Of a DNA stretch of 57,537 nt, positions 1 to 57,537 are shown piece by piece. Numbering within the stretch: the first letter of the stretch is position 1; each line of letters opens with the position of its first letter. The DNA comes from Patescibacteria group bacterium (GTDB lineage Bacteria > Patescibacteriota > Minisyncoccia > Phycocordibacterales > Phycocordibacteraceae): contig JAUPKX010000016.1 of the NCBI GenBank assembly GCA_030837225.1, forward strand, positions 1-57,537, given 5' to 3'. The position numbers were made by a program, and so were the translations under genes. The notes beneath the pieces were generated by a model. The model was not told the DNA's origin. It saw only the letters and a program-made list of their open reading frames with translations, and did no database searches.

Positions 1-1842
<1,842 letters not shown>

Positions 1843-1848
1843 TACTTT

Positions 1849-2097
1849 ATGGCCAAGACCTTCCACCTCACTATTGCAAACGTTGGAGAGAATCTCTTCG
1901 ATGGTGAGGCGCTGTCGGTTACGCTTCCCGGTGCTGAGGGTATGTTCACGGTTATGGCTGGACACGAAGCGTTCGTGACGCCTCTCAAGGCTGGCGTTGC
2001 GCTTGTGAAGACGACTGATGGGGCGGAGACCTCGTACACGCTTCACCCTGGAGGTATTGCGGAAGTCTCAGGAGGGCAGGCGACGGTTCTGCTTTAA
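1849..2097 (+). CDS. atpC: F1 ATP synthase epsilon subunit, short form
   Basis: Only 82 residues, against about 130-140 for typical bacterial epsilon. The N-terminal beta-sandwich is intact: LTIANVGENLFDGEALSVTL, then PGAEGMFTVMAGHEAFVTPL (the G.F.V...H......L motif), then a C-terminal VSGGQATVLL strand. The regulatory C-terminal helical hairpin, which can inhibit ATP hydrolysis in other bacteria, is absent. A strong terminator follows directly, so the short form is the natural end of the gene rather than a frameshift. It should still couple gamma to the c-ring. Confidence 0.93.
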   Translation: MAKTFHLTIANVGENLFDGEALSVTLPGAEGMFTVMAGHEAFVTPLKAGVALVKTTDGAETSYTLHPGGIAEVSGGQATVLL

Positions 2098-2104
2098 GAA
2101 ACAC

Positions 2105-2147
2105 GTAAAGCACCGTCCGGGTTCTCCCCGGGCGGTGCTTTACTTTA
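2105..2147 (+). terminator. Intrinsic terminator of the atp operon
   Basis: A near-perfect GC-rich hairpin, AAAGCACCGTCCGGG paired with CCCGGGCGGTGCTTT around a TTCT loop, followed by ACTTTATG. It starts about 8 bases after the atpC stop and ends the operon. Confidence 0.92.
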
Positions 2148-2175
2148 TGCAGGCACACACCATACTTACCCGCAT

Positions 2176-2595
2176 ATGAATGAAGACGGCGAATTCGAGC
2201 CAGTGCCCAAGGCACCCTCCCATTATCACGGCGACACGGTGCGTGCATTATTCCTTACTGCAGCAGTGCTCGTCTTTGCAACACGGTTTATTGGAACTGA
2301 ACTTCCGTTCTCAACGGGTGCTCAGATGCTCCTTATACTTACGCTTGTTATAGCGGCAGGACTTACCAACCCGGCACAGAAGATGATTCATTACGCGAAT
2401 ATGCTCGTTTCTATTGCGGGCGTTCTTACGTTTAGCGGTCTCGCGTTTTCTCGTATAGAGACCACTGAAGAACTACTCTCAGGAGAAGGACTCGTTGTTT
2501 TGATTGCTCTGGTCTTCCTTGCGGTCCTCTACTACGCAACGCGTACCGTACGCGGCTTGTCGACTCCACACATAGAGATGCCGTCCGAAGACTAG
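2176..2595 (+). CDS. Small integral membrane protein, unknown function
   Basis: 139 residues. After a ~20-residue acidic, soluble N-terminus the rest is four hydrophobic helices at roughly 24-42, 47-64, 71-92 and 102-121, with an acidic tail (EMPSED). No catalytic motif is visible. The ATG follows CCGCAT with an upstream CATACTTACC that could be a -10 region. It stands alone after the atp terminator and is followed 48 bases later by another small gene with its own -10 box. Probably a conserved orphan of this lineage; no function can be given. Confidence 0.75.
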   Translation: MNEDGEFEPVPKAPSHYHGDTVRALFLTAAVLVFATRFIGTELPFSTGAQMLLILTLVIAAGLTNPAQKMIHYANMLVSIAGVLTFSGLAFSRIETTEELLSGEGLVVLIALVFLAVLYYATRTVRGLSTPHIEMPSED

Positions 2596-2643
2596 ACCTT
2601 GTCCAGGTCCTACTTTTTCTGGTTGTGATAAAATAAGGAACAT

Positions 2644-2877
2644 ATGATTCAGAAATTCCTCGTACGCCAGGCTCTTAAAATGAAGATGAAGGATATGCCC
2701 GAAGCACAGCGGGAGCAAATCCTTGCGCTCGTTGAAAAAGACCCTGAACTCTTTAAGAAGATCGGCGAGGAAGTAGATCGCCGCGTTAAGGGTGGCGAGA
2801 ACCAGATGAAAGCCTCTATGGAGGTTATGAAGAAGTACCGCACAGAGCTGTCGGGACTTGTGGGACCTCAGCAGTAG
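2644..2877 (+). CDS. Small charged helical protein, unknown function
   Basis: 77 residues, rich in Lys, Glu and Met, predicted almost entirely helical, with no membrane segment or signal peptide. The pattern (MPEAQREQILALVEKDPELF) suggests a short soluble helical hairpin of the kind often found as orphans in Candidate Phyla Radiation genomes. A box TGATAAAAT ends ten bases before the ATG, which fits the near-leaderless promoters of this window. The next gene starts 5 bases after its stop, so the two are probably co-transcribed. Confidence 0.7.
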   Translation: MIQKFLVRQALKMKMKDMPEAQREQILALVEKDPELFKKIGEEVDRRVKGGENQMKASMEVMKKYRTELSGLVGPQQ

Positions 2878-2882
2878 CCTCT

Positions 2883-3467
2883 ATGAAAGCGAAGCGCATA
2901 TTCATTCTTCTCGGCCATCCGGATTCCGGCATGGAGCCCATGTCTCGTACTCTTGCCGATACCTATGAGCTAGCGGCAAAGGAGGCAGGGCATGAGGTGC
3001 GTCGGATGAACATCTTTGATCTCTCCTTCGATCCAATACTCCATAAGGGATACCGTGCAATTCAAGAACTTGAACCTGATCTAAAGGCAGTACAGGAGAA
3101 CCTTTCCTGGTGTGAGCACTTTGTGCTGATCTATCCAAACTGGTGGGGCGCAATGCCGGCCCTGCTTAAGGGCATGTGGGACCGCATGTTCTTGCCGCGC
3201 TTCGCGTTTCGTATGTGGAAGAACCGCTTCGGCTGGGATGCGCTCCTTAAGGGCAGGACTGCACGCGTCATGATTACGTGTGGGAACCCCGCAATCCTTG
3301 ACCATCTCGCGTTCGGGGATTTCTCAGACACCATTAAGCGCTCCATCCTCCAGTTTGCAGGATTCAGGACTTCTGTCTCGGCGTTCGGACATAGCGAGCA
3401 TGCGCCAGAACGGACACAGGAGCGATGGAAGAGAGAAGTTCGTTCTCTGGGACGAAAGGGACGCTAG
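2883..3467 (+). CDS. Flavodoxin-fold NAD(P)H oxidoreductase (quinone reductase-like)
   Basis: 194 residues with the Flavodoxin_2 (NQO1/KefF/MdaB) pattern: an N-terminal beta strand and loop FILLGHPDSG that binds the FMN phosphate, and YPNWWGAMPALLKGMWDR, the family's hallmark segment for flavin ring contact and dimerisation. Known relatives transfer two electrons from NAD(P)H to quinones or other acceptors. The protein should be cytosolic. It follows the small helical gene with a 5-base gap. The substrate cannot be told from sequence. Confidence 0.88.
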   Translation: MKAKRIFILLGHPDSGMEPMSRTLADTYELAAKEAGHEVRRMNIFDLSFDPILHKGYRAIQELEPDLKAVQENLSWCEHFVLIYPNWWGAMPALLKGMWDRMFLPRFAFRMWKNRFGWDALLKGRTARVMITCGNPAILDHLAFGDFSDTIKRSILQFAGFRTSVSAFGHSEHAPERTQERWKREVRSLGRKGR

Positions 3468-3483
3468 GGAGCTGTATAGAAAT

Positions 3484-3540
3484 AAACAGAGCCCCACATC
3501 GATGGGCGCATTGTTGTGCAAATTGATATGAGGCTCTGAA
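3484..3540. terminator. Possible bidirectional terminator between convergent genes
   Basis: CAGAGCC (3489-3495) can pair with GGCTCTG (3532-3538), with a smaller CCCAT/ATGGG hairpin inside. It lies between the plus-strand oxidoreductase and the convergent minus-strand gene ending at 3548. No clean U tract, so the call is tentative. Confidence 0.45.
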
Positions 3541-3547
3541 GAAGTTG

Positions 3548-3766
3548 TTACTCCTTAGTGACCTCCTTGATTTCGAACGTTCCCCAGACGTTAACGAGTA
3601 TCAAGAGGCCTATGAGGGCCGGTATGTTCGAGATCATATAGAACACGAGTATTTGCCACCAGGCAAAGGTCGTGAAGATATGCATCCCTGCGAGTGGCCA
3701 AAGAATGAGGCCGCTAGCGAGGCTTACCAGTCCGACGAGAATGTACTTATTCGTAACCTTGAGCAT
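3548..3766 (-). CDS. Small membrane protein, unknown function
   Basis: 72 residues with two predicted membrane helices (about 8-28 and 35-60) and a charged C-terminus. The minus-strand start lies in a stretch with a purine-rich AAAGGAG eight bases upstream of the ATG, one of the few clear Shine-Dalgarno sites in the window. It is the only minus-strand gene in the first 16 kb and is convergent with the oxidoreductase. No family recognised. Confidence 0.65.
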   Translation of the reverse strand: MLKVTNKYILVGLVSLASGLILWPLAGMHIFTTFAWWQILVFYMISNIPALIGLLILVNVWGTFEIKEVTKE

Positions 3767-3833
3767 TGAAAACTCCTTTCGCTAAGGTATGAGTAAGTGA
3801 TACCACCTTGATGAAACTATGTCAAACTGTGTC

Positions 3834-3861
3834 TTGACATTTAACACTGAAGCGCTATACT
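3834..3861 (+). promoter_or_regulatory. Consensus sigma-70-type promoter for the small RNA/ychF leader
   Basis: TTGACA at 3834-3839 and TATACT at 3856-3861 with a 16-base spacer, the best-matching -35/-10 pair seen in the window. The predicted start is near 3868, some 160 bases before ychF, which is unusual here because most promoters lie directly in front of the ATG. Confidence 0.85.
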
Positions 3862-3867
3862 TTCTAT

Positions 3868-4005
3868 AGGAAAGCAGGCGGCAAAAAATAAGCCAAGGAA
3901 CTTTTCACCGAAAGAAACCCAGTAATTGGGAACGGAAAGAGACTCCTCTGTAGACCCAAGTCCCGGTGAGGCGCAGCAGCTGCGACCCCGGGACTTTTAT
4001 TTTTA
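3868..4005 (+). ncRNA. Putative structured small RNA or leader with intrinsic terminator
   Basis: A promoter-to-terminator unit of about 135 nt with no ORF. Visible stems: GGC (3880-3882) with GCC (3892-3894); a long imperfect stem pairing 3897-3910 with 3933-3946, topped by CCCA/TGGG (3918-3921 with 3927-3930); and a strong terminator AAGTCCCGG (3958-3966) with CCGGGACTT (3988-3996) enclosing CGCAG/CTGCG and followed by TTTTATTTTT. It matches no RNA family I can recall (not SRP RNA, RNase P or tmRNA by motif). It may be a stand-alone regulatory RNA (for example 6S-like) or an attenuator of ychF. Confidence 0.65.
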
Positions 4006-4029
4006 TGCATAACCGCGTAAGGTGAACCT

Positions 4030-5124
4030 ATGAAAATCGGCATCGTAGGACTTCCGAACGTTGGGAAGTCCACTCTCTTTAATGCACTTACTAAGGCCGC
4101 AGTCCCTGCGGAGAATTATCCGTTCTGCACCATAGACCCGTCTGTGGGTGTGGTTGGTGTTCCGGACGAGCGACTTACCCGTCTCGCAGAGCTATCGAAG
4201 TCCGAGAAGACGCTGCCTGCCGCTATCGAATTCGTTGATATCGCAGGACTCGTTAAGGGCGCCTCTGAGGGTGAGGGTCTTGGGAACCAGTTCCTTTCTC
4301 ATATCCGCGAAGTTGATGCCATCCTTCAGATGGTGCGCTTCTTTGACGATCCTGACGTTATCCACGTGCATGGAGATGTTGATCCGGTTCGAGATATCGA
4401 GATTATCAACCTCGAGCTCATCCTCGCGGATCAGCAGTCCGTGTCTGGACGTCGCGAGCGCTTGGTGCGCGACGTGAAGTCTGGCAACAAGGATGCGGTT
4501 GCTGAGGACGGAGTGCTTACTTTAATTGAACAAGCGCTACTCTCTGGAAAGCTCGCACGAACGGTGGAGCTTTCTGACGAAGATGCAAAGCGCATTAAGT
4601 CCCTGAACCTCCTTACCCGAAAGCCAATTCTCTACTCCTTCAACGGAAAGGCAGGAGGACACAATCTCTCAGAGCTTAACGACGGACGTGCGCAGGCTGC
4701 ATACGATCTTGTTGAGTCTCTTGGCGGACGCTACGTAGAGGTTGATGCACGTACTGAGCATGAGCTGAACGATGTGGCTTCAGAGGATAAGGATATGTTC
4801 CGTTCTGAGCTTGGGGTTCAGGTAGACGGACTCGAGGCGCTCATTCGCGGTGCATACGAGACACTTGGCCTCATCACCTTCTTCACGACCGGTCCGAAGG
4901 AGACTCGTGCCTGGACCATTACACGTGGGGCGTCAGCGCCTGAAGCAGGTGCGGCTATCCATAACGACTTTAAGGACAAGTTTATTAGAGCTGAGGTTGT
5001 TGGGTGCGATACGCTCGTTCAAGACGGCTCGTGGAGCGCTGCCAGAGACAAGGGAGACATACGGACTGAAGGGAAGACGTATATCGTGAACGATGGGGAT
5101 GTGATGGTGTTTTTGCATAGTTAG
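4030..5124 (+). CDS. ychF: Redox-regulated ribosome-binding ATPase YchF (OLA1/Obg-like)
   Basis: 364 residues, standard length. The P-loop GLPNVGKST lies near residues 7-15, switch II is [17 protein letters not shown], and the C-terminal TGS-like region ends with [15 protein letters not shown] and the family tail [14 protein letters not shown]. YchF belongs to the Obg GTPase superfamily but prefers ATP and binds ribosomes. It is preceded by the structured RNA unit at 3868-4005; if that terminator is leaky the RNA would be its leader. The ATG follows AAGGTGAACCT, a weak Shine-Dalgarno site. Confidence 0.96.
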
Positions 5125-5165
5125 ATCTCTCCCATAGAAGAGGTGGTCGCGTACTGAGTCCCAAA

Positions 5166-5191
5166 GGTTCGATCCCCAGTCTCCCAGCAAT
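5166..5191 (+). repeat. Divergent copy of the dispersed repeat, tRNA T-loop-like
   Basis: GGTTCGATCCCC followed by AGTCTCCCAGCAAT. The ends match the 31-base repeat found at 5858 and elsewhere, but the first part reads GGTTCGATCCC, like the T loop of a tRNA. No complete cloverleaf can be drawn from the flanks. It lies between ychF and the HD-domain gene. Confidence 0.6.
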
Positions 5192-5206
5192 GATAAACTG
5201 GTACTA

Positions 5207-5857
5207 ATGATAAAAGCTGAACTCAGGAAGCAGCTGGTAGATATAGCAAAAGAGCGTCAAACGAAGACCGACGTATCTCATGATTTTCAGCATGTGTTAC
5301 GTGTCTGCAACGTGGCTGAGAAGATAGCAGATACGGTGAATGCTGATCCAGAGATTGTTATACCTGCTGCGCTCTTCCACGATATCGTTGTCTATGCGAA
5401 GAATTCTCCTGAATCTCAGTTTGAGAATGAAGAGAGTGCGGAACTTGCAGGAGAGATACTCTCCTCGGTAGAGGGATATCCTTCTGAGAAGATAGAAGCA
5501 GTAAAGGCCTGTATACGCGAATGCTCGTTCTCTAAAGGAACTCTCCCTAGCTCTCTTGAATCTTCAGTGCTTCAAGATGCGGACCGCATGGATTCAGTAG
5601 GAGCAATTTCCATAATGCGAACATTCTCTTCGGGAGGACAGATGAATCGTCCTCTCTATGATCCTGAAGATCCTTTCTGTAAAGGAGAAAATCCGCCAAG
5701 CACTAGCGTGAGGCTTTTCTATAAAAGACTCTTGGTTGTAGCAGATCGGATGCACACAGACTATGCGAGAGAAGCAGCAAAACGGCGCGCTGATTTTACG
5801 AAGAGGTTCTTAGTGCAGCTTGGAATTGAGCTCGAAGAGAGTGGAATCGTTAAATAG
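5207..5857 (+). CDS. HD-domain phosphohydrolase
   Basis: 216 residues. Metal ligands of an HD domain are visible: H29 (HDFQHVLRV), the H58-D59 pair in AALFHDIV, and a later Asp in LQDADRMDSVGAI, the pattern of the YedJ/YfbR-like predicted HD phosphohydrolases. Cytosolic; the nucleotide substrate is unknown. The start ATG lies shortly after TGATAAACT, a -10-like box that directly follows the repeat at 5166-5191. Its stop codon is immediately followed by another copy of the repeat. Confidence 0.87.
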   Translation: MIKAELRKQLVDIAKERQTKTDVSHDFQHVLRVCNVAEKIADTVNADPEIVIPAALFHDIVVYAKNSPESQFENEESAELAGEILSSVEGYPSEKIEAVKACIRECSFSKGTLPSSLESSVLQDADRMDSVGAISIMRTFSSGGQMNRPLYDPEDPFCKGENPPSTSVRLFYKRLLVVADRMHTDYAREAAKRRADFTKRFLVQLGIELEESGIVK

Positions 5858-5888
5858 GGTTCCAACATCGTCCCAGACTGCCAGCAAT
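5858..5888 (+). repeat. Dispersed 31-bp repeat, copy 1
   Basis: Begins GGTTCCAACATCGTCCC and ends GCCAGCAAT. The first base directly follows the TAG of the HD-domain gene. Near-identical copies occur at 6518, 7501, 8048, 9255, 26123 and 26495, always on the plus strand and between genes. Confidence 0.93.
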
Positions 5889-5991
5889 ACTTGTATTAAG
5901 CCCTCCGTGGGTATAGGGTGCGTATGGCTAACGCCAGGGTAGAAATACCTGTTCATGAACCCCTAACGGGACCTTGAAAAAGGAAGATGAA

Positions 5992-6468
5992 ATGGACTCG
6001 ATTGCAGACACGCTTATATGCGGATCCGCTGAAATAAATCGCATGAGAAGCGAGATTGATCTCGTTACTCAAATGCTCTTTGGGCTCGCAAAAGTTCCGC
6101 GAAATTCCAGACGATGGGAAGAAATCCGGCCAAAGCACCACCACGGTCTGATAGATTTCTCAATTAGTTTCGGCGACTTCGAGACAGTAGGGGTGGTATG
6201 GGAAGTCTGGTGGTTTAGTGGAGAAGACAAATTCCGTACCCAATGTCTACTCCAGACGTCTTCTCAGGACGATTGCCGTTGCGCATATCGGACCCGAATG
6301 CAGAGTGTGCATCGCGACTTCCACCCAACATATGGCGATCTCGGGGTCGCTGGGATCCAGAAAGCTCGAGAAACCCTGGATGTGTTTGTCGACGGAATGC
6401 TTCAGGAGTTTGGGCTAAATACCGCAACTAAGCCGTTCATAGATGCGGCAAGGATGCGAAAAGAGTAG
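5992..6468 (+). CDS. Hypothetical protein, repeat-cluster gene
   Basis: 158 residues, predicted soluble, mixed alpha/beta, with a CRCAYRTR stretch and several Trp residues (GVVWEVWWFSGEDKF). No family recognised. I choose the ATG at 5992 because AAGGAAG lies 8-9 bases upstream; the frame is also open from a TTG at 5974. With its Shine-Dalgarno site and private terminator it belongs to the stand-alone gene class. Flanked by repeat copies at 5858 and 6518. Confidence 0.65.
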   Translation: MDSIADTLICGSAEINRMRSEIDLVTQMLFGLAKVPRNSRRWEEIRPKHHHGLIDFSISFGDFETVGVVWEVWWFSGEDKFRTQCLLQTSSQDDCRCAYRTRMQSVHRDFHPTYGDLGVAGIQKARETLDVFVDGMLQEFGLNTATKPFIDAARMRKE

Positions 6469-6472
6469 TTGT

Positions 6473-6503
6473 GGCCGCCTAGTACCGAAAGGGAACGGCG
6501 GCC
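6473..6503 (+). terminator. Hairpin terminator, identical to the one at 9211
   Basis: GGCCGCC pairs with GGCGGCC across a loop TAGTACCGAAAGGGAAC that itself contains CCG/CGG-like pairing. It is followed by ATTTGCTTTAT. The 30 bases from GGCCGCC to CGGCGGC are identical at 9211-9240, after an unrelated gene. Confidence 0.8.
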
Positions 6504-6517
6504 ATTTGCTTTATAAA

Positions 6518-6548
6518 AGTTCCAACATCGTCCCAGACTGCCAGCAAT
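6518..6548 (+). repeat. Dispersed 31-bp repeat, copy 2
   Basis: AGTTCCAACATCGTCCC to GCCAGCAAT, differing from copy 1 only in the first base. It lies between the terminator at 6473 and the TATAAT at 6569-6574 of the next gene. Confidence 0.93.
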
Positions 6549-6581
6549 CAGAGACAGGAGACTGCAAGTATAATTAGACCC

Positions 6582-7499
6582 ATGGAACTTCCAACGGAAC
6601 TAAAGGCTTTGTATAGGCATTGGCCAGAACATACTGCACAGCAAGCCAAACAACCTAATCTATGCGACGTATTTGAAGACGAAAAACTTTTTAAAGAGAT
6701 TTCAGCTTTCATCCATACACGGATGTCTATCTGGGAGAAGAAATATGTTGGGATGCCTCCTCCATATAGCGATGATCCAATTCTCTCCACATATCGCTTT
6801 TGTAACATCCTTAGGGAACTTGATCGACAAACAATCGAATACCACACACTCCTGAATCCGCTGCGAAGCGATTTCCAGCTGTGGCTTCTGAATATGTTTT
6901 ATTGTCGTCTGGTCGCTCGGCCAGAGACCGTACGTGCCGTTGGTCTTCTTTCCTTCGATCGCGCAAATAATGAAGCACTATACGAACGATTGAGTAAGTA
7001 TCCTCGTCCCCGATACGGCACACCGTACGTATTTCCTATAAGTACTATCTTGCGAAGCGCAACACCGACGAGAGAAGAATTCGTTGTACGACATTTGCCA
7101 GGTGTAATTGGAGGAATTGCAGAAGAAATATCCAGCTGGCGAAAACTGTCAGTAGTGGAGGGGGTAAGACGGGTGATCCCCTTATTCGGATTCAATCAGA
7201 CGTTCCTCTGGACCGAAGTACTTATTGATGTGGCGTATCAGTTTCCAGAACATATAGATCTATACAAGCCATTTCCAGTGGGTCCAGGCTCCTCTCCGAC
7301 CTTCAAGAGAATCGATCTTCATACGGAACCTTCTGAGCTTGCAGCGCAGTTAGGGCTTCTCGGATTCGAAACAAAACTAACATATGAGCGAGTGCCCCTT
7401 ACACTATCTGCTGAAAACTGGGAGGGAGTTGGTTGCGAGTTTCGCAAGTACACAAATCTAGAGTCCGGAAAGGGAAGGAGGCGTCTTTTTAAAACCTAA
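6582..7499 (+). CDS. Helical protein resembling 5-hmdU kinase / thymine pyrophosphorylase helical domain
   Basis: 305 residues, cytosolic. The segment around residues 45-85 (MSIWEKKYVGMPPPYSDDP, then YRFCNILRELDRQTIEY) looks like the helical domain of the 5-hmdU DNA kinase and alpha-glutamyl/putrescinyl-thymine pyrophosphorylase group (DNA-glycosylase-like fold), which in phages takes part in thymine hypermodification; the pattern there is DPIL..YRF.N..RELDR. This is remembered family knowledge, not a search. TATAAT at 6569-6574 ends seven bases before the ATG, implying a leaderless transcript. Repeat copies flank the gene. Confidence 0.6.
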   Translation: MELPTELKALYRHWPEHTAQQAKQPNLCDVFEDEKLFKEISAFIHTRMSIWEKKYVGMPPPYSDDPILSTYRFCNILRELDRQTIEYHTLLNPLRSDFQLWLLNMFYCRLVARPETVRAVGLLSFDRANNEALYERLSKYPRPRYGTPYVFPISTILRSATPTREEFVVRHLPGVIGGIAEEISSWRKLSVVEGVRRVIPLFGFNQTFLWTEVLIDVAYQFPEHIDLYKPFPVGPGSSPTFKRIDLHTEPSELAAQLGLLGFETKLTYERVPLTLSAENWEGVGCEFRKYTNLESGKGRRRLFKT

Positions 7500-7500
7500 A

Positions 7501-7529
7501 AGTTCCAACATCGTCCCAGACCGCCAGCT
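7501..7529 (+). repeat. Dispersed repeat, copy 3
   Basis: AGTTCCAACATCGTCCC, then AGACCGCCAGCT: one substitution relative to copy 2 and a different last few bases. It starts two bases after the previous stop codon and runs almost directly into TATATT (7534-7539), the -10 box of the next gene. Confidence 0.9.
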
Positions 7530-7548
7530 CTAGTATATTTGCTACTGT

Positions 7549-8046
7549 ATGCGTATGTCACTTCCTCCAGAAGTACCCGTAGAAGACTACGTCTATAAGT
7601 ATCTTCTCGGCCCGGTAGAATCTGCCGAGGCGCTTAACCAGCCTGTGACAGAAGGAAATTGTAGGCTGGCACTACAGCTCTATTATTTTCGCGTACACGG
7701 CATATTTTTTCAGCAGAACGATATTTATCTCCCCGGTGGATACAAAGCATGGGGAGAATTTATCTTTAAAGAGGAACCAATAGATTTTGAGAAGCTCCAA
7801 CCAGGAGATGTCTTGTATGCCCAGAACTTCCGAGGAAAGAGAGGTCAGGAACTGCTCAAGGGCATAGAGAACTTTAAGGACAAAGACGAATGGTTATATC
7901 ATCTACATAGTGCCATTTACGTTGGAAAGATTAGCGGCACGCATTACATTTGGAATGCGACAAGTATTGTTGGAGCTACGATCACGTGGCCGCTAGAAAC
8001 CTTTGTATACTATTACAAGCCAATTTCGGCAAAGAGGATACTGTAA
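7549..8046 (+). CDS. NlpC/P60-like (papain-fold) protein
   Basis: 165 residues. The order of features fits the NlpC/P60/CHAP superfamily: a possible catalytic Cys in GNCRLALQLYYF, a strand motif LQPGDVLYA, then HSAIYVG with the likely catalytic His, and a final HYIWNATSIVGA strand. Relatives cleave peptide or amide bonds, often in cell walls. There is no signal peptide, so a cytosolic role or non-classical export must be assumed. TATATT lies ten bases before the ATG. Repeats flank it on both sides. Confidence 0.68.
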   Translation: MRMSLPPEVPVEDYVYKYLLGPVESAEALNQPVTEGNCRLALQLYYFRVHGIFFQQNDIYLPGGYKAWGEFIFKEEPIDFEKLQPGDVLYAQNFRGKRGQELLKGIENFKDKDEWLYHLHSAIYVGKISGTHYIWNATSIVGATITWPLETFVYYYKPISAKRIL

Positions 8047-8047
8047 A

Positions 8048-8078
8048 GGTTCCAACATCGTCCCAGGCTGCCAGCAAT
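8048..8078 (+). repeat. Dispersed 31-bp repeat, copy 4
   Basis: GGTTCCAACATCGTCCC, then AGGCTGCCAGCAAT, one change from copy 1. It begins one base after the TAA of the NlpC/P60-like gene. Confidence 0.93.
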
Positions 8079-8168
8079 AGTCTGAATTGTAGTCATTTCT
8101 CTTAGGCTGCAAGTTGGTAAGTTTGTGGTATAGTCCTCACGGATTAACCCAATCACAAGGAGGCCGCC

Positions 8169-9188
8169 ATGGCCGAAGCTACCTATAGGATGCAAGCGCT
8201 CGTGGTGCTTCGGGAAGGGATGCGTCTCTTCTACGATTGCCCGAGTATGAGCGGCGAAAGTTTCGAGTCTGACAATTTCTTCAGGAAGTACAAGGGCAAG
8301 ACGGGAATCATCGCAGGGTTCCCAATCACCCTCGTTGGCCCGTTCGATTCCAAAGGTCGCCTTCCGGGTTCGTACCTTACGCCCGGGTACATGCATGTTC
8401 GATTTGAGGGTGAGGAAGAGTTTCATCAAAGCCTTAATCTCCATCATTTCGTTCTGCTGGATCCGACCACCACCGTAACCGATGAAGAGTTCGACGAGGC
8501 TCAACGCAGCGGCGACCTTCCGCACCCAATCCTCTTCTATCCAGGGGATACGGTGTACAAGCAGGATGACCTGTTGCAGGTCCGTCGTGTCGTTCAAGAA
8601 GTAAAATTCGGCACTGCCGGTATTCCGCTCTATGTGTTGAGCGAAACCTCGGAAGCCACTGAGCGGCGTATGGCTGACAAGGCGGCCGATCATGCTGAGC
8701 GAGAGGCGAGAAGGGAGGCAAGCCCTGACAACCTGCCTCTCCTTTCTGGATTTTGTTCGCACGACAGGCCGGAAACGGAAACGTGTGAGGGCACGAATCT
8801 CGTGCTCCTCGAACGTGGCCACAGCTACTACCTCTACCACGACCCTTCGAAGCTATCGTTTGCGTCAGCTGAGGAAGAACTGGACTTCTGGAGTCAGGAT
8901 GGCCTGTCGAAGACCTTCTACGGACCTCGACGACTCTTCCGTACTTGGGAGTGGTCGCTGGCCCAGGCCCGAGCCCTCTTGGAGGAGGGGAAGGGAGACC
9001 TCATCGTTACTTCCAGAATGCCTAGAGGCAGGCGAGATGATTCTGAGCAGAAGTACACGGTCAGGATCCTGCACGCAGGCTTCGCTGAATATCGTGACCG
9101 CGTTCGGCAACTTGCTTTGTCCATTGCACCACCTCTCGAGAAGGAAAAAACCTTCGCAGAGTTGGGACGAGGCCTTCTGGATCTGTGA
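8169..9188 (+). CDS. Hypothetical protein, repeat-cluster gene
   Basis: 339 residues, predicted soluble. An N-terminal half with strands (LVVLREGMRLFYDCPS; GKTGIIAGFPITLVG) and a charged central linker around residues 155-180 (ERRMADKAADHAEREARREA) lead to a second mixed domain. No known motif. A good Shine-Dalgarno site AAGGAGG sits eight bases before the ATG and a private terminator follows, unlike core genes here. Codon use is visibly GC-richer than in the neighbouring genes at 6582 and 7549, suggesting a different origin. Confidence 0.68.
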   Translation: MAEATYRMQALVVLREGMRLFYDCPSMSGESFESDNFFRKYKGKTGIIAGFPITLVGPFDSKGRLPGSYLTPGYMHVRFEGEEEFHQSLNLHHFVLLDPTTTVTDEEFDEAQRSGDLPHPILFYPGDTVYKQDDLLQVRRVVQEVKFGTAGIPLYVLSETSEATERRMADKAADHAEREARREASPDNLPLLSGFCSHDRPETETCEGTNLVLLERGHSYYLYHDPSKLSFASAEEELDFWSQDGLSKTFYGPRRLFRTWEWSLAQARALLEEGKGDLIVTSRMPRGRRDDSEQKYTVRILHAGFAEYRDRVRQLALSIAPPLEKEKTFAELGRGLLDL

Positions 9189-9210
9189 TATCAAGTTCAA
9201 GTGCTTAACT

Positions 9211-9248
9211 GGCCGCCTAGTACCGAAAGGGAACGGCGGCTTTTATTT
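9211..9248 (+). terminator. Intrinsic terminator, duplicate of 6473
   Basis: GGCCGCC paired with GGCGGC, same loop as at 6473, here followed by TTTTATTTT, a proper U tract. It ends the hypothetical gene 8169-9188. Confidence 0.9.
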
Positions 9249-9254
9249 TCAAAA

Positions 9255-9283
9255 AGTTCCAACAGCGTCCCAAACTGCCTGCT
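9255..9283 (+). repeat. Dispersed repeat, diverged copy 5
   Basis: AGTTCCAACAGCGTCCC then AAACTGCCTGCT: about four differences from copy 2. Its last bases overlap the extended -10 box TGCTATACT (9280-9288) of the MgtC-like gene. Confidence 0.85.
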
Positions 9284-9296
9284 ATACTTCTCGCAT

Positions 9297-9734
9297 ATGG
9301 AAATAAGCAACCTTCTGGGGCCAGTGGAAATGCAGTTTGTTATTGGTCTTGGGCTCTCCCTTATCCTTGGATACTTTGTTGGAGTCGAGCGTGAGATGCG
9401 CCATAAGGATGCAGGTATCAGCACGCACATCATGGTTATCGCCGGCTCAATGCTTTTCACACTCCTCTCGAGCATTGTTGACCCTCTTTCAACCTCGCGC
9501 ATTGCGTCACAGATTGTGGTTGGTATCGGATTCCTCGGTGCCGGACTCATCCTTAAAGAAGGAGCTAGTGTTAAGAATCTCACAACCGCAGCAAGTGTAT
9601 GGTTCGCAGCTGCTATAGGTATGGCACTTGGATTCGGTTTCTACATTGTTGCGATTCTCGCTGCACTCGTTATTACTCTTGTTCCGCGTATCCCAAGCTT
9701 GCATAACGAGAAGTGCGTAAAGTGCCCTGAATAA
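9297..9734 (+). CDS. MgtC/SapB family membrane protein
   Basis: 145 residues with four to five membrane helices. The MgtC motifs are present: a glycine-rich first helix with GYFVGVEREMRHKDAGIST (family: G..iGlERe...k.aGlrT) and VGIGFLGAGLILKEG, then LTTAASVWFAAAIGMALG. Family members are inner-membrane proteins linked to Mg limitation, virulence and modulation of transport; the role here is unknown. I choose ATG 9297 because TGCTATACT ends eight bases upstream; the frame extends upstream to 9201 only through the repeat. Confidence 0.9.
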   Translation: MEISNLLGPVEMQFVIGLGLSLILGYFVGVEREMRHKDAGISTHIMVIAGSMLFTLLSSIVDPLSTSRIASQIVVGIGFLGAGLILKEGASVKNLTTAASVWFAAAIGMALGFGFYIVAILAALVITLVPRIPSLHNEKCVKCPE

Positions 9735-9764
9735 AATTGCAGAGTCGTGGTATAATCCACGTAT

Positions 9765-10745
9765 ATGGAAAACACCCCCGCTGCAGCACCCTCCGCATCG
9801 AAGACAACACCGCGCGACTTCTTTTTCTGGGCTGGGCTCCTTGTAGCACTTATTGGAAGCGTCATCTCGCTTACGACGCTCCTCTTCTCCTATATAAACT
9901 TCGCGTTCCCTGATCCGCTTGCGTACTACGGCGATCCGTACGGCAGTGATGTGCGCATCGCGATGGCGTGCGTGATTGTATTCATCCCAACCGCGCTCGT
10001 ACTCGTGCACCTGATTAGAAAGACAATCATAAACGAGGCCGGAAAGGCGAACATCTGGGTCCGTCGTTGGGCACTCGGTCTCATACTCTTCGTTTCGACC
10101 CTAACTATCCTCATAGACCTCATAACGCTCATCATGACGTTCCTTGGGGGCGAGCTATCAATTCGCTTTGGTCTTAAGGTAGCGGTGGTGCTCCTCATTG
10201 CAGCGTTCATGTTCCTTCACTTCCTCGCAGACCTTAAGGGATACTGGCTTGAGCACGTGAAGAAGGCAGGTCTCGTGTCCTCTTCGATACTCGCCATGGC
10301 ACTCGTCTCGGTTGTTGCCGGCTTCTTTATCATTGGTACACCGGGAGACATCCGCATGATGCGCTTCGACGAGCAGAAAGTATCTGATCTTCAGAACATC
10401 CAGTACCAGGTAGTTAACTACTACCAGCAGAAGGAGGAGCTTCCTGAGTCTCTTGCAGAGCTTAGTGACCCAATCTCAGGGTTTGTTCTCCCTGTTGATC
10501 TACAGCCGGGTAGTGCTGCATATCGCTACACTGTTACCGGTCCGCTCTCGTTTGAGCTTTGTGCCGTGTTCAATAAGCCAACGCCTGATACGCGTGGCCA
10601 AGGAGGGTATCCAGCCCGTGATATGAGCTATCCATCGCCAGGTATGGGCGTTGATGAGAATTGGCAGCACGAAGCGGGCGATATCTGCTTTACACGCACC
10701 ATCGACCCTGAGCGCTACCCGGCTTTCGAGAAGCCTCTACAGTAA
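9765..10745 (+). CDS. DUF5671-like membrane protein with pseudopilin-like C-terminus
   Basis: 326 residues. Five predicted helices (about 20-45, 65-85, 100-128, 135-155, 170-195) form an N-terminal membrane domain like those annotated DUF5671 in this lineage. After the last helix the soluble part reads DEQKVSDLQNIQYQVVNYYQ and ELPESLAEL, the pattern of the segment after the pilin helix in type II secretion pseudopilins. Probably an envelope protein of unknown function. TATAAT (9751-9756) with upstream TG lies eight bases before the ATG. leuS follows after 9 bases. Confidence 0.75.
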   Translation: MENTPAAAPSASKTTPRDFFFWAGLLVALIGSVISLTTLLFSYINFAFPDPLAYYGDPYGSDVRIAMACVIVFIPTALVLVHLIRKTIINEAGKANIWVRRWALGLILFVSTLTILIDLITLIMTFLGGELSIRFGLKVAVVLLIAAFMFLHFLADLKGYWLEHVKKAGLVSSSILAMALVSVVAGFFIIGTPGDIRMMRFDEQKVSDLQNIQYQVVNYYQQKEELPESLAELSDPISGFVLPVDLQPGSAAYRYTVTGPLSFELCAVFNKPTPDTRGQGGYPARDMSYPSPGMGVDENWQHEAGDICFTRTIDPERYPAFEKPLQ

Positions 10746-10754
10746 GAAGACTGT

Positions 10755-13649
10755 ATGGCGAAAGAACGGTTCGATCATGTAGCGATTGAGAAGTCCGCCC
10801 AGGAGAAATGGGAGGCGCTTGATATCTACACCACTGATCTAACTGATTCTGAAAAGGAACCGTACTATCTTCTGTTCGAGTTCCCGTATCCTTCGGGAGA
10901 CCTTCATATCGGTCACTGGTTTGCGTTTGCCCTTACGGACATATTCGCGCGCTTCAAGCGTATGCAAGGAAAGAACGTATTGTTCCCAATGGGATTCGAT
11001 TCGTTTGGTCTTCCTGCGGAGAATGCCGCTATTAAGAACGGCGCGGATCCGGCGGTATGGACTAACGCGAACATGGAGCGCATGCGTGCGCAGGTGAAGA
11101 CCATGGGAACCTCGGTTGACTGGTCTAAGGAAGTCGTTACCTCGAGTCCTGAGTACTACAAGTGGACTCAGTGGCTCTTCTCGAAGCTTTATGACCATGG
11201 ACTTGCGTACCGCAAGGAAGCGGCGGTGAAGTGGTGTCCGAAGGATCAGACGGTGCTCGCCAACGAGCAGGTAATAGACGGGAAGTGTGAGCGCTGCGAC
11301 TCTGAAGTAGAGGAGAAGTTCCTAACACAGTGGTTCATGGGTATTACGAAGTACGCAGAACGTCTCCTCACGGATCTTGATCCGCTTCCATGGCGCGAAG
11401 AGATGAAAGATGCGCAGCGCGCATGGATAGGAAAGTCAGAGGGCGCAAAGCTTACCTTCCCTATCCTTTTTGCTGACGAAGCGAAGAACGAGTGGCGAGA
11501 CGAGGAAGGAAACCCGGCACAGGTAGCTGTGTTCACAACCAGACCAGATACGGTCTTCGGTGCTACCTATGTAGTGCTCGCACCCGAGCATCCGTGGGTA
11601 ACAGGGGCGCTTGAGCACGGTACTGACGTATTTTCAAACGAGAAAGAGGTTCGTGCGTATATACAGGAGACCGCAAAGAAGACTGAGCGAGAGCGACTTG
11701 AGAACAAGGAGAAGACTGGTGTGAAGCTTGAGGGTATTCGTGCCGTTAATCCAGCCACAAAAGGAGAAGTCCCGGTCTATATCGCTGACTACGTACTCGC
11801 CTCATACGGAACAGGTGCGGTTATGGCGGTTCCCGCTCATGACGAGCGTGATTTTGATTTCGCACAGAAGTTTAAACTTCCAATCCGGCATGTTATTGAG
11901 CCAAAGTTTGTGGCGGATGGAGATCAAGCACCAATATCAGGACAGGATTTTGAACGTCGAGAATCAGCGTGCATCGTAGTCTATAACCCAAAGGATAAGA
12001 CTTATCTATGTAACAACTGGAAAACTGCTCTCATGCGTGGTTTGTTTACTGGCGGAATAGATGAAAACGAGGATGTTGTTGAGGCAGCTAGACGAGAGAT
12101 CTTGGAGGAAACCGGCTATACAAATTTGCGTCATATTGAACGTCCTGAGTTGCACGTAAACACATTCTTCTTCCATCGCATGAAGGGTGTAAATCGTTGG
12201 TCTCACTTTACGTTTGTATTTTTTGAGCTTGAGAATGAGGATTGCCTACCTGTAACGGACGAAGAATCAGCGCTTCACGAAATAGTGTGGAAGTCTGCAG
12301 AGGAGTTAGACGATTTCTTTACTGTTCCTGAAGGATGGTTTATAGCTAAGCACCTCGATGCTGCAGAGTACTGTTATTCGTACGACGGCCTTCTAATGAA
12401 TTCTGGTCAGTTCGATGGCAAAGACAACCGTGAAGCCATGAGCGAGATCATCGACTTCGTGGGTGGCGAGCACGTAACGAACTATCGCCTTCGCGACTGG
12501 CTCGTCTCTCGCCAGCGGTACTGGGGCTGCCCAATCCCTGTTGTGTACGACCCTGAAGGTGCACTGCACCTCATCCCGTCCGAGCATCTCCCGTGGACTC
12601 TCCCAACAGACGTCGACTTCTCGCTGTCCTCTGAGTCTCCACTCGCAACCTCAAAGGAACTTAAGGAGCGCGTTGAGCGTATTTTTGGCGAGGGATGGAC
12701 TCCTGAGTACGATACGCTCGATACCTTCGTTGATTCTTCATGGTATTTCCTTCGGTATCTCGACTCAAAGGACGAGAATGATTTCTCAGACCAGTCACTA
12801 TTAAAGAAGTGGCTACCGGTTAATCGGTATTCGGGAGGCAGCGAGCACACAACCATGCACCTCTTGTATTCGCGCTTCTTCCATAAGGCGCTCTACGATC
12901 TTGCTCTGGTGCCTACACCGGAGCCATTCAACGAGCGTTTTAATCGCGGACTCATACTTGGCACCGACGGACAGAAAATGAGTAAGCGCTGGGGCAATGT
13001 TGTTAATCCGGACGAGGTCGTTGCAAAATTTGGTTCAGACGCGGTGCGTATGTATCTCGCGTTCATCGGTCCATACAACGAGCCAGGAAGTTATCCGTGG
13101 AAGCTTGATGGCGCAGTTGCAATGCGCAAGTTCCTCGATCGCGTGTACCAGCTGTCAGAAAAGGTATCAGAGGGCGAGCTGTCAGAGAACGAGCGAACGT
13201 CGCTCGCGAAGGCCGCGAAGAAGATAACGGGCGATACAGAGCGCTTCAAGTTCAATACTGCTATCTCAGGACACATGGTCTTCGTTCGTGAGCTCGAGAG
13301 TGCTGAGACTGTATCGAAAGAGGTATACCTCGCACTCCTAACGCTTATGGCTCCATTTGCCCCGCACCTTGCCGAGCATCTCTGGGAGCGGATGGGGGGC
13401 GAGGGTAGCGTACATACGGCCTCGTGGCCGGAGGAGATCGCAGTTGAGGAAGACACGGTTGTTATAGGGGTGCAGGTAAACGGGAAAAGGAGGGGAGAGA
13501 TTGTCCTGGCCCCAGATGCCTCAGAAGAGGAGGCAATGGAGGCTGCAAAGGCTAACGAGACCATAGGTCGCCTTCTTCATGAAGGAAAGGTGGAGAAAGT
13601 GGTCTATGTACCAGGCCGTATTCTGAACCTGGTGATAACACGAAGTTGA
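10755..13649 (+). CDS. leuS: Leucyl-tRNA synthetase with inserted NUDIX domain
   Basis: 964 residues; E. coli LeuRS has 860. The class I signatures are HIGH at 51-54 and KMSKR at 741-745. The CP1 editing domain carries YGTGAVMAVPAHDERD (around residues 352-367). Between PIRHVIEP and GLLMNSGQFDG (545 onward) lies an extra ~140 residues (about 400-540) with a complete Nudix box: G433, E439, R447-E448, E451-E452, G454. The insert is visibly more AT-rich than the flanking leuS sequence. The enzyme charges tRNA-Leu; the insert may hydrolyse a nucleotide or be structural. Confidence 0.95.
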   Translation: MAKERFDHVAIEKSAQEKWEALDIYTTDLTDSEKEPYYLLFEFPYPSGDLHIGHWFAFALTDIFARFKRMQGKNVLFPMGFDSFGLPAENAAIKNGADPAVWTNANMERMRAQVKTMGTSVDWSKEVVTSSPEYYKWTQWLFSKLYDHGLAYRKEAAVKWCPKDQTVLANEQVIDGKCERCDSEVEEKFLTQWFMGITKYAERLLTDLDPLPWREEMKDAQRAWIGKSEGAKLTFPILFADEAKNEWRDEEGNPAQVAVFTTRPDTVFGATYVVLAPEHPWVTGALEHGTDVFSNEKEVRAYIQETAKKTERERLENKEKTGVKLEGIRAVNPATKGEVPVYIADYVLASYGTGAVMAVPAHDERDFDFAQKFKLPIRHVIEPKFVADGDQAPISGQDFERRESACIVVYNPKDKTYLCNNWKTALMRGLFTGGIDENEDVVEAARREILEETGYTNLRHIERPELHVNTFFFHRMKGVNRWSHFTFVFFELENEDCLPVTDEESALHEIVWKSAEELDDFFTVPEGWFIAKHLDAAEYCYSYDGLLMNSGQFDGKDNREAMSEIIDFVGGEHVTNYRLRDWLVSRQRYWGCPIPVVYDPEGALHLIPSEHLPWTLPTDVDFSLSSESPLATSKELKERVERIFGEGWTPEYDTLDTFVDSSWYFLRYLDSKDENDFSDQSLLKKWLPVNRYSGGSEHTTMHLLYSRFFHKALYDLALVPTPEPFNERFNRGLILGTDGQKMSKRWGNVVNPDEVVAKFGSDAVRMYLAFIGPYNEPGSYPWKLDGAVAMRKFLDRVYQLSEKVSEGELSENERTSLAKAAKKITGDTERFKFNTAISGHMVFVRELESAETVSKEVYLALLTLMAPFAPHLAEHLWERMGGEGSVHTASWPEEIAVEEDTVVIGVQVNGKRRGEIVLAPDASEEEAMEAAKANETIGRLLHEGKVEKVVYVPGRILNLVITRS

Positions 13650-13674
13650 CTTTAAAAGCCCAATCTGGTATAAG
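13646..13674 (+). promoter_or_regulatory. Promoter of the sigma-4/HARE-HTH gene
   Basis: TTGACT (13646-13651), 17-base spacer, TATAAG (13669-13674) with an upstream TGG that makes an extended -10. It overlaps the end of leuS, and the predicted start lies about 10 bases before the ATG at 13692. Confidence 0.8.
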
Positions 13675-13691
13675 AATACCACACTAATCGT

Positions 13692-14783
13692 ATGGCAAAA
13701 TCATTAAAGAAGGCGGCTGCGGCCCCAAAGAAGGCTCCAGGGGCAAAGAAGAAGGCCAGCGCTTCTATTTCGTTTGATACAACTACGCTCGTAAAGCGTC
13801 TTCTTTCTGAAGTGCCTGAGCGTGCTCGCGAGGTACTCATTTTCCGTTTTGGCCTTGGTACTAAGGTAAGTCGCGACACTCTTGAGGCAATCGGCGAGCG
13901 CTGGAGCATTACGCGTGAGCGCGTACGCCAGATCGAGGCTGCAGGCATCGAGTCTATCCGCAACAGCAAGGCCTTTAAGGACTCCCAGGACTCCTTTGAC
14001 GAGCTTTGCCAGTACATCACTGCTCTTGGCGGCATTATCCCCGAGGACGAGCTTCTTGAGGGTCTTGCAACGGACGAGAAGTCCCGCAACCGTTTCCGTT
14101 TCCTTCTCGTTGTCGGGAGCTCCTTCTTCCGCGAGCGCGAGACCGACGATTTCTATGCACGATGGCACGTCGATCAGAAGACCGCTGAAGCAGTGCATGG
14201 TGCACTCTCCCGTCTTTACGAGACACTCGACGACGCCGAGGTGCTCGCTGAAGGCGACATCATCAACCGCTTTCTCGAGGAATTGAAGGATGTGAACAGC
14301 GCCTACCGTAACGAAGAGATCTTGAAGCGTTGGCTCACCATTTCAAAGACTATCGCGAAGAATCCTCTTTCTGAGTGGGGTAAGGCACACGCACCTGCTA
14401 TTCGTACCAAGGGTATTCGCGACTACGCGTACCTCGTTATTAAGCAGAAGGGCGAGCCTATGCACTTCGGCGACGTTGCAAAGTCTATCGTAGAGGTCTT
14501 CAACAAGAAGGCACACGTTGCAACGACCCATAACGAGCTCATCAAGGATTCCCGCTTCGTGCTCGTTGGCCGTGGCCTTTATGCACTCGCTGAATGGGGC
14601 TTCTCTCCAGGTGTTGTGCGCGATGTCATCAAGGATGCCCTTGTTAAGGGTCCCCTTAATCGCGATCAGATCATCACGGAAGTAAAGAAGGTTCGTTACG
14701 TTAAGGACAACACGATTCTCGTGAACCTTGGCGACACCCGCTACTTCAAGCGCGCAAAGGACGGCACCTACACTGCGGTGTAA
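13692..14783 (+). CDS. Sigma-70 region 4-like / HARE-HTH DNA-binding protein
   Basis: 363 residues. A lysine/alanine-rich tail (1-25) precedes a sigma region 4 helix-turn-helix (about 35-85): VLIFRFGLG, then TLEAIGERWSITRERVRQIE, which is the typical -35 recognition helix. The C-terminal half contains a HARE-HTH-like domain (about 235-300: GEPMHFGDVAKSIVEVFNKK, DSRFVLVGRGLYALAEWGF), as in RNA polymerase delta subunit. Region 2 is missing, so it is unlikely to be a normal sigma factor; more likely a transcription regulator or RNAP-associated protein. Own promoter and own terminator. Confidence 0.85.
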   Translation: MAKSLKKAAAAPKKAPGAKKKASASISFDTTTLVKRLLSEVPERAREVLIFRFGLGTKVSRDTLEAIGERWSITRERVRQIEAAGIESIRNSKAFKDSQDSFDELCQYITALGGIIPEDELLEGLATDEKSRNRFRFLLVVGSSFFRERETDDFYARWHVDQKTAEAVHGALSRLYETLDDAEVLAEGDIINRFLEELKDVNSAYRNEEILKRWLTISKTIAKNPLSEWGKAHAPAIRTKGIRDYAYLVIKQKGEPMHFGDVAKSIVEVFNKKAHVATTHNELIKDSRFVLVGRGLYALAEWGFSPGVVRDVIKDALVKGPLNRDQIITEVKKVRYVKDNTILVNLGDTRYFKRAKDGTYTAV

Positions 14784-14800
14784 TCACATTCCGTACACAC

Positions 14801-14836
14801 AGAACGCCTCGCACACTGCGAGGCGTTCTTGTTTTG
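14801..14836 (+). terminator. Intrinsic terminator
   Basis: AGAACGCCTCGCA pairs with TGCGAGGCGTTCT around a short CAC loop, followed by TGTTTTGTT. The tail overlaps the promoter of the next gene. Confidence 0.9.
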
Positions 14837-14852
14837 TTGCTATACTTCGAGC

Positions 14853-16229
14853 ATGTCATCAGGCGGACACGGTGGAGGACTCCCATTCCTCGATATTATT
14901 GAGCATTGGGTACATGGCGTACACGAAGAAGGCGGCACAGCGATTCAGCTTAAGCCGCTCTTGATTGCGTTTGCGGCTGAAATCATTGCGTTCTTCTTCG
15001 TAGCGCCCGCACAGTCCGTTACGAACTTTCAGTTTCTATTGTTTGCCGCGCCGCTCTGGATACCGTTTGTTCTGTATCCATTTACGTTAAAGCGGTATAT
15101 CGACGCTAATAAGATGGCCTACATTGCAAAGCAGGATCATGTGCTGCTTGAGATTAAGATGCCTCGCGATACACGCCGTACGCCACTCGCCATGGAGACC
15201 GTGTTCTCAAGTATGCACATCGGTGGAGGCGAGACGACGTGGTACAAGCGCATTATTGAAGGACGATCGCGTCCTTGGTACTCCTACGAGATAGCGTCGA
15301 TTGGCGGACGGGTCCATTACTTCGTCTGGATGCGTTCAGGCTGGCGTCGCCCGTTCGAGAGCTATATCTATGCGCAGTATCCTGGTGTTGAGGTTATTGA
15401 GGCTCTGGACTATTCGAGACTTATCGATCCGTCCCATGAGCCGTACACCATGACGGCGTTTGAGTTCATGAAAACGAAGCCTGCCCCGTATCCAATAAAG
15501 ACCTATGTGGAGTATGGTCTCGACAAAGTGCAGAAGCCGGAGGAGCAAGTAGATCCTATGGCGCAGGTGATTGAGGTCATGGGGTCTCTTGGACCGAAAG
15601 AGCAGCTCTGGGTGCAATTTGTAGTACGTATTCATAAGGGTGAGAAGTATGGTGCGGATCAGAAACGTACCTGGAAAGACGAAGCCAAAGAAGTACTTGC
15701 ACAGCTTAAAGAGGAGGATGCTGTTACGAATGAGTATGTGGATGCAAATGGTGTGAAGAAGACAAGTGTTAGTTACCCAAACCCAACCCGTGCCATGGCA
15801 AGTCGTATCGAAGCAATCGAGAAGAATACCGGCAAGCAGGCCTATGACGTTGGTGTCCGTGGTATCTACTGTGCGCCCAAGGATTCGGCATACGGCACTA
15901 TGGGAGGCATACTCGTGAACCTCTTCAAGCCGTATAACTCGGAGCAATTCAACTCACTCATGCCGTCCGCCGGACGCTGGTCTAACCATTTCAATGACTA
16001 TCCTTGGGAGGATAAGCATGGCCACCATGCTGCACACGCAAATCACGGGGTCCTTGAGTTCTATCGTATGCGTGCATTCTTCCATCCTCCCTATATTGGC
16101 GAGTACAACGTTATGAGTATTGAGGAGCTTGCGACAATGTATCACGTACCATCAAGCTCAGTTACGACACCATCGTTGCCGCGTATCCAGTCCACAACGA
16201 GCGAGGCGCCGAGCAATCTCCCGACGTAA
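14853..16229 (+). CDS. Membrane-anchored conserved protein of Patescibacteria
   Basis: 458 residues. A Gly/His-rich start (SSGGHGGGLPF) and amphipathic segment precede two membrane helices (about 33-48 and 54-70). The large soluble remainder has YSYEIASIGGRVHYFVWMRS and PFESYIYAQYPGVEVIEA, which I associate with the N-terminal region of proteins next to VirB4/TraG-like secretion ATPases in this phylum. No ATPase motif is present here and no such ATPase gene is in the window. Start chosen at 14853, seven bases after TGCTATACT (14838-14846). Role in secretion is only a guess. Confidence 0.72.
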   Translation: MSSGGHGGGLPFLDIIEHWVHGVHEEGGTAIQLKPLLIAFAAEIIAFFFVAPAQSVTNFQFLLFAAPLWIPFVLYPFTLKRYIDANKMAYIAKQDHVLLEIKMPRDTRRTPLAMETVFSSMHIGGGETTWYKRIIEGRSRPWYSYEIASIGGRVHYFVWMRSGWRRPFESYIYAQYPGVEVIEALDYSRLIDPSHEPYTMTAFEFMKTKPAPYPIKTYVEYGLDKVQKPEEQVDPMAQVIEVMGSLGPKEQLWVQFVVRIHKGEKYGADQKRTWKDEAKEVLAQLKEEDAVTNEYVDANGVKKTSVSYPNPTRAMASRIEAIEKNTGKQAYDVGVRGIYCAPKDSAYGTMGGILVNLFKPYNSEQFNSLMPSAGRWSNHFNDYPWEDKHGHHAAHANHGVLEFYRMRAFFHPPYIGEYNVMSIEELATMYHVPSSSVTTPSLPRIQSTTSEAPSNLPT

Positions 16230-16238
16230 CAAAGCAAA

Positions 16239-16262
16239 GACCGACTCACAATGGAGTCGGTC
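16239..16262. terminator. Hairpin between convergent genes
   Basis: GACCGACT (16239-16246) pairs with AGTCGGTC (16255-16262). It sits between the stops of the plus-strand gene ending 16229 and the minus-strand gene ending 16269, so it can serve either direction; no strong U tract on either side. Confidence 0.6.
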
Positions 16263-16268
16263 CTACGC

Positions 16269-16658
16269 TTACGCGGGTGCGGTCCCTTGCTGAACCTTCA
16301 CAGCCATCCAGAGAATGTAGATGCTGCTGGCGATAGGTCCGAAGAAACCAGCACAAAACATCAGATACTGGTTGAGGTTAATTTGAACGAACTCATAGGC
16401 AGCTGGGCTTCCTGCTAGCACCAGTACCTCGAACAGTAAGGCACTCTGTGCCGAACTGAAGAAGCGTTTCTGATTGCTCGAGAACAGTCTCAGAAAAATT
16501 GACCAACCGCCGAGGAAGCAGAAGAAACCAAAGACGTTCAGAAACAAAGCCCATGACCCGTTACTGAGATTCAGGGCAGTTTCAGGAAGCAGCAGAAACA
16601 AACTGCTGTACGCGAGAGTTCCAAGGGCTGCAAGGCCCAATTGGTTATGGTTTTTCAT
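16269..16658 (-). CDS. Small four-helix membrane protein
   Basis: 129 residues with four predicted membrane helices (about 8-26, 36-58, 72-92, 97-118). No polar catalytic cluster; the tail is KVQQGTAPA. The minus-strand ATG is preceded by GAAAGGGG about 8-14 bases upstream, a Shine-Dalgarno-like site, so it belongs to the non-leaderless class. Family not recognised. It is convergent with the preceding gene and divergent from mnmA, with about 150 bases between the two starts. Confidence 0.68.
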   Translation of the reverse strand: MKNHNQLGLAALGTLAYSSLFLLLPETALNLSNGSWALFLNVFGFFCFLGGWSIFLRLFSSNQKRFFSSAQSALLFEVLVLAGSPAAYEFVQINLNQYLMFCAGFFGPIASSIYILWMAVKVQQGTAPA

Positions 16659-16807
16659 AGCGCAGTACCCCTTTCAAGGTTGCTGGACCGGGAACAAAGG
16701 CCATATATGTAATACAGCAGTGGAGACCTTTTGTCATTCAGACAATACTCAACTCTGGATATTCAAATATCACCCGAGTAGCGAGCAACGTGGTATACCT
16801 TCAGTAC

Positions 16808-17842
16808 ATGGATGTGAAGGGAAAACGTATATTTGTGGGCCTTTCTGGAGGTGTTGATTCTGCCGTGACGGCAGCACTGCTGAAGGGACAAGGCGCTAAC
16901 GTTGTTGGTGTATTCATCAAGGGGTGGTACCCGCACGGTATGCCCTGTACCTGGAGCGAAGATCGTAAAGACGCGATGCGTGTTGCGGCAAGGCTTTCGA
17001 TACCATTCGTTACGCTCGACGCGTCAGAAGAATACAAGTGTGGCGTTATCGACTATCTCCTTGCGGAATACAAAGCTGGCCGCACACCGAATCCTGATGT
17101 GATGTGCAACCGCGAGGTTAAGTTTGGTGCGTTCTATAGATTTGCAAAAGAGAAAGGCGCAGATTTCATTGCAACTGGACATTATGCACGCACGAATGGT
17201 GGAAAGTTATTTCGTGGAGTAGATGCAGGGAAAGACCAGAGTTACTTCCTCTGGGCAGTGCCGCAGGAGGCACTCAGTAAAACCCTTTTCCCATTAGGAG
17301 GACTGAAGAAGGATATAACGCGTACTCTGGCCCGAAAGTATGGACTTCCGAACGCTGCTAAGAGGGATAGTCAGGGCATCTGCTTTCTCGGGTCTATCTC
17401 TGTAGAAGATTTTCTGCGTTCAGAGTTTGGAAGTGAGCAGGGTGAGGCGATAGATGTAAGTGGAGCTGTTGTAGGCATGCATAGTGGAGCACTGCTTCAT
17501 ACACTCGGCTCGCGCGTCCCGCTTGAGAATGCACAACCCGGCCCGTGGTATGTGGTGCGGAAAGATATTGAGAGAAATCAATTGATTGTGTCTAAGGAAC
17601 GAAATGTTGAATCAAGTACAGGTAGCCTACAGCTTACAGATACTAATTGGTTTACCGAAGACACGAGTGGCATACCCTCTGCGCAGTTTCGCTACCATGG
17701 TCCCCTTATCGAGGGCATGCTCTCAGAAGACCGAGGGGAGTTCAGGCCAAGTCTTCCGTTTCCAGAGCCGCTCGCTTCAGGACAGTCTCTTGTCTTGTAT
17801 CGAGGAGAAGAGCTTCTTGGGGGCGGGATACTCACAATCTGA
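16808..17842 (+). CDS. mnmA: tRNA-specific 2-thiouridylase MnmA
   Basis: 344 residues from the ATG at 16808 (the frame also opens at 16790). The N-terminal PP-loop is GLSGGVDSAV (11-20). Both catalytic cysteines are present: C100 in NPDVMCNREVKF and C192 in DSQGICFLG, and ATGHYAR follows in between. The enzyme activates U34 of tRNA-Lys, -Glu and -Gln with ATP and inserts sulfur delivered by a relay. The C-terminal barrel is shorter than average. No SD site; the gene follows a 150-base divergent spacer. The next gene starts about 30 bases downstream. Confidence 0.96.
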   Translation: MDVKGKRIFVGLSGGVDSAVTAALLKGQGANVVGVFIKGWYPHGMPCTWSEDRKDAMRVAARLSIPFVTLDASEEYKCGVIDYLLAEYKAGRTPNPDVMCNREVKFGAFYRFAKEKGADFIATGHYARTNGGKLFRGVDAGKDQSYFLWAVPQEALSKTLFPLGGLKKDITRTLARKYGLPNAAKRDSQGICFLGSISVEDFLRSEFGSEQGEAIDVSGAVVGMHSGALLHTLGSRVPLENAQPGPWYVVRKDIERNQLIVSKERNVESSTGSLQLTDTNWFTEDTSGIPSAQFRYHGPLIEGMLSEDRGEFRPSLPFPEPLASGQSLVLYRGEELLGGGILTI

Positions 17843-17872
17843 GAAGTAAAGCAGGATGGTATGATAGGGCAA

Positions 17873-18706
17873 ATGAAGCCTGAGATCATCAAAGCAGACG
17901 GGACCGTTGAATTGTTCAGTGGCGAGAAACTCGAGAGATCACTTGTCCTTGCAGGAGCAAGCGAACCTACTGCTGGTCGTATACGACAAACTATCGAATC
18001 CTCCATGGGCACTTCTGCCGAAAGTGCTGAGATATATCGCCGCGCATTCCAGATGCTTCGTCAGGAGGCGCGCCCGGTTGCTGCACGATACAGTCTGAGA
18101 CGAGCACTCTTTGATCTCGGACCGTCAGGACATCCATTTGAAGACTTCGTTGCAGAACTTTTTAAGAAAGAAGGGTGGACCGTAGAAGGGAGAAGAATGA
18201 TTCCTGGGAAGTGCGTTCCCCACGAAGTCGATGTATACGCCAAGCGCGGAGACGAGCATCTTGCTGCCGAACTTAAGTACCACAATAGCCCTGGATACAA
18301 GACTGATGTGAAGGTGGCGCTCTACGTGAAGGCGCGCTTTGACGACATCTGGCAGTGCAAGGAGGATGGTTCAAAGACCTGCCCCGTTGATCTTGGTTTT
18401 CTTATTACGAACACCAAATTCACACGACAGGCTATTGATTACGCGACCTGTTCTGGTATGGGCCTCCTTGGCTGGAGCTATCCGCACGAGGGGAATCTCT
18501 ACGATCGTATTCTCGCGAACAGCCTTTTCCCTGTTACTGCCCTTACAACCCTCAAAAAAGCCGAGAAGCGACTCTTAATCGACAAGGGCATCGTTACCTG
18601 TGACCAGGTGCGGCAGAACCGGGATGTGCTCCGAAGCGTTGGTCTCACACCAGAGCGTATAGGCACAGTTGTGGCGGAAGTTAACACGCTTTGCACTAGT
18701 ACATAA
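17873..18706 (+). CDS. ATP-cone / restriction endonuclease-like fusion protein
   Basis: 277 residues. Residues ~4-85 resemble an ATP-cone (EIIKADGTVELFSGEKLERS; IYRRAFQMLRQE), the nucleotide-sensing domain of ribonucleotide reductases and NrdR. A Mrr/PD-(D/E)XK-like core follows: FEDFVAELFKKEGWTVEG, then HEVDVYAK and LAAELKYHN, giving the D...ExK active-site pattern. A C-terminal helix-hairpin-helix-like stretch (VTCDQVRQNRDVLRSVGLTP) ends it. TATGATA just upstream of 17873 looks like a -10 box, so I prefer this ATG to that at 17861. Possibly a nucleotide-regulated DNA nuclease. Confidence 0.82.
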   Translation: MKPEIIKADGTVELFSGEKLERSLVLAGASEPTAGRIRQTIESSMGTSAESAEIYRRAFQMLRQEARPVAARYSLRRALFDLGPSGHPFEDFVAELFKKEGWTVEGRRMIPGKCVPHEVDVYAKRGDEHLAAELKYHNSPGYKTDVKVALYVKARFDDIWQCKEDGSKTCPVDLGFLITNTKFTRQAIDYATCSGMGLLGWSYPHEGNLYDRILANSLFPVTALTTLKKAEKRLLIDKGIVTCDQVRQNRDVLRSVGLTPERIGTVVAEVNTLCTST

Positions 18707-18735
18707 GATTCTTCGTGTAGAACTTGTGTCATTGA

Positions 18736-18757
18736 CCTACCTCCGTGAAGGAGTAGG
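18736..18757 (+). promoter_or_regulatory. Hairpin in front of the DUF3800 gene
   Basis: CCTAC-CTCC, loop GTGA, then AGGAG-TAGG form an imperfect stem that covers a GGAG, the only Shine-Dalgarno-like site ahead of the ATG at 18767 (spacing about 14). It could modulate translation or be the end of the previous transcript. Confidence 0.35.
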
Positions 18758-18766
18758 CTTATGTGA

Positions 18767-19432
18767 ATGGCTGCGCACTATGTATTTGTTGACGAATCCG
18801 GTGATCCTGGGAAGCCGTTTACGGTTGACGAGCAAGGTAATAAGAAACCTACTGGCGCGAGTTTCTACTATATTCTCGCTGCTGTGTGCCTCACTCCGGA
18901 AAAGATGCACGCACTCGAGCATCGCATAATGCAGACGAAAACAGCGTTCGGATACATGAAGGAGATAAAAACGAACACCGTTTCCTTGAGTCTCTACAAG
19001 GCCTTGCTGGAAATCCTTAATGAACTAGAGATAACCACTTATTACCGTCTTGTCGATAAGACCACGTATCAGGGAGTATTTGCAGTCCCGGGAAAGAAGC
19101 ATCTTCACAATGTCTTTGATGAGTTCAATCTACAGAAGGTGGTAAGCGCCGCAATCAAAGAATGCGGGATGACGAATGTCGAAGTAGTTATTGATAGGGC
19201 GGAAAGACGGCTTCTCGATGGAAAGTTCGATAATTTCAATGACTACCTGAAGTCTAAGGTTAATACGAAAACGATAAAGAGAATCGGTCATGTAACACAC
19301 GTCTGTTCTCAGTACGTGCATGTCATGCAGATGTCTGATTTGATCTGCGGAGCCATAAAAGAAGGGTTCACGGGCAGAAACCCCGATCTCGTACAGGTCA
19401 TACACAGCAATCTACTTGTGCGGGTTCTATAA
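18767..19432 (+). CDS. DUF3800 domain-containing protein
   Basis: 221 residues. The family opening is clear: YVFVDESGDPG (residues 5-15), an RNase H-like first strand with the acidic D-E-D cluster, then FYYILAAVCL. Further acidic positions occur in VEVVIDRAERR and MQMSDLICGAIK. DUF3800 proteins are often found in phage and defence islands and are presumed nucleases or nucleic-acid processing enzymes, without firm function. It follows the ATP-cone/nuclease fusion and ends in a strong terminator, so those two genes may form a small module. Confidence 0.88.
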   Translation: MAAHYVFVDESGDPGKPFTVDEQGNKKPTGASFYYILAAVCLTPEKMHALEHRIMQTKTAFGYMKEIKTNTVSLSLYKALLEILNELEITTYYRLVDKTTYQGVFAVPGKKHLHNVFDEFNLQKVVSAAIKECGMTNVEVVIDRAERRLLDGKFDNFNDYLKSKVNTKTIKRIGHVTHVCSQYVHVMQMSDLICGAIKEGFTGRNPDLVQVIHSNLLVRVL

Positions 19433-19436
19433 AAAG

Positions 19437-19470
19437 AAAAGGGGGCGCCCACTCCTGGGACACCCTTTTC
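19437..19470 (+). terminator. Intrinsic terminator after DUF3800 gene
   Basis: AAAAGGG and CCCTTTT enclose GGCGCCCACTCCTGGGACA, with an inner CCCA/TGGG pair. Its symmetric A and T flanks would allow termination in both directions. Confidence 0.85.
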
Positions 19471-19583
19471 ATATGACTAGTATACGCATATTGCATGAAG
19501 ATTTCAAGAAAGAGCAATCCTGTGTGTATAGCTCCAGAGTAGGTTTCTGGGTACAGAGATGTGCGAATGCTACACTTATCTCA

Positions 19584-20366
19584 ATGGCTGACTTCAAACG
19601 ATACAACCCCAATCGAGGAGCAGACTGGAACTACGGCGGGAAGAAATGGCGTCTTTCACGTTCAAAGATTGAGTTCTTTGTTGAGTGCCCACGCTGTTTT
19701 TACGTAGACAACAAGCTCGGCACGAAGCGTCCTGGCTACCCTGAGTTCACGCTTAACAAGGCAGTTGATGCGCTGTTTAAGAAGGAGTTTGATATACACC
19801 GTAAGGCTGCAACAGCACATCCTTTAATGCAGAAGTACGGCATCGATGCCGTCCCGTTCGTGCACGCAAAGATGGATACGTGGCGAGAGAACTTTGAGGG
19901 CGTTGAGTTTAAGCATGCACCAACGGGATTCGTTATCTCAGGCGCCGTAGACGATATATGGGTTAACAAAGCAGGAGAACTCATCGTTGTCGATTACAAG
20001 GCAACCTCAAAGCCCGGCACTATAGAAACACTTGGCGACTCAAGCTGGAATGAGCAATACAAGCGCCAAATGGGTGTGTATCAGTGGCTCCTACGACATA
20101 ACGGATTCGAAGTGTCTTCAATGGGGTACCTGGTCTACGCAAACGCGCATGACGACAAGGAAGCATTCGATGCGAAGCTTGAGTTTGAAGTAACAGTTGT
20201 TGAATGCGAAGGGCAGTCAGAGTGGATTGATGAGATTCTGCCGCGCATCAAGGAAACACTCGAGAGCGATGCTATACCGGCTATAGGAGAGGCCTGCGAA
20301 TTCTGCCCATACCGCGAGGCAGCAGGAAAGAAACTCCTTGCAATGCATCAAGCGAATAAGAAGTAG
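19584..20366 (+). CDS. PD-(D/E)XK nuclease, Cas4/RecB-like
   Basis: 260 residues from the ATG at 19584, which follows TGCTACACT by about 10 bases; the frame open to 19416 is leader. Nuclease core: LSRSKIEFFVECPRCFYVD at 24-42, SGAVDDIWV (metal Asp), then LIVVDYKATSK (D...K catalytic pair) and YKRQMGVYQWLL (QxxxY motif). Cysteines in ECPRC and in CEFCPY near the C-terminus could bind a 4Fe-4S cluster as in Cas4 and AddB. No CRISPR array or cas gene is nearby, so DNA repair is more likely. ung follows after 3 bases. Confidence 0.88.
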   Translation: MADFKRYNPNRGADWNYGGKKWRLSRSKIEFFVECPRCFYVDNKLGTKRPGYPEFTLNKAVDALFKKEFDIHRKAATAHPLMQKYGIDAVPFVHAKMDTWRENFEGVEFKHAPTGFVISGAVDDIWVNKAGELIVVDYKATSKPGTIETLGDSSWNEQYKRQMGVYQWLLRHNGFEVSSMGYLVYANAHDDKEAFDAKLEFEVTVVECEGQSEWIDEILPRIKETLESDAIPAIGEACEFCPYREAAGKKLLAMHQANKK

Positions 20367-20369
20367 CCT

Positions 20370-21035
20370 ATGGAGGTTCGGATTGGAGAGTCCTGGAGGA
20401 AAAGACTCGAAGGGGAGTTTGAAAAGCCATACTTTCAAGAGCTTACGAAGTTTGTAGAGGAGGAGTATGCAAGCGGTGTAGTCTATCCAGACTCGAAAAA
20501 TATATTCCGTGCATTCGAACTCGCGCCTTTTGAAGAGGTGAAGGTTGTTATTCTAGGACAGGACCCGTATCACGGACCTAACCAAGCGATAGGACTGTCA
20601 TTTGCGGTTGAGGAGGGAATTACGCTTCCGCCTTCCCTTCGCAATATCTACAAAGAGATTGAGAGCGATACAGGGAAGAAACCACTGGCTTCAGGCGATC
20701 TCTCCCGTTGGGCAGCGCAAGGAGTACTGCTTTTGAATGCAACACTTACGGTTCGAGCTGCCTCGCCTGGTTCGCATCACGGAAAAGGTTGGGAAGAATT
20801 CACTGATGCGGTTATACGAGTTCTTTCTGAAGAACGTGAGCACCTTGTTTTCATTCTGTGGGGAAACTACGCAAGAACGAAGGGCGCTCATATAGATCGT
20901 ACAAAGCATTTGGTTATTGAGTCTGCACACCCGTCTCCATTCTCAGCCAGGAATGGATTCTTTGGATCAAGACCTTTTAGTGTGGCAAATACTTATCTAT
21001 TCGAAAAAGGGAAGTCAGCAATTGAGTGGCGCTAG
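20370..21035 (+). CDS. ung: Uracil-DNA glycosylase (family 1)
   Basis: 221 residues. GQDPYHGPNQA at 63-73 holds the catalytic Asp65 that activates water, and HPSPFSARNGFFG from H187 is the minor-groove leucine-type loop with the catalytic His. The gene removes uracil from DNA to start base-excision repair. It follows the Cas4/RecB-like nuclease with a 3-base gap, so the two are surely co-transcribed, which supports a DNA repair role for the nuclease. The start ATG has GGAGGTT only downstream, so translation is probably coupled. Confidence 0.97.
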   Translation: MEVRIGESWRKRLEGEFEKPYFQELTKFVEEEYASGVVYPDSKNIFRAFELAPFEEVKVVILGQDPYHGPNQAIGLSFAVEEGITLPPSLRNIYKEIESDTGKKPLASGDLSRWAAQGVLLLNATLTVRAASPGSHHGKGWEEFTDAVIRVLSEEREHLVFILWGNYARTKGAHIDRTKHLVIESAHPSPFSARNGFFGSRPFSVANTYLFEKGKSAIEWR

Positions 21036-21095
21036 ATCAAAAGACCATGGTATAAGGATTGTGGAATTGAAACCTTGGTTTGAAAGGAACATGAA

Positions 21096-21644
21096 ATGGT
21101 TGCGAGACTTGGCTTTACGCGCCACGCGCACCAAAGAGTATATGAAGACCGGACTGTTTTGATCGAGCAGGACATACTCGAAATCATTGAGAATGATGAG
21201 TGTATTGAACTTCGTCGGGAACGTAAGCGCATAGCGCACTTACTTTTCTACAGCGTAGAGGACAGTGATTGGCTTGTGTTGATTGTAGACAGTAGCAACG
21301 GTGCAATCATTACAGTCCTTACGCGCTCAATGTACACAAAAGGAATAACCAATGAACAATTGAATGACGCGAAGAATCGTGCGTTACCAGATGTAATCAT
21401 TCATGCAGAAGTCGGTGCAGGTAGTGGTTCATGCGGGTCTGCAATGCAATTAGTGTATCTTGGAAACATTTCCTCTTCAGTAAGACCTCGCAATCTCTTG
21501 TATTGGTCAGCGTTTGAAGAAGTACGGGAGATAATTCATAGACACGCTGCGAAGCGACTCGGAAGCACTCCCTGCATAAACCTTCACTTAAAGGTGCGGA
21601 AGAAAGGCAAGCCTTGCATGAAGGCTGTAGTACCTTGGAGCTAG
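21096..21644 (+). CDS. Hypothetical protein with DUF4258-like N-terminus
   Basis: 182 residues. The opening FTRHAHQRVYEDRT, ILEIIEND, and a repeated strand pattern ending DWLVLIVDSSNGAIITVL resembles DUF4258/BrnT-like small toxin folds, but the match is weak. The C-terminal half (SSVRPRNLLYWSAFEEVREI) is unlike anything I know. AAAGGAACATGAA precedes the ATG, a Shine-Dalgarno-like site, and a terminator follows, so it is a stand-alone unit. No partner gene. Confidence 0.6.
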   Translation: MVARLGFTRHAHQRVYEDRTVLIEQDILEIIENDECIELRRERKRIAHLLFYSVEDSDWLVLIVDSSNGAIITVLTRSMYTKGITNEQLNDAKNRALPDVIIHAEVGAGSGSCGSAMQLVYLGNISSSVRPRNLLYWSAFEEVREIIHRHAAKRLGSTPCINLHLKVRKKGKPCMKAVVPWS

Positions 21645-21676
21645 CTCTCGGATTCATTCCGAGGGCTTTCCATTTT
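21644..21676 (+). terminator. Intrinsic terminator
   Basis: GCTCTCGG (21644-21651) pairs with CCGAGGGC (21659-21666) around ATTCATT, followed by TTTCCATTTT. It overlaps the end of the stop codon of the previous gene and faces the convergent M13 peptidase gene. Confidence 0.8.
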
Positions 21677-21692
21677 CCATAAAGAGTCGTTT

Positions 21693-23666
21693 TTACCAAA
21701 CCATCTCGCGGTCCTTAGCTGCGCGGAAATGCCTGTCTCCTTTCTTTACGGCATACGCAGCGTAGAACTTCTCAAAGTTCGAGACCGGACCATTGATACG
21801 GAACACTCCCGGAGAATGCGGGTCCGTAAGAACTTGCATCTTAGTGAACTCAGGACGGCAGTTCTCACGCTCAAAAAGGGAGAAACCGATAAAGAAGCGC
21901 TCCTCTGGCGAAAGGCCGTCGATATCTTTTCTCCCTGTTCGGGCGAGCTGAAGCTGATACGCGTCATACGCTATAGAAAGCCCTCCAAGATCTGCAATAT
22001 TCTCGCCAAGCGTAAGCTTGCCGTTCACCTTGATACCGTCAGCAACCTCATAGGTATCGAATTGCTTCTCAACTTTCTTGGCTTTTGCCATGAAGCGCTT
22101 CCTGTCCTCCGGTGTCCACCAGCTTTTTAGATTTCCCTTTGCATCGAACTTTGAACCCTCATCGTCAAAGCCGTGTGTGATCTCATGCCCAATAACGGTG
22201 CCGATAGCTCCGTAGTTAAGTGCATCGTCAGCGCCGAAATTGAAGAAAGGGGGCTGGAGAATGGCCGCAGGGAAGACAATGTCGTTCATCGTTGGCTGGT
22301 AGTAGGCATTAACGGTCTGTGGGTACATGAGCCACTCAGCGCGATCAACAGGCTTTCCAAGTCTCCGCATATCCCTTTTGTGCTCATACTCGGTTGCGCG
22401 CATGATATTGCCCACATAATCGTCATGGCGAATAACGAGACCTGCATAGGATCGCCACTTCTTTGGGTACCCAATCTTTCTATTGAAAGTAGAGAGCTTT
22501 AGAAGTGCCTTCTTCTTGGTGGCTTGAGACATCCAATCGAGTGAACGTAGACGTGTTTCGTATGCAGTAAATAGGTCATCAACAAGATGGTCCATCTTCT
22601 TCTTAGCTTCAGGAGGGAAATGTCGCTCTACATAGAGCTTCCCAAGAACCTCGCCAAGCGTTCCGTTAACCGTTGAGAGCGCACGTCTCCACAGAGGCTT
22701 CAGAGCCTTAGTACCCATAAGGGTCTTTCCATAGAACGAGAAGCTCTGCTTTATAAATGCATCAGACAGGGCCCCTGAGAACTCGTTCACGACGTGGAAA
22801 GAAAGGTACGTCTTCCAGTCTTCAAGGGAGACAGACTCGAGAAGAGTATTAACCCCCTCAAAGAAGTCTGGCTGCATAACGAGGTAATACTCAGCCTTCG
22901 TTGCGCCGATACGTGTAAGGTATGCGTCCCAATCTATACCTGGTGCGAGCTTGTTCAGCTTCGATAGGGAGAATTTGTGATAAATCTTCTCTGGATCCCG
23001 CATGTCTTCCTTTCGCATGGACAACTTCGCCAGATCTGTCTCGATTCGCAGGAGGATGTCCGCACTCTTCGTTGCGTTCAGCTGTGTGAGGCCCATGAGA
23101 CGGAATACTTTCTGAGCATGAATAGCAAAAGCTTCTCGAACACGCTTCGACTCAGTGTCATCTTTTAGGTAGTACTCGCGATCTGGCAAGCTCAAGCCTC
23201 CTTGTCCAAGATAGAAGGCATACGCCTCGCTGTTCTTCATGTCCTGATCGATATCGAATCCCCATACCGCATTTACGTCCATCCTGTGGAGTACAGCGAG
23301 TACCTTCTGAAGACCCGCTAGGTCCTTAATGCGATTAATGGATTCGAGGGTAGGAGAGAGTGGAGAGAGTCCGAGCTTGTTTCGTCGCTCCATATCCATA
23401 CCTGAGCTATAGAGATCGCGAACCATACGCTCAGCTCCCTTGCTCGGAAGGTTCTTCTTACTTCTGAGCTCCTCTACAAGGACCCGTATCTGCTTCTCTG
23501 TTTCGAACCTGAGTATATTAAAGGAACCCCAGCGAGACTCGGTCTTTGGAATTGGGTTCTTATCCATCCACGTTTTGTGGACATGATGATAGAAATCGTC
23601 CTGAGGTCGTATACCTGAATCAAGCTCTTTAACATCGAAACCCCAGGAGTTCTTTTTCATAGCCAT
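21693..23666 (-). CDS. pepO: M13 family zinc metallopeptidase (neprilysin/PepO-like)
   Basis: 657 residues from the ATG at 23666 on the minus strand (a GTG lies three codons upstream). Catalytic zinc motif HEITH at 494-498 with GFDDEG after it, third ligand in LGENIADLGG, substrate-binding NAYY upstream, and the C-terminal CRPEF...GPVSNFEKFY block. M13 enzymes cut oligopeptides. No signal peptide or membrane anchor is present, so it is probably cytosolic, like Lactococcus PepO. Divergent from alaS with only 40 bases between the two start codons. Confidence 0.95.
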   Translation of the reverse strand: MAMKKNSWGFDVKELDSGIRPQDDFYHHVHKTWMDKNPIPKTESRWGSFNILRFETEKQIRVLVEELRSKKNLPSKGAERMVRDLYSSGMDMERRNKLGLSPLSPTLESINRIKDLAGLQKVLAVLHRMDVNAVWGFDIDQDMKNSEAYAFYLGQGGLSLPDREYYLKDDTESKRVREAFAIHAQKVFRLMGLTQLNATKSADILLRIETDLAKLSMRKEDMRDPEKIYHKFSLSKLNKLAPGIDWDAYLTRIGATKAEYYLVMQPDFFEGVNTLLESVSLEDWKTYLSFHVVNEFSGALSDAFIKQSFSFYGKTLMGTKALKPLWRRALSTVNGTLGEVLGKLYVERHFPPEAKKKMDHLVDDLFTAYETRLRSLDWMSQATKKKALLKLSTFNRKIGYPKKWRSYAGLVIRHDDYVGNIMRATEYEHKRDMRRLGKPVDRAEWLMYPQTVNAYYQPTMNDIVFPAAILQPPFFNFGADDALNYGAIGTVIGHEITHGFDDEGSKFDAKGNLKSWWTPEDRKRFMAKAKKVEKQFDTYEVADGIKVNGKLTLGENIADLGGLSIAYDAYQLQLARTGRKDIDGLSPEERFFIGFSLFERENCRPEFTKMQVLTDPHSPGVFRINGPVSNFEKFYAAYAVKKGDRHFRAAKDREMVW

Positions 23667-23706
23667 ATAGCGCACAGTATAGCCGCCATGCTATCGTCAT
23701 ACCACT
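23667..23706. promoter_or_regulatory. Compact divergent promoter region of pepO and alaS
   Basis: On the minus strand GCTATACTGTGC supplies a -10 (TATACT) about ten bases before the pepO ATG. On the plus strand ATGCTATCGTCATACC offers a weaker extended -10 before alaS. Both transcripts would be almost leaderless. Confidence 0.6.
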
Positions 23707-25623
23707 ATGACTGTATCTGAAGTCCGTAAGCGATTCCTGGCATTCTACGAGGCCCGTGGCCATGTGATTATCCCATCAGCTCCTATTGTGCCCGGGAACG
23801 ATCCAACAACGCTCTTCACCTCAAGTGGCATGCAGCCCTTGCTCCCATACTTCCTTGGAAAGGATCATCCGGAAGGAAAGCGCGTGGTGAACTCTCAGCT
23901 CGCCTTCCGTGCAGGAGACATTGAGGAAGTAGGAGACAATCGTCACACGACATTCTTCGAGATGCTCGGGAACTGGTCCTTTGGTGACTATTTCAAGCAG
24001 GAACAGCTGCCGTGGATATTTGAGTTCCTTACGAGTACCGAGACGGGCTTTGGTATTGATCCAAGTAAGCTGTATGTAACCGTGCTTGCAGAGGACAAGG
24101 AGGCGGGCATCCCGCTTGATACAGAAGCCGTAGAGCTCTGGAAACGACTGTTTAAGGAAAAGGGAGTTGCTGCGGAGTTCTCTAACATAGGCAGCGAAGC
24201 TGATGGATACGAGAAAGGCATGGGAACAAGCGATCGCATATTTGCGTATGACGCCAAGAAGAACTGGTGGAGCCGCTCAGGGGTGCCAAGTAATATGCCA
24301 GCAGGCGAACCAGGGGGTCCTGACTCAGAGATTTTTTATGACTTCGGGACGACGCACGATACAAAATGGGGCACTCACTGCCATCCGAACTGTGACTGTG
24401 GGCGGTTTGTTGAGATAGGGAACTCGGTGTTTATGCAGTTTGTTAAGAATGAAGATGGTTCCTTTGAGGAGCTTCCGAAGAAGAATATCGATTTTGGCGG
24501 AGGCCTCGAGCGTATAACGATGGCAACCGTTGGACCAGATATCTTTAGTCTTGATATCTTTGACGCTGCTCGCGCGGTTATTGAAGAACGCTCTGGAAAG
24601 AAGTATGGGGAAGATGAGGCTGCTGCTCGCGCATTCCGCATCATTCTCGACCACATGCGCGCGAGCGCGTTCATGCTAGCCGAAGGAATCCTCCCGTCTA
24701 ACACCGAGGCAGGCTATGTACTACGCCGGTTGCTTCGTCGTGCGATACGCGAATCAGATCGTCTTGGTATCAAGGACGCCGTACTCGCTGACGTTGCGAG
24801 GGGGTATGGGCAGGCGTATGCCGACCAGTACCCACACGTACTTGCAAACGCTCCGAAGATAGCAGAGGAGATTGCAAAAGAGGAGGAGAAATTCCGCAAA
24901 ACCCTTACGGGCGGCATGCGCGAGCTAGAGAAGTTAGTAGCAAAGGGCTCTGTTACTCCAGAGGATGTGTTTACCCTGTTTACGTCCTATGGCTTCCCTG
25001 TTGAATTAACTGAAGAGATTGCGAACGAGCGTGAGATAGAGATAGACCTCGCTGGCGTACTCGAGCTTATGAAGAAGCATCAAGAGACCTCAAGGGCAGG
25101 AGGAGCCCAGCGCTTTGCGGGCGGACTTGCAGACCACGCAGAGCAGACGGTACGGTATCACACCGCACACCATATCCTTCTAAAGGCGCTTCAGATGGTG
25201 CTTGGTTCAGAGGTTAAGCAGCGCGGTTCAAACATAACCTCTGAGCGTCTTCGTATAGACTTTGCATCTCCAGGCAAGATGACGGACGAACAGAAAGCTG
25301 AGGTTGAGAAGATTGTGAACGAGGTTATATACCAGGATCTTCCGGTTACGCGTACTGTTATGCCACGCGAAGAGGCAGAGAAACTTGGAGCTGAGATGGA
25401 GTTCGGTGTTAAGTATCCGGATATGGTGTCGGTATATTCTGTTGGCCCAATACACGCAACAGAAGAGACCCCGGATATCCCTAACGCGTTTTCTCTTGAG
25501 TTCTGCGGAGGGCCGCACGTATCTAATACAAGCGAGATACATGCAGACGGAAGGAAGTTCCGTATTCAGAAGGAAGAAGCGGTAGCGAGCGGTGTTCGCA
25601 GGATTAAGGGGGTGTTGGAGTAG
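23707..25623 (+). CDS. alaS: Alanyl-tRNA synthetase, compact form
   Basis: 638 residues, against ~875 in E. coli. The class II core is complete (FTSSGMQPLLPYFLG; RHTTFFEMLGNWSFGDYFK; GGGLERI), as is the editing domain: H485xxxH489 and CGGPH from C600. Sequence stops directly after the editing domain (VASGVRRIKGVLE), so the C-terminal C-Ala oligomerisation/tRNA-binding domain is missing. CGGPH replaces the usual CGGTH. The stop codon's last base is also the first base of a diverged repeat copy. Confidence 0.96.
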   Translation: MTVSEVRKRFLAFYEARGHVIIPSAPIVPGNDPTTLFTSSGMQPLLPYFLGKDHPEGKRVVNSQLAFRAGDIEEVGDNRHTTFFEMLGNWSFGDYFKQEQLPWIFEFLTSTETGFGIDPSKLYVTVLAEDKEAGIPLDTEAVELWKRLFKEKGVAAEFSNIGSEADGYEKGMGTSDRIFAYDAKKNWWSRSGVPSNMPAGEPGGPDSEIFYDFGTTHDTKWGTHCHPNCDCGRFVEIGNSVFMQFVKNEDGSFEELPKKNIDFGGGLERITMATVGPDIFSLDIFDAARAVIEERSGKKYGEDEAAARAFRIILDHMRASAFMLAEGILPSNTEAGYVLRRLLRRAIRESDRLGIKDAVLADVARGYGQAYADQYPHVLANAPKIAEEIAKEEEKFRKTLTGGMRELEKLVAKGSVTPEDVFTLFTSYGFPVELTEEIANEREIEIDLAGVLELMKKHQETSRAGGAQRFAGGLADHAEQTVRYHTAHHILLKALQMVLGSEVKQRGSNITSERLRIDFASPGKMTDEQKAEVEKIVNEVIYQDLPVTRTVMPREEAEKLGAEMEFGVKYPDMVSVYSVGPIHATEETPDIPNAFSLEFCGGPHVSNTSEIHADGRKFRIQKEEAVASGVRRIKGVLE

Positions 25624-25648
25624 GTTCGATACTCAGACTGCGAGCAAT
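25623..25648 (+). repeat. Dispersed repeat, diverged copy 6
   Basis: GGTTCGATACTCAGACTG followed by CGAGCAAT. It combines the GGTTCGAT start of the 5166 copy with the AGACTG...AGCAAT end of copy 1, and lies between alaS and the HIT gene, directly before TGCTATACT. Confidence 0.65.
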
Positions 25649-25666
25649 AATTGCTATACTCAAGCT

Positions 25667-26122
25667 ATGGCAGATACAATTTTCGACAAACTCCTCAAAG
25701 GAAACATTCCGTCATGGAAAGTCTGGGAAGATGAGAAGTTTCTAGCTTTTCTAACGCCATTTCCCAACACGCCGGGACTAACGGTTGTAATACCCAAGCA
25801 GAATATTGGAGACTATGTTTTTAACCTGCAAGAGTCAGAGTACGAAGAGTTATTGAAGACGGCGAAGACCGTAGCCAAGATTCTGGAAAAGGCATTCAAT
25901 ACTCCTCGCGTATCATTAATATTTGAAGGTACTGGTGTGGCTCATGTTCACGCAAAGCTCGTCCCACTCCATGGAGAATTAGCCGAGCAGACAGGAGTAT
26001 GGAGTCCTCATACTGAATTCAATGAGCAATATCTTGGTTACCTTACTACTGCAGAAGGTCCAAAAATGGATGATTCGGAACTGGATCGAATTCAAGGACT
26101 CATTCTTGAAGCACAGAAATAA
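25667..26122 (+). CDS. HIT-family protein with HxHxK motif
   Basis: 151 residues from the ATG at 25667, seven bases after TGCTATACT. The HIT fold is clear: IFDKLLKGNIPSWKVWEDE, TVVIPKQN, and the signature region AHVHAKLVP with H93 and the nucleophile H95, but K97 replaces the third His. HIT proteins are nucleotide hydrolases or transferases acting on adenosine nucleotides. The substitution could change the substrate or rate. Repeat copies lie on both sides. Confidence 0.88.
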   Translation: MADTIFDKLLKGNIPSWKVWEDEKFLAFLTPFPNTPGLTVVIPKQNIGDYVFNLQESEYEELLKTAKTVAKILEKAFNTPRVSLIFEGTGVAHVHAKLVPLHGELAEQTGVWSPHTEFNEQYLGYLTTAEGPKMDDSELDRIQGLILEAQK

Positions 26123-26149
26123 GTTCCAACATCGTCCCAGACTGCCAGC
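26123..26149 (+). repeat. Dispersed repeat, copy 7
   Basis: GTTCCAACATCGTCCCAGAC then TGCCAGC, identical to the inner 27 bases of copies 1 and 2 although it lies 20 kb away. It starts directly after the TAA of the HIT gene and is followed by CCGATATACAATG, a -10-like box. Confidence 0.92.
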
Positions 26150-26167
26150 CCGATATACAATGGACGT

Positions 26168-26494
26168 ATGTTGCAAGGAACTATCGTTGAGAATAGTCTA
26201 ACTGACCCTACTGTCTTAGGAGACTTGTCTATTCTTAAGAGTTGGCCTGAAGGGTCTTGGAAGCTTCATCAAGTGCAACTTGATAGAGAGCAGGCAATTG
26301 AGCTAGCAACCTTTCTAGCTGACGGGCCTTGGTATATGCATTTCTGGGAGCCGGGTACTGAAGATGTACTCGTTGTTTTTAAAGACAAAACTTTTGACAT
26401 AAAGTATTCAGACAAATCTACATGGGAAGAAGCGGTTGCCTATGGGAAGTCGACTGGTGTTCCCGAGGAGCAACTAGATTTTCTGATTTACTAA
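26168..26494 (+). CDS. Small soluble orphan protein
   Basis: 108 residues, acidic, with many aromatic residues (GPWYMHFWEPGTED; DLSILKSWPEGSW). Predicted alpha/beta without membrane segment. I have an impression of similar short proteins in Parcubacteria, but no function. The ATG follows GATATACAATGGACGT; TATACA serves as a probable -10. Flanked by repeat copies 7 and 8. Confidence 0.65.
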   Translation: MLQGTIVENSLTDPTVLGDLSILKSWPEGSWKLHQVQLDREQAIELATFLADGPWYMHFWEPGTEDVLVVFKDKTFDIKYSDKSTWEEAVAYGKSTGVPEEQLDFLIY

Positions 26495-26524
26495 GGTTCC
26501 AACATCGTCCCACACCCCCAGCAA
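26495..26524 (+). repeat. Dispersed repeat, copy 8
   Basis: GGTTCCAACATCGTCCC, then ACACCCCCAGCAA: the second half is changed. It begins right after the TAA of the previous gene and abuts the stop codon of the convergent L,D-transpeptidase gene, so here it cannot lead into a plus-strand promoter. Confidence 0.88.
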
Positions 26525-26525
26525 C

Positions 26526-27362
26526 CTAATCTTGAACCGTAACCTCAGTGCCAACCGGCGCCCACCCATACAACTCTCTGGCTATATCAAGGGGTACATT
26601 CACACACCCATGAGACCACTGCTGTCCGAAGTTGGTGTGCCAGTACGCGCCGTGTATAGCGCCCCCTTCAGCCGTGAAGTACATATTCCAGGGAACACCT
26701 GGTAGGTCGTAATAATCCTCAGATATGCCCGGGAGAGGTCCTTGCATATACCGACTTGGAGTCTTCTTAAACACTTTGAAGTTCCCGCGTGGCGTTGGAG
26801 TTAAATCGTGTCCGGTTGAGATTGTAGTCTTTAAAACGAGTTCCTTGCCATCATACGCATAAAGCATCTGCTCAGAACGATCGACAACGATACGCTTATC
26901 TGTTGGCTCGTCTCCAGTCATTGGTAATGTAGCCCCTGGGTCATAGAACGCGCGCACCTGGTCGCTCGCTACATACCAATCCTTCGCTACTCGATCTGGA
27001 TAGCGTATCCACTCGTTGAACTCCACCTTGTACCAAACGCGTCCAGACGCATCCGTCTCGGTGTCTTTTGATATAGGAAGTACCGTTCCGGTACGTAGTT
27101 TTCCAATAGCGGGAGCCGACGTCGTTGCTTCCATGCGTATGTTTACGCAGCTTCCAGAGAAGTCAGCGCCGCACCCGTCGAGCACTTCGATAAAGGATGG
27201 TACTTCCGTTTTTGGTTCCTCGGCAAATATAAGCTCAGAAACCGCACTCGTTGTTTCCTCAAGTGAAACAATCTTTCCGTTATATGCAAAGAATGTTAGG
27301 CACGCTGCCGCAAGCGCACCAATCAGGAGCGATACGAGCAAAATCTTCTTATCCCTATCCAT
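26526..27362 (-). CDS. L,D-transpeptidase (YkuD) with SH3-like domain
   Basis: 278 residues, membrane-anchored by a single N-terminal helix (about 7-27). An SH3b-like domain (~60-140: CVNIRMEATTSAPAIGKLRTG) is followed by the YkuD domain, with the catalytic motif IHGAYWHTNFGQQWSHGCVN; Cys in SHGCVN is the nucleophile. Such enzymes form 3-3 cross-links in peptidoglycan or attach proteins to it, outside the membrane. The gene is divergent from the actin-like ATPase gene at 27416. Confidence 0.93.
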   Translation of the reverse strand: MDRDKKILLVSLLIGALAAACLTFFAYNGKIVSLEETTSAVSELIFAEEPKTEVPSFIEVLDGCGADFSGSCVNIRMEATTSAPAIGKLRTGTVLPISKDTETDASGRVWYKVEFNEWIRYPDRVAKDWYVASDQVRAFYDPGATLPMTGDEPTDKRIVVDRSEQMLYAYDGKELVLKTTISTGHDLTPTPRGNFKVFKKTPSRYMQGPLPGISEDYYDLPGVPWNMYFTAEGGAIHGAYWHTNFGQQWSHGCVNVPLDIARELYGWAPVGTEVTVQD

Positions 27363-27402
27363 GTCCCTAGAGTACCGTACCGGGTACTCTCAGTCATCCT
27401 GG

Positions 27403-27408
27403 TATACT
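27403..27408 (+). promoter_or_regulatory. Extended -10 box of the actin-like ATPase gene
   Basis: TGGTATACT with the hexamer at 27403-27408, ending seven bases before the ATG at 27416. A clear example of the near-leaderless promoter type in this genome. Confidence 0.75.
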
Positions 27409-27415
27409 AGCCTGC

Positions 27416-28576
27416 ATGGCTCTTTTTCCCTTCGGAAAGAAGAAAACGCGCTCAGTCGCGCTCATTGATATTGGTTCAGCTTCAGTGGGCGGCGCCTACG
27501 CGCATTATGAGGAAGGGAAGCCGCCAATTATCTACTACACTGCCCGTGTTGACGTTGAGGTCCGCGAAGGCGAGACCATTTTGGAAGGCATGCTTCGTTC
27601 ACTCTCCTTTCTCGAGCGCCTCCTTATAGAGGAAGGGGCTCCGGCGCTCAGGCGTGAGACCGGGAGCGCGGTTATTGAGAAAGTACTCGTATCAGTAGCC
27701 GCTCCCTGGCAAGAAACCCTTGTTACAACAACAAACATTCAGCAGAAGAACGCGTTCATCTTTTCGCACCTCCACCTTGCTGATGCCGTTAGGAAGACGG
27801 CCATAGTACCAAAGGACCGTGTGAGTTCTGGCCACACTGTTATAGCAACCATCCTGAACGGATATGAGACGCCCAATCCTTTTGGAAAGCGCGTATCCCG
27901 TGCAGAACTCGTTATCCTCGCATCAACGCTTGAAAAAGAGGCGGCCCATGCCGTTGAGGCCTCGCTTAGAAGGGCATTTCATACAAATGAGATTGAACTA
28001 ACGGCCTTTGCGCCCGTTGCGTACACCGTGTTCAGAGACCTCTACCCACACCAGAAGGATTTCGTAGTGCTTGATGTGTCCGGGACTGGTACAGACGCCG
28101 CATTCGTGAAGCGAGGACTCCTCGTTGAGGTCCGGAGCGTTGCGTATGGCACCCAAGACCTCCTAATTGCCGCTAAGAAGGCAGGGCAACGGGCACACCT
28201 ATCGACCGTTGATATGATTGATCCGGTTGCGAACGAATCCTTTGCAAAGGAATCGGAGGAAGCAGAGCGTATATGGCTCGATGGGTTGCATGGAGCGTTC
28301 TCGAGCGTCGCGGGGGTCCAGGCACTTCCGCGCACCTTGCTCCTTCTTGCAGATACCGAAGCCCGCGACTATTTGAAGCGTGCCTTGGAGAAGAGCAGGC
28401 TCCGTTCGTTGTGGCTTTCAGACGAGCCATTATCCGTTATACCAATAACACCTTCGCACCTGGCGGCGAGGGTAAAGACAAGGGGACTTGGAGACGGGGA
28501 CTTGTTCCTGGCGTTGCTCGCGCTCTACGTCGCACGGGGTACGAATCTTCCCGAAGCACCTGCTGAATCGCTGTAG
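27416..28576 (+). CDS. Actin-like ATPase, FtsA/PilM-like
   Basis: 386 residues. The actin-fold signatures are visible: phosphate-1 loop VALIDIGSASVGGAY at residues 15-29, and phosphate-2 loop FVVLDVSGTGTDAAFV near 220. The middle carries an insert like the FtsA/PilM 1C subdomain. In this lineage such proteins are presumed parts of type IV pilus assembly (PilM) or of cell division. No pil or fts genes lie next to it in the window, so the choice is open. Probably cytosolic and membrane-associated. Confidence 0.78.
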   Translation: MALFPFGKKKTRSVALIDIGSASVGGAYAHYEEGKPPIIYYTARVDVEVREGETILEGMLRSLSFLERLLIEEGAPALRRETGSAVIEKVLVSVAAPWQETLVTTTNIQQKNAFIFSHLHLADAVRKTAIVPKDRVSSGHTVIATILNGYETPNPFGKRVSRAELVILASTLEKEAAHAVEASLRRAFHTNEIELTAFAPVAYTVFRDLYPHQKDFVVLDVSGTGTDAAFVKRGLLVEVRSVAYGTQDLLIAAKKAGQRAHLSTVDMIDPVANESFAKESEEAERIWLDGLHGAFSSVAGVQALPRTLLLLADTEARDYLKRALEKSRLRSLWLSDEPLSVIPITPSHLAARVKTRGLGDGDLFLALLALYVARGTNLPEAPAESL

Positions 28577-28663
28577 ATTGTTATACCCGTCTCAAGTCCA
28601 GTGCCACCTGTCCGGGTGTATACTTACTCGGTACTACTCATATCGAGGCTTTTCTACGTAGAT

Positions 28664-29938
28664 ATGCAAAAGAATCTGAATGACATCATCCCCCCATCGC
28701 GTCGCCGTGCTATGGAAGGCAGTGAGAATGCTCCGGCGTACACCTCATCTGCGGTTCCGCCACCCCCTGTTTCTTTTGAGCGACCTGCATACGCACGTCC
28801 TATAGCATCGCGCCCGAAGCGCTCGTTTCCAGTTGGAACTGCCGTCGTTGCAGCAATTGTTATCCTAGGCTCAATAGGAGCCCTGTTCGCGTTCTCAGGT
28901 GCTGAGGTTAAGGTAACCGCAACAGAGAATCAGACTGCCGTTGCAGGCGAATTCCTTGCAACTGGTTCCTCTGGCGACCTACCGTTTGAAATTCTTACGG
29001 TTGAGAAGGTAGCGAGTGTCGAGGTTGAGAGCGAAGGCACTGAAACCGTTAATCAGTCTGCCCAGGGCACTCTCACTATCGAGAACAAGCAGACAGTGCC
29101 ACAGCAACTCATCAAGAACACTCGTTTTGAGACACCAGACGGGCTCATATTCCGTATTCGTGACTCGGTAACAGTTCCGGCAGCAAAGGGTGGTGCTCCA
29201 GGCACTCTCGTTACAACCGTCTACGCGGATGCAACCGGAGAAAGCTATAACGTAGCTGCTACAACCTTCACCCTTCCGGGCCTTAAGGGCGGCGCAACCT
29301 TTACCTTAGTTACGGCACGGTCTGCCGAGGCTATGAAGGGCGGCTTTGCGGGACCCCGTCCAAGTATTAAGGCGGCAACGCGAGACGCGAAGGCACAGGA
29401 GATTCGCACAAAGCTCGGCTCTGACATCGAGGCAGCAATCACTGAAGCAGTTCCAGAAGGGTACATTCTCGTTCCGGGAGGAAGTCGTGTGACGTATGAA
29501 CCGCAGCCAGACCAGGCAGCAGCAGGGAACTCAGTACAGATTTCTGAGAAGGCCATCGCAAGCATTGTAGTGTTCCCGAAAGAGGCACTTGCTCGCTCCA
29601 TCGCGTACCAGGTTGTTGGCTCCTATAGTGGCCAGCCAATCACTATCGAGGACGCCTCAGGCCTAACCCTAACGCCTGTAGGAGACCTTCCAGTCCCTGG
29701 AACCGAGGAATTTGCGTTCTCCTTGGCTGGAAATACCAAGGTTTTGTGGAGCGTAGACCCCGCAAAGATTGCGAGTGCCGTAGCAGGAAAGACATCCGCT
29801 CAGGCTGAGACTGTCCTCGCTGGATACCCAGAAGTTGAGCGCGCAGCCCTCGTCCTTCGTCCGTTCTGGAACCGTTCCTTCCCAGCGGACCCGGCCAAGA
29901 TCGATGTTAAGGTCGAGAACGCCCCGAAAGCCAAGTAA
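28664..29938 (+). CDS. Single-pass surface protein, baseplate-J-like, Patescibacteria type
   Basis: 425 residues from the ATG at 28664. A proline-rich cytosolic tail (~1-57) precedes one membrane helix (~58-80: AVVAAIVILGSIGALFAF). The outside part consists of beta-rich segments: GAEVKVTATENQTAVAGEF, a GTLTIENKQ repeat, and VTVPAAKGGAPGTLVT, which resemble the baseplate J-like repeats in envelope proteins of this phylum. Possibly a cell-surface or pilus-linked structural protein. The gene follows the actin-like ATPase and precedes infA. Confidence 0.72.
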   Translation: MQKNLNDIIPPSRRRAMEGSENAPAYTSSAVPPPPVSFERPAYARPIASRPKRSFPVGTAVVAAIVILGSIGALFAFSGAEVKVTATENQTAVAGEFLATGSSGDLPFEILTVEKVASVEVESEGTETVNQSAQGTLTIENKQTVPQQLIKNTRFETPDGLIFRIRDSVTVPAAKGGAPGTLVTTVYADATGESYNVAATTFTLPGLKGGATFTLVTARSAEAMKGGFAGPRPSIKAATRDAKAQEIRTKLGSDIEAAITEAVPEGYILVPGGSRVTYEPQPDQAAAGNSVQISEKAIASIVVFPKEALARSIAYQVVGSYSGQPITIEDASGLTLTPVGDLPVPGTEEFAFSLAGNTKVLWSVDPAKIASAVAGKTSAQAETVLAGYPEVERAALVLRPFWNRSFPADPAKIDVKVENAPKAK

Positions 29939-29954
29939 ATGAGGGATAACGCGG

Positions 29955-29983
29955 TTGACGCTCTTACCAGTCCTTGGTAGGAT
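29955..29983 (+). promoter_or_regulatory. Promoter of the infA-ribosomal protein operon
   Basis: TTGACG (29955-29960), 17-base spacer, TAGGAT (29978-29983). Start of transcription would be near 29990, so the first usable start codon is the ATG at 29997 rather than those at 29982/29985 inside the -10 box. Confidence 0.75.
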
Positions 29984-29996
29984 GATGAAGCTTCAC

Positions 29997-30212
29997 ATGG
30001 AGGTAAGTAAAGAAGGCGCAGCTACCGGCTCCGTAGAGGAGGTGCTTCCTAATTCCCTTTTTAGGGTTAGGATGCCGACGGGAGAGCTCCAACTCGCTTA
30101 CCTTGCAGGAAAGATGCGCCTGCACCGGATACGCGTTCTGGTAGGTGACCAGGTAGAACTGGTTATCGACCCGTATGGCGGCCGGGCACGCATCGTGAGG
30201 CGGCTTAGCTAA
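29997..30212 (+). CDS. infA: Translation initiation factor IF-1
   Basis: 71 residues from 29997, the family's usual length. The S1/OB-fold pattern is clear: [20 protein letters not shown], then [20 protein letters not shown] and [12 protein letters not shown]-1 blocks the ribosomal A site during initiation. The start is set by the promoter at 29955-29983. It leads the operon with rpmJ, rpsM, rpsK, rpsD, rpoA, as in most bacteria. The N-terminus has the uncommon EGAATG lead-in. Confidence 0.95.
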
Positions 30213-30223
30213 ATATCCTAACG

Positions 30224-30340
30224 ATGAAGGTACGCGCATCCATTAAAGTCCAGCAGCCTGGAGATATCATCGTCCGCCGTCGCGGACGCTTGTACCGTAT
30301 CAACAAGCGCAATCCTCGCCGCAAGGCACGTCAGGGCTAA
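30224..30340 (+). CDS. rpmJ: Ribosomal protein L36, cysteine-free form
   Basis: 38 residues: starts [16 protein letters not shown] and ends [12 protein letters not shown]. This matches L36, including the KVRASVK opening and the NPRHKQRQG ending. The four zinc ligands (C/C/C/H) of standard L36 are all replaced, so this is a zinc-independent version. It lies between infA and rpsM, the canonical place. Confidence 0.92.
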
Positions 30341-30381
30341 AGCCGTCTTATTTCATTTACCTTACTTAATCCTCGTATCCC

Positions 30382-30762
30382 ATGCGTATCGCCGGTGTAA
30401 CCCTTCCAGACGACAAGCAGCTCGCATACGCGCTGCCTCTTATCTTTGGTATCGGACCGACGCGTGCTCTTGAGATTCTTAAGACAGCGAAAGTTGAGCC
30501 TACTCGCAAGGGAAGCGATCTCTCCGCAGACGAGGAGCAGACTATCCGTACACTCGCTGAGGCCTACACCATCGAGGGAGAGCTTCGCCGCGAGGAGGGA
30601 CAGAACGTGAAGCGCTTGAAGGACATTCGTTCTGCACGTGGCATCCGTCACGAGCGCCGTCTTCCAGTTCGCGCACAGCGCACCAAGACAAACTCCCGCA
30701 CCGTTCGTGGAAACACTCGTAAGACGATGGGTTCTGGTCGCCGTACGCTCGAGAAGACATAA
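30382..30762 (+). CDS. rpsM: Ribosomal protein S13
   Basis: 126 residues. Start RIAGVTLPDDKQLAYALPLI, then the helix-hairpin-helix IFGIGPTRALEIL, and the basic C-terminus RTKTNSRTVRG...KT. S13 sits in the head of the 30S subunit and contacts the P-site tRNA and 50S subunit. Part of the infA-rpoA operon, followed after 27 bases by rpsK. No SD site before the ATG. Confidence 0.98.
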   Translation: MRIAGVTLPDDKQLAYALPLIFGIGPTRALEILKTAKVEPTRKGSDLSADEEQTIRTLAEAYTIEGELRREEGQNVKRLKDIRSARGIRHERRLPVRAQRTKTNSRTVRGNTRKTMGSGRRTLEKT

Positions 30763-30789
30763 TCCGCGGACATACACTTTTAATTCACT

Positions 30790-31224
30790 ATGGGAAAGAA
30801 ACGAATCATCAAGAAGTCAGGCAAGGGCATGGACCAGGGCCGCAAGGACCGTGCAATGTCCAAGGCTGTTAAGAAGCGTCTTGAGCGTGGTGTGCTTCAC
30901 GTTGAGGCCACTTTCAACAACACGAAGGTTGTGCTCACGGACGAGGCAGGCAACGCAATCATGTCTTCTTCAGCAGGTGCTCTTGGCTTCTCGGGTGCTC
31001 GTAAGTCCACTCCCTACGCTGCAACCAAGGTCGGCGAGCTTATCGGCGACAAGGCTATCCTCATTGGCCTTAAGGAAGCATCGGTGGTTATCCGCGGCAT
31101 TGGCGCTGGACGTGAGTCCGCACTCCGCGGTTTCTCAACCAAGGGCATCGCGATTCGTTCTATCAAGGACGCAACGCCGGTCCCACATAACGGCCCACGC
31201 CCTAAGAAGGCTCGCCGCGTATAG
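30790..31224 (+). CDS. rpsK: Ribosomal protein S11
   Basis: 144 residues. A basic N-terminal extension (KKRIIKKSGKGMDQGRKD) longer than average leads into the conserved VEATFNNTKVVLTDEAGN, SSAGALGFSGARKSTPYAA, and RGIGAGRESALRGF, DATPVPHNGPRPKKARRV tail. S11 forms part of the 30S platform near the E site. The downstream rpsD starts 21 bases later. Confidence 0.98.
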   Translation: MGKKRIIKKSGKGMDQGRKDRAMSKAVKKRLERGVLHVEATFNNTKVVLTDEAGNAIMSSSAGALGFSGARKSTPYAATKVGELIGDKAILIGLKEASVVIRGIGAGRESALRGFSTKGIAIRSIKDATPVPHNGPRPKKARRV

Positions 31225-31245
31225 TCTTTCTCATTCTCTCTACCT

Positions 31246-31860
31246 ATGAAAATCGGACCTAAGTACAAGATCGCGAAGCGCCTCGGCGCATCCGTCTTCG
31301 AGAAGACCCAGACTCAGAAGTTTGCTATCGCTGAAGAGCGTGCAGCACGTAACAAGAAGGGACGTCGCCAGAACCAGACTGAGTTCGGCAAGCAGCTTCT
31401 TGAGAAGCAGAAAGTTCGTATGACCTACGGTCTTTCTGAGAAGCAGTTCTCAAACTACGTTGCAACGGCAACCTCAACACACGGCAAGCCCCCAGCACAG
31501 ACCCTCCACCGCCTCCTCGAGCTACGCCTAGACAACATTGCGTACCGCATCGGGCTAGCACCGACGCGTAGGGCTAGCCGCCAGATGGTCTCGCACGGAC
31601 ACCTCACCGTGAACGGCGTGAAGACAACAATCCCGTCACGTGCAATGAAAATTGGTGACAAGATCGGTGTGCGCGAGGGCTCGAAAAGTGCGGTGCTGTT
31701 CGAGAATTTCGCTGAGAAGTTCCTCGAGCGCCCAACGCTTTCTCCTTGGCTCTCATGGGATGCCAAGAAGATGGAGGGTGGTGTTAATGAGGTACCAACC
31801 GAGGAGGCAGCGTCTCCTGCGGGTGATCTTGTTGCCGTGCTCTCGTTCTACAGCCGCTAG
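31246..31860 (+). CDS. rpsD: Ribosomal protein S4
   Basis: 204 residues. The S4 RNA-binding domain has RLDNIAYRIGLAPTRRASRQ and SHGHLTVNGVKTTIPS. The N-terminal zinc-finger cysteines of some S4 proteins are absent (C- type). S4 nucleates 16S rRNA folding and in other bacteria regulates its operon. Lies in the usual place between rpsK and rpoA, with 47 bases before rpoA. Confidence 0.97.
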   Translation: MKIGPKYKIAKRLGASVFEKTQTQKFAIAEERAARNKKGRRQNQTEFGKQLLEKQKVRMTYGLSEKQFSNYVATATSTHGKPPAQTLHRLLELRLDNIAYRIGLAPTRRASRQMVSHGHLTVNGVKTTIPSRAMKIGDKIGVREGSKSAVLFENFAEKFLERPTLSPWLSWDAKKMEGGVNEVPTEEAASPAGDLVAVLSFYSR

Positions 31861-31907
31861 TTGTTATACGTTTGTTAGCTTTATTGTTGGTTTAATCTGA
31901 TTGAGTT

Positions 31908-32861
31908 ATGGAATACCACATCACGCTCCCGTCGAAGCCCCGTGTCGTCTCAGAAGAAGGCGTTCAGGGTGTTTATGAGATCGATTCTCTCTACCCAGGC
32001 TACGGCCACACTCTCGGCAACTCACTACGCCGTATTATTCACGCATCACTTCCTGGTGCTGCGGTTACCTCCGTTAAGATCGAAGGCGTTTCCCATGAGT
32101 TCGCTACTATGGAAGGCGTTCGCGAGTCCGTTATGGAGGTTCTTCTTAACCTCAAGCGCATTCACTTCACACTGCATGGCGACGAGGCGCAGACCATCTC
32201 TCTTTCAGTTAAGGGACCAAAGCAGGTTACAGCAGCTGATTTCAAGCTTCCAAGCCAGGTTGAGATCTCAAACCCTGACATGCACATTGCTGACATTTCG
32301 GGCAAGGTTTCGTTTGAACTTGAGGCTACTATCGAGCGCGGTCTTGGGTACGTTGCTCGCGAAGTTCTTACCAAGGAGAAGGTTGATATCGGCACCATCG
32401 CTCTTGATGCTACCTTCACCCCGATTCGCCGCGTTAACTACGAGGTTGAGAATATGCGCGTTGGAGACCGTACGGACTTCAACCGCCTCCGGATGCTTAT
32501 CGAGACGAACGGTACGATTTCTCCTCGCGAGGCACTCGAGCGTTCTATCGAGACCATGATCCAGCAGCTCTCCGCTGTTATTGGCTTCCAGGACTCACGT
32601 GAGGGAGAGTCTCCTGACTCCTCAAAGGGTATCGCTGACGACAAGTCTGTCGGCAAGGACCCTGCAAAGGTGAAGGTTGAGGAACTTGAGCTTGGCGCTC
32701 GCGTAACAACCGCTCTTCAGGATGCAGGTATCAAGTCTGTTGCAGGTCTCGTTAAGAAGACGTCCACTCAGCTCCTCGAGCTCGACGGTGTCGGCGAGAA
32801 GGCAGTGGTTGATATCTCTGAGGCCCTCGACAAGCTCGGACTCGAGCTCAAAGGCGAGTAA
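31908..32861 (+). CDS. rpoA: RNA polymerase alpha subunit
   Basis: 317 residues, full length. The N-terminal dimerisation domain shows GYGHTLGNSLRRIIHASLPG, and VNYEVENMRVGDRTDFNRL. A linker (~235-255, with GESPDSSKGIADD) joins the C-terminal domain: VEELELGARVTTALQDAGI, LLELDGVGEKAVVDI, the helix-hairpin-helix that binds UP elements and regulators. Thus UP-element promoters are possible in this organism. Confidence 0.98.
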   Translation: MEYHITLPSKPRVVSEEGVQGVYEIDSLYPGYGHTLGNSLRRIIHASLPGAAVTSVKIEGVSHEFATMEGVRESVMEVLLNLKRIHFTLHGDEAQTISLSVKGPKQVTAADFKLPSQVEISNPDMHIADISGKVSFELEATIERGLGYVAREVLTKEKVDIGTIALDATFTPIRRVNYEVENMRVGDRTDFNRLRMLIETNGTISPREALERSIETMIQQLSAVIGFQDSREGESPDSSKGIADDKSVGKDPAKVKVEELELGARVTTALQDAGIKSVAGLVKKTSTQLLELDGVGEKAVVDISEALDKLGLELKGE

Positions 32862-32898
32862 TTTGGACGTAGTTAGGAATTCGTGTTAAAAAAGATAT

Positions 32899-33252
32899 AT
32901 GCGCCATCATCACAAAGGAAGGACGTTCGGACGACCGCATGACCAGCGCGTAGCGTTGATGCGTTCCCTGATGCGTTCCTTGATCATCCACGAGCGCATT
33001 TCGACGACCGAGGCAAAGGCTAAAGAGCTCCGCCCGATCATCGAGAAGCTTGTATCCCACGCTCGCGTGGATTCGGTGGCTAACCGTCGCCTCGTGGCTG
33101 CACGCCTTGGTAACGATGACGAGTCTACTGCGAAGCTCTTCGCAACGATCGCTCCTCGCTACACCGAGCGCCCTGGGGGTTACACCCGTATCGTAAAGCG
33201 TGCTGCAACCGCAACCGACGGACGCAAGCAGGCCTACATCGCATTCGTATAA
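32899..33252 (+). CDS. rplQ: Ribosomal protein L17
   Basis: 117 residues, standard. Opens MRHHHKGRTFGRPHDQRVAL (family: MRH...KLGR...HR.AL.RNL) and keeps LIIHERISTTEAKAKELRP and GGYTRIVKRAATATDGRKQA. L17 binds 23S rRNA near the exit tunnel. The N-terminal RHHHKGRTFGR differs slightly from the common RHRKAGRKLGR. It ends the rpoA operon segment; rplM follows 4 bases later. Confidence 0.97.
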   Translation: MRHHHKGRTFGRPHDQRVALMRSLMRSLIIHERISTTEAKAKELRPIIEKLVSHARVDSVANRRLVAARLGNDDESTAKLFATIAPRYTERPGGYTRIVKRAATATDGRKQAYIAFV

Positions 33253-33256
33253 CATC

Positions 33257-33634
33257 ATGACTACCACTAAGACTCAGAAAGGAGAGCGCACGCTCTACAC
33301 CATCGACGCCGCTGGCGGCGCTCTTGGACGCGTCGCGTCTGAAGCGGCTTCCGTGCTTCTCGGCAAGAAGTCTGCAAACTACATGCAGAACGAAGTTATG
33401 CCGGTTGAGGTTGAGATCATAAATGCGTCGAAGCTCGTCATGACGGAGAAGCGAATTGCTGGCAAGGAGTACACCCGCTACACGGGATACCCAGGCGGTC
33501 TTCGTATTACGTCTCTCGCAAACCTTCTTCAGAAGAAGGGCGTCGGCGAGGCACTCTGGAAGGCGGTTGACGGCATGATTCCTCGCAACAAGCTTCGCAA
33601 GGAGCGCATGAAGCGTCTTACCATAACTGATTAA
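33257..33634 (+). CDS. rplM: Ribosomal protein L13
   Basis: 125 residues from the ATG at 33257, slightly shorter than E. coli L13 (142). YTIDAAGGALGRVASEAASV matches the family opening (W..vDA....LGRlAs.iA..L.GK), followed by KLVMTEKRIAGKEYTRYTGYPGG and the IPRNKLRKERMKRL end. The C-terminal extension after the last block is missing, which explains the length. rpsI starts one base after its stop. Confidence 0.96.
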   Translation: MTTTKTQKGERTLYTIDAAGGALGRVASEAASVLLGKKSANYMQNEVMPVEVEIINASKLVMTEKRIAGKEYTRYTGYPGGLRITSLANLLQKKGVGEALWKAVDGMIPRNKLRKERMKRLTITD

Positions 33635-33635
33635 T

Positions 33636-34040
33636 ATGCCCGAGAACACACAGAACTACGTCACCGCCGTTGGACGCCGCAAAACGGCTTCTGCGCGCGT
33701 GAAGCTGACTCCAGCGGACAAGAACTCAGTTACGGTTAACGGCATGGATGCGCGCGCGTATTTCAATACTGCAGAGCGCGAGTCAGTTACCGGAGACGCG
33801 TTCCGCGTTGAGGAGCACAAGAACAACTACGAGGTTATGGCGCGCGTCCAGGGTGGCGGCAAGAGCGCACAGGCTGTAGCGGTTCGCCATGCGATCTCTC
33901 GTGCTCTTACGCTTATCGAGGAGGGAAGCCGCCCAGCTCTTAAGGCTGCAGGTTTCCTTAAGCGCGATCCTCGTGCGGTTGAGCGAAAGAAGCCAGGACT
34001 TCGAAAGGCCCGCAAGAGCCCACAGTGGTCTAAGCGTTAA
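33636..34040 (+). CDS. rpsI: Ribosomal protein S9
   Basis: 134 residues. AVGRRKTASARVKLTPADKN, ARVQGGGKSAQAVAVRHAIS and the C-terminal DPRAVERKKPGLRKARKSPQ...SKR tail are all standard; the last Arg reaches the P-site tRNA. The usual KKPGRKGARRR variants are here KKPGLRKARKSP. Paired with rplM as in most bacteria, and followed by a terminator. Confidence 0.97.
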   Translation: MPENTQNYVTAVGRRKTASARVKLTPADKNSVTVNGMDARAYFNTAERESVTGDAFRVEEHKNNYEVMARVQGGGKSAQAVAVRHAISRALTLIEEGSRPALKAAGFLKRDPRAVERKKPGLRKARKSPQWSKR

Positions 34041-34047
34041 TCCCCTC

Positions 34048-34082
34048 GAACAACACCGCACTCTGCGGTGTTTGTTCTTTTC
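34048..34082 (+). terminator. Intrinsic terminator of the ribosomal protein operon
   Basis: GAACAACACCGCA pairs with TGCGGTGTTTGTTC around a CTC loop, followed by TTTTCT. It ends the infA to rpsI operon. Confidence 0.92.
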
Positions 34083-34132
34083 TGCGGATACTCTATAGTT
34101 TTTGAGGAACTTGATGTTTGGGAGGAATCGCT

Positions 34133-34657
34133 ATGGAGACCTGGAATCTCGGCAGGTTCCTGGTTCAGGGCCTGCCACGAGAAGTTGGATCGCTACGACT
34201 TACTGAAGCATGCTGCATCTCAGACGATGCTGTACGAGCGTGGATGATGCAATTCATCCCTCGTGATATTCCTTCGGGCGCTACACCGCCCTGGAAGTTC
34301 AGGGTCTATGTTATGTGGGAGCCTTGCAACGAGGATCTCGTATTGACCCTCTGCGCGTACGCGTGCATCGCACTACCCAAAAGCGCTCGAAGGTGGCTTG
34401 AATACACTGTTCAGCGTCACAACCAAGACGCAGCAGTTCAACACGTTGTTACCGAGAACGGTGACGGCACCCTGTCGCTCCGTGTCTCACGCAGTGCTGA
34501 GTTAAGTGCAGCACGCGTGCAGCTCCTTGCGGCGAGCAATCCGTCCTCGGCGATCGTGCAGCCGTTCTTCGAGTCTTACACGGAGAGCACCGAACTCCTG
34601 CTTCAGGCATGGAAAGACGGTCTTCGTGTGGGGAACGCGTATCGGCAATTACATTAA
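34133..34657 (+). CDS. Hypothetical protein, stand-alone unit
   Basis: 174 residues, predicted soluble. Opens METWNLGRFLVQGLPREVGS; the centre (WKFRVYVMWEPCNEDLVLTL) contains strands, and the C-terminal half is helical. No known motif. GGGAGG sits eight to nine bases before the ATG, a strong Shine-Dalgarno site, and a private terminator follows. This matches the stand-alone architecture seen at 5992 and 8169. Confidence 0.65.
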   Translation: METWNLGRFLVQGLPREVGSLRLTEACCISDDAVRAWMMQFIPRDIPSGATPPWKFRVYVMWEPCNEDLVLTLCAYACIALPKSARRWLEYTVQRHNQDAAVQHVVTENGDGTLSLRVSRSAELSAARVQLLAASNPSSAIVQPFFESYTESTELLLQAWKDGLRVGNAYRQLH

Positions 34658-34658
34658 G

Positions 34659-34694
34659 GCTCGGGCCCTGGAAGAGATTCTGGGGCCCGCTTTA
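34659..34694 (+). terminator. Intrinsic terminator
   Basis: GCTCGGGCCC pairs with GGGCCCGC through a loop TGGAAGAGATTCTGG; short T run (CTTTAC) follows. Begins just after the stop of the hypothetical gene at 34657. Confidence 0.75.
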
Positions 34695-34728
34695 CGTATT
34701 CTTCACCTGCTCGTCGTATACTTCCTGT

Positions 34729-35121
34729 ATGAAAGGATACATACAAAACATCGAGTCAGAGACACTTGAGAACACTAACTTCAGGAAGGTGCTGTATACC
34801 GCTTCGTATCTGCAGCTCGTACTCATGAGTATTCCCGCAGGCGAGGATATTGGTGAAGAGGTACACGGGCAAGATCAGTTTATACGTATTGAAGCAGGAA
34901 ATGGCAAAGCGATACTTGATGATGTGTTGCATGATATTGCGGACGGCTCGGTTATCGTTATACCGGCAGGTACTAAGCACAACATCGTGAACGGAGGCGA
35001 AGGGGATTTGAAGCTCTATTCCATCTATGCGATGCCACACCACAAGGATGATGTGGTACATGCAACGAAAGCTGATGCAGAGAGAGACGAGGAGGAGTTT
35101 CTTGGGGATACGACGGAGTAA
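34729..35121 (+). CDS. Cupin domain protein
   Basis: 130 residues from the ATG at 34729, six bases after TATACT. Cupin motif 1 appears as GEEVHGQDQFIRIEAGNGK (His, Glu and Gln positions for metal binding are partly altered) and motif 2 as IPAGTKHNIVNGG with His. Cupins of this size are often isomerases or dioxygenases, or small-molecule sensors. The tail is very acidic (DAERDEEEFLG). Cytosolic, function unknown. Confidence 0.9.
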   Translation: MKGYIQNIESETLENTNFRKVLYTASYLQLVLMSIPAGEDIGEEVHGQDQFIRIEAGNGKAILDDVLHDIADGSVIVIPAGTKHNIVNGGEGDLKLYSIYAMPHHKDDVVHATKADAERDEEEFLGDTTE

Positions 35122-35150
35122 GGGGTTTTTCAGTCAGTAACCCCACTAGC
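35122..35150 (+). terminator. Weak hairpin terminator after cupin gene
   Basis: GGGGTTTTTCAGTCAGTAACCCC: GGGGTT/AACCCC stem just after the cupin stop codon. No U tract; the next promoter (CTATATACT) follows closely. Confidence 0.5.
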
Positions 35151-35167
35151 TCCTATATACTCTTCTT

Positions 35168-35842
35168 ATGACTATTTTGGACGAGGAACAGGAATATTTT
35201 ATTTCCTGGGCCAAGGGAGTTGTTGGAGAGGACTCTGTTTTAGAGAAGGAACCGCATGGAGATGAGGGTGTTGTATACAAGTTGCAGACACCTAGTGGAA
35301 ACTATTATCTTAAGCTCAAAAAAGGTTCAGATTTTTCTAGCGAGAGACAGCGACTTGATTGGCTACAGAACAAGCTGCCTGTTCCAAAAGTTGTTGCATC
35401 TACTCAGAAAAATGGAGTCGGTGCGTTACTGCTCACAGCGATTGAAGGAAGGAACCTGGCAGCACTTTGTAAGGAGTGGTCTGCTGAGAAAGTCATTGAT
35501 CAATTAGTACAAGCACTCAAGCATTTCCATGCTGCAGATCCAGCAAACTGGCCGTTTGAAGAGCACGAGGATGGAATGGTGCTTGTCCATAGCGATGCCT
35601 GCCTGCCAAACTTCATTTTTACGGAAGAGAATTTTAGTGGATATGTTGATTTAGGAGAGTCAGCTCTAGGACCTGTAGAGATAGACCTACGGGCGGCAGT
35701 ATGGAGTCTTCAGTACAATCTCGGGGCTGGTCATGGTCTAGATTTCCTTAGGAAATACGGATATCAAAATGCTACCGAGAAGCAGATCATGGAATTTATT
35801 CACGAGTACGAGGACCTTCAGAGAGCACACAGCTTACTTTAG
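35168..35842 (+). CDS. Aminoglycoside phosphotransferase (APH)-like kinase
   Basis: 224 residues, short for APH(3') (~260). The catalytic loop LVHSDACLPNFIF at about 140-152 matches HGD.C..N of the family, and GYVDLGESALGPVEIDLRAA carries the metal-binding Asp (DFG-equivalent) and the second conserved Asp. An N-lobe Lys lies in YYLKLKKG. Members phosphorylate aminoglycosides or small metabolites. Actual substrate unknown; resistance should not be assumed. TATATACT lies about 8 bases before the ATG. Confidence 0.85.
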   Translation: MTILDEEQEYFISWAKGVVGEDSVLEKEPHGDEGVVYKLQTPSGNYYLKLKKGSDFSSERQRLDWLQNKLPVPKVVASTQKNGVGALLLTAIEGRNLAALCKEWSAEKVIDQLVQALKHFHAADPANWPFEEHEDGMVLVHSDACLPNFIFTEENFSGYVDLGESALGPVEIDLRAAVWSLQYNLGAGHGLDFLRKYGYQNATEKQIMEFIHEYEDLQRAHSLL

Positions 35843-35879
35843 TAAGTACTACCTCGAAATAACGTCTATACTTATACCT

Positions 35880-36425
35880 ATGAAAAACTCAGCGGTAGTT
35901 CTTGTCGCATTGTTTGTTTTAGTTATTCCTGCCCTAACAAAGGCAGAGAGTCCTACGATGTGTACCATGCAGTACGACCCGGTTTGCGGCACGGAAAATG
36001 GTGTCTATAAGACCTACGGGAACGGCTGTGTACTTGGCGCTGAAGGTGCGGTGTACCAGCACGAGGGCGAGTGTACGGCAACCGAACTAAGTGGAAAGCA
36101 GGAAGGGAACTATACGCCTCCAGCACACTGCACCGCATGGTTTGATGGCTGTAACAGCTGCAGCAGGAACGCGAGCGGCCAGAGCATGTGTACGCTTATG
36201 GCATGCATGGGGGAGCCGAAAGCTGGGTACTGCAGGGTGTACGCAGAAACTGAGCCTGAGACACCTCCACCCCCTCAGGAGACTGTTGGAGGTGGGAGTA
36301 TTGAGCCTGTAGAGGCTGAGGTAGTTATCGAAGCTACAACAACCGCTGAGGCTGATCCAGGATTCCTCTTTGGCATCTGGAGAGCAATTGCTGCGTGGTT
36401 TCGAGCGTTCTTCCAGTCTCTTTGA
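35880..36425 (+). CDS. Secreted Kazal-type protease inhibitor-like protein
   Basis: 181 residues from the ATG at 35880, eight bases after TATACT. A signal peptide (KNSAVVLVALFVLVIPALTKA, cut near 21-22) is followed by a Kazal-like domain: CTMQYDPVCGTENGVYKTYG ... C ... C. Further Cys pairs (CTAWFDGCNSCSRNA, CTLMACMGEPKAGYC) form a second disulfide-rich region, then a proline/acidic stalk and a C-terminal amphipathic segment (FGIWRAIAAWFRAFFQSL). It may inhibit serine proteases outside the cell, for instance of a host or partner. Confidence 0.82.
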   Translation: MKNSAVVLVALFVLVIPALTKAESPTMCTMQYDPVCGTENGVYKTYGNGCVLGAEGAVYQHEGECTATELSGKQEGNYTPPAHCTAWFDGCNSCSRNASGQSMCTLMACMGEPKAGYCRVYAETEPETPPPPQETVGGGSIEPVEAEVVIEATTTAEADPGFLFGIWRAIAAWFRAFFQSL

Positions 36426-36458
36426 CGGTCTTCTCTGTTTCGGGCATAGTCTTTGTAT

Positions 36459-37013
36459 ATGGATGAGAACGAGGACCTAACAATTGAGCGAGACGGCTCT
36501 GAAGAAGACGGCATGAGCGAGGTTGAGCTTGAGGAGCGCGAATCGCGTGTTGATACGAAACTTTCGAAGCTTACAAAAGAGCTTGATGCGTGCAAGAAGG
36601 AGCGCCAGGAACACCTTGATGGCTGGCAGCGTGCTAAAGCAGATTATGTGAATGCACTGAAGCGCTTTGAGGAGGAGCGTATGGAGGCTGTGAAGCTTGG
36701 GACTGTGAAAGCATCACACGCATTCATTACTGCCATGGACTCACTCGCGCGTGCAGAATCTGCAGGAGAGATCCCCGCATCCTTCCAGGCTATTGCAAAG
36801 CAGCTTCATGACGCGGCGAACTCGCTTGGACTTGAAACGTTTGGATCTGTTGGAGAGGTGTTCGACCCAATGCTGCACGAGGCACTCGGACAGGACTCGG
36901 TTGATTCCAAAGAGAAGGATGATGTAATAACGGCTGTCCTTGAGCCAGGCTGGAAGGCAGGAGACCTTGTAGTTCGTCCAGCCAAAGTGCGCGTGGGAAG
37001 CTTCGAAGACTAG
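36459..37013 (+). CDS. grpE: GrpE nucleotide exchange factor
   Basis: 184 residues from the ATG at 36459. Acidic N-terminus, long helix ELDACKKERQEHLDGWQRAK with the family's W.R..AD..N..KR pattern, and a C-terminal beta domain: FDPMLHEALG...VLEPGWKAGDLVVRPAKVRVG. GrpE opens DnaK to release ADP. Followed 95 bases later by dnaK, the order expected for this chaperone cluster; hrcA is not present in the visible part. Confidence 0.95.
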   Translation: MDENEDLTIERDGSEEDGMSEVELEERESRVDTKLSKLTKELDACKKERQEHLDGWQRAKADYVNALKRFEEERMEAVKLGTVKASHAFITAMDSLARAESAGEIPASFQAIAKQLHDAANSLGLETFGSVGEVFDPMLHEALGQDSVDSKEKDDVITAVLEPGWKAGDLVVRPAKVRVGSFED

Positions 37014-37017
37014 GGAC

Positions 37018-37045
37018 TTGAACCCCACCGTAGGAAGCGTAAAAT
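37018..37045 (+). promoter_or_regulatory. Promoter in front of dnaK
   Basis: TTGAAC (37018-37023), 16-base spacer, TAAAAT (37040-37045). Predicted start near 37052. No CIRCE inverted repeat is visible in 37014-37108, so HrcA-type control is not evident; the CTTGAACCCC stretch also resembles a heat-shock sigma -35 region. Confidence 0.6.
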
Positions 37046-37108
37046 GAAGGGACCTGGGCGCATGGGCGTTTTTGTAAGGGTTTCTCTAACAACCTAACTA
37101 ATTTCACT

Positions 37109-39001
37109 ATGGGAAAGATTCTTGGTATCGATCTCGGCACAACCAACTCCGCCATGGCTATCATGGAGGGTGGCGAGCCGCGTGTTCTTGAGAACGCAGA
37201 GGGTACGCGCACAACCCCTTCGGTTGTTGCCATCGCAAAGAATGGAGAGCGCCTTGTGGGAACACTTGCGAAGCGTCAGGCGGTTACGAATCCAAAGAAC
37301 ACTATCTACGGCATCAAGCGCTTCATGGGCCATGCCTTTAAGGACGATGTGGTTCAGAAGGATAAGGATGTAGTGCCGTACGAGATAAAGGCAGGACCAA
37401 ACGGCGGCGTTGAGGTACGTCTTAGCGACAAGGACTACCGTCCTGAGGAGGTGTCCGCCATGATTCTTTCCAAGATGAAGGCAGATGCTGAGAAGAAGCT
37501 TGGTGAGACTATCACCCAGGCCGTTATCACCGTACCTGCGTACTTTGATGACGCACAGCGTGCAGCAACAAAGGCTGCAGGACAGGTGGCCGGTCTTGAG
37601 GTGCTTCGCATCATCAACGAGCCAACGGCAGCAGCGCTTGCATACGGCTTCAACAAGAAGAAGGAAGAGAAGATCGTAGTCTACGACTTCGGTGGAGGAA
37701 CATTCGATGTTTCGGTACTTGAGGTTGGCGACGATGTTATCGAAGTGAAGTCTACCGATGGCGACAGCCACATGGGAGGCCGCGATATCGACCAGAAGAT
37801 CGTTCGCTACCTTGCTGACGAGTTTAAGAAAGAGTCAGGCATTGATGTAACGAAGGATCCGCTCGCACTCCAGCGCCTCGACGAAGGAGCTGAGAAGGCA
37901 AAGCACGAGCTTTCAACGTCTGCAGAGACTGAAGTAAACATTCCGTTCATCACGGTTGGCTCAGACGGAAACCCGCAGCACCTTCTCGTTAAGCTCACGC
38001 GTGCGAATCTGGAGTCTCTTTCAGACGAGTACATCGCTCGATCCATTGATATAACAAAGCGCGCACTTGAAGCTTCTGGTATTAAGGCTGCTGACGTCAA
38101 CGAGGTTATCCTCGTGGGCGGCCAGACCCGCATGCCAAAGATCCAGGAAGAGGTTGAGAAACTCTTCGGAAAGAAGCCACATCGCGACGTGAACCCAGAC
38201 GAGGTGGTAGCGATTGGTGCTGCTATTCAAGCGGGTATTCTCCAGGGAGATGTGAAGGATATTCTTCTCGTTGATGTTATTCCACTTTCGCTTTCGATTG
38301 AGACTATGGGTGGCGTTGCAACGAAGCTCATTGAGCGCAACACCGCGGTACCAACCTCGCGCAGTCAGACGTTCTCAACGGCGTCAGACAACCAGACAGG
38401 CGTAGAGATTCACATCACGCAGGGCGAGCGCGCTATGGCTGCAGACAACAAGTCTCTCGGGCGCTTTATGCTCGACGGCATCCCACCAGCTCCTCGCGGG
38501 CTTCCGCAGGTTGAGGTTTCGTTCGATCTTGATACCAACGGTATCCTCACCGTAAAGGCTGTTGAGAAGACGACTGGCAAGGAGCAGTCTATTCGTATCG
38601 AAGGCTCCACAGGACTCTCTGAAGCTGACATCGAGAAGATGAAGGCAGACGCTGAAACGCACGCGGGAGAGGACGCAAAGCGTAAGGAACTTGTTGAAAC
38701 AAAGAACCTTGCTGAGCAAATGATCTACACTGCTGAGAAAGCAGTGAAGGATACAGGGGACAAGGCACCTGCTGACGTTGTTACGGAAGTTAACGAGAAG
38801 GTTGCTCTTCTTCGTACCGCGCGTGACGGAGACGATATCGAGACAATTAAGACCGCATCGGAAGCACTCTCTACGTCGCTCTCAAAGATCGGGGAGGCCA
38901 TGATGAAGGACCAGCCGCAGCCAGCAACGGAAGGAGAAGCAGCCGGCCCAGAAAGTGCTGCTACCGATGCTGAGTTCTCGGAAGAGAAGCCGAAGGAGTA
39001 A
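37109..39001 (+). CDS. dnaK: Molecular chaperone DnaK (Hsp70)
   Basis: 630 residues, standard. [11 protein letters not shown] at the start, the phosphate-2 motif [32 protein letters not shown], and the linker DVLLLDV-like [18 protein letters not shown] are all present. The C-terminal lid ends with an acidic tail (EFSEEKPKE). DnaK binds unfolded peptides in an ATP cycle driven by DnaJ and GrpE. It has its own promoter and is closed by a terminator at 39017. Confidence 0.98.
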
Positions 39002-39016
39002 TAAAAAATTAGTGCT

Positions 39017-39054
39017 CAATGGCCGTAGCTCACGCTGCGGCCATTGACTTTTGT
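39017..39054 (+). terminator. Intrinsic terminator of dnaK
   Basis: CAATGGCCG pairs with CGGCCATTG around TAGCTCACGCTG (itself AGC/GCT-containing), followed by ACTTTTGT. Confidence 0.88.
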
Positions 39055-39124
39055 ATAGTTATGGTATATTATTGATACAGCGTCAATGTCAGTCCTTCGG
39101 GACAAAAACAACGGAGATCTTTCC

Positions 39125-39703
39125 ATGCGAATCATTCTGTTTGCTTGCGTCTTCATGGCGCTTGCAGCTTCGGCAGAGACAGTCCGGGCGCAATCGTACC
39201 CGCCTGTTCAACCCGATCCTGCGCGCGGCTCTCGTTACCCCTCCTGCGTCCAAATCGACCGGACCAGACCTGAAGTGTGTAACTTCAATCCAGGCGTCAT
39301 CGGCGACCGGGCGAGTCCTGACTGCCGTACCTACCGCGACAACGGTGGGACGGTAACCATCCTGTGCCCGGAGAATCATCCGCGGTACTGGGAACTGCAG
39401 CGGCTGTCTGCTGCCGCGCGCATGTGCGGCGAGAATGGCTTCGCTTGTCGCGGCGCCTACTTCAAGCGCGAAGGCAATCGCTGCACCTATCGGGTGGTGC
39501 CTGACGGCTGGGCGCCCGGTCCCTTCGACGTCCATGTGTCGGATATGCCAAACGAACGGCGTATCCTCATCTACCGTCCTGGGGAAGGCCGCTCGCACCG
39601 GGACTATGAGAGCCAGCACACACGCCAAGTTCGCTATGCTCTCCGCAACGAGAGCGGCAGAGGTTCCTACCAGGATCCGTGCCGTGCAAGCGCATACGAA
39701 TGA
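39125..39703 (+). CDS. Secreted cysteine-containing protein, unknown function
   Basis: 192 residues from the ATG at 39125. A signal peptide (RIILFACVFMALAASAETVRA, cut after RA or AQA) leads a mature, Arg/Pro-rich protein with about eight Cys (CVQIDRTRPEVC, CRTYRDNGG, CPENH, CGENGFACRG, CTYRVVPDG, C near the end). No family recognised. ACGGAGATC precedes the ATG; a TATATT -10 lies farther upstream, so this is not leaderless. Codon use (many CGC, GCC, GGC) is GC-richer than dnaK/dnaJ around it, suggesting transfer. It separates dnaK from dnaJ. Confidence 0.75.
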   Translation: MRIILFACVFMALAASAETVRAQSYPPVQPDPARGSRYPSCVQIDRTRPEVCNFNPGVIGDRASPDCRTYRDNGGTVTILCPENHPRYWELQRLSAAARMCGENGFACRGAYFKREGNRCTYRVVPDGWAPGPFDVHVSDMPNERRILIYRPGEGRSHRDYESQHTRQVRYALRNESGRGSYQDPCRASAYE

Positions 39704-39706
39704 AAT

Positions 39707-39742
39707 GGGGCGTCCAACTTTCTTTTGTTGGGCGCCCTTTTC
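39707..39742 (+). terminator. Intrinsic terminator
   Basis: GGGGCGTCCAAC pairs with GTTGGGCGCCC around TTTCTTTT, followed by TTTTCC. Closes the secreted-protein unit. Confidence 0.9.
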
Positions 39743-39787
39743 CTTATATTTTGCCTCTCAATACGAGGAAGAGTATAGTGGGAACAT

Positions 39788-40855
39788 ATGGCGAAGAACT
39801 ATTACGACATCCTCGGTGTCGACAAGAAGGCCACACAAGACGACGTTAAAAAGGCGTTCCGCAAGCTCGCGCAAAAGCACCATCCCGATAAGGGTGGGGA
39901 CGAGTCTAAGTTCAAGGAGATAACGGAAGCGTATAGCACCCTCTCAGACGAGAAGAAGCGTCGCGAGTATGATTCCTATGGCCAGACGTTCCAGGGAGGA
40001 GGAGGCCAGTACGGAGGATTCGATCCGTCACAGTTTGGTGGCTTTGGTCAGGGCGGCGTTGAGTTTGATCTAAATGATCTCTTTGAGGGGTTTGGGGACA
40101 TTTTCGGCGGCCGAGGCGGACGCTCTCGCGTGAAGCGTGGGCGAGACATTTCAATTGATATCGAAGCAACCTTTAAGGAGTCTATCCTTGGAGGCAGCCG
40201 TTCCGTACTCTTAACCAAGATTGGTACCTGCAACACGTGTGAAGGTTCCGGTGCAAAGCCAGGCACTGAGCTTGAAACTTGTAAGACCTGTAACGGGCAG
40301 GGCAAGATGCATGAGACACGGAACTCACCACTCGGTGCGTTTACAAGTGTTAGGACCTGCGCGGTCTGCGAAGGATCCGGAAAGCTTCCGAAGGAGAAGT
40401 GCTCAACCTGCTCGGGACATGGCGTAGAGCGCCGAGAGGAGGAAATCAAGATTCAGATTCCTAAGGGTATTGATGGTGGGGAGATGATTCGCATGCCAGG
40501 ACAGGGCGAGGCTATCAAGGGCGGCGTCTCCGGGGACCTGTACGTGAAAGTGCACGTGAAGCCGCATCCGGTATTTAAGAAGGAAGGTATGAATCTAGTA
40601 ATGAACATGCCAATGAAGCTCACTGACGCGCTTCTTGGAACTATCGCATCCATCACCACGGTCGACGAGAAGAAGCTTGAGGTTAAGATCCCACCAATGG
40701 CCGAAGCGCAGCAGACGCTCCGTCTTAAAGGAAAGGGAGTTGTTATTGATGGACACGAAGGAGACCTCCTTATTCGCCTCACCGCGACCTTGCCGAAGAA
40801 AATCTCGGGTAAAGCAAAGAAGGCGATCGAAGAGTTGAAGAGCGAGGGACTCTAG
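39788..40855 (+). CDS. dnaJ: Chaperone DnaJ (Hsp40)
   Basis: 355 residues. J domain at 1-70 with HPD in KHHPDKGGD; Gly/Phe-rich region 75-120; four zinc repeats CNTCEGSGAKPG, CKTCNGQGKM, CAVCEGSGKL, CSTCSGHGV; C-terminal substrate domain ending KISGKAKKAIEELKSEG. DnaJ delivers substrates to DnaK and stimulates its ATPase. It is detached from dnaK by the secreted orphan but keeps its orientation. TATAGTGGGAACATATG offers a -10-like site near the start. Confidence 0.97.
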   Translation: MAKNYYDILGVDKKATQDDVKKAFRKLAQKHHPDKGGDESKFKEITEAYSTLSDEKKRREYDSYGQTFQGGGGQYGGFDPSQFGGFGQGGVEFDLNDLFEGFGDIFGGRGGRSRVKRGRDISIDIEATFKESILGGSRSVLLTKIGTCNTCEGSGAKPGTELETCKTCNGQGKMHETRNSPLGAFTSVRTCAVCEGSGKLPKEKCSTCSGHGVERREEEIKIQIPKGIDGGEMIRMPGQGEAIKGGVSGDLYVKVHVKPHPVFKKEGMNLVMNMPMKLTDALLGTIASITTVDEKKLEVKIPPMAEAQQTLRLKGKGVVIDGHEGDLLIRLTATLPKKISGKAKKAIEELKSEGL

Positions 40856-40905
40856 AGTACACAGCAGCTTCGATGGGCACTGCAAGTGTCTGTTATGCTA
40901 GCGGT

Positions 40906-41412
40906 ATGGATATAGTAAATCAGTTTGCAACAGGAGGGTTTGGATCAATCGTTACGTTCTTCGGGAACTTCCTCGTTCTTGTGGTTATTGCAGCGCTCCT
41001 CTTCTTCTTCGCGCTCCGTGCCGGGCGAGCAATGCTCATTTCTCTTATTCTCGCGCTCTATGTTGGGTTCGCACTCTTCACCGTATTCCCGTACAAGGAG
41101 ATGTTTATCGTTGGGGACTCAGCACTCGTTCGTGCCGTTGCTGGTATCGCACTCTTTGCGGTGTTCACGTTCTTTCCGTACATACTTCTCCGCCGTGTAG
41201 CGACGTCCGGTTCGATGCGGATTAATCCCATTGTGCTCTCGCTCCTTGCCCTTGTAACAGGAGGATTCGTACTCGCGCTTGGGTATCATGTGCTTGATAT
41301 TGCTGCGGTTATCCCGCTCACTCCGTCTCTCGATGCTCTGTTCGCTCCAGACAAGTACTTCTTCTGGTGGTTTTTGGCACCCCTTGCTGGCGTCTACCTT
41401 ACGGCCCGTTAA
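40906..41412 (+). CDS. Integral membrane protein, CvpA-like topology, unknown function
   Basis: 168 residues from ATG 40906, which follows TGTTATGCT by six bases. Four or five hydrophobic helices (about 12-33, 37-55, 67-92, 103-125, 140-165). The segment ALYVGFALFTVFPY and the helix spacing faintly recall CvpA/colicin V production proteins. No catalytic residues. Upstream is dnaJ, downstream an ABC exporter with its own promoter. Confidence 0.68.
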   Translation: MDIVNQFATGGFGSIVTFFGNFLVLVVIAALLFFFALRAGRAMLISLILALYVGFALFTVFPYKEMFIVGDSALVRAVAGIALFAVFTFFPYILLRRVATSGSMRINPIVLSLLALVTGGFVLALGYHVLDIAAVIPLTPSLDALFAPDKYFFWWFLAPLAGVYLTAR

Positions 41413-41444
41413 TTACACCACGTGCGGGTTTATGAAGTTCGTGG

Positions 41445-41450
41445 TATAAT
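41445..41450 (+). promoter_or_regulatory. Extended -10 box of the ABC exporter gene
   Basis: TGGTATAAT with hexamer at 41445-41450, ten bases before ATG 41461. Perfect consensus for an extended -10. Confidence 0.78.
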
Positions 41451-41460
41451 CACAAACTCT

Positions 41461-43260
41461 ATGGAGTCTATAGAAAAGAAAAAGAAGTCGACTCGTTCGA
41501 TGCCTGTTATATGCGACTACTTTACTGCGGCAAAGAAATATCCGTTGGTCTTTTCGCTTATATTCATCGGGAGTCTTGTTATCGAGCTTTCAGGCGTTGT
41601 AGCCCCGCTTTTTATTAAGCAGTTTATTGATCGGATTGCTACGGGCGACATTTCTGACGCTGCGATAACTAGTTTGCTGCTCGTTCTTTTGAGCTATTCA
41701 GGCATCGTGTTCATTGGGTGGATTGGCCGCAGGATTCAAATGATATCGCTCATGAACCTTGAGGCGAGGGTTATGGTTGATCTCTACAACAAAGCGTTTG
41801 CATACCTCATTGGTCACTCCCATGACTTCTTCACGAAGAATTTTGCTGGCTCTCTGCAGCGCAGGGTAAGCAGGTATGCGCAGTCTTTCGAGTCTGTGCT
41901 CGACATCTTTACGTTCGGCTTCTTTTCAACCGGTGTGTTCGCTATTGGTGTGATTGTGGTCCTTACGCAGCGCAACCTATTCCTTGGTCTCGGTCTTCTT
42001 GTGTGGACCGTAGTGTTTATCTGGATTCAAACCATGATGACACGATGGCGGCAGCCTCTTCGTGTCGCACGATCAGCTGAAGAGAGCAATGTAACCGGGG
42101 TACTTTCTGATTCAGTCAGCAATCAATCAACCATAAGTCTTTTTGCTGCCAATACACACGAACGAGGTATCTTGGGTAGCGCGCTTGATAAGTGGTACCG
42201 CGCAACCATGCGGTCCTGGAATGCTGATGCATGGATTATGGGTGTCCAGGGTCTCCTCGCCATTGCTATCGAGATAGCCATACTCGCAGGCTCAGTCCTT
42301 TTGTGGCGCGAAGGACTCCTCACGGTGGGAGATTTCGTCCTTATCCAGGTCTATATTCTCACTTTGATTGATCGAGTGTGGGGTATTGGTAATAGTATGC
42401 GTCGTCTCTTTAGTGCGTTTGCAGATGCAAACGAGATGATAGAGATCTTCAATACAAAGCACTCTGTTGAAGACGTTAAGGGCGCACGTCCGCTTCTTGT
42501 TGATAAAGGTGAGATACAGATGGAAGGAGTATCGTTCGCGTTTAGCGAAGAGCGGACCATCCTGTCAGATTTCAACCTTCAGGTACAGGCCGGAGAGAAG
42601 GTTGCGCTCGTTGGGCCGTCTGGTGCCGGCAAATCAACGGTTACAAAGCTCTTGCTGCGAATGTATGACGTTACGGGCGGTTCTATTCGTGTCGACGGGC
42701 AGGATATCAGCCAGGTAACCCAGGAGAGCTTGCGCGCGACTATTTCCTTCGTTCCGCAGGAGCCAATTCTCTTCCATCGCTCGCTTAAGGACAATATCCG
42801 CTATGGGCGTCCTGACGCTACTGATGAGGAGGTTATTGAGGCAGCCAAGAAGGCACACTGCCACGAATTCATTGTCTCTCTTGCTGAGGGGTACGAGACA
42901 CACGTCGGCGAACGAGGTGTGAAGCTTTCTGGTGGCGAGCGTCAGCGTGTAGCTATCGCACGAGCCATTCTAAAGAATGCACCGATTCTCATTCTTGATG
43001 AGGCGACGTCTGCGCTTGATTCCGAGTCCGAGGCACTTATCCAGGATGCCCTACGAGTGCTTATGGAAGGAAAGACGGTTATCGTTATTGCACACCGCCT
43101 CTCTACCATCATGACTATGGACCGCATTATCGTTATAGAAGGCGGAAAGATTGCAGCTGAGGGTACTCATGACGAGCTCGTTACGCACACAGGTGGTCTG
43201 TATCAGAAGCTCTGGAGCATTCAGGCGGGAGGATTCGTGAATGATACGAAGGAGCAGTAA
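41461..43260 (+). CDS. ABC transporter, fused permease/ATPase (exporter type)
   Basis: 599 residues from ATG 41461. Six-helix membrane domain (about 30-330), then the nucleotide-binding domain: Walker A GPSGAGKST, Q-loop FVPQEP, signature LSGGERQRVAIARAIL, Walker B ILILDEATSALDSES, H-loop IAHRLSTI. This is the half-transporter exporter (MsbA/Sav1866) layout and would act as a homodimer, exporting lipids, peptides or drugs. Substrate unknown. The NUDIX gene starts about ten bases after its stop. Confidence 0.94.
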   Translation: MESIEKKKKSTRSMPVICDYFTAAKKYPLVFSLIFIGSLVIELSGVVAPLFIKQFIDRIATGDISDAAITSLLLVLLSYSGIVFIGWIGRRIQMISLMNLEARVMVDLYNKAFAYLIGHSHDFFTKNFAGSLQRRVSRYAQSFESVLDIFTFGFFSTGVFAIGVIVVLTQRNLFLGLGLLVWTVVFIWIQTMMTRWRQPLRVARSAEESNVTGVLSDSVSNQSTISLFAANTHERGILGSALDKWYRATMRSWNADAWIMGVQGLLAIAIEIAILAGSVLLWREGLLTVGDFVLIQVYILTLIDRVWGIGNSMRRLFSAFADANEMIEIFNTKHSVEDVKGARPLLVDKGEIQMEGVSFAFSEERTILSDFNLQVQAGEKVALVGPSGAGKSTVTKLLLRMYDVTGGSIRVDGQDISQVTQESLRATISFVPQEPILFHRSLKDNIRYGRPDATDEEVIEAAKKAHCHEFIVSLAEGYETHVGERGVKLSGGERQRVAIARAILKNAPILILDEATSALDSESEALIQDALRVLMEGKTVIVIAHRLSTIMTMDRIIVIEGGKIAAEGTHDELVTHTGGLYQKLWSIQAGGFVNDTKEQ

Positions 43261-43270
43261 TCATATTCAT

Positions 43271-43783
43271 ATGAAAAACCTCGTCACCATTAATCTCGAG
43301 AACGTTCCTAGCGACGTCGCTGCGACATTCAAGACCCGGACAGCAGCTCGTGCGGTAATCCTCGATAGCGAAGGAAATATCGCCATGCTCGCCGTCACAA
43401 AGGACGGGTATCATAAGCTTCCAGGGGGAGGTGTCGATGAAGGAGAAGACCTATCTACCGCACTTGCTCGGGAATGCATGGAAGAGGTCGGCTGCGAGAT
43501 ACGGGTGCTCGAAGAGATAGGGACAGTACTGGAGATACGAAAGAATTTCTGTCTCGTACAGGATTCACATGCATGGTTAGCAAAACTCGAAGGCGAGAAG
43601 GGCACACCTGATTTCACCGAGTCGGAACTGAGCCGCGGCTTCGAAATCCGCTGGATGCCGATCACAGAAGCGAAGAGGCTCCTGAACGAAGAGCGCTCTG
43701 ACGATTACGAAAGCCAGTACATCGTCATACGAGACCTCGCTATCCTTGAGGAGGCGGAGCGGCTTATTACAGGAAGGAATTAA
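43271..43783 (+). CDS. NUDIX hydrolase
   Basis: 170 residues from ATG 43271. The Nudix box is complete: GGVDEGEDLSTALARECMEE followed by VG, giving G, E, RE, EE and G in the right spacing. Start KTRTAARAVILDSEGNIAML fits the first strands. Members cleave nucleoside diphosphates linked to other groups. The substrate is unknown; the tail ESQYIVIRDLAILEEAERLI is helical. Probably co-transcribed with the ABC exporter. It is clearly different in sequence from the NUDIX insert in LeuRS. Confidence 0.92.
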   Translation: MKNLVTINLENVPSDVAATFKTRTAARAVILDSEGNIAMLAVTKDGYHKLPGGGVDEGEDLSTALARECMEEVGCEIRVLEEIGTVLEIRKNFCLVQDSHAWLAKLEGEKGTPDFTESELSRGFEIRWMPITEAKRLLNEERSDDYESQYIVIRDLAILEEAERLITGRN

Positions 43784-43794
43784 GTACTCCGGTC

Positions 43795-43884
43795 ATGCCT
43801 ACAAATCTTCAGACTTTCAAAATAAGGAAAGGATTAAACGATTCGAAGCGCCGCACAGAGCTCGTAGACGCGCTTATAGGCTGA
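43795..43884 (+). CDS. Possible 29-residue peptide
   Basis: A short frame between the NUDIX gene and lysS encodes a basic peptide starting MPTNLQTFKIRKGLND and ending RRTELVDALIG. It has a plausible amino-acid composition, but no visible ribosome site and no homolog known to me. It may be a real small protein or a chance frame in the lysS upstream region. Confidence 0.3.
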   Translation: MPTNLQTFKIRKGLNDSKRRTELVDALIG

Positions 43885-43911
43885 GGCTCCACGTGATACG
43901 ATATTTACAAC

Positions 43912-45375
43912 ATGTCAGCACTCGATGAGATACGCGCTGAGAAGCTTCGGAAACTGAAGCTCCTTGAAGCTGCAGGAAAGAACCCCTACCCAAACAATGC
44001 CAGGCGTACGCATGAGATCGGACAGATCTTAGGCGGATTCAATGTGCTTGAGACTGAAGGCGGGAGCATTGTTGCAGACGGAAGGATTCGTTCCATTCGC
44101 ACCCATGGCGGCTCCTCGTTCATCGATATTGATGACGGGACCGGAAAGATGCAGCTTTTCTTGAAGAAAGATGAGGTTGGCGAGGAGGCGTTTTCCCTCT
44201 TTATCGACACTATCGATATTGGAGACTTTGTTGAGGCAACAGGCGTACCTATGCGCACCAAGAGTGGGCAGGAGAGCCTTCTCGTTTCTGATTGGCGAAT
44301 TCTTTCAAAAACCCTTCGTCCTATTCCAGACGAATGGTATGGATTCTCAGACGAGGACGAGCGATTCCGTCGCCGGTACCTCGACATGCTCCTTAACAAG
44401 GAAGTACTCGAGAACGCGAAAAAGCGTTCAGTGTTCTGGAATGCATTCAGAACCTATCTCCTATCCCGCGAGTTCGTTGAGGTTGAGACACCCGTGCTTG
44501 AGAACACTACCGGAGGCGCAGAGGCGCGTCCTTTTGTAACGCATCACAACGCCCTCAACATTGACGTATATCTTCGTATCTCTGCAGGGGAGCTCTGGCA
44601 GAAGATGCTCCTTGTTGGAGGACTTCCAAAGACGTTTGAGATAGGCCGTATCTTCAGGAACGAGGGTATGTCCCGCGAGCATCTCCAGGACTACACACAG
44701 CTTGAGTTCTATCAGGCCTATTCAGACTACGAAGAGGGTATGCGCATGGTTACGGATATGTACCGGTTCGTTGCGCAGGAGACCTTCGGTACCCTTGAGT
44801 TCACTATTGGCGAACACCAGGTTGATCTTGCGAAAGACTGGGAGGTGTATGACTTCTGTGAGGTTATACAGAAGGAATACGGCATTGATCCACTTACGGT
44901 TACGCTCGAGGAAGTTAAGGCTGCACTTAAGAAGGCTGGTATTGAGAAGGATGCAGAGTCTATGAGCATAGGGCGAGGCGTTGATCTCCTGTGGAAGCGT
45001 ATTCGAAAGGGAATTAGCGGCCCTGGATTCCTTATCGGTGTTCCTGTGTACCTTGAGCCGCTCGCGAAGAGGAGCGAGAAGAACGGGGAAGTTGTAGAGC
45101 GCTTCCAGATTATCCTTGCCGGAAGCGAGATGGGTAAAGGATTCTCTGAGCTCAACAATCCGATAGACCAGAAAGATCGCTTCCTTGCGCAGCAAGCACT
45201 CCGGGATGCTGGAGACGACGAGGCACAGATGGCGGATATGGATTTCGTTGAGGCTCTTGAGTACGGCATGCCTCCTTCATTTGGGTTTGGACTCTCTGAG
45301 AGGCTCTTTAGTTTCCTCATGAACAAAGATGTCCGGGAGACTCAGTTGTTCCCGTTAATGCGACCTAGAGATTAA
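43912..45375 (+). CDS. lysS: Lysyl-tRNA synthetase, class II
   Basis: 487 residues. The N-terminal OB-fold anticodon domain (~50-145) contains GRIRSIRTHGGSSFIDIDDG. Class II motif 1 lies around VFWNAFRTYLLSREFVEVET; motif 2 is FEIGRIFRNEGMSREHLQDY; motif 3 is GMPPSFGFGLSERLF. The family usually has GIDR in motif 3; here GLSER. The tail ends QLFPLMRPRD, typical. A CGATATTTACAACATG stretch provides the -10 box near the start. Confidence 0.97.
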   Translation: MSALDEIRAEKLRKLKLLEAAGKNPYPNNARRTHEIGQILGGFNVLETEGGSIVADGRIRSIRTHGGSSFIDIDDGTGKMQLFLKKDEVGEEAFSLFIDTIDIGDFVEATGVPMRTKSGQESLLVSDWRILSKTLRPIPDEWYGFSDEDERFRRRYLDMLLNKEVLENAKKRSVFWNAFRTYLLSREFVEVETPVLENTTGGAEARPFVTHHNALNIDVYLRISAGELWQKMLLVGGLPKTFEIGRIFRNEGMSREHLQDYTQLEFYQAYSDYEEGMRMVTDMYRFVAQETFGTLEFTIGEHQVDLAKDWEVYDFCEVIQKEYGIDPLTVTLEEVKAALKKAGIEKDAESMSIGRGVDLLWKRIRKGISGPGFLIGVPVYLEPLAKRSEKNGEVVERFQIILAGSEMGKGFSELNNPIDQKDRFLAQQALRDAGDDEAQMADMDFVEALEYGMPPSFGFGLSERLFSFLMNKDVRETQLFPLMRPRD

Positions 45376-45380
45376 ATCGA

Positions 45381-45560
45381 TTAGTCTTCCTTTCCGAAAA
45401 TAAAAGCTTCTTCTCCTGACCCCTCACGTTTGCGTACAAATATGACTACGCCATCAGTTAGCGCAGCAACCTCAGTACCTCCGTCAGTACCTATAACCTG
45501 ACCCTTCACAACAGATTCGAAGTCCTTGAAAGTTCTTACAGGTACGAAATTCCTTGCATT
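45381..45560 (-). pseudogene. C-terminal remnant of an aspartoacylase/succinylglutamate desuccinylase-like gene
   Basis: Reading the minus strand from 45560 to the TAA at 45381-45383 gives a coherent stretch: NFVPVRTFKDFESVVKGQVI, then GTDGGTEVAALTDGVVIFV and a GEEAFIFGKED end. The pattern (V.KGDVIG......V.AP.DG.I.F) resembles the C-terminal beta domain of the AstE/AspA family. The frame loses sense and hits a stop just upstream, where the Rhs coding begins on the other strand. I take it as the 3' end of a gene cut by rearrangement. Confidence 0.5.
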
Positions 45561-48444
45561 CGTACACCTGGAGGGACTCTCTCGATTTATTGCTCGAGCT
45601 TATGCTGACGAGGAGAAAGTTGCACAGGAGGAGTCGTTCGGCTACGACGATCGGAACAACCTTGAGGCGTTTGCCGTAGGGGTTACTGGTATTGCACCTG
45701 CATTCACGGCTCCAGAGCCTGCGCCTGTTGCAGTGCCAAGCACACCCGTTATTCAAGAAGCGGTGCCTCTAGCCCCTCAGGCCAGCTCTACGGTTGAGGT
45801 GCCTGTTGTTGAGCCTGTTCCAGTGCCTGTTGTTGAAGTGGTTCCTGCTCCCGTAACACCTGAAGCGAGTGTTGAGGTACCGGTTAACGTTATTCAGGAA
45901 GTCGTATCCTTCCTCTCTGCTCCGTTTCGAACGGTATTCGCGTGGGCAGCGCCGTTCATGGCGCGTGCAGTGGCCCAGGAAGTAGTTGAAGTGCTTCCAG
46001 AGGCAGCTCCAGCTACAACAGGCGAAAGCATTGTGGTGTGGAATACCCGTGACGCCCTCGACAACCTAACTGAGACTGAGAACCAGAGGGGTGAGGTTAC
46101 GAAGTATCGCTACGACTCTAAGGCTGATGCCTTGATCGGAAAGACGGTTACGAGCGCCCAGGGATCGGTACTCTCTGATATTAACTACGGATTTGATAGC
46201 ACCAATTCACGCTGGACCAGCAGGACTGAGAACGGGAAGTCAGAGTCCTATGAGTACGACTCTCGTGGCCAGCTTATAAGCGGCACAGGCAGCTATGCCT
46301 ATGACGAGCATGGCAACCGTGTAAGTAGCAAGGATTCAAGAGGTGAGGGCTCCTACACCTACGAAGGCAACCGCCTCCTTGCCCTTGTGCGTGGCGACGC
46401 GACCAAGTCTTACGAGTATGACGACAATGGAAATGTTGTAGCTATCCGCGACTCTAAAAAGGGTGCAACTACCCTGAGCTACACCTCGCGCGGTGCTATT
46501 GCTGGTATCAAACTCTCAGACGGTACGCAGATCCGCTATACCTATGACGCACTTAACCGCCGCGTTGAGAAGTCTGTAGGGAACCGTATTGAGCGCTATC
46601 AGTACGAGGGCAAGAACCTCACCCGTGTATTGAACGAGAGCGGAACAGTGCTCAGGCAGTATGTCTATGATCCGAAGGGAGCACTCATTGCCATTATTCG
46701 GGATCAGGCCGTCTATTCGGTTATTCTCGACGCAAAGGGAAGCGTTGTTGCGCTCACAGACAGCCGTTCAGAAGTTGTTGCGCGCTTCAGCTATGACGCA
46801 TGGGGCACCCCTGAGTCTACGGACACCGGTCTTACCGACTTCTACTTCGCTTCTGGATACTATGAGGCAGAAGCAGGACTCTATATCCTTGGACCCCGTA
46901 CATACGATCCTTCTCTCGGCCGATTCCTTCAGAAGGACCCGCTTGCAGGAAGCTTGCTTGATCTGGTTAGCCAGAATGAGTATGTCTATGCAAACAACGA
47001 TCCGGTAAACAAGATAGATCCAACAGGACATCGCGCTGAAATAGCTAGTGTTGGGCAGTCTGCGAAAGCTATAGCCGCAAGCGCTCGCGCTGCAGCGCGC
47101 CAGATGGGTGTTGTTGTAGCCGAGAAGAAGAAAGAGATTGCAGATCTTGAGGCAGACCCTCTCTCGTCTCCTGATGATCTCCTTGCAGCTCGCGGTGCGC
47201 TAGCTGCTGCTCTTGAATCAAAAGAGGCGATGCTTGAGCTTGCAAAGAATAACGAGGAGGATGTGGCTCGCCGCGAGGCACGCGAGATTGAAGAAGCCTT
47301 GGCAGACGCCGCATGGCAGGCTTCGCTTCAGAGTGTTGCTGCTCCTGTATTAGAAGCAACTACAACCCCTGAGATTGTGCCGACTGTGGAGACAGCGCCT
47401 GCAGAGGTGCCTATTGAGAGTGTTGAACCTCCTGTTATTGAGAGTACGGGACCGGTTGGTTTCTTCAAGAATGGCTCAGGCTTCGTATCTGAGAGCTTGT
47501 ATAAGCTGGTGCCGAAGGTTGAGGCAAAAAAGAAGAAGTCAAAGAGTAAGAAGAGTCCTCCACCGCCTAAAAAGAAAGCTAAGGAGAAAGCACCCAAGAA
47601 ACTTAGTAAGGCTGAGCAAAGAGAGCAAGAAAAGGTGGAGAAGGTGGCAAAAGCACTTAAAAACCTTATTACCACGAAGAAGGCCCACGCCGCAGAGGCT
47701 TCGTTAGCGACAACGCAAAAGAAGGGGTCTGCGCCGCTACCTTCAACTGCGATTACCTCGCAAGCGACGAAGAAAGAAGTACTAGCTACGGCAACAACTC
47801 CTTCGAAGCCGGCGTCTAAGCCAGGTATTGTTGATAAGTCGACAGCACCTACCCAAGGCTCAAAGATTGCCTTCCTTGGTGTTAGCTTAAATCCCTCCTC
47901 AATTGAGAAATGGGTTCAGGAAGGTGCAAGCGCTCTATATGACCAAAGCCCAGCATGGAGATATGCAATGAACAATCCCGTTGTTACAGGGGCAGCGGTT
48001 GGTGTGGGCGCTGGATTGGTAGCTTATGGAGCGTCGGCAGCACTTACATCGCTTAGCGTAAACAGTCTTTCGGGAATTGGAGCAAGATCAACAAGTAACC
48101 TGTCTAGATTAGATGCTCTTCCACAGAAGAGCCTGGTACCGGCTAAATTAGGCCAGCTATCTGAGCAGCTAGGTAAGCCTGCAAGTCAAATCTTGCAAGA
48201 CGCAGTGAAAAATGGGAAACCGTATATAGACTTCCGAAATGGAGGAAATATCAACATACTTAGCAAAATGGGTTCCGACAGCATGATTCGAATAACAACT
48301 GATCCAACGATCTCTCGAATTATCTCTGCAGGAAGAATGGAAACATCGCAAGTAACGAAACTTATAAACTCTGGAAATATGCAGAGCCTTAAATCGAGTA
48401 TTTCTGAACTGCCAAATGTACTATCGAAATTAATTTCAAAGTAA
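45526..48444 (+). CDS. Rhs/YD-repeat polymorphic toxin, apparently 5'-truncated
   Basis: 972 residues of open frame, starting only with TTG and without signal peptide, so the true N-terminus seems lost. An Rhs-like repeat (ESFGYDDRNNLEAFAVG) near residue 40 is followed by a Pro/Val-rich stretch (60-135) and a block of YD repeats (~165-460: YEYDSRGQLISGTG, YDEHGNRV, YTYDALNRRVEK). The Rhs core motif is YDPSLGRFLQKDPLAG...NEYVYANNDPVNKIDPTGH at about 460-505. Then come an Ala/Glu-rich coiled region, a Lys-rich segment near 660-700, a Gly/Ala hydrophobic segment near 820 and a variable C-terminal tip (870-972), the presumed toxin. Confidence 0.88.
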   Translation: MKVLTGTKFLAFVHLEGLSRFIARAYADEEKVAQEESFGYDDRNNLEAFAVGVTGIAPAFTAPEPAPVAVPSTPVIQEAVPLAPQASSTVEVPVVEPVPVPVVEVVPAPVTPEASVEVPVNVIQEVVSFLSAPFRTVFAWAAPFMARAVAQEVVEVLPEAAPATTGESIVVWNTRDALDNLTETENQRGEVTKYRYDSKADALIGKTVTSAQGSVLSDINYGFDSTNSRWTSRTENGKSESYEYDSRGQLISGTGSYAYDEHGNRVSSKDSRGEGSYTYEGNRLLALVRGDATKSYEYDDNGNVVAIRDSKKGATTLSYTSRGAIAGIKLSDGTQIRYTYDALNRRVEKSVGNRIERYQYEGKNLTRVLNESGTVLRQYVYDPKGALIAIIRDQAVYSVILDAKGSVVALTDSRSEVVARFSYDAWGTPESTDTGLTDFYFASGYYEAEAGLYILGPRTYDPSLGRFLQKDPLAGSLLDLVSQNEYVYANNDPVNKIDPTGHRAEIASVGQSAKAIAASARAAARQMGVVVAEKKKEIADLEADPLSSPDDLLAARGALAAALESKEAMLELAKNNEEDVARREAREIEEALADAAWQASLQSVAAPVLEATTTPEIVPTVETAPAEVPIESVEPPVIESTGPVGFFKNGSGFVSESLYKLVPKVEAKKKKSKSKKSPPPPKKKAKEKAPKKLSKAEQREQEKVEKVAKALKNLITTKKAHAAEASLATTQKKGSAPLPSTAITSQATKKEVLATATTPSKPASKPGIVDKSTAPTQGSKIAFLGVSLNPSSIEKWVQEGASALYDQSPAWRYAMNNPVVTGAAVGVGAGLVAYGASAALTSLSVNSLSGIGARSTSNLSRLDALPQKSLVPAKLGQLSEQLGKPASQILQDAVKNGKPYIDFRNGGNINILSKMGSDSMIRITTDPTISRIISAGRMETSQVTKLINSGNMQSLKSSISELPNVLSKLISK

Positions 48445-48445
48445 T

Positions 48446-48730
48446 ATGAAAAAAGTATTGAATTTAGTTGATTCTTACATTGAAAACAGCGTTAGTTTTG
48501 ATCATTTCTGTGAACAAATTAACCTTCTTTACGGTAGTGACAATCCTGAATGGAAAGGCATGAGTGGAGATGAACAAAATTTTGTTTACGAAGTTTATGA
48601 AAAATCCACGTATTCAGGTGAAGGCTTGCCTAAAAATGATCCAGATAGAAAATTTGGAATAATAGACGAAGAAGACCTTAGGGAATGGTTGAAGGAATTA
48701 AAAGAAAAGAATATTCAACTTTGGAAATAG
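48446..48730 (+). CDS. Probable immunity protein to the Rhs toxin, colicin D-immunity-like
   Basis: 94 residues, acidic, all-helical, starting one base after the Rhs stop codon. The pattern (NLVDSYIENSVSFDHFCEQI, LYG, EVYEKSTYSGEGLPKNDPDR, IIDEEDLREWLKEL) resembles the colicin D immunity family, small helical proteins that block a tRNase active site. That similarity is from memory. Position, size and low GC are what is expected for a cognate immunity gene, so the general assignment is firmer than the family. Confidence 0.7.
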   Translation: MKKVLNLVDSYIENSVSFDHFCEQINLLYGSDNPEWKGMSGDEQNFVYEVYEKSTYSGEGLPKNDPDRKFGIIDEEDLREWLKELKEKNIQLWK

Positions 48731-48735
48731 TTTCT

Positions 48736-48786
48736 ATTAATTCGCAGACCTTGGCCAGTCTCGGAGCAGCCCTCAATAACTCCTAA
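48736..48786 (+). pseudogene. Short remnant, possibly the end of a displaced Rhs toxin tip
   Basis: Between two genes, a frame reads INSQTLASLGAALNNS and stops at TAA (48784-48786). It is less AT-rich than its neighbours and has no start codon. Such scraps are known where older toxin tips have been displaced and left with their immunity genes. Very short, so tentative. Confidence 0.3.
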
Positions 48787-48792
48787 ATCATT

Positions 48793-49203
48793 ATGTATAA
48801 AGATTTCTTTCGCAAAGATGGATTATTTGATTCGAGCGGTCGGTCAGGGAGGTTTAGCTTTCTACTAGTTACTCTCATTGCACAAATAGCATGTGTAGTT
48901 GTTTACTTTGTACTGAGCAGCATCTTTTCTCTCTTAGAGCTACTCATATCTAGCCCAACCAACCAAGCCGGGAAGATACCGGAAGTCTTTCTCGTTGCAG
49001 GAGTTCTGCCTGTTACGCTTTTTATTTTAGTGACAGCAAGTATCCGCCGCTGTCATGATATCGGACTAAACGGAAGATGGACGTTATTGTTATTTCTGCC
49101 ATTTATTAACGTTTTTTTTGCAATATTTCTATTTGCCAAAAAAGGCAGTCAGGCGGGAAACAAGTTTGGTCCTCCCTTACCAAAGTTCATCCGTGTGCAG
49201 TAA
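48793..49203 (+). CDS. DUF805 family membrane protein
   Basis: 136 residues with three to four membrane helices. DUF805 signs: an N-terminal soluble DGLFDSSGRSGRFSF (family: f.GR.sR..fW), and ASIRRCHDIGLNGRW (family: vrRlHDiGrSgww), then GNKFGPP at the end (GpN.yGp.P). Family members are small membrane proteins of unknown role, frequently seen near toxins and phage genes. Lies inside the immunity gene array; could itself be an immunity protein against a membrane-acting toxin. Confidence 0.88.
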   Translation: MYKDFFRKDGLFDSSGRSGRFSFLLVTLIAQIACVVVYFVLSSIFSLLELLISSPTNQAGKIPEVFLVAGVLPVTLFILVTASIRRCHDIGLNGRWTLLLFLPFINVFFAIFLFAKKGSQAGNKFGPPLPKFIRVQ

Positions 49204-49222
49204 ATGGCGGCCGCCACCATTT
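49202..49222 (+). terminator. Hairpin after the DUF805 gene
   Basis: AAATGG (49202-49207) with CCATTT (49217-49222) around a GC-rich loop CGGCCGCCA. Followed by a second small hairpin GGCG-TA-GCGCC. No U tract. Marks the junction with a gene fragment. Confidence 0.5.
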
Positions 49223-49252
49223 ACTCAAGGCGTAGCGCCAGCTTGAAATTGA

Positions 49253-49456
49253 CTAAGAGATGTTTTGTTAGATACCATAGAACCGGGTAATACAGAATTA
49301 TCAGGTGGTGATTACGATTATATCCAAATGGATAATTTAAAATATCCCTTAACATACGTAGTCTGTGTATCTAAAGGGAAGATATATCACATTGAATTAG
49401 TAACAAATGGAAACGAAGCCTGGGATGGAACAATCGACGGTTTTCATTTTATGTAA
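49253..49456 (+). pseudogene. 3' fragment of a lost gene
   Basis: A frame open from 49253 with no ATG; it encodes DTIEPGNTELSGGDYDYIQM, TYVVCVSKGKIYHIELVTNG and ends TIDGFHFM. It reads like a beta-rich C-terminal half of a secreted or immunity protein. The 5' part is missing, replaced by the hairpin region at 49202-49250. I treat it as a fragment. Confidence 0.55.
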
Positions 49457-49477
49457 CGACGTCGACATAAGATAATC

Positions 49478-49939
49478 ATGGCACTTTGGCAATACACATT
49501 CAGAGTTATTCCTAGCATTGATTCACTTGCATTGGATGCAGTGATTCACAATACTGAAGGTAATAAAATTAATACTGACGACGAGCTCTGGGACGCAAAG
49601 AAAGTGGCATTAAGTGAGCTTGCAGGACTTGAAAAAATACTGCCGTTAGGTAAATCGTGGAATACAGATTTAATGGTCTACGGAGAACTTGAGAAGAACT
49701 GTATTGAGATTTACTTGAATGGAGACAACGTAAGTTCAATGTCATTCAGAATTGATTTCCGAAGTGAGTACGAAAATATCCTATCGAAGCTTATTGATCT
49801 GCTTAAAGAAATGAGTCTAACTGCTTTAAGTGAGAATCTTACTGTAGTCCCACTTACATTCGAGGCTATGCAAGAAACAATTGAATCTTCACCTCAAGTT
49901 TCAACTTGGAGAAAACTGTCTGGAGATAAGCGATTATAA
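49478..49939 (+). CDS. Candidate immunity protein, unnamed family
   Basis: 153 residues, acidic. Opening MALWQYTFRVIPSID and the central LPLGKSWNTDLMVYGELEKN, CIEIYLNGDNVSSMSFRIDF match, by memory, an unnamed group of small proteins found downstream of Rhs and other polymorphic toxins. Strongly AT-rich DNA. It lies third in the array after the Rhs gene. No Shine-Dalgarno site. Confidence 0.62.
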   Translation: MALWQYTFRVIPSIDSLALDAVIHNTEGNKINTDDELWDAKKVALSELAGLEKILPLGKSWNTDLMVYGELEKNCIEIYLNGDNVSSMSFRIDFRSEYENILSKLIDLLKEMSLTALSENLTVVPLTFEAMQETIESSPQVSTWRKLSGDKRL

Positions 49940-49948
49940 AAATAAAAT

Positions 49949-50365
49949 ATGAAAATTCAAAATGCGATATTAATTCTTCTTACCAAGTTACTAACCGGTG
50001 AAAAAAGCTGGCACGATTTTGATAATGAATGGCATTTGATTTATAACCTCAATTCTTTTGATGTAGAGACTGTAGAGACTGCTGAGTTGGGTCAAATACC
50101 CAGTATAATTGGCAGGACTGCAGATCCTACACCAACCGATGTTCCTATTAATACGTACTTTTCTTTAACACAGTGTAAAAATGAAATTGAGAAGTTTCTC
50201 GCCAAAACACAAGAAAAAAGTAATGTTTGGAACAAGTATATAGATACCGATGAGAATAGTTCGCGCGAGTATGAAAACTTTATTAAATCTTTGCTTCCTT
50301 CCGACGAGACAGACGAAGTGTTACAAGTATTAAAAAAGCTATGGCACAAAACAGAACAATACTAA
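49949..50365 (+). CDS. Candidate immunity protein (array member)
   Basis: 138 residues, helical, acidic: NAILILLTKLLTGEKSWHDF at the start, then a loop and a Ser/Glu-rich C-terminal half. Not recognised. The AT-rich DNA, small size and tight packing (9 bases after the previous gene, 2 bases before the next start) put it in the same immunity-type array. Confidence 0.55.
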   Translation: MKIQNAILILLTKLLTGEKSWHDFDNEWHLIYNLNSFDVETVETAELGQIPSIIGRTADPTPTDVPINTYFSLTQCKNEIEKFLAKTQEKSNVWNKYIDTDENSSREYENFIKSLLPSDETDEVLQVLKKLWHKTEQY

Positions 50366-50367
50366 CT

Positions 50368-50817
50368 ATGAACTGGGAAGAAAAGAAAAGTAATCTGTAC
50401 TACATAGATGGGTCGTATAGAGATATCGTAGTACTTGATACGACTACTAAGGATTGGGAGGAAGTCATTAGCTTTTTAGAACAAAGTGAAAGTTATAAAG
50501 TTATATTTGATAGTACCGGTACTGAAGATGAGAAAATTGACTTTAACCTTGTAAAGAGTCGCTGGGATAGTTGCTACAATAACGGCAAAGATAATAGACT
50601 TGGAATAAGTGTCTATGTAGATACGATCCGACTAAATGCACATTTCTTTTCTGACAAAGAAATTGAGTTTGACCTAGATCCAAAGGAAATAAAATCGCCT
50701 AGTGACGATGCAAAAGTTATGAGTTTTATTGAAAGTGCAGCAAGAGTATTGCACAAAGAGGTTTTAATTACGCCAGAGAATGATCACTCCACTACATTAC
50801 TATCGACTAAGGGGTAA
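50368..50817 (+). CDS. Candidate immunity protein (array member)
   Basis: 149 residues from ATG 50368 (an in-frame ATG at 50341 would overlap the previous gene). Very acidic with alternating strands: NLYYIDGSYRDIVVLDTTTK, ISVYVDTIRLNAHFF, IEFDLDPKEIKSP. No family recognised. Acidic beta-rich small proteins are typical inhibitors of basic nuclease toxins, but this is inference from context. Confidence 0.55.
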   Translation: MNWEEKKSNLYYIDGSYRDIVVLDTTTKDWEEVISFLEQSESYKVIFDSTGTEDEKIDFNLVKSRWDSCYNNGKDNRLGISVYVDTIRLNAHFFSDKEIEFDLDPKEIKSPSDDAKVMSFIESAARVLHKEVLITPENDHSTTLLSTKG

Positions 50818-50891
50818 CGTTAGGTCTTAAAGGTAAACAAAAGTTTTATTGGTTCAGATTCCAAACGGGTGCTTTCTGTTAAACTATATCA

Positions 50892-51206
50892 ATGGCGCAA
50901 AATATTAGTGTAGAAAGGATTTCTGAAAGCAATGAAGTTCTTTGTGCTGCACCATGCAATGCAGCAGAGATCGTAAACGTACTTTGGAATCTTCAGGATT
51001 TTAAAGTAACTTACCCCTGGCTATCCACTATTGACCCCTGTGGGCTAACTTATATTAATAGTCCTCAAAAGCAGTTATATCTGGAAGAGCTTTCACGGCT
51101 TGCTTTTGCTATGGAAGCTGTCCAAGCCCAGGATGCAATTGGTTTATTTAAGAACTTCATTGCGGATACTGAAACACATCAGTATGTAAGGTTAACGGGT
51201 GACTAG
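50892..51206 (+). CDS. Candidate immunity protein (array member)
   Basis: 104 residues, predicted helical with two Cys (LCAAPCNAAEI). ACTATATCA just before the ATG can act as a -10 box, giving an individual promoter inside the array. Not recognised. Surroundings are the AT-rich immunity-type array. Confidence 0.52.
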   Translation: MAQNISVERISESNEVLCAAPCNAAEIVNVLWNLQDFKVTYPWLSTIDPCGLTYINSPQKQLYLEELSRLAFAMEAVQAQDAIGLFKNFIADTETHQYVRLTGD

Positions 51207-51216
51207 CTAGGTACAT

Positions 51217-51600
51217 ATGGGACACACCACAGCTAGTTCAGTAACCATTAAGAGAGTTGCGTGGTTATCGAAAGACGCTCGTGAGGCTCGTGTGCTAATA
51301 ACGGACGGTAAGCACGAGTTGGAGTGTTTTGCTCAGCCCTTTACAGGAGCACTAGGTGATGTGGTTCAAGGCCCTATACTTGTTCTTGATTGCGACAGGG
51401 TAGAGAAGGTAGATGCAGTTGAAATGAAGACACAAAAACTTGATGATCATTTTGCCTACAGTCTCACCCTTAAAGTAAAGGACTCTTCGACCTCGACACT
51501 ACTCCTTGGAGACATTGAGATTCTGGCTCGTAACTGTTTGCCTGCAGACATAGCTGATGGAGACTTTGTTAATCTAACTTGTAGTAGGCTTGATCTTTAG
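51217..51600 (+). CDS. Small beta-rich protein, array member with a decayed paralog downstream
   Basis: 127 residues, many short strands (SVTIKRVAWLSKDAREARVL, GPILVLDCDRVEKV, YSLTLKVKDSSTSTLLLGDI), ending DGDFVNLTCSRLDL. No family. The sequence DNGGFVKLNCARLDL at 52099-52146 is a decayed copy of the same tail, so this gene has been duplicated or re-imported in the locus. Its GC content is higher than that of its neighbours. Confidence 0.58.
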   Translation: MGHTTASSVTIKRVAWLSKDAREARVLITDGKHELECFAQPFTGALGDVVQGPILVLDCDRVEKVDAVEMKTQKLDDHFAYSLTLKVKDSSTSTLLLGDIEILARNCLPADIADGDFVNLTCSRLDL

Positions 51601-51616
51601 CTCAGTAAGCAGTCTT

Positions 51617-51993
51617 ATGAAAAAATTTATTCTAGACGGTAATAAAATTAAAAGCCTAGAAGACTTCGGTATTCAACTTTCTGGACTGGCTTCTGATTCG
51701 GAAACTGAAGAAAGGACGAGTATCTCGTTACAAAGCAAGATTACGAAGATTACCTTAACTTGAGTCAAACTGATGACTATGCATATTATGGGCATCTTGA
51801 CCGTATAAACGACTGGCTCGGACAATTAGCGGAACATGATGATGCATTCTTACTGATAACTAACTCTAATAATCTTATAGAGACATTCGGGTACGAAGCA
51901 TTAGTTTCGATAATTAACGAACGACTTTACAGACAAAAGCAGGCGTATCCAAATGATGCTGCCACTCACAATCAGCTGGAGAGTGAACTTTGA
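51617..51993 (+). pseudogene. Frameshifted barstar-like immunity gene
   Basis: The frame from ATG 51617 starts MKKFILDGNKIKSLEDF, the typical opening of barstar family proteins, but stops at 51763. A second frame, shifted by one base-step, opens at 51709 and continues with YAYYGHLDRINDWLGQL, AFLLITNSNNLIETFGYEAL to a stop at 51993. The second half fits the rest of a barstar-like fold. A single indel near 51700 would rejoin them into ~125 residues. Barstar proteins inhibit barnase-type RNases. Confidence 0.6.
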
Positions 51994-52230
51994 CTAGCAA
52001 GTAACTGTGAAGGTCCAACCCTTCTTGATGTGTTGAACCTCATAACCCAAAGAAGCGCCTCTGGTTTCTTACTTAAAATTGAGTTCGCTTAGAGCACAGA
52101 TAATGGAGGCTTTGTGAAGCTAAACTGTGCAAGACTTGATCTTTAGCAGAGCAGAGGATTAACTACCACACTAACTCCTTCTGTCTATATTGGTCTATTA
52201 CTTTATGTAGTCTTCTTCTGTATGTAGCTT
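51994..52230. pseudogene. Gene-poor decayed stretch with a remnant of the 51217 gene
   Basis: No intact gene. At 52099-52146 the frame reads DNGGFVKLNCARLDL and a stop, nearly the same as the end of the protein at 51217-51600 (DGDFVNLTCSRLDL). Just upstream in frame a TAG (52096-52098) interrupts it. The rest of the stretch shows only short AT-rich frames. I read it as a decayed paralog. Confidence 0.55.
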
Positions 52231-52362
52231 ATGTTTTGCTATAAGGCAGCTAGAAACATAGCGGGTACAACTAAGATTAAATCCATACTCTTTCTCGTTA
52301 TTATTCCTTCTATTTGTACGCTGTTGTTGTTGGCGTTTGGGGCGAGTTTGGTGGCTCAGTAG
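52231..52362 (+). CDS. Possible 43-residue single-pass membrane peptide
   Basis: MFCYKAARNIAGTTKIKSIL, then a hydrophobic helix FLVIIPSICTLLLLAFGASL and a short tail. The hydrophobic core suggests a real or formerly real membrane protein. Upstream in the same frame, after a TAG, more hydrophobic sequence occurs (YIGLLLYVVFF), so it may be the end of a broken membrane protein in the decayed zone. No ribosome site. Confidence 0.35.
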   Translation: MFCYKAARNIAGTTKIKSILFLVIIPSICTLLLLAFGASLVAQ

Positions 52363-52433
52363 TTTGTTACGCTGTTCATTTTACTTACTGAGCTCGGCAG
52401 GCTACGTACTTTCACTTTATTCAAGGTGCTATT

Positions 52434-53285
52434 ATGAGTACTCAAAGGAAGTCTATGGCATCCCCTAAAGAGCTCTCAGACGAGCCATTTATTGATGTAG
52501 GTGTTAGTGAACTACTAACCCCTTTTCCTGACGTTATAGAGGAGCTTCAGCGGCGCCAGGAGGATACTGTCCTCCGAGCGGCTGTACTGTCTTATCTGGG
52601 AGACGATTTGCCCTCCTACTTCTCACAAGCGCCCCTACTTTACATGGCGCGACACGTAGCGACTCCTAATTTTGAGACCCTACGATTCCTTCACCTCACC
52701 GAGTCTCTCGACATGCAGACCGTTATCGGCCAAGACACCAGCGATAAGTTCGTTCCGCACAACACTCTAAAAAAAGCTCTTGGAAAACTGTCCGTATGTA
52801 CGGGTATGAGCCATAAAGAGGGTAGATTCCATGAACAGTTTCAGAATGAGTCAATCATCGATTTCAATGAGACGAGCGGTAAGCCTTTTAATACCATTAC
52901 CACGCGATGGGGGGAGTCGCTTGTCGACTTTCATAATGAATTATTTAACTCCTTTACTACGCAGCCTCCACAGATAGTTGATGATGCGCCATGGATTGAT
53001 AGACATGGTCGGGGAAACTTGCTTGAGCACTACAAGATGTTTCTCGCCTTATTCGTAGTGCATGGAGTCCTGTTTGAAGACTATCTTATTGAAGACAAGC
53101 TTGAGGGGGTATTCGTTGAAGAGGTACTGCGGCCTGCGTTCAGGTTTGTTGAGGCACATTTTGGTGTTCGCCCTCTCATTACGCAACTCACGCCTACATC
53201 GGTTGAAAGCGAGGCGTTTTGGTTAAGTTATCCAAGACAGGTGCTCGATATTATACGAGAGCGGAGTGCTACAAATTCCTCTTAG
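52434..53285 (+). CDS. Conserved hypothetical protein
   Basis: 283 residues, soluble, helical. Segments such as EQFQNESIIDFNETSGKPFN, ITTRWGESLVDFHNELF and LLEHYKMFLALFVVHGVLFE suggest a helical bundle with polar and aromatic surface. No metal-binding or nucleotide motif. GC content returns to normal for the genome, marking the end of the immunity-type array. The next gene (EamA) follows after 3 bases, so they form an operon. Confidence 0.68.
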   Translation: MSTQRKSMASPKELSDEPFIDVGVSELLTPFPDVIEELQRRQEDTVLRAAVLSYLGDDLPSYFSQAPLLYMARHVATPNFETLRFLHLTESLDMQTVIGQDTSDKFVPHNTLKKALGKLSVCTGMSHKEGRFHEQFQNESIIDFNETSGKPFNTITTRWGESLVDFHNELFNSFTTQPPQIVDDAPWIDRHGRGNLLEHYKMFLALFVVHGVLFEDYLIEDKLEGVFVEEVLRPAFRFVEAHFGVRPLITQLTPTSVESEAFWLSYPRQVLDIIRERSATNSS

Positions 53286-53288
53286 TCT

Positions 53289-54206
53289 ATGCACTGGTTC
53301 TTTATCGCCCTTGTGTCCCCAATCCTGACCAGCTTCGGGAACTTTATTGATAAGGCACTGACCGAGAAATTCATCTCGAAAGAGGCGTCAATATGGGTCC
53401 TTTCGCTCTATTCTTCGCTCTTTAGTTTGCTTGTAATTCCGCTGCTCTGGATATTTAATCCACATATTTTCAGCATAGAGTGGGAAAATGCGCTCGTGCT
53501 GATGCTGGCCGGTATGATCGAAATACTAAGCGTATTCCTATACCTTAATGCACTTCGGGACGAGGACACCTCCACCGTGGTGCCCGTGTTCCAGTCGATT
53601 CCGTTCTTTGCCTTTATTCTAGGATTTCTCGTGCTCGGCGAGACCTTAACCAATGCACAGATGACGGCGGGACTCGTTATCATATTTGGTGGCGTGTTGC
53701 TTACTGTTGAGTTCTCAAGAGAGCGTATCTTCACAATACGACTCGCGCCACTCCTGTTTATGCTTGCTGCGTCCTTCTCCTTTGCGCTTTACGATACGCT
53801 CTTTAAATTCGCTGCCATCCAGGAGAGTTTCTGGACATCGGTCTTCTGGCAGCATACAGGTATGGGGCTGCTTGGCTTAACCATATTTTTCCTCAACCGA
53901 AAACGACGGCATGGCTTTATCGAAAACATGCGTGCCAATGGAAAGAAAGTCTTTAGTCTCAACGTTTTAAACGAGTTTCTATACAGCATTGGCGTCGGAT
54001 TCTACAGCTTCGCGCTCCTCCTTGCTCCTATAGCTATAGTTGCCACCGTAAACGTATACCAGCCGGTTATCGTATTCGTGATCGGGCTTTTGTTTACCTT
54101 GTTCCTGCCACACATCATATCTGAACGGATATCACCGGGCCACGTGGCGCAGAAGCTTTTCGCGATGGCCATTATCCTCATAGGTAGCATTTACCTTGTC
54201 GGTTAG
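53289..54206 (+). CDS. EamA/DMT-family transporter
   Basis: 305 residues with ten predicted membrane helices in two five-helix repeats. First repeat ends EDTSTVVPVFQSIPFFAFIL then LGETLTNAQMTAGLVIIFGG, the EamA hallmark (P....l...lgE.lt..q..G..li..Gv). Second repeat: LLAPIAIVATVNVYQPVIVF, ...ISERISPGHVAQKLFAMAIIL. DMT transporters move metabolites or lipid-linked groups; substrate unknown. Confidence 0.9.
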   Translation: MHWFFIALVSPILTSFGNFIDKALTEKFISKEASIWVLSLYSSLFSLLVIPLLWIFNPHIFSIEWENALVLMLAGMIEILSVFLYLNALRDEDTSTVVPVFQSIPFFAFILGFLVLGETLTNAQMTAGLVIIFGGVLLTVEFSRERIFTIRLAPLLFMLAASFSFALYDTLFKFAAIQESFWTSVFWQHTGMGLLGLTIFFLNRKRRHGFIENMRANGKKVFSLNVLNEFLYSIGVGFYSFALLLAPIAIVATVNVYQPVIVFVIGLLFTLFLPHIISERISPGHVAQKLFAMAIILIGSIYLVG

Positions 54207-54235
54207 GACTTGCTACTCGTGCTATCGTAAAGAGC

Positions 54236-54610
54236 ATGGACATCAGGTCGCGAACACTCGTCATAATCTGTGTCCCGCTAATTATTCTAGTTGTCGTTGC
54301 ATCTTATTACCGGTTTTTCATTTCGAAGGATTATATTGTCGACTACAAAGCTACTTGTGATCCAGCTAACGAAAACTGTTTCGTGCTATGCGAGGAAGAA
54401 GGATGCGAGGAACCTGAGCCTTACGCGCGGATTTCAAAGTATGCTGCAGACCTGTATGCACAGTGTGGTGAAGATATTACGGATTGTGAATCCGCAAACG
54501 CGTGCGTACCAAGTGATCGTCATTGCGTTATAGAGTACTGCAGTGAAGACAAACTTGATGAAGGGGAGTCCTGTGTGGACAAAATTACTGAAGACATTGA
54601 GCAAGAATAG
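54236..54610 (+). CDS. Membrane-anchored cysteine-rich protein
   Basis: 124 residues. A short basic start and one helix (about 7-28: LVIICVPLIILVVVASYYRF) precede an exported acidic domain with ten Cys, many in C..C pairs (CDPANENCFVLCEEEGC, CGEDITDCESANAC, CVIEYC). The arrangement suggests disulfide bonds outside the membrane. No family recognised. The SET-domain gene starts five bases after its stop, and both are likely in one transcript. Confidence 0.7.
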   Translation: MDIRSRTLVIICVPLIILVVVASYYRFFISKDYIVDYKATCDPANENCFVLCEEEGCEEPEPYARISKYAADLYAQCGEDITDCESANACVPSDRHCVIEYCSEDKLDEGESCVDKITEDIEQE

Positions 54611-54614
54611 CGCT

Positions 54615-55130
54615 ATGTATTCCTGGATGCACCCATCACTCGAGGTTAGAGAGAACGGCACGTTCGGGAAGGGTATTTATGCTGTGAGTAACGTACCCAA
54701 GGGTGAATGCCTGACCATATTTGGAGGTTACGTCATGAGCCTTAAAGACGAGGAGCGACTTCCAGGCCAGATTGTGGATTATGCACATCAGATCTCGGAT
54801 ACACACGCGATTGGCATCAATCGGGAAGAGGACGTTCAACCTGTCGACCACTACAACCACAGCTGCGAACCAAACGCCGGTTTCCGGGGTCAGATTGTTC
54901 TTGAGGCCATGCGCGATATCGCCGCAAATGAGCAGGTGACATTTGATTACGCCATGACACTCGCAGAAGCACCGGGGATTAAGCTGTACGAGCTCGCCTG
55001 CGAGTGCTTGACGCCGAGCTGCAGGAAAGTTGTGACTGATTCCGACTGGCGCCTTCCCGAGATACAGGCGAGGTATCTGGGCTATTTCCAGCTGTATATC
55101 GCCGACAAGATAGAGAAGCTCAATTCTTAA
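54615..55130 (+). CDS. SET-domain protein (predicted lysine methyltransferase)
   Basis: 171 residues from ATG 54615. SET features in order: GTFGKGIYAVSNVPKGECLT (SAM-site start), HQISDTHAIGINRE, the pseudoknot motif YNHSCEPNAGF (N-H-S-C-x-P-N), then AANEQVTFDYAM (DY) and a post-SET-like CECLTPSCRK. All residues that bind SAM in eukaryotic SET enzymes appear present. Bacterial SET proteins can methylate ribosomal or DNA-binding proteins; the substrate here is unknown. The histidine kinase follows after 3 bases. Confidence 0.92.
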   Translation: MYSWMHPSLEVRENGTFGKGIYAVSNVPKGECLTIFGGYVMSLKDEERLPGQIVDYAHQISDTHAIGINREEDVQPVDHYNHSCEPNAGFRGQIVLEAMRDIAANEQVTFDYAMTLAEAPGIKLYELACECLTPSCRKVVTDSDWRLPEIQARYLGYFQLYIADKIEKLNS

Positions 55131-55133
55131 CCT

Positions 55134-56774
55134 ATGCTTTGCCACCTATTTGAAAAACCAGCGTACTTCTTTTTTTCAGCAGACTTACCTGGTTTGCTGT
55201 ACTACTCACACATACCGGTCACGATCATATCGATGCTCATTGCTCTGTTCGTCTTCCTGAACGGTCCGAAGCTTCTTCTAAATCGTCTATTGTTGGTCAT
55301 CGCCGCGTCTTTCTCACTGTGGACTCTTTTCAGTCTTATTACCTGGACCAACACTCATAGCGAGGTAATTCTTTTTGTCTGGTCCTTATTCGGCATCCTT
55401 CAAAGTCTTATTGCTGTGTTCTCGATTTATTTTGTCTACGTTTTCCTGACAAAAAAGGATGTGGGACATGGCCTAAAGCTTATCTTCGTGGGTCTGTTAC
55501 TTCCTTCACTGATCGTAGCGCCGTCTTGGTTGAACCTGAGCGGTTTTAATCTTTCACTTTGCGATAGTTCCGGCCACGAAGGCATCCTATACATCGGGTA
55601 CTACACCTTGCTTGGTCTTGCAGCGATGGGATGGATTTTTGTGCTCTTGATTCGTCACTATCGTGCTGCAAATCAAAACTTTAAAAAGCAGATTCTTACA
55701 ATTGGAGTCGGGATCGAACTTTTCTTGCTCACATTCTTCATTGCAGGTTTCCTTACCAGCTATCTGAATGATATTGGTCTCTTGACTGGCTACGAGCTTG
55801 AGCAGTATGGACTCTTCGGCATGGTGGTGTTTATGAGCGTCCTCGCATTTATGATCGTTAGGTTTAAAACGTTCAATGTGGGCCTCATTGCTGCCCAAGC
55901 ACTCGTCGTTGCGCTTGTGATACTGATTGGTTCTCAGCTAACATTCGTGCGCTCGGTTACGAACATAGTTTTAACATCTATAACTCTTGTGCTTACCGGT
56001 GTTGTTGGCATCATTCTGATTAGAAGCGTTAAACGCGAAGTTGAGCTTCGTAAACATGTAGAGATATTGGCGAAAGATCTTGAGAAATCAAATAAGCAAC
56101 AAATTATCCTTATTCACTTCATTACCCATCAGATTAAGGGATTTGTGTCGAAGTCTCGCAATATCTTCTCAATGATGCACGATGGGGACTTCGGCCCTAT
56201 ACCGGAGGCCATGAAGCCAATGGTTGAGGAAGGTCTCCGATCAGACACGAAGGGTGTAAATACCATTCAGGAGATTCTTAACGCAGCAAATATAAAGAGT
56301 GGGAAAGTTGCATACAGTAAAGAGCCGTTCGATCTCAAGGCGCTTGTTGACGAAGTGGGTCTTGATCTTAAAGCAGGTGCAGAGGCAAAAGGTCTTGCAC
56401 TCAAGCTTGAGACCGGCACAGAATCCCTTATGTACCCTGGAGACAAGGGGCAGCTCGTTAATGCACTCAAGAACCTGATAGACAACTCAATTAAGTACAC
56501 ACTGAAGGGAGAAGTACGGGTGAAGCTTGCGCAGGAAGGCAAGGCAATCCGCTTTATCGTAGAAGACACAGGAGTTGGCATTACACCTGATGATATGAAG
56601 AACCTTTTCACAGAAGGTGGGCATGGCGCAAACTCTGCCAAGATCAATGTTGAGTCTACTGGTTTCGGACTCTACATCGTTAAGAACATTATTGAGGCAC
56701 ACAACGGGAAGGTATGGGCTGAATCTGACGGAGAGGGTAAAGGATCCCGGTTTATCGTGGAGCTTCCCGTGTAG
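55134..56774 (+). CDS. Membrane sensor histidine kinase
   Basis: 546 residues. Eight or so membrane helices (about 20-300) form an N-terminal 7TM-like sensor. The H-box is in IHFITHQIKGFVSKSRN, with the phospho-acceptor His in THQIKG. The HATPase domain has N-box LKNLIDNSIKYT, G1 VEDTGVGITPDDM and G2 STGFGLYIVKNIIEAHNGKV. No response regulator is seen nearby, so its partner is elsewhere. Co-directional with the SET gene (3 bases) and the phosphatase gene (4 bases). Confidence 0.93.
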   Translation: MLCHLFEKPAYFFFSADLPGLLYYSHIPVTIISMLIALFVFLNGPKLLLNRLLLVIAASFSLWTLFSLITWTNTHSEVILFVWSLFGILQSLIAVFSIYFVYVFLTKKDVGHGLKLIFVGLLLPSLIVAPSWLNLSGFNLSLCDSSGHEGILYIGYYTLLGLAAMGWIFVLLIRHYRAANQNFKKQILTIGVGIELFLLTFFIAGFLTSYLNDIGLLTGYELEQYGLFGMVVFMSVLAFMIVRFKTFNVGLIAAQALVVALVILIGSQLTFVRSVTNIVLTSITLVLTGVVGIILIRSVKREVELRKHVEILAKDLEKSNKQQIILIHFITHQIKGFVSKSRNIFSMMHDGDFGPIPEAMKPMVEEGLRSDTKGVNTIQEILNAANIKSGKVAYSKEPFDLKALVDEVGLDLKAGAEAKGLALKLETGTESLMYPGDKGQLVNALKNLIDNSIKYTLKGEVRVKLAQEGKAIRFIVEDTGVGITPDDMKNLFTEGGHGANSAKINVESTGFGLYIVKNIIEAHNGKVWAESDGEGKGSRFIVELPV

Positions 56775-56778
56775 CCTC

Positions 56779-57411
56779 ATGAAAGAGATATACCTGGTAC
56801 GCCATGGAGAGAGCGAGGGTAATGCAGGTACGCACTATCAGAACGAGAATACTCGGCTAACTGAACTGGGTAGGGAGCAAGCAGCGTTCGTTGCACAGCG
56901 CGCTACTAAGCTGCCCCTGGAGGCACTAATTGCCAGCACCGTGGTGCGAGCTCAGGAGACTGCATCGATAATATCTGAAAGGATTGGACTACCAATAAGC
57001 TCCTCGGAGCTCTTCGTTGAGCGGCGCAGGCCGACGGAACAGATCGACCAACGCAAGGACGATCCGAGTATTATGGCAGCCGAGGAAGCAATTATGCAGA
57101 GCTCGAGCGTACCTGGCATGCGCTTTTCAGACGAGGAGAACTTTGACGATCTAAATGCGCGATCGCGAGCGGCTTTAGCGTTTCTGGAGACTCACCCGAA
57201 GGATAAGATTTTAGTTGTGACGCACGGGGTATTTCTTCGCAACATCGTCGCGCAGGTTATTTTCGGACAAGATCTAAAAGGCGAGGACTGCGGGCATGTT
57301 CTAAACGCGTTCATTGCCAGCAACACAGGGATCACTGTTCTTCGATTCGATCCAACACTAACAAAGCCATGGAAACTTTTGACATGGAATGATCATGCGC
57401 ATCTCGGATAG
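56779..57411 (+). CDS. Histidine phosphatase superfamily protein
   Basis: 210 residues from ATG 56779. The RHG motif is LVRHGESEGNA at 6-16 with catalytic His9, TSTVVRAQETA has the second Arg (here ASTVVRAQETA), and VVTHGVFLRNI carries the second catalytic His. Members are phosphoglycerate mutase-like phosphatases or mutases. It follows the histidine kinase by four bases; it might dephosphorylate a phosphoprotein (SixA-like) or a metabolite. Terminator follows. Confidence 0.93.
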   Translation: MKEIYLVRHGESEGNAGTHYQNENTRLTELGREQAAFVAQRATKLPLEALIASTVVRAQETASIISERIGLPISSSELFVERRRPTEQIDQRKDDPSIMAAEEAIMQSSSVPGMRFSDEENFDDLNARSRAALAFLETHPKDKILVVTHGVFLRNIVAQVIFGQDLKGEDCGHVLNAFIASNTGITVLRFDPTLTKPWKLLTWNDHAHLG

Positions 57412-57423
57412 ATAGAATAAACC

Positions 57424-57441
57424 GCTCCCTAGGGAGCGGCT
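57424..57441. terminator. Intrinsic terminator
   Basis: CCGCTCC-CTAG-GGAGCGG, a perfect seven-base stem followed by CTTTCAGTTT; in the other direction it also has an A/T tail, so it could serve the convergent gene at 57457. Confidence 0.85.
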
Positions 57442-57456
57442 TTCAGTTTAGTGTCA

Positions 57457-57537
57457 TCAGGTTGATTGATTAGTTTCTTTTGTTACGCGTGTACGCTGCT
57501 GTGCCGTGAGCTTGGGAAGTGTTCCAGAGGCGCGATA
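57457..57537 (-). CDS. C-terminal end of a minus-strand gene (partial)
   Basis: On the minus strand, the frame is open from the window edge to a TGA at 57457-57459 and encodes 26 residues ending LPKLTAQQRTRVTKETNQST, a polar tail. It is convergent with the phosphatase gene and shares its terminator. Too short to name. Confidence 0.4.
   Translation of the reverse strand, partial: YRASGTLPKLTAQQRTRVTKETNQST

Follow-up and report, generated by a model that had tools for sequence, protein, structure and literature searches.

The question raised by this locus is why an enzyme as constrained as a leucyl-tRNA synthetase (LeuRS) carries a Nudix domain inside its own editing domain, and what that domain might do there. 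Few proteins are more conserved than synthetases, and the Patescibacteria form one of the largest bacterial groups. The window analysed here is a stretch of 57,537 nucleotides from a member of this group, and its leuS gene was the subject of a sequence-only reading that we followed up by profile searches, structure prediction and comparison with LeuRS genes from other genomes.

The insert in the LeuRS of the window

The window protein is a bacterial LeuRS by its equivalog score (872 bits against TIGR00396, the NCBIfam leuS_bact model, with a cut-off of 548), and its CP1 editing residues are intact. The gene is single copy, being the only leuS of the window and the sole full-length LeuRS match in a 667-kb, 98% complete genome. 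The top full-length solved-structure matches of the whole protein are LeuRS, and AlphaFold models it with a pLDDT of 91.0 and a pTM of 0.81. The Pfam match to the LeuRS editing domain (PF13603) is split into two stretches, the best of which covers aa 222-384, and the NUDIX match lies inside this split domain, as the sequence-only reading had proposed. When the insert is set against uninserted relatives such as LeuRS L033 (VISGGNDELYTGTGTLM), it begins just past VIEP and has the limits given in Table 1; the span of 11940-12390 assigned earlier was thus essentially right, although slightly shifted. The Nudix box, earlier described as complete, indeed matches the consensus GX5EX7REUXEEXGU, with Y rather than an aliphatic residue at the final position.

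Table 1. Coordinates of leuS and of features within it, numbered along the window
Feature	Position	Strand	Evidence
leuS, bacterial leucyl-tRNA synthetase, 964 aa	10755..13649	+	uninterrupted ORF, TIGR00396
CP1 editing motif TTRPDT (T261, T262, T266), intact	11535..11552	+	sequence, conservation
CP1 editing motif HDERD with conserved aspartate D366, intact	11841..11852	+	sequence
Inserted Nudix domain and linkers, ~156 aa; flanked in CP1 by VIEP and the CYSYDGLLMNSG segment	~11904..12371	+	comparison with uninserted LeuRS; fold
Pfam NUDIX (PF00293) match, aa 401-518	11955..12308	+	47.3 bits, cut-off 21.1, E 2.7e-12
Complete Nudix box GGIDENEDVVEAARREILEETGY; predicted metal-binding E448, E451, E452	12051..12119	+	sequence, conservation
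K477, near-invariant (139/144), candidate phosphate-binding residue (role inferred)	12183..12185	+	conservation
E504, post-box glutamate (120 E + 15 D of 144), candidate for a further catalytic residue (inferred role)	12264..12266	+	conservation

The insert is also more AT-rich than the flanking leuS sequence, as had been claimed: its G+C content is 0.438 against 0.528 in the remaining gene (GC3 0.40 against 0.58), a value below that of every same-length stretch of the remaining leuS (mean 0.530, sd 0.013, minimum 0.501). A gene-model or assembly artefact can be ruled out, as 141 independent LeuRS each show an open frame. A second NUDIX domain of the window (43334-43693, + strand; PF00293, 56.2 bits) belongs to a separate frame of 180 aa.

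The insert is confidently predicted to adopt the Nudix alpha/beta/alpha fold (pLDDT 93.1 and pTM 0.87 for the Nudix domain alone). The best solved match of the predicted domain is 2azw, with a Z score of 17.7 over 144 residues at 2.4 A rmsd, followed by a tie at Z 13.4-14.9 among MutT1, Rv2985, NudI, Ap6A/Ap4A hydrolases and RppH. The ApnA-type enzymes among these neighbours are the Ap6A hydrolase Ndx1, CT771, and the human and C. elegans Ap4A hydrolases. In a profile search, the top match was a plant-pathogen Nudix effector.

Conservation, distribution and exchange of the insert

The insertion of a Nudix domain into LeuRS recurs far beyond chance. Homologous inserts were found in 141 distinct LeuRS from Patescibacteria, some Bacilli and Clostridia, and one archaeon, nearly always at the site used in the window and in a few cases at a second CP1 site. 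In samples that include many metagenome-assembled genomes (MAGs), searched with a profile built from LeuRS inserts, the insert is present at the same site in 23 of 60 genomes of the family, all of one genus, and in about 45 of 286 genomes of the class, and 52 of 380 genomes of the phylum match the insert profile (E<=1e-20). Forty-seven of these 52 phylum matches were read and are LeuRS, one lies in an unread frame of 960 aa, one is an isoleucyl-tRNA synthetase (IleRS), one a valyl-tRNA synthetase (ValRS), and two are frames other than LeuRS. Outside the phylum, the insert is rare in Bacilli (9/247), and the single match in Clostridia (1/196) is a free-standing form. A scan of named genomes with a narrow alignment of the insert (A2) recovered the same architecture in Kaiserbacteria, Taylorbacteria, Magasanikbacteria, Moranbacteria, Berkelbacteria and Saccharibacteria, in Bacilli and Clostridia MAGs, and in one Pacearchaeota MAG. 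A scan of IMG/VR for viral carriers of the insert returned only distant Nudix proteins outside LeuRS. One Bacilli MAG (G688) holds two LeuRS genes that are 46-53% identical, one of 940 aa bearing a Nudix insert and the other of 815 aa lacking it (contigs C24 and C5, the latter as L168), which may reflect either a duplicate gene or binning contamination.

The catalytic residues are retained in nearly every case where the domain occurs in LeuRS. Across 144 LeuRS Nudix domains, the box glycine is kept in all 144 and the three metal-binding glutamates in 144, 142 and 143, the same pattern as in free-standing Nudix enzymes, and W512 is kept in 143. A degenerate Nudix can be ruled out by these counts, which come from a search profile built from box-bearing members that may hide degenerate inserts. 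A fold unable to bind metal, the outcome that the sequence-only reading had named as counting against it, is not what we find: the fold is predicted with confidence, and the glutamates that bind metal are present and conserved. In the nine pairs for which it could be computed, dN/dS of the insert is 0.05-0.30, similar to that of the LeuRS core. Given the kept catalytic glutamates and the low dN/dS, the insert is very probably an active hydrolase.

The editing site is likewise untouched. The aspartate equivalent to D366 is kept in 134 of 134 inserted LeuRS, and the editing-site threonines and aspartate are equally conserved with or without the insert. Since the editing residues are intact, the insert would add to CP1 editing and not replace it, and replacement can be ruled out as an explanation.

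Insert and host, judged by their sequences, have different histories, and the insert moves independently of the host gene. The LeuRS core nearest to that of the window (L019) is 77% identical to it, whereas the two inserts share only 26%; conversely, the nearest Nudix insert (L010, 59%) sits in a core that is only 48% identical. Among 300 LeuRS pairs with a core identity above 65%, the inserts are less than 40% identical in 154. Together with the AT-richness of the insert, these discordant identities bear out the earlier suggestion of a separate origin. Presence or absence of the insert varies among close relatives while the editing residues remain unchanged, and the main-site Nudix requires at least 41 state changes (gains or losses) on a 197-row FastTree tree of LeuRS. 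In 101 pairs with unusually similar inserts, identity is also raised in the adjoining CP1 columns, returning to background some 35-70 columns away on the downstream side and farther out on the upstream side, a signal that is inflated if the columns abutting the insert are linker and not CP1. Recombination within leuS would be the simplest route of spread. In a Nudix tree of 146 columns, which is weakly resolved, the inserts of L126 and L127 fall among stand-alone proteins, which suggests a separate entry at the same site. The guest domain appears to be replaced far faster than its essential host.

The domain also exists apart from the synthetase. Three proteins of about 280-300 aa from Bacilli and Clostridia MAGs (L159:3198-4028, L161 ORF +3194 and L162:3150-4049) consist of a LeuRS CP1 remnant and an intact Nudix domain. 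They retain a complete Nudix box but a decayed TTRPDT motif; PF13603 is still detected in L159 and L162. One free-standing pair gives a dN/dS of 0.11 over its Nudix portion and of 0.27 over its CP1 portion. The decay of the CP1 motif beside a kept Nudix box points to a hydrolase whose value is independent of aminoacylation or editing. The L162 gene lies directly after a gene of the Ham1 family.

Nudix is not the only guest of LeuRS. When 207 LeuRS were mapped on a profile of uninserted LeuRS, insertions recurred at profile positions 367 (the site of the window), 242 (before the editing core), 434, 510 and 638. Nudix accounts for 137 of 143 long inserts at position 367, a share raised artificially by the retrieval of most loci with the Nudix search, and for 7 of 21 inserts at position 242, where one LeuRS has two. 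The few non-Nudix inserts at the main site are other domains and not decayed Nudix. The other guests seen in Patescibacteria LeuRS, confirmed by Pfam for one representative of each type and assigned by eye for the remainder, include serine hydrolase (L052, L059, L073, L098, L099, L110, L134, L149, L150), Ham1 (L053, L054, L274), HAD (L031, L095, L096), ASCH (L142, L146) and nucleotidyltransferase domains (L095, L264). An insert of about 120 aa (SYLMGA...MTPGFWNEYI...) recurs at the main site in L265 and L269 and at the second site in L108; the L265 copy has no Pfam match. Several synthetases carry Nudix domains in other arrangements: a LeuRS of 1735 aa from a Taylorbacteria MAG has three (L136 ORF +743), another LeuRS has one at each of the two CP1 sites (L094 ORF +1476), an IleRS of 1544 aa contains Ser_hydrolase, NUDIX and His_Phos_1 domains (L100 ORF +2640, genome G599), and a ValRS of 883 aa has a NUDIX domain inserted after WNISRQLWYGHRIPVWYC (L102 ORF +970, genome G490).

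Possible functions of the nested Nudix domain

We favor, with a probability of roughly 0.62, the explanation that the insert is a Nudix phosphohydrolase complete in itself and competent for catalysis, with LeuRS serving as its chassis, and that it is kept for its hydrolase activity and exchanged between leuS genes. The glutamates of the Nudix box would most likely bind a divalent metal, and the domain would most likely cleave a phosphoanhydride bond in a small nucleoside polyphosphate or a comparable nucleotide (of the NTP, ApnA or 5' RNA-end type). It would work alongside aminoacylation and CP1 editing while substituting for neither, and selection would maintain it for its hydrolase activity. 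Spread between the leuS genes of different lineages would have occurred mainly by recombination of the CP1 region, and the domain would occasionally have moved to the second CP1 site or have entered or left stand-alone genes. The autonomy of the domain is supported by the occurrence of the same Nudix family at the second LeuRS site, in two or three copies within a single LeuRS, in one IleRS and one ValRS, and outside synthetases. The main fact that a pure chassis model leaves unexplained is why LeuRS is so strongly preferred to IleRS and ValRS as a host.

Comparison with known enzymes predicts the substrate only weakly. Matches to the curated Nudix equivalog models all fall far below their cut-offs, with none coming near; for RppH, the score is 27.9 bits against an NCBIfam equivalog cut-off of 116. 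Hydrolysis of Ap4A, which the sequence-only reading had raised, is compatible with the structural neighbours and is possible, but MutT1, NudI and RppH tie with the Ap6A/Ap4A hydrolases in nearness to the predicted fold, so that no single substrate is picked out. A specific link to Leu-AMP, which that reading had also named, or to editing is unsupported, the editing residues being intact with or without the insert and the same Nudix family occurring in settings other than this CP1 site. Compensation for absent stand-alone Nudix genes is also unsupported. Genomes with the insert encode on average 5.2 other Nudix genes and those without it 4.4 (p 0.07), and since there is no deficit, the insert would not replace a missing enzyme.

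It is possible, although we consider it doubtful, that the insert is coupled to the chemistry of its host, either by removing the by-product Ap4A or other ApnN, or by sensing leucine charging through the destruction of a signalling nucleotide near its source. Synthetases are a main source of Ap4A, a nucleotide that Nudix hydrolases degrade, but the text of the review that describes this names no leucyl-tRNA synthetase as a producer (PMC10148737). The presence of Ndx1, CT771 and the human and C. elegans Ap4A hydrolases among the structural neighbours would suit such a role, a point weakened by the equal nearness of MutT1, NudI and RppH. Host preference provides a further argument, as the synthetases that carry the domain in the phylum sample are 47 LeuRS against one IleRS and one ValRS, a count biased by a profile built from LeuRS; in a generic NUDIX search of 60 genomes, among the matches listed, the frames longer than 900 aa coincide with leuS. 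Against coupling, the domain is also found free of any synthetase as well as in IleRS and ValRS, and we infer that a tight link to LeuRS chemistry is absent.

It is improbable that the Nudix fold is a non-catalytic module, an add-on to CP1 with a structural or tRNA-binding role in tuning editing. The location within the editing domain would fit such a role, as would the example of human LeuRS, in which the CP1 insertion I4ae supplies Lys464 to the editing site (PMC7229842). However, the metal-binding glutamates are near-invariant, and closely related LeuRS differ in whether they have the insert but not in their editing residues.

A protective role, in which the insert degrades nucleotide-type LeuRS inhibitors or Trojan-horse antibiotics, seems slightly less probable again. 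Natural leucyl-adenylate mimics that target LeuRS exist, as with the toxic moiety of agrocin 84 (3zgz) and the self-immune agnB2 LeuRS (5ah5). The frequent horizontal swapping of different inserts at one site is what an arms race would lead one to expect. To our knowledge, no Nudix enzyme cleaves inhibitors of the leucyl-adenylate-mimic type, which counts against protection. Least likely of all is hitch-hiking, in which insertion-tolerant CP1 loops would catch small enzymes by illegitimate recombination and the location itself would bring little benefit. Serine hydrolase, Ham1, HAD, ASCH and nucleotidyltransferase domains do occupy a few recurring LeuRS sites, and one IleRS carries three enzyme domains together. 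Against hitch-hiking, purifying selection acts on the Nudix insert, and the main site is dominated by a single Nudix family, whose share there is inflated by Nudix-based fetching.

Beyond the self-contained hydrolase that we favor, a broader and tentative proposal is that patescibacterial LeuRS is a modular platform whose CP1 surface takes up, at certain sites, exchangeable and catalytically active enzymes that process nucleotides, among them Nudix, Ham1, HAD and serine hydrolase. These would be moved between species by recombination and would have a functional tie to aminoacylation; they might, for instance, destroy ApnN or damaged nucleotides where the synthetase acts, or defend it against adenylate-mimic inhibitors.

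Relation to known systems

In a large share of some Patescibacteria lineages, the editing domain of LeuRS hosts a second, apparently active enzyme. The nested Nudix domain can serve as a natural experiment in domain insertion, as a marker of recombination in uncultured bacteria, and as a testable candidate link between aminoacylation and nucleotide hydrolysis. A literature search for LeuRS together with the NUDIX domain or Patescibacteria found no earlier description, in a coverage that mostly excludes subscription journals and preprints, where an earlier report is possible.

With known Nudix hydrolases (PF00293), such as 2azw, the MutT/nudix protein of Enterococcus faecalis, T. thermophilus Ndx1, MutT1 and RppH, the LeuRS insert has in common the fold, the complete box and the metal-binding glutamates. 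Unlike the free-standing enzymes, it is nested in an essential synthetase; it fits no curated functional subfamily and has its own conserved pattern of K477 and W422. Other synthetases are likewise covalently joined to housekeeping-type enzymes, namely the Mycoplasma penetrans methionyl-tRNA synthetase (MetRS), with its N-terminal nucleotidyltransferase-like and aminotransferase domains (PMC13215547), and the NCBIfam class NF040702, an IleRS with an N-acetyltransferase domain. The M. penetrans MetRS is a terminal fusion, whereas the LeuRS Nudix interrupts the editing domain itself, recurs in more than 100 species and is exchanged between lineages. The CP1 insertions I1ae-I4ae of eukaryotic and archaeal LeuRS, described as peripheral (PMC7229842), similarly place extra sequence on the CP1 surface, but they are not recognised enzymes. 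Finally, in a 2026 survey of domain insertions, the family of the LeuRS editing domain appears only as an insert and in none of 213 events as a host (PMC13114784), whereas in the LeuRS described here the editing domain acts as the host.
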